Source of the DNA: Tubulinosema ratisbonensis
Lineage: Eukaryota > Microsporidia > Tubulinosematidae
Direction of reading: 5' to 3'
Assembly (NCBI GenBank): GCA_004000155.1
Contig: RCSS01000362.1
Location: 1-19,293 of the forward strand
DNA: 19,293 nucleotides
Shown piece by piece: positions 1 through 19,293 of the stretch. Below the pieces are notes generated by a model, which did not search any database, was not told where the DNA came from, and saw only the letters and a list, made by a program, of their open reading frames with translations. The number at the start of each line of letters is the position of its first letter. Within the stretch, counting starts at the first letter, position 1. The position numbers and the translations under genes were made by a program.

Positions 1-465
1 TATAGAATCTATAATTAAATCAAAGTTTTAATATACTTGAACTAATTGGATAAAGAAATTATATAAAATGAAAGGTTAATAACATAAGAAACATTATTTT
101 TTTTGATATTTCTTGTATTTACATAAATAATTATATTTAACCTTTCGGTATTTTATATTTTCTAAATTTGTCAATTTTTCTTAAATTCTACCTAAAATTA
201 AGCTTAAGAAGACAATTAGTTTTTGTAGTTGATTATATATTTAATTACAAACAAACATCATTAGATAAGTATGATCATAAAAAGTATAAAAATTAATTTA
301 TTTTATAGTTTAATATTATAATTACAAAGTCTTTTACTCTAAAATGAGAAAGTTATATTTTATTATTGGTTAATTTTTTATATACAAATTTAGTGATTAA
401 TTTTCATGATTTATCAAAATTAATAATCAGATCAAAAATTATAAAATTTGTATTTTTTATTTTTA
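1..465. other. gene-free AT-rich upstream region
   Basis: No reading frame with coding character, RNA gene or repeat was found here. The sequence is about 80% A+T, with short poly-A and poly-T runs. Its 3' part must hold the promoter of the gene that starts at 469; an ATAAAATTT stretch at 441-449 lies about 20-28 bases upstream of that ATG and could be a TATA-like element. Confidence 0.6.
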
Positions 466-468
466 CCC
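466..468 (+). promoter_or_regulatory. CCC start-proximal motif of the secreted-protein gene
   Basis: The sequence TTTTTACCC lies directly against the ATG at 469. In microsporidia a CCC (or TACCCTT-like) element immediately upstream of the start codon marks most genuine genes and lies near the transcription start, so leaders are very short. In this C-poor DNA the triplet stands out. It decides the start: the frame could be opened further upstream only by using a TTG codon at 448. Confidence 0.7.
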
Positions 469-1038
469 ATGTTAACAAATTTAGTTTTACTTTTATGTTT
501 ATCATTACAAACTAAAAAGACATCAAACAAAGCTGAAAAAAACAATCTTGACAATAATCTTTCATATGAAAATTTACTGGACATAAGAAAAGAATTAGTA
601 GAATTTGACAACACAATCACTTCTGAATTCATAAGCAAAGAATATCAAAAATATTACATAACAAAATTTAACAAAAAAAGAAAGAAAATATTTTCATGTA
701 GTTCGATTAAACTAAACGAACTTATCTCTAATAAAATTGATATTATTTTTACTTTTATTCATATTATAAATATACTATCAAGCCAAAATATCATTTTAGA
801 GGTTCAATCTGATACAGAAGATAATAATATTTTGGGGATTTTATCAAAAATGAAAGAAAATGACGAACTAATAAGAAAAACTAAAAATGATTTAGATTTG
901 TATGAATTTTATAAAGCTTTTGACCAATTTATTGAAGATCAGTTGATTTCTATTGAACCTTTTAGGATTATTTTTAGTAAAATACAAGAAAAAACGAGAA
1001 AAATAGAATGTAAAGGAAAATCTTCTACTAGTAAATAA
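469..1038 (+). CDS. small secreted protein, unknown function
   Basis: This is a 189-residue protein that I do not recognise. The N-terminus (MLTNLVLLLCLSLQTKK) is a short hydrophobic signal peptide followed by Lys-rich polar sequence, with cleavage probably near residues 13-16, so export is inferred. The mature part is Lys/Asn/Glu-rich and mostly helical, with a hydrophobic helix at about 90-103. It has only two cysteines outside the signal (77 and 181), which could pair in the secretory pathway, and a basic Ser/Lys tail. No catalytic or binding motif is visible. The start is set by the CCC triplet just before ATG 469. An AATAAA overlaps the TAA stop. The frame is intact, unlike most others in this window, and there are no close neighbours. 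Microsporidia carry many fast-evolving lineage-specific exported proteins of this kind. A weakly anchored membrane protein is possible instead. Confidence 0.72.
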   Translation: MLTNLVLLLCLSLQTKKTSNKAEKNNLDNNLSYENLLDIRKELVEFDNTITSEFISKEYQKYYITKFNKKRKKIFSCSSIKLNELISNKIDIIFTFIHIINILSSQNIILEVQSDTEDNNILGILSKMKENDELIRKTKNDLDLYEFYKAFDQFIEDQLISIEPFRIIFSKIQEKTRKIECKGKSSTSK

Positions 1039-1039
1039 A
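1034..1039 (+). terminator. AATAAA overlapping the stop codon
   Basis: AATAAA spans the TAA stop (1036-1038) of the secreted-protein gene. Poly(A) signals that overlap or abut the stop codon are common in microsporidia. In 80% AT DNA the hexamer is frequent by chance, so its position at the stop is the only support. Confidence 0.35.
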
Positions 1040-2453
1040 TTAACTGAGAGATTAATTTTTTAAAATAAGTAAAATTAAAAAAGTGATAATATTTTATTTT
1101 TTATAAAGTATTTTGTAAAAATAGAAAAATTTTTAATTTTAAACAGATTCTAAAAATATCATCTTATAATTCAATAAAAAAAATAAGTTAAAATCAATTT
1201 TTCTTTTCAATGTCTTTCTTTACATTTAAATTTTTACACTAAAATCATTAAAAATTTATTATTATTTGTGTATTATTGTTGAGGTTTTTTTCACATTATT
1301 CTTCATAGTTGAGTAATCAACACCATACAGAAACAGACATAATTATTTAGATCTTGTTTTTTGTTACAGTTCTTTTTTAACTTGTTGTTTTTGGTTTGTT
1401 AAATTTGAGTAAAATCTTTTATAGAATAAATTGCTTTCTTTCGCGAAATATTTTATGTAAATAAACACTGTTTTTAGACAAATTCATGTCATTTAGATAT
1501 GTATAACATTTGGGCATTAAGCCAAAGTTATCAATTTAGTAACAATTTGTGATCAAAAAAAAGATTTGTTATAAAAAGCTTTTGTTTTATACTTGTATAC
1601 CATAACAAGCTTATTTTATAAATATTAACAATTTATATCCAAGAAATTTTTGTAATTATTTACAGCTATGATATTTCGTGATATTATTACTACAAGAAAC
1701 TAGTTTTCACATTTTAACTTAAGTTAACACAAAAAGCTAGCAGAAGTGAAGGTTGATTCTAAAAATATTAAAAGATTATCTGTTTAATAGGAAAAATAAA
1801 TAATTTTAAATATAAAATTTTTAAAAATCTATTTTAGTTTTTGTCTTTGTTTTCCATCTCCTCTTTTATTTAAACATGTATTTTGGTCAGATATCATATT
1901 TATTTAATCCTTACTCATTTTATTTTAAAAATTTATGATTATATTTCAAGATTTACTTATTATTTTAGCAAATTAAATTAAGATAACTTATTACTCCATG
2001 CAAAATATAACAACCATTTAAAAACCCAGTTTAAACAATTATATATAAAAACATGCAGTTATTATGATTATAACTATAAATTGTACCTTATAATAAAAGT
2101 ATTTTAACTGTTTAGAGATGTATAAACACTATATGCACAAAGTATAAGCAATATTTTTTAATAAGACCAGGGCTAATTATGTAGAATCTAATATAAAAAA
2201 CATGGCGTAAATTCAAGATAATAAAAAATTTTTTATATTAAAATGTAAAGTCGATAATAAATTATATGAGTAGAACAATAAATTTTAATCAAATTTTAAC
2301 TTACATTGTTTTTAAAAAATATCAATATAAACATTTTACTTTATTAAATGCATTTAACATATATAACTAATTATATAATTGTTATAACCATCAGTATAAC
2401 AAAAATAATAATTCAAATAATTCTTTAAATTATTTATTTCGAAAAATTTTATA
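1039..2453. other. gene-free AT-rich spacer
   Basis: All frames are closed by stops at about the density expected for 80% A+T. I saw no CCC-ATG start, RNA box, long repeat or transposase motif on either strand. Confidence 0.55.
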
Positions 2454-2575
2454 GCCATCCCCAGATGGCAGCCGCAGAGAAACATTGGATAAAAAATAAA
2501 GAAAACTGTTTTAAAACTCAATTTACTTCAAACATATTCTTTTTAAGTCACTACCTAGTGAGTGCTACACTTTTA
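2454..2575 (+). other. GC-richer hairpin island, possible small RNA
   Basis: A perfect 6-bp stem with a 4-base loop (GCCATC-CCCA-GATGGC, 2454-2469) is followed by GC-richer sequence containing GCAGAGA and, near 2550-2565, a second stem TCACTA-CC-TAGTGA, then TTTT. In AT-rich genomes, GC-rich folded islands are often noncoding RNAs. It does not match the U6 ACAGAGA region, U4, U5 or a tRNA as far as I can judge, and the strand is a guess. It may be only a chance cluster. Confidence 0.2.
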
Positions 2576-2671
2576 TATGAATTTTATAAATAATAAAACA
2601 TAAGTATTTAGTTGGTAAAATGAAAAAATTAGATTTTTTATGTTTCTTAAGTTTTAAATTATTTTGTTTTT

Positions 2672-3280
2672 AATTTCAATTTACTATCAATGACTCAAGA
2701 CTTATAGAATATGCGTATAACTTTGGTAATATTAGTGACAAATTCTACCAGAATAGGAGATCGAATATATACTTTAACTAATAATTTATGATGATTCATT
2801 CAAATAATACTATTATTAACACTTCTACGAATTAGTTAAACTATTATTTTTCATTAATGGTCAGGAATGAAACTAGTATGTATCCTTTAACATTATTTTT
2901 TATCAAAATATACAAAAGCGTCAGTTTAATTTGGGAATGAATTTTGTTAAGGATCTTTATTTATAATTTCAACATTGCTTTATTTTCTTAGATTGAAAAT
3001 CTAAAATTAATATTTTTCTTTAAAAAATCATTAAAAGGATAGAAGCTTAAATTCATAAACAATAGCATATTTAAAATAAAATCCTCTTTAAGGTTTAAAA
3101 ACCAAATATCAAATACTAGTCTATAATTCTTATCAATATCCCAGACATAACTTTATTTTTACAAAAAATGAACTCTTTTTTATGCACTTCAATAAAGAAA
3201 ATCTAGCGTAGTTTTTAACTATAATTTTTTCTAATCTGTCGAGATTTATGGTCTTGTTAGTAGATAAAGTAAATGTTAGA
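2672..3280 (+). pseudogene. possible decayed reading frame
   Basis: One frame reads as plausible protein over about 200 codons, for example NDSRLIEYAYNFGNISDKFY at about 2687-2746. It is broken by roughly 12 in-frame stops where about 20 would be expected at this composition. No family is recognised and no start signal is seen. The support is only the lowered stop density and the protein-like opening stretch, so chance is a serious alternative. Confidence 0.18.
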
Positions 3281-3995
3281 TTATAACTTTTTTACGATAA
3301 AATATTCTTTTAGAAAATTGATTCCTGTTGCATGTTTTTTTATTTTGTTTTAATGTTAAATGGCATCAAAATTTAATATTCAAATTTTTTTAATTTTATG
3401 ATGGTTGATTCTCAAACAATATTTCTATATTTTATTGGAGATACAAAAATCGTTGATTTTAAGTTTAATATCTAATGAGAATGACACCAAAATAATCTCT
3501 TAAAAAATACTAAACTCTTTACATGATATTAAACTATATTTCTTTATAAAAATTCAATATGAATAATTTAATAAAAACATTATACTTTAAATTATAAATG
3601 TTTTTTCAATTCATTTAAAACAATAAAAAATATAATTTTTGGAGTCTTTTTTTAGCGCAATAAATTGAATGTATTATTATTTTTTAAATATAAAATAAGG
3701 AAAATTTTTTTTAAATATGATTTTTAATTTAGGTTCAAGAAAGAAAACACTCATTTATAAATTGTAAATTAGAATTTTTCTTTAGATATCAGATTTTAAC
3801 AATAATGAATGCAATTTATTTCTAATAAAATCTAAGAAATATTTTATTCTTGTTTAAATTTTTTTAAAATAAATTATATAAAATATTTTGTATTTCTTTT
3901 AAAATTTCATTTTATTAAAATTTATTCCCCTGTTTTTTACCAAAAATGAGAATATTTTTGACACTACAAAATTTTATATACATACATTTAAATAA
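3281..3995. other. gene-free AT-rich spacer
   Basis: No gene, RNA or repeat could be supported. The region is very AT-rich with long T and A runs. Confidence 0.55.
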
Positions 3996-4193
3996 AGAAT
4001 CCTTTTACCTATTAAAAGTATAAAAGAACTTATTCAGTACTATGAAAGCTTGAACAAAGAAGAGCGAAAAGAGCAAGAAGTTTCTTCAAATAACAATCAA
4101 ACAGAGACCACTCCTGAAATTCCTAGAGAAGAAAAGAAAAATCAAGTTATTTTCTGAAAGATTCTACTAAGTATAAGACAAAAGAAGAAGAAA

Positions 4194-4206
4194 ACACACA
4201 CACACA
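4194..4206. repeat. (AC)6 microsatellite
   Basis: A short AC dinucleotide run lies inside the broken repeat-protein gene, just upstream of the first repeat unit. It falls in the frame that reads Thr-His-Thr-His. Confidence 0.85.
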
Positions 4207-4215
4207 AAATCCTAA

Positions 4216-4443
4216 TGATTCCTTGGTTTGTAATTTAGCTGAAGAAATAAGAAGCATTAAAGATCTGATAAATTATCTGGACCAAACAGAAATTAAGATT
4301 GAAGCTTAATAAAAGAAAAGAAAGATCAAGTAACTACCAACAAGATTGCACTAAAAATGAGTCAAAAGAAAAAGAAAATATCTACTTACAAAACTTTATG
4401 ATTCCTTGGTTTGTAATATAGCGGAAGAACTAAGAAGCATTAA
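4216..4443 (+). repeat. tandem repeat, 183-bp period, two units
   Basis: The core of unit 1 (4216-4260) and of unit 2 (4399-4443) match at about 42 of 45 positions; both start TGATTCCTTGGTTTGTAAT. Similarity fades on each side. The period of 183 is a multiple of three and both cores lie in the same frame, so this was an internal protein repeat of the now broken gene. Confidence 0.85.
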
Positions 4444-5103
4444 CTATCTGAAGAATTTCTTCGAGAATGGAGATGAAAACAAAAAATATAATGTGGATTT
4501 TGACTAAGAAAAGAAAGACAAAAATGATGTTTTAACTATTGAAAATCAATTTAAAAAATATCCCAAAAAGAAAATAATTAAAGCACTTGGAATAGAAGAA
4601 GGAACAACCTTGCCACTAAAAGATTTAAAGATTTTTTGAGATATACGGAATCAATATAACATATTCTTATGGATTCATAAAAAGAGAAAATCTATTTGTT
4701 AGATTTACAAATGTAAAAGGGTTACCAATAAAAAAAGTGCTAAAAGCAGGGCTAATAAGAAAAAGATATTTTAGAAGTGATCCTAAGAATGAGAGTTGTT
4801 TTAAGCTTAGTACTTTGAGATGTATCTATGGGATTATCAGGTGTGAATTGAAAAAAATGAGATCGAAAAAATTTATAATTTCCTCATTAAAAATTTGTGC
4901 TTGTCAAAATGTTACTTTTAAATTTAAAAAATTTTTTCGATATTAAATTCTTTTTTATTAGTTTAATTTTATATTATAGTTCAATTTTAAATTAAAATTA
5001 ACTTTATGACAATCTCAAACATTCTTTTTTAAGCAATATTTGTAAATTATTTTTTAATCTATTTATTTTTAAAATAATAAACAGCATAGAAAAATGCTAT
5101 ATC

Positions 5104-5114
5104 AAATCACAAAT
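5104..5114 (+). repeat. 11-bp direct repeat, left copy (target-site duplication)
   Basis: AAATCACAAAT recurs exactly at 5506-5516, directly outside the GC-rich insert. The GC-rich sequence starts at the next base. Flanking direct repeats of this size fit target-primed reverse transcription. Confidence 0.75.
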
Positions 5115-5505
5115 GACAGTTAGTCTGTCCTAGTTAACAGTGATTAGATTCTGGTAACTCTTGATGTCTACGATTGATGGTGTTTAAGCACCTAAATTAG
5201 TGGTTTAACAATCGAACTCGTCAGGGCGATAACACAGCATCGATAAGATTGGCATTGGGAAAATTACAAAGACACCCATAGTTTTTCTCTGTAATCAAAG
5301 CCTGCAAAGTAAGGTAGACTTAGGCAGTCAATAAAGTGCCCGGGGTGGGTTTTAGCAGGTGAAAGGCCCGCAGTATCTTGAGCTATACCTAAATATGGGA
5401 AACATATTTTACTTTATGATTCCGTCAGTTAGGTATAAATATTCTTATAAAGAAGGTATAGTGAAAAGATCTTCGTATAAATCTCCCATCCCTAGACAAT
5501 AAAAA
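5115..5505 (+). mobile_element. SINE-like retroposed element or RNA copy
   Basis: This ~390-bp island has about 42% G+C in its core (101 of 240 bases at 5161-5400), twice the surroundings. It ends in an A-run (AATAAAAAAAA) and is bounded by exact 11-bp direct repeats, so it looks inserted by non-LTR retrotransposition with the + strand as the RNA sense. It contains no protein-like frame. Perfect local stems are common: GACAG/CTGTC at its 5' end, CGATTG/CAATCG enclosing GGTG/CACC, ATTACA/TGTAAT, and ATACCTAA/TTAGGTAT enclosing AATATG/CATATT. This suggests a folded parent RNA. Pol III box-like sequences are imperfect: TAGTTAACAGTG near 5130 and AATCGAACT near 5208. I could not match it to rRNA, RNase P, RNase MRP, SRP or snRNA from memory. 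A functional ncRNA gene with coincidental flanks is the main alternative. Confidence 0.6.
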
Positions 5506-5516
5506 AAATCACAAAT
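5506..5516 (+). repeat. 11-bp direct repeat, right copy (target-site duplication)
   Basis: This is the exact copy of the repeat at 5104-5114. It sits at the end of the A-run that closes the GC-rich insert, as expected for a poly(A)-tailed retroposed sequence. Confidence 0.75.
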
Positions 5517-5739
5517 AAATATGTTTAAAGATATTCGAAATATACTTTGAATCACACTTTGTTTAAAGAGATATGACTAATTTTAAAATTAAGAGCATTA
5601 TAAAATTTTTATTATTAACAATTTCTTAGATTTTTTTTCTTATAAAAATTATTAATATAAAATTTCTAAATATAAAGATGTAAATTATTGTTCATGATAA
5701 AAAATATTTAAAATACTTTTTTAATGATATAATAATATT

Positions 5740-5832
5740 TTATCCCGAGTGGTACAGCTCTAAAATCAGGTGGATGAAGTAAAATGATTTGTAATGTACT
5801 TTATTTAAACTCTTCGTTACTTTCTCAGGCAT
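5740..5832 (-). CDS. 30-codon mini-ORF with CCC before ATG, doubtful
   Basis: On the minus strand the ATG (5832-5830) is preceded directly by CCCC and opens 30 codons (MPEKVTKSLNKVHY...) up to TAA at 5742-5740. Its composition is clearly richer in G+C than the flanks, and the CCC-ATG arrangement equals that of the two intact genes here. No family is recognised, and the size is below most real proteins. The same bases form one arm of a long hairpin, so this may be an RNA or a mobile-element fragment instead. Confidence 0.2.
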   Translation of the reverse strand: MPEKVTKSLNKVHYKSFYFIHLILELYHSG

Positions 5833-5909
5833 GGGGTTCTCTCTTATTTATTTTTGAATAATAAATATAAAATTAAACCCCTATTTTGCTAGGAGCCGAA
5901 CCCATGCCT
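5828..5909 (+). repeat. long imperfect hairpin with 9-bp perfect stem end
   Basis: AGGCATGGG (5828-5836 region) pairs exactly with CCCATGCCT (5901-5909). After a bulge the pairing continues with TTC/GAA and CTC/GAG, enclosing an AT-rich loop of about 50 bases. A second hairpin follows directly (TTTGTTA-TTGAACTA-TAACAAA, about 5909-5930). Read on the minus strand, each arm carries an ATG: one opens the 30-codon frame (5832), the other an 11-codon frame starting MGSAPSKIGV (5905). It could be a structured RNA, or the inverted ends of a lost element. Confidence 0.5.
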
Positions 5910-5959
5910 TTTGTTATTGAACTATAACAAATAAGTGTAATGACTTTATGATCTTGTTA

Positions 5960-7224
5960 AGTTAATACAATCACCTTTCTATATAATTAGATAATTTTAT
6001 TAAAAATTCATAAAAAAGAGAAATTAGCATTAACATAAAGAATTTTTTTTCAAAAACAGAAAGAAATATAAATTTTACTAACAATTTCAAGCTAAAATAC
6101 ATCTTAAAAAATTTTTATTAAATCTGAATAAAATTATACATGTTTGTTATTTTTAAGTGGAAGTGCTTTAACAATTAATAAAGAAAGTAATCTAACATTT
6201 TTACAAATCAAAATATAAAAAAACGATTAATTTATAATAATTTTTGTAAAATAAAAGAACATATAAAAATTAACCATTTTTTAATTGTAATTAAGTTTAC
6301 AGTATAGTCAATCAAGATTATAAAATTAACAGTAATGCTAAATTTTAGAATTTTTATTAAATTTAAAGTATTTTTTAGGTTTTTTTGCTTATATTATGAT
6401 TCAACCTTCATTTATATAGTGAGTAGTAATGTTTTTAAGTTATTTTGAATTTAAATTTCTTTTGCATCTGATTTAAATAAGTCTTTATAATAAAATATAT
6501 TCTTATAGAACTTAATATGTAGAAAAACATAGATATATTTTATTGCAAATCACTATATAAAATCAAAAGACACGTATATGATTAATTAATCTTTTAAACT
6601 ATCTTAAAAAATTAGTAATTTTTTAACTGTAATAATTTGTTGATTTAAAAAATGAATTCATAAAACTCAAGTATTTTTTTTATGATTTTATTTTTAAAAT
6701 TTTGCTCTGCATTTTAAAATAATTTCTTTCATTTTAAAATTTTCCCATAATATTTTAAATTTTCTAACATCGTATTTTAGCTTTGTAACAAAATACCCCC
6801 TTAATAAATTTTATTTTAGAAATATGTTCAATATTTTACAAAATATGTTCTAGTTTTTATACAAGTGATAGCAAAAAATAAATAGTCTTACTATTTATTT
6901 ATTGAAACTTTATTTTATACTAACAAAGAAAAAAGAAGTATCCGCGACAAAGATGTCTTAGAAGTGCTATTCCGAGAACTTTTTTTATAATTTAATAGGT
7001 TAAATTTTGAAAATTGTTTTAATGATTATATATCAACATATTTTATCTGATATGATCAGATAAATACAAACAAAAATGTTATTATAATAATTTTTTTATT
7101 GTTCCATTATAAATTTACTACAAATATATATATTTTACATATTGTCTTAGTTATTACATTTATTGAGGTAAAGTATTTATAATTGTATTGTAGTTCGAGA
7201 ATAAATGAATTTTTTTATTGCTTA
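5960..7224. other. gene-free AT-rich spacer with one small coding-like remnant
   Basis: No intact gene is visible. At 6886-6990 (+) an open stretch of 34 codons without a start contains a GC-richer, charged segment (KEKRSIRDKDVLEVLFRELF), which may be a fragment of a decayed gene. A palindrome lies at 7042-7064. Nothing else stands out. Confidence 0.4.
7042..7064. repeat. 23-bp palindrome
   Basis: Two perfect 10-bp arms are separated by ATG: TTTATCTGAT and ATCAGATAAA. It includes several G/C pairs, so it is less expected by chance than AT-only palindromes. It could be a binding site or a small hairpin, but nothing nearby assigns a role. Confidence 0.7.
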
Positions 7225-8160
7225 TTGGCCATGTTTATAGCTGAATATCATTAAACCAATTTCATCACCTATCATACAAAAATCCTTGTTTTTATTAGAA
7301 AACTCACATTTATTTATAAAATAGTTAGTTTTGCCTTATTTAACATAAGTTTGTTTCATGAACTAATTATTTTAAGAATGTTAAGCAGTATTTTTGCGAT
7401 ATTTAATTTTCAGATGAAAATTTAATGATTTAAAATTTTAATATTTTTAAAAGGAATTTTTTAAAATAAAGTATTCAAAAATTACATTTATAAAATTTTT
7501 TAGTAAACTTCATTCAATAAATATTTAAAAAGCATTTTAAGTTTGATTTATTTTTATTTGTATTAAAATTATAAATATTTTATTAAGTTTATAAACTAAA
7601 TTTTTATTTAAAAAATATTTAATTAATTCCTCAGGAGACAAAATGCTTTTTTAGCATTAAAAATAAATGTATTGTGGTGTTATTTTGATTTGTTAATTTT
7701 AATAATATATTTCATGAAAATCATATAGCTTTTTAAATCAGCTCCTTTGAACTAAAATTTTTTAGAAATTTTGAAGTTTTTATTGATTTACTGATTTAGA
7801 AAAATTTTTTGTAAACAAAACATTCTGAGCCTTTGTAAAAGTGAAATCGTAGTCGAAAAACCTTTTAATAACTTTCAAAATAACATTTATATCATGCAAT
7901 CATATATATAACCATTTAAGATAAATTGTTTAAGATTGAAATTTCCATCGAATCTTGTTTTTTGGATTTAATTTCACAATTAGATTGATCAATAAGATTT
8001 ATTTAAATTCTATTTCATTAATTTTACCAAACCTTTTCTTTGATATAAATATTTATATAAATAAAATTTAAATTATTTTGGGAAAAAAATTATTTCTAAC
8101 AAAAACTTGTTATATTCTAAAATACAGTTCTGTAAATTAAAAAATAAAAAAATATTTGAT
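7225..8160 (+). pseudogene. possible decayed reading frame
   Basis: Reading one frame from 7225 gives about 310 codons with some 18 stops, against about 30 expected at this composition. Open parts reach 57 codons (TNFITYHTKILVFIRKLTFI near 7240) and include the polar stretch CKQNILSLCKSEIVVEKPFN near 7815-7875. There is no start signal and no recognised family. It may be the eroded relic of a membrane or secreted protein, or only chance. Confidence 0.18.
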
Positions 8161-8701
8161 TAAAAAAAGTAAAGTCAAGCAAAAAAATAATAACATTAAT
8201 TGTAAATTGATTATCAAATTTTCTTTAAAAATAATTGACTTTTTTTCAAAAATTTTGTTGCAAGAATATTGAATGAAAATATATGCAAATTTTGTAAATT
8301 AACTCATAAACTATAATATTTATAATACAAGTTATATTTAAGATCGTGTTCAAAAAAACAAGTGTATCTATTTTATATTAAATAATTTAGTTTTTAAAAT
8401 ATTTTTCTAGAATAATAGACAAGATTAAAAAAAATACATTTATAATAAAGTTATTTTAAAAATGGTCAATATAAAACTAAAAAGCTTTTAGAATGCTTCT
8501 CATAGATTTATTTTATTTTGCTTTATTATTGTATCATTTATTATAAAAAGTTAAACTCTCTGTTATCACAATCTAATATTTTTATTTTGTTAAAAAATAG
8601 GGTTAACCTGTCAAAATATAAAAATTTTTTAAAAAACACGGTCTAAAAGTTTTTATACAAAATTTTATCTGCGAAAAAATATTTAATCTAAAAAAAATTT
8701 A
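8161..8701. other. gene-free AT-rich upstream region
   Basis: No gene, RNA or repeat could be supported. The last bases (AAAAAAAATTT before ACCC) form the immediate upstream region of the membrane-protein gene at 8709. Confidence 0.5.
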
Positions 8702-8704
8702 CCC
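8702..8704 (+). promoter_or_regulatory. CCC (TACCCTT-type) start-proximal motif
   Basis: TTTACCCTTAC precedes the ATG at 8709, so the CCC lies four bases upstream of the start. This matches the microsporidian TACCCTT/CCC element that marks transcription start close to the start codon, and it supports ATG 8709 as the true start. Confidence 0.75.
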
Positions 8705-8708
8705 TTAC

Positions 8709-9971
8709 ATGAAAATCCTAAACACTTCTATTCTTCTAAAAAAATATTGTTTGTTCTCTTTATTTAACACCCTGTTCTTATCCGCTATTCCAAACATGTT
8801 CTCTAAAAATCTTTTTAAAGTGTTATACAATCCTTTATATCACATACACAGAGTAAAAAACATAGAATACCTTTACTTTATCTGTTCTTTTACCATAGTA
8901 TTATTTTTACAATGTGAAAAATACATCAAAAATATTTCTCAAAAGATCTATTTTCTCTCGTCATTTGCTTCTAAAATGATTTTTTATTCTACTTTTAAAA
9001 TTGTGCTCTATTTTGGATTTGGTTTTTCTTTAAATTATTACAGGAATTTTGCCTTGCTAGCTACAATCAGTGGGGTTTCTTCAATACTTGATACTATAGA
9101 TTACAAATTTGGACGAAAAAGCATTAAAAATTACAAGCCAGAAGGATTCATTGTTTTAATTTTTAAATATTGTTTTGAATTTTTTAAAGAAAGTCACAGA
9201 AAAATGTTTTTTCCTTTTGTAATATCACTTTATATTTACAACATTTCAAGATTTTATTTCTATTTATTTATATTTAACAAAAGAATTTCTTCCTACAATG
9301 AATTCCTACACACTCTTTCTTCTTTCTTTACTGCTTATATTTCTACTTTATTTTATAATTTTATTTGTTGTGCTACTATTTTTTCTTATGATTATAATAT
9401 TTCTAATATTGGTAACAGTGTATTTAATGATGTTAATTTTGATGAATTACCAGTTCATAAAATATATTTTAATAAATTAATTAGTTGTTTTGAGGAAAAG
9501 GAAACAAGGTTTAAAATATTAAAAACCAGGGCTGTGGTTGATTACATAAAAAGATGTGTGCTTTCTGAGATAAAAAACATAAAAGAGATCCTTGAAAAGT
9601 TTAAATCCTTGGATGAAGAAAATGAACATGTAATATTCTACTTTGTGCCTCATGAAAGCACGTCATTAGAATTCCCAACAAAAAAACTTTTAAGGAAAGT
9701 TCCAAAAAATAATTATTTAGTTATGTTTTTTCAAAAACTTAAGTCAAACATAATCAAAAGATTTTACAAAATAATTCTTACAAATTGTTTTATTACGCTA
9801 AGAGACATGAATGATTTTTTAAAGGAAGCTGAAGAGAAAGATTACGTATTCGATTATTTTAAAGAAATAAATCATAAATTAAGAAGAAACTTTGAAGAAA
9901 TTGAAAAAGAATGCAATGTTTTAGAAAAAAATCTTAAAATCACATTTGATGTAAAAAAATATATTAATTAA
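8709..9971 (+). CDS. polytopic membrane protein with charged C-terminal domain
   Basis: This 420-residue protein has two parts. The N-terminal half holds six or seven hydrophobic segments, at about 12-30, 53-69, 83-110 (perhaps two with 112-128), 145-159, 166-190 and 204-225, separated by short loops with Lys/Arg. Residues 240-420 are hydrophilic and mostly helical, with Lys/Glu-rich stretches at about 279-303 and 366-411 that could form coiled coils, so this part probably faces the cytosol. No transporter signature or catalytic motif is visible. The layout, several N-terminal membrane spans followed by a soluble helical domain, resembles the nuclear-pore anchor Ndc1, but this is a topology guess only. 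The start is supported by TACCCTTAC just before the ATG. The frame has no internal stops. ATTAAA overlaps the stop. A short Leu-rich frame inside it (9298-9480) is a shadow. Confidence 0.75.
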   Translation: MKILNTSILLKKYCLFSLFNTLFLSAIPNMFSKNLFKVLYNPLYHIHRVKNIEYLYFICSFTIVLFLQCEKYIKNISQKIYFLSSFASKMIFYSTFKIVLYFGFGFSLNYYRNFALLATISGVSSILDTIDYKFGRKSIKNYKPEGFIVLIFKYCFEFFKESHRKMFFPFVISLYIYNISRFYFYLFIFNKRISSYNEFLHTLSSFFTAYISTLFYNFICCATIFSYDYNISNIGNSVFNDVNFDELPVHKIYFNKLISCFEEKETRFKILKTRAVVDYIKRCVLSEIKNIKEILEKFKSLDEENEHVIFYFVPHESTSLEFPTKKLLRKVPKNNYLVMFFQKLKSNIIKRFYKIILTNCFITLRDMNDFLKEAEEKDYVFDYFKEINHKLRRNFEEIEKECNVLEKNLKITFDVKKYIN

Positions 9972-9972
9972 A
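9967..9972 (+). terminator. ATTAAA overlapping the stop codon
   Basis: ATTAAA, a common poly(A) signal variant, covers the TAA stop of the membrane-protein gene, the same arrangement as at 1034-1039. Chance occurrence is easy in this composition. Confidence 0.3.
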
Positions 9973-11299
9973 TATTATTGAAAAATATAAATAGATTTCT
10001 TAAAGAATATAATTTTATTTTGTTACTAAAAATCAAAATTTATAAAATATGTGTCTGATTAGAAATATTCTATTTATTTATTTAAAAATAACTATGTCTT
10101 AACTAATAAAAAGGAAAGTAATATTATTAAACAATTTAAATTAAAACATATTTATAATAAGTCATTATATTGTAACTTATTCAACGAATAAAAATTCAAA
10201 TCACAGGATTTTGAAAATATTAATTATTAAACACAATTATTATAGAATTTTAAATATTAAATACAGTTTTGAATACAAATTCTCTTTTTATATAAAATAA
10301 TTAATTATGTAATTTAGAGAAGAAAAATTAATAAGTAATTAGGTTAGTAGATAATTAAAAATTTATTTTGATAATTTTTTAACAGCTATAATTCTGTAAA
10401 CAGAAACTTAAACAAAACAGTTGCAATAATTACTATGAGAAAAACATTACGATTAAAAATTATTTAAATATTATTTTTTATTATTGCTTGTTTATCCCTT
10501 GATAATAACTGGTATTTGAAATTTTTAAATTAATTTTGATTTACTACTTTCTTCATATCGTTTGTACCCTTAAATTTTGAACTATATTATTTGAATAAAT
10601 GAAATAGAAAATTTGAGTTAAAAAAATAACAAATTCAAATTTTTTTTTACTTTTAACTAATAAAAACCAGAATTTTGATAAAACTTATATAAAATTTACA
10701 GTAATTACAAAAAGTTTGATATTAAAACATATTTTTTTTTAAAATAGATTTTACTTTAAAATGTTGAACTATTAATAATATTTAAAATTACATTACATAG
10801 CTATAGATAAAAATGATATTGTTTTGCAAGTTGATATTGTACTTATTGTTACTATGTCTGATACTTTGAGCAAATTTAACTTAGTTTTTTAGAAAAAAGC
10901 AAAATTTTTTTGTAGATTTAAATATATGAAAAAATTGTAAAAAATCTAGAAAAAAATATTCTATAATGTAATTTTAATAAATATTTGATTATAAAAATTC
11001 AAAGAAATAAAAATTTATTTCAAATTGATTTATTTCAATAGAAAAATAAAGTTTTTATTGTACAAATCTTCCAAATACATTAAGTTTATTTTTCTGCTAT
11101 TGTTGTGTGTCATTTATGTAAATAAAAAAATTTCTTAAAATTTTATAATAAAATTTAAACAGACAAACCTTTTTAAGAATATAGATTAATTGATATGAAA
11201 GGTTTAGTTTTAAAAGATAGAAAAACAAATGTATCCATTTATTTACTGATTACTTCTTGGTAGTGAAAAACAACAAACATCTTGTTTGTTTTTTGTTAA
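9972..11299. other. gene-free AT-rich spacer
   Basis: No coding or RNA signal was seen on either strand. Near its end, a 7-bp stem AACAAAC-ATCTT-GTTTGTT (11272-11290) is followed by a T-run. It lies just beyond the 3' end of the minus-strand broken gene, but no role is claimed. Confidence 0.55.
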
Positions 11300-12490
11300 T
11301 TAATCAAATTTATAGTCTTTATTACTGAAACTTGTTGAAATTAATTTTTGTAATTCTAAACACCTATCATTTTTAAAATTTGTTTCTTGCTTAAAGATTT
11401 CAANTGATTTTCTTTTTTAGGTAAATTTCTTCTTTTAAAACATACACAAGATTTTTTTGTCCTTTTTTTTCGAATGCTCTTTAGTTCTTTTAGGTAAAAA
11501 ATTTATAACGTGGGCTTCTTCACTATCTTTTAATGAGAACTTTTTAAATATTTCGTTAACATCTAAACATTCTGATTAGCTGAGGTTTATTTGCTTATTA
11601 TTTTGTAGTTTCAAACCTATTAATTCCTTTAAAATACTTTCGAAACCCTTTAAAGACTCACCAAAAGAGCAACAAACTTGTTCATTATCTAAAAAACTGA
11701 TATATTCACCCGAATTTAAGTTTACGCCCTTTTTTTCTAAAAGGTTGTTTAAACCTTGTGCTAATTCATCCTGAATTAAGTTAGCATGTTTAGTACAGGA
11801 TTTTCGGATTTAGTCTTGGTTGTATCCAGTGTTGTTGAGANAAGAGAATCGCTTTTATTTTAAAAAATATTTTCATTTTGTAAGTCAAATATTTGGCAGA
11901 TATATTTAAGATTTTCATATTTAATCTTTAAATTAACCAAATCTGGGGCTTAGTCTTTTTTTACTTCTTATAAACATCATCGTTTAAGATAGTTTTAGGT
12001 GAATTTATTTTATTATCATATGAGTAAGTAAGACGCCATGAAGATGTATGGCAATTAATGTCTTTACTGTTTACTTGTAGCTGAGGATATATTTGCAGAA
12101 CCTTTCTTTTGTTTGGAATCAAAATGTTTGACCTCATTTTAAACATAAACCTTTGATTCTAAATTCTTAGTATGTTCTTCAAAAGAACTATTTTTATTCT
12201 TATTAGAGTAAGTAAGATTACTNATATCATTGGTTTCCAACTCACATGAGTGTTTTTNGTCAACTAACTCTTCACCAGAATTAGTTACCTTAATGCCATG
12301 AAGGCCAATAGGAAATGATTTAGTTGGTAATAAATTAGTACTATCATTTATTTCTGGTTCTTTTACACTTTCATGCTTTAAGTTTGTTCATTTTGTTTTA
12401 TCCTTCTATAAAACTACATCTATACTACCGATTAAGCAGTTTCTTGATTATAAATTTTCTTTTTCATCAAATATTTTGTTTAAATATTAT
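11300..12490 (-). pseudogene. broken gene for a polar, low-complexity protein
   Basis: The minus strand keeps long open stretches. The N-proximal part (about 12490-12060) is Ser/Thr/Asn/Lys/Glu-rich, e.g. LPTKSFPIGLHGIKVTNSGE near 12300. After one or more frameshifts between about 12065 and 11830, the C-terminal part (about 11830-11300) reads QDELAQGLNNLLEKKGVNLN and onward to a terminal TAA at 11302-11300. In-frame stops are mainly TAA, with TAG and TGA in the N-proximal part. Predicted structure is helical in the C-terminal half and disordered before it. No family is recognised. Five ambiguous bases (11404, 11841, 12223, 12258, 12572), the only ones in the window, lie in or just upstream of it. 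They suggest a multicopy or heterozygous locus. A living gene with assembly errors is possible but would need several independent errors. Confidence 0.55.
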
Positions 12491-12599
12491 AGTTAAGTTC
12501 CCCTTTTTTTTAAATATCCGATGATTCTTACCCTAGGATTTATATAAATATTACTATCCTGAGACGTTATANTTACAAATATTTAACATCATACATGAA

Positions 12600-12889
12600 C
12601 CCTTCTTCTTAAAAAGTAGTATGTCTACCTTCTATAATAAAAAAGCTTAATTTGAAAAAATAAAGTGAAATCATAAGAGGTGTGAATATTTCTCTACTTA
12701 TAATTTTTTTTATTGCTCTTACATTTTCAAAATTACTTTTATGATTAAGAAACTTCAAACTGGAAATTAAAAATTTTTGTAATGAATTTTATTTTAAGCA
12801 ACTAAGATAAATACGAATTGCTGGCGAGTAGAAAAAGAAAGATTATTTATTTGGTTTACAGTGAAGTTTGAAAATGAACGAGAAAACAA
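12600..12889. other. gene-free spacer
   Basis: No gene or RNA is seen. One plus-strand frame leading into the fragment at 12890 is open from about 12811 except for two stops (ELLASRKRKIIYLVYSEV), so the decayed sequence may begin here. Confidence 0.35.
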
Positions 12890-13045
12890 ATGTTAAATAG
12901 AATTGTAATTTGTAAAAAGGGCAGAATTTACAATAAAATAAATATTTTAAAAAAAGGGCTGTCGATATCAAAATTATTAAAACAACTTAAAATAATCAAT
13001 TGTTCTAAAAATTTGTCAGAAGATAAAAAAACAAAGATTTTATGA
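12890..13045 (+). pseudogene. possible transposase helix-turn-helix fragment
   Basis: A 51-codon open stretch from ATG 12890 to TGA 13043 contains GRIYNKINILKKGLSISKLL followed by KQLKI. The spacing GLSxxxLxKxLKI resembles the recognition region of the N-terminal helix-turn-helix of Tc1/IS630-type transposases, as in the relic at 15178-16211. About 25 codons downstream, in another frame, FSDSSQF (near 13095) recalls the first catalytic motif FSDE-S-F but lies too close unless a deletion occurred. No CCC motif precedes the ATG. Evidence is short and could be coincidence. Confidence 0.3.
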
Positions 13046-13484
13046 TATTAAATACTTTTCTTCAAGAATTTACAATAAATAAGTTGTTTTGTTTTTAGTG
13101 ATTCTTCTCAATTCGCCATGTGGGAACCTTTTTATATAAATAATCCCTTCTAGTTTGTCTATTTATAAGCTCTAAATTTTTAACATTCTATTAAACTAGA
13201 CATGTAATTTTAAACCAAATATTATTATTAAAAACACTAGCAGTTATCCTTAATTCAACAAAACAATTTCATTTCTGATAGAGTCAAGCAATTTTTAGCT
13301 AAAAACTTGTTTTAATTTATCTTATAGAATAAATGTAAGTTTTGTTACTACAATTCTAAATTCTTAAACATTTATAAAGATAATAGACATTGCTTTTGAA
13401 GTATCAATCTTTTAATAATTTCTGGTTTAATTTTAGTTAAATTAGAGAATATCTCATTCATTTTAGATTTAATCAGTAGGTGAC
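13046..13484. other. gene-free AT-rich spacer
   Basis: Apart from the FSDSSQF-encoding stretch near 13095, no gene, RNA gene or repeat could be supported. Confidence 0.45.
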
Positions 13485-13558
13485 TCGTAAATTCGTCCCA
13501 TTTTTTTAAATGGCCAGTTTTTTAAATTAGCCAATAAAAAATCGGGAAGAATTTACGA
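13485..13558. repeat. 74-bp inverted repeat with internal direct repeat
   Basis: The left arm TCGTAAATTCGTCCC (13485-13499) pairs with GGGAAGAATTTACGA (13544-13558), 14 of 15 positions. Pairing may extend inward through T7 against AAAAAAT. The loop contains a 16-bp tandem pair, TTTTTTAAATGGCCA and TTTTTTAAATTAGCCA. It lies about 370 bp upstream of the Merlin-like pseudogene. It could be a small MITE-like element or a terminal-repeat remnant. Confidence 0.7.
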
Positions 13559-13924
13559 TTTGAGAACATAAATTTGTTTTTTATTCAGTAAAATCGGCAT
13601 GAATATAAAAATTAGGTCTCATTTAATGATTTAATTATTAAATAAAAGAAATGAAAAGTCAAAAACAAATTAAAGCTCAAAGTAGAAATTTTCCCTTTCA
13701 AGTAAAAAATCCCTAGAAATTTTTATTTTTCACATAAATTTTCTATTAAAAAAAATAATGTCTACAATAAAAATTTTTCTCTGTTGACTCAACCTTACAA
13801 TTTCCTTACACAAAAATATAAAATATATATTTAAATTAAAATAAAAAAGTAATCATTTTATAATAAAAATATATTAATAAATAATTTTTAATTAGTATTT
13901 TTAAAAAATTAATTTTATACCTAA
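13559..13924. other. gene-free AT-rich spacer
   Basis: No coding stretch or repeat of note. If the Merlin-like element is longer than its coding region, its 5' end must lie here, but no terminal inverted repeat was found. Confidence 0.4.
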
Positions 13925-14923
13925 ATGAACTTTACATCTGATGAGCTAACAGTAATATTTTTAACTTCTACGAACAGGAAATTTTAAAGTTTCTTATGGA
14001 TAGAAAGTTCATGAAAAATAAAATTTTCTGTCCGATATGTTATCATGCCGCAAAAAATCATAAACATTTGCGAAATAGTGATGAATGTGCTTGAAGCTTT
14101 TTGCAAAGTGCATGTCTAAGTTAAAAATACTATTCTATACGATCAGGTTCTTTTTTTAGACCGTTAAGCTTAAAAATATCTTCCATACTAAGAATTTTTT
14201 TATGTATAAATGCAGACAGTCGAAGCACAGCATTAAAATTACATTGGATATTTCAACTAGCACCATTGAAAAAGACGTAAACAAGTTTAATTAATAAATA
14301 CCTAAAATTGATTTTTTCAATAATAAGTTTGACGGGCCTGTCTCTGTGGTACAAATCGATGAGACAATGTTTAATTATAAATCCAAAGCCACAGAAAAGG
14401 GTCTCTTATTAACAGAACAATTTAACTTGTATTGTAGAGGTAAGAAGTGGCATTCATATTTGTTTTGCTAAAGTGTACCTGTTAAAAAAGCAAAACATAG
14501 TTCCAATTACTTGCTCACAAGTAGCCAATAATTCTATCATTGAAACAGATGAGCATAAAAGTTATGCTAAATTAGAACTTTTTGAATTTTACCAAGGTAT
14601 CGTATGCCACAAATATGAATTTATATGTTTTGCAACAGGTATCAACATGCAAGTGTAAAATCACTTAATAATGAATTAAAATTTTAGAAATTAACCTAAA
14701 GGAATCAAAACAAAAAAAAAGAAAAAAGTTTTTGTTGAGATGCAAAGCACCCCTTTTGGTAGATTACAGTTTTAATGTTTACATTAAAAAATTATTGGTT
14801 CGATTAAATGGGAAAAAAGTATATAATACTTTTATTAAACAGATGTTGGTTTCAAAGAAACATTATTCACGTGCTAATGTTGTCCGACCACCATCTAACA
14901 AATGCAGTCTACATAAGTTTTAA
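13925..14923 (+). pseudogene. Merlin/ISXO2-like DDE transposase, decayed
   Basis: This is the relic of a cut-and-paste transposase of the Merlin (IS1595/IS1016-related) type. In order: ATG 13925 and NFTSDELTVIFLTST; a Cys pair FCPICYHAAKNHKHLR (Cys codons 14029-14040) like the N-terminal zinc ribbon; FDGPVSVVQIDETMF with the first catalytic Asp at 14358; CSQVANNSIIETDEHKSYAK with the second Asp at 14548; then HASVKSLNNELK, where the usual third-motif Glu (H-x-x-x-x-E-S) is Lys at 14658; and a basic C-terminal part ending near 14923. The pieces lie in different frames with several stops (for example within 14080-14330), so it cannot be functional. Family length (~300-330 residues) agrees with the span. 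Two short uninterrupted frames (14473-14658 and 14732-14923) are fragments of this gene. No terminal inverted repeats were recognised. Confidence 0.75.
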
Positions 14924-15146
14924 GATGTAAAAATGATTTATAAATAAAAAAATTGTGATTTTTTAATTTTACCCCTCATTTCTCTAAAATAAATCTTTAA
15001 ATATTTAATTTTTAACAAAAAAATACCGAAAAGAGGCTTAAAAATTCGATTTTTGCCAAATTAATATTCTTTTTGCTAAGAAGGTTTTATACCAAACAAA
15101 TTTTAAATTATTTTTGCTTTTTATATATTCCTGGACATTTCCCTCT
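14924..15146. other. spacer between the two transposase relics
   Basis: No coding stretch. It should contain the 3' end of the Merlin-like and the 5' end of the Tc1-like element, but borders cannot be fixed. Confidence 0.4.
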
Positions 15147-15177
15147 GTAACAATCCATGTCTAATTTTTTTAGAGTT

Positions 15178-16211
15178 ATGGGTAGACAGATAGGTGAGTG
15201 GATTTCAGATTTTGTAGTTTAGTTGCGGAAGGAAAAAATTTCTTTGAAAACTAGCTGATTTGACTAAAATCCCAGTGGCCACTATACATGCAATAGTTAG
15301 TCGATATGAAGCTCGCGGGAATTTATTACGAAAAGAAGGATCAGACAGAAGACAAGTTTTTTAGATCAAAGAAAAAGAATAAATTGTTTCTTTAATCAAT
15401 CAAAATTCAAAAATAAAGTATTTTAAAATTCTTGCCAAAGAATTTAATACCGGATGCATAGCAAGAACAATAAGAAATTTCTTAAAAAAAGAGGGTTCTT
15501 AAACAGAATAGCGTGTAAAAAGCCTTTTCTCAGTAAAAAAATATTATAAAGCGAGTAAATTATTGCAAGAATTACATTTTGCAAGAGTGTTCATTTTGGA
15601 AAAAGGTAATATTCTCTGACGAATGCAACTTTAATTTATATGGGAACGATGCGAAACAAAAGGTAAGGCGAAAAAACAAATCAACGATATTCACAAAAAA
15701 TATACAACTGACGGTGAAATTTAGAGGGGTTACGGTGATGTGCTGAAGATGTTTCCATCATAAGGAGTGCGAGAAAGTTTTTATTAAAGGAAGCATTGGC
15801 CGATTCTTTGTCTTGATCTCTTAAAAAATTCACTAAAAGGTCAACTAGCAAACTTAAAATGGAAGTGGACTTTGATTTTCATCACGACAACGACCCAAAG
15901 CATACATTCAAATGATCAAAAACTATTAAGATTCGAAAAAAATTGACGTTATTCCATGGCCGTCACAGTCGCCTGATCTTAGACCTATTGACCATCTCTA
16001 AGCCTATATATAAACAAAGCTTAAAAATATTGAAAGCAGAGAAGAGTTTAAAAAAGATAAAAATTGTTTGGAACAGTATTACCCTGAATTTTGCAAAAAA
16101 TTAATTCTAAATATACTAAAAGGGTTAAAAGAAGTTATCAAAGAACTGATCGACAAAACGTCACAAAAATTTTGTCGCTGCATTTTATCTGCAAATTTTA
16201 TACTATTGTAG
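15178..16211 (+). pseudogene. Tc1/mariner-type DDE transposase, decayed
   Basis: This is the relic of a Tc1-like transposase of about 345 codons, the usual length. It starts near ATG 15178 (MGRQIGEWISDFVV). The N-terminal DNA-binding region reads TKIPVATIHAIVSRYEARGN then LLRKEGSDRR, followed by the second helical domain (IKYFKILAKEF). The catalytic motifs are FSDECNFNLYGNDAK (Asp codon 15618), HHDNDPKHT (Asp 15886) and IPWPSQSPDLRPIDHL (third acidic residue, Asp codon 15990). D1-D2 spacing is about 89 and D2-D3 about 34 residues, as in the family, but Tc1 elements normally have Glu in the last motif (PIENLW). The C-terminus (EFCKKLILNILKGLKEVIKE) ends at TAG 16211. Many stops (TAG, TAA, TGA) and frameshifts make it inactive. 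Confidence 0.85.
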
Positions 16212-16231
16212 TGGAAAGTATAATAATATTG

Positions 16232-16252
16232 TAAGAAAATCAGATTTTCTTA
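16232..16252. repeat. 21-bp palindrome downstream of the Tc1 relic
   Basis: TAAGAAAATC and GATTTTCTTA are perfect 10-bp arms around a single A. It lies 21 bp after the transposase stop and may belong to the element end. Confidence 0.7.
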
Positions 16253-16329
16253 TAATCAGTTGCCGCGAGATTTTCCTGCAACAAAAAATATAAATAGGTC
16301 AGGTGATTTGAGACATGGCTTACAAAAGA

Positions 16330-16670
16330 TTTAATAAATCTAATATGATGAGGTATTTTATCCAAATAATAATTTACCTTCAAGAACAAAATTACTTAAT
16401 CAGATTCAACATGAAAAAACTATTTAGCAAATTATAATAAAGAAAAATAGTTAAAATTAACAACAAAATTTATTTAGTAAAAAAAACTGTTCATACTGTG
16501 GTACATTAGGTAACCACGTTAAAATTAACAATCAGAAAATACCCCAAAAATATTAAATAAAAATATTTTAACCCCTAAGGGAAACAGATGAGAAAACAAA
16601 TGAACAACTTAAATATAAGTCCTTTCAACAATCTTCTTTTAGGTGTGAAACACCGCAATACTTTTTTAAT
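16330..16670 (+). pseudogene. possible Gag zinc-knuckle remnant
   Basis: A stop-ridden frame reads LPSRTKLLNQIQHEKTI, then NLFSKKNCSYCGTLGNHVKIN (16468-16529). CSYCGTLGNH resembles the start of a CCHC zinc knuckle (C-x2-C-G-x-x-G-H-x4-C) with one extra residue before His and Asn where the last Cys is expected. Such knuckles end the Gag of Ty3-type retroelements, which occur in microsporidia. A basic Lys/Asn/Gln context fits. No protease or reverse transcriptase motif follows, so only a fragment would be left. The call rests on one short motif. Confidence 0.3.
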
Positions 16671-17861
16671 AATTAACTTTAGAGGAAATAAACTAAGAGT
16701 TTGACATTAATTTATTTTAAAATATAATCACAAAAAGGTATTTATAATTTGTTTATTAGAGTTGTGTTTATAAATTAAAATATTCTTTGTAACATAGATC
16801 ATTAAATTAATTAGGTAAGTCTATTTACTTTATTTATAAATTTAAAAGATTACATGGAAACTTTAATAAGGATTAATATTAGTTGAAATGCAACAAATCA
16901 TAATTCAATAAAATTATAAATAAACAATAGTTACATTGTTTATAATCACACGTACTATTTATTTTAAATATATGAGATTGATTAGGTAATTTAAAAAATT
17001 AAAATTTGTTCAAAAAGATGAGTGTATTCTTAGGTATAATATTTAAAAAAAATTTTTACTAAGGTTACTTTTATTTAGGTTATCACTCTTACTTAATACT
17101 CCTTTCTTTTATGGATGTTCCTCACATCTCTTCATATACTTTTATTTCAGATCAGACCATTTATACTTCCCTTTCAGTGACCGATCATTAATAAAATCGA
17201 TATAGAAAGGATTAATAAGATCTGACTAGGAAAATTAAATATATTACTTTTTATATTTTTATAAGGTCTTTCTTAGATTAGCTCTATAAATAAACTCACT
17301 CTAGGAACAATTTTAGTATTTTAAAAGATTCTGATAAATTTCCCAATAATTTATTTATTTATAAAAATTTAATTTACAGTATTAGTTAATTAAAGTAAAT
17401 GTTTAAGTAAATAAAAACTATTTTAAATTTATAAATATTACAAAATAAATTAAAGATATTTAGAATTTAAAATAATTTTTATAAATTAAATATTAATATT
17501 TAAATTACATTTAAAAGTCATAAAACATTTTATTTTATGAGTATAATTTTATAAAATAACTAAACTTTTAATTTATAGTGTTTTATTAATTTTTTTGTTG
17601 CCTAAGAATAAGATATCTATACAAAGATATTTTTGATATACCTTTTATATTTAGTATAATACATAGTTAAAATATGTATTACTTTTTTAAAAAATAGATG
17701 ATTTCTACTAAAAAACTAATTTTATTATTTAAAAATTACAAAGTATAAGAGATAAAATATTAACTTTACTAGTAATCATATTAAACCTCACTAATTTATA
17801 CTTATCATTATTTTTATTATTTTTAAGTTTGTAAATTTTTACTTTTATTGTCAGTCTTTAA

Positions 17862-17953
17862 TTTTTCAAAGATTTAAAAATAATTAATACAATTTGATAG
17901 AAATACTTTTTTTTTCAAAGATTTAAAAATAATAAATACAATTTTATAGAAAT
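17862..17953. repeat. tandem duplication, 49-bp period
   Basis: Copy 1 (17862-17904) and copy 2 (17911-17953) share TTTTTCAAAGATTTAAAAAT and continue through TACAATTT-ATAGAAAT with a few mismatches. It is a recent-looking local duplication without evident function. Confidence 0.8.
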
Positions 17954-18310
17954 TTTTAAAATATATTTACTTTTCATTTTTTTATTTAAAAATTTTTATT
18001 TTTTTTTAGGTAATTATTCTAATTTTAGCTTGATGCTATCGTTAATAGTTATAAAGGATTAATATTTAATAAGAAACTTTTTATTTTTTGTCGTAATTAA
18101 GAATGTTTTTTTTTTTAAAAAATTAATTACTTTCATAAAGTTTAATTTAAAAAATTCAATATTTAAAATATATAAATATTTCTATTTATATAAAGAAGAA
18201 GACTTAGCTTTATTAAATAAAAAGAATATTTTTATATTTTAGAATAAAATAAATGATGTTTATTAAAATTGAATAATAAAGTTTAAATTTTTAACAAAAG
18301 TTACATTTAA

Positions 18311-18361
18311 TTATTTATAATAAAATATTTTTATTTTAAAAAATTATTTATAATAAAATAT
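18311..18361. repeat. 18-bp direct repeat, 33 bp apart
   Basis: TTATTTATAATAAAATAT occurs at 18311-18328 and 18344-18361. It is A/T only, so slippage or chance is likely. Confidence 0.6.
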
Positions 18362-19293
18362 CTAATTTTTAGTTTTTCAAAGAAAAAAAACATTTTTAAA
18401 ATTATAAATTTTTCATTAAAACAATTTCTTTTTTTTATTTTTAAAATAAGCATTTGATTATCTAATAAAATTATAATAAATATTTTTATTACTTAATTTT
18501 TATCTTCAAATAAAGAATTTTATAATATTTTTTATAAATATAACTCAATTTGTAAAATTATCTTTATTTTATAATAAGTTTCTTATATCATTTTATAAAA
18601 ATAGATTTTAATTTTAGATTTAATTATAAATAATAAATTAGTAAAATTAAACATTCTTAATATTTTATTATTACATTTTAAAAAATATAAATTACTAAAT
18701 AATTTATGAAAATTTTATTATTTAAAGTATTGATTAACAATAAAGTGTTTATCTTCAAAAAAATTATATTTTTTAATAAGAATATTTAATTATAGAATAT
18801 AATCTATTTTTAAATTTATTAAATAAAAAATATTAATTAAAATATATTATTTTCTTTTTGTTATTTAAGTAAAAAAATACTTAAAATCTTCTATCATTAT
18901 ACTTTCTTTATATGTTAAAAATAACATTTCGATATGAAAAAAATATAATTTTAAATATTTGTATATATTAGATAGACTTAGAATACTGCAATCCATTCAA
19001 AAATAAAATTCAACATGTGCATTATATTAATTGTTTAATTTTACCTTACCTTGCATGCTTTGATTACAATAAATTCTGCTAAATATCAGAATATCTTGTA
19101 ATATTTTTAGATATTTTACATTTACAACTAATTATTTTAAATATAAAATTTTTAGAATTCTTAATTTATTTTTTAATTTTAATTATTAAATTACAGATCA
19201 ATGGTTTAATTTATTATTAAAACAACAAAATAAATAAGAAAAAAATAATATTAAATTATTAAAATTATAAAGTTTGCAATTTAAGAACAATAA

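Follow-up and report, generated by a model that had tools for sequence, protein, structure and literature searches.

We have identified a GC-rich island of the Tubulinosema ratisbonensis genome that is, as judged from its sequence, a composite in which a SINE body has a different 5' sequence fused to its front. Alignments of the body show one family that comes in two forms, a short one (body) and a long one (a head, termed head A, plus body), and in the island an unrelated head, termed head B, is fused at the family's standard start. That head B and the body were inserted as one unit is indicated but not proven. On balance, we regard the island as the probable product of one old retroposition, in which reverse transcription of the body RNA would have been followed by a template switch to the head B RNA and by joint insertion of both.

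The island lies in a stretch of 19,293 nucleotides (the window), which is contig C140 of the sequence searched (4,116,903 bases in 236 contigs). An NPL4 protein from its contig C61 matches that of T. ratisbonensis with 100% identity over the 379 residues compared. The sequence searched would represent ~54% of the T. ratisbonensis draft, and every absence reported below is limited to that part. The draft genome comprises 7,555,974 nt in 952 contigs with 23.2% GC (PMC6675976). Positions of the features of the island and of the related loci are collected in Table 1.

Table 1. Features of the composite island in the window and selected copies of the SINE family on other contigs
Feature	Position	Strand	Basis or remark
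Target-site duplication, left copy, AAATCACAAAT	5104-5114	+	exact match with 5506-5516
Head B, GC-rich 5' module, 174 nt, ending TTTTTCT	5115-5288	+	single copy in searched contigs
Junction between head B and the SINE body, at the start point of many other copies	5283-5290	+	sequence; alignments
SINE body and tail (consensus 1-218)	5289-5506	+	8.7% diverged from consensus of 30 copies
Tail segment (consensus 163-194) also present at the LINE 3' end (G000:C19)	5451-5482	+	sequence match
A-run (A8), 3' end of element	5501-5508	+	sequence; A-run in the 30 aligned copies
Target-site duplication, right copy, AAATCACAAAT	5506-5516	+	exact match with 5104-5114
Copies with distant repeat	window; C2:10689; C60:16673; C158:3155; C221:21242		laxer score
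Example duplication AATATCAGAAAGAGGG	C125:6468
Example duplication AATGAACAACACAGAA	C143:10876		copy truncated to position 54

The island is enclosed by an 11-bp direct repeat, AAATCACAAAT, which has only these two exact occurrences in the window and whose reverse complement is absent from the same 19,293 bases. The 391 bases between the repeats have 37.9% GC, compared with 13.6% in the flanks (190 bases to the left plus 200 to the right) and 21.0% in the window as a whole. The original prediction, a GC-rich island of ~390 bp, was therefore correct in size and in GC contrast, but its estimate of ~42% GC was too high; the exact 11-bp flanking repeats and the terminal A-run that it described are both present. 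The first three A residues of the right repeat are also the last three of the A-run, and the unambiguous repeat is consequently 8 bp. Base composition defines the left border only to ~30 nt, with the best change point at 5082 and position 5108 about one log unit worse, and the change point on the right is captured by another GC-richer patch from ~5744. Since these change points are imprecise, the borders are defined by the repeat together with the 3' end common to other copies; by these measures, but not by composition, the repeats lie exactly at the borders, as had been claimed. The GC-richer patch itself occupies 5744-5920, ~230 nt past the element (its start is the change point and its end was set by eye).

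Chance levels were obtained from crossed pairs, in which upstream and downstream flanks are taken from different copies of the family (122 copies). With ~400 nt of upstream sequence searched, an exact 11-mer containing at least two G/C occurred by chance in 60 of 14,762 crossed flank pairs (~0.4%). Under a laxer score that allows mismatches, the window's value was reached in 6 of 238 comparisons crossing the window's own flanks and, for repeats at least 30 nt upstream, in 62 of 3000 crossed pairs (~2%). By the same score, distant repeats as good as that of the window were observed in 5 of the 122 copies versus ~2.5 expected by chance (Table 1). For the copy at C158:3155, the downstream flank is another SINE copy. 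The copy at C221:21242 is accompanied by an exact repeat of 11 bp, TTCTTAAGAAA, which lies 274 nt before its body and has a score equal to that of the window; it may reflect chance or another composite. Taken alone, the outer 11-bp repeat of the island is moderately unlikely by chance and constitutes fair, not overwhelming, evidence.

The 3' part of the island is one of many copies. In a first search that yielded 45 matches (40 of the 230 initial candidates were scored), 39 places besides the window matched the body with 84-90% identity over at least 211 nt. When up to three mismatches were allowed, a 30-nt tail motif was found at 130 places in 4.1 Mb, and its reversed control at none. We examined 128 non-redundant places, and the 3' end was kept in 122. 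Alignments of these 122 copies start at consensus 1-2 in 57 cases, at 3-18 in 8 and at 43 or later in the remaining 57, and on this pattern the last group is 5'-truncated. Apart from TC at -2/-1 (T in 37 and C in 43 of 52), the sequences preceding the full-length start show no relationship to one another.

The original prediction held that copies with variable flanks and their own duplications would prove a SINE, and such copies were found: a direct repeat adjacent to the copy start (-4 to +9 nt) scored at least 11 in 34 of 122 copies versus 5 of 3000 crossed pairs. With a score of at least 9, the counts were 42 of 122 and 30 of 3000. Adjacent repeats of this lower score are absent in 80 of the 122 copies, some of them young; among copies starting at consensus 1-2, they are present in 21 and lacking in 36 of 57. 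Truncated copies with an adjacent duplication of their own include C56:9249, C143:10876 and C109:12809, and two duplications are given as examples in Table 1. By structure, the body family is a SINE: its unit is short (218-nt body) and dispersed in many copies, the window copy has stops in all six frames, the 30 aligned copies end in an A-rich 3' tail, the target-site duplications vary, and a fixed 5' start occurs together with 5'-truncated copies. A Pol III origin is a candidate only. The prediction of a new SINE family thus holds for a many-copy, SINE-like family, but the repeated unit is just the 3' 218 nt of the island; the 5' 174 nt are different and occur once in the searched contigs. 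The window contains two further, old remnants of the family on the minus strand, one at 17591-17650 (consensus 159-218 at 80%) and one at 19004-19068 (consensus 2-66 at 77%).

The tail of the body points to a LINE partner. SINE consensus 163-194 matches the end of the LINE on contig C19 over 32 nt at 90.6%, and the window copy matches it over 28 nt at 92.9%. A reverse transcriptase family search returned 27 RVT_1 matches, and 20 loci were viewed as translations; most of these 20 we take to be Ty3/gypsy-like, as judged by eye from their motifs. The C19 non-LTR reverse transcriptase is the best preserved (RVT_1, 69.5 bits; cut-off 29.6), with broken frames, and the endonuclease region upstream of it scores below the cut-off (Exo_endo_phos_2, 23.4 bits; cut-off 27.4). 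The 32-nt tail match is located 626 nt past the last open frame, just ahead of an A-run; the final 17 nt before this A-run match the SINE poorly, and a convincing target-site duplication of the C19 LINE was not found. A protein search with this LINE recovered two weak remnants besides itself. Contig C22 was considered as a second LINE with the shared tail and rejected, as it carries a SINE copy. The variants on C180 and C20, which consist of the tail only, begin where the LINE match begins. For five of the 122 copies (e.g. C109:12809 and C110:1939), the first position is exactly consensus 163, the onset of the LINE-like tail, and two of the five have exact repeats at their start; these copies could be LINE or SINE ends. 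A resident APE-type LINE is the likely partner of the SINE family, in a partnership that is not firm because the tail match comes from one decayed LINE with a poor match in its last 17 nt and no convincing duplication. The earlier claim of LINE-driven retroposition is thus upheld as to retroposition, the part played by a LINE being likely, from the 32-nt match to a single decayed copy.

Some copies extend beyond the body. Head A, ~200 nt in length, was found at 10 places and is directly joined to the body in nine of them. Among the 57 copies starting at consensus 1-2, five continue into a head, namely the window copy and four copies with head A. At C2:10689, a 200-nt head A and the body are enclosed by an exact 13-bp repeat, and at C60:16673 a 32-nt 5' extension lies inside an exact 15-bp duplication. 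Copies of head A align to one another at ~75-90%. Because a tree of the bodies intermixes copies with head A and headless copies, the two forms constitute one family; most of the eight head A bodies in this tree are old, and that of C52 is placed among the young copies. Head A was also considered as LINE 3' sequence, an assignment rejected as no head A match was present on C19.

Body position 1 is the point of attachment for head A as well as for head B, which abuts it without a spacer. Compared with head A in each of the 10 copies, head B shows no significant similarity (46 to 300 of 300 shuffles do equally well). No second copy of head B was detected in the 4.1 Mb of contigs by a search that can miss sequence, and no match was found in plasmids or phages. 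SSU rRNA was not found by RF02542 in the genome search. The upstream GC of the window copy, i.e. that of head B, is 0.38, the joint highest among the 122 copies (median 0.213). The exact 11-bp duplication is positioned outside head B, and the 40 nt just before the window body hold no comparable repeat (7.6 vs 12.6). The body itself is by its alignment a decayed copy, 14 of its 19 changes from the consensus being G/C to A/T. At three positions where head A copies and young short copies differ in their commonest base, it has the young-copy states. Head B is probably the cDNA of another RNA.

The 413-nt strand was predicted to fold better than 100 of 100 shuffles (z -2.67). The folding signal is in the 3' body (z -2.8 for the window copy and -3.7 for the consensus), and the 5' part, head B, is not significant (z -1.2); the suggestion of a folded parent RNA is accordingly borne out for the body but not for the 5' part. 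Rfam, through which the parent RNA was to be recognized, yielded no gathering-level match in the window. For positions 5050-5560 there was nothing at E<=1 and, at E<=10, three hits with E values of 2.7-7. At five further loci containing parts of the family (body, tail or head A), the only match at E<=1 was a tRNA away from the element, and neither the body nor head A had an Rfam match indicating a tRNA, 5S or 7SL head. A consensus scan, which diverged or other promoters could escape, found no plausibly spaced pair of Pol III A and B boxes. One-mismatch A-like sites occur at 173 of the body, at 49, 149 and 177 of head A and at 87 of head B. Head A has one B-like site at 64, merely 15 nt from an A-like site, and head B has a three-mismatch B-like site at 28, before its A-like site.

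Several other features were noted in the window. Two diverged tandem units of ~183 nt each, 74-85% alike, are located at 4129-4457 (+), and the first of them holds a 60-codon open frame (4127-4309). The longest open reading frame, at 8709-9971 (+), encodes 420 aa and matches no Pfam family at or above the cut-off. Broken transposase-like frames are present at 14413-14923 (+), with an ISXO2-like match (DDE_Tnp_IS1595, 19.3 bits; cut-off 27), and at 15537-16211 (+), with no Pfam match; the latter is presumably mariner-like, as judged by eye from a motif.

We infer the use of a LINE enzyme, the template switch and the derivation of head B from a U-tailed cellular RNA. Reverse transcription, probably by the enzyme of the resident APE-type LINE, would start on an A-tailed SINE-like RNA of ~218 nt and proceed up to its 5' end. 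The enzyme would then switch to another small RNA, the U-ended head B RNA of ~174 nt, entering it at its 3' end, and target-primed insertion of the combined cDNA at AAATCACAAAT would duplicate this site. Such a one-event, target-primed insertion is the simplest account of the island.

The main rival, which we consider unlikely but worth serious attention, is that head B was a resident ncRNA gene or an older element behind which the body was inserted with no recognisable duplication, the 11-bp repeat being due to chance. Full-length copies without an adjacent repeat of score at least 9 are common in the family (36 of the 57 starting at consensus 1-2), and the crossed control for distant repeats, in which 62 of 3000 pairs equal the window, makes this rival somewhat likelier. 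Head B also ends in TTTTTCT, and a Pol III gene might end in such a T-run. An exact 11-mer with two G/C is nevertheless found in just 60 of 14,762 crossed pairs and here lies near a composition border, and head B adjoins the body, without a spacer, exactly where the body normally starts. A 5' transduction, by which the 5' part would be genomic DNA from upstream of the SINE source copy that was co-transcribed with it, appears improbable. Extensions of 32 and 200 nt do lie inside exact duplications in two other copies, but the GC content of the island (37.9% against 13.6% in the flanks) argues against it, head B is richer than nearly all upstream stretches, and a source copy with head B upstream was not found in the searched contigs.

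We give even less credence to head B as a strongly diverged head A, which would make the window copy simply a long-form SINE. The two heads are similar in length (174 vs ~200 nt) and share the same junction, and the best local alignment with the C2 head spans 34 columns with two gaps; for each of the 10 head A copies, however, 46 to 300 of 300 shuffles align as well, and the window body is 8.7% diverged while head A copies still align with each other at ~75-90%. Least credible of all is an ordinary single-copy ncRNA gene or a protein-coding remnant. The whole strand does fold better than shuffles, but its 3' 218 nt recur at many places, stops occur in all six frames, and the window has no gathering-level Rfam match. 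For the 3' part, an ordinary ncRNA gene is ruled out by copy number, and a protein-coding origin is ruled out by the stops.

Insertion of head B and the body in one retroposition, the reading we favor, has parallels in known systems. SINEs with LINE-derived 3' tails form a general class, which the present family resembles as a short non-coding unit with dispersed copies, 5' truncation, an A-tail, its own duplications and probable sharing of a LINE tail. It differs from that class in having no Rfam tRNA, 5S or 7SL head and no plausibly spaced Pol III box pair, and in occurring in forms with and without head A, in addition to the window chimera. The snRNA-L1 chimeras of mammals consist of a small RNA fused 5' of a retroelement; the window has the same arrangement, with a putative small RNA and with a SINE as the retroelement part. 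The nearest likeness is WEIRD-MgSINE of Magnaporthe grisea, a bipartite chimera of an ncRNA copy fused to a SINE, which is attributed to a switch between RNA templates in the course of LINE reverse transcription (Gogvadze et al. 2007, PMC2104539). In both cases a 5' sequence, an ncRNA copy there and a probable one in the window, is directly fused to a SINE with a 3' end similar (in the window, probably so) to the end of a resident LINE, and a single pair of direct repeats surrounds the whole (12 bp there, 11 bp in the window). WEIRD-MgSINE differs in that its SINE part is 5'-truncated and its 5' partner is a known RNA of 1.1 kb with high expression (PMC2104539); in the window, the body is attached by its normal 5' start to a head B of 174 nt. 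The host of the window, furthermore, is a microsporidian.

Transposable elements of microsporidia described in the main text of a survey are non-LTR and LTR retrotransposons, Mariner, Merlin and piggyBac (Parisot et al. 2014, PMC4202319). In T. ratisbonensis, LTR elements, Mariner and Merlin account for 91.8% of 160 transposable element sequences, the rest being unnamed (Polonais et al. 2019, PMC6675976). The statement that SINEs are little described in microsporidia agrees with these sources: the T. ratisbonensis genome note says nothing of SINEs (PMC6675976), and a term search found none in the main text of the transposon survey (PMC4202319) or in the main texts of two papers on microsporidian genomes (PMC12558613 and PMC3749934). 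SINEs and microsporidia are mentioned apart from each other in the available text of PMC6416283 and of PMC4438587, and table 2 of the latter lists SINE2 tRNA in every taxonomic group studied. A literature search of open-licence PMC papers, covering titles, abstract starts and some main texts, did not find a report of a microsporidian SINE.

This retroposon family, which has a probable LINE partner within the ~7.6-Mb draft genome, extends SINE-like elements to microsporidia and supplies insertion markers for T. ratisbonensis, a parasite of a model fly. If confirmed, the window chimera would mean that unrelated RNAs can become joined during reverse transcription in this organism; it may also retain a small RNA that has diverged beyond the reach of existing models. 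We tentatively suggest that the 5' end of the SINE may be a recurrent jump point to other small RNAs, with head B as a near full-length copy of an undescribed, U-tailed, probably Pol III small RNA and head A as an earlier partner fixed likewise. If true, a SINE would be exchanging its heads as modules in a eukaryote with a very small genome.
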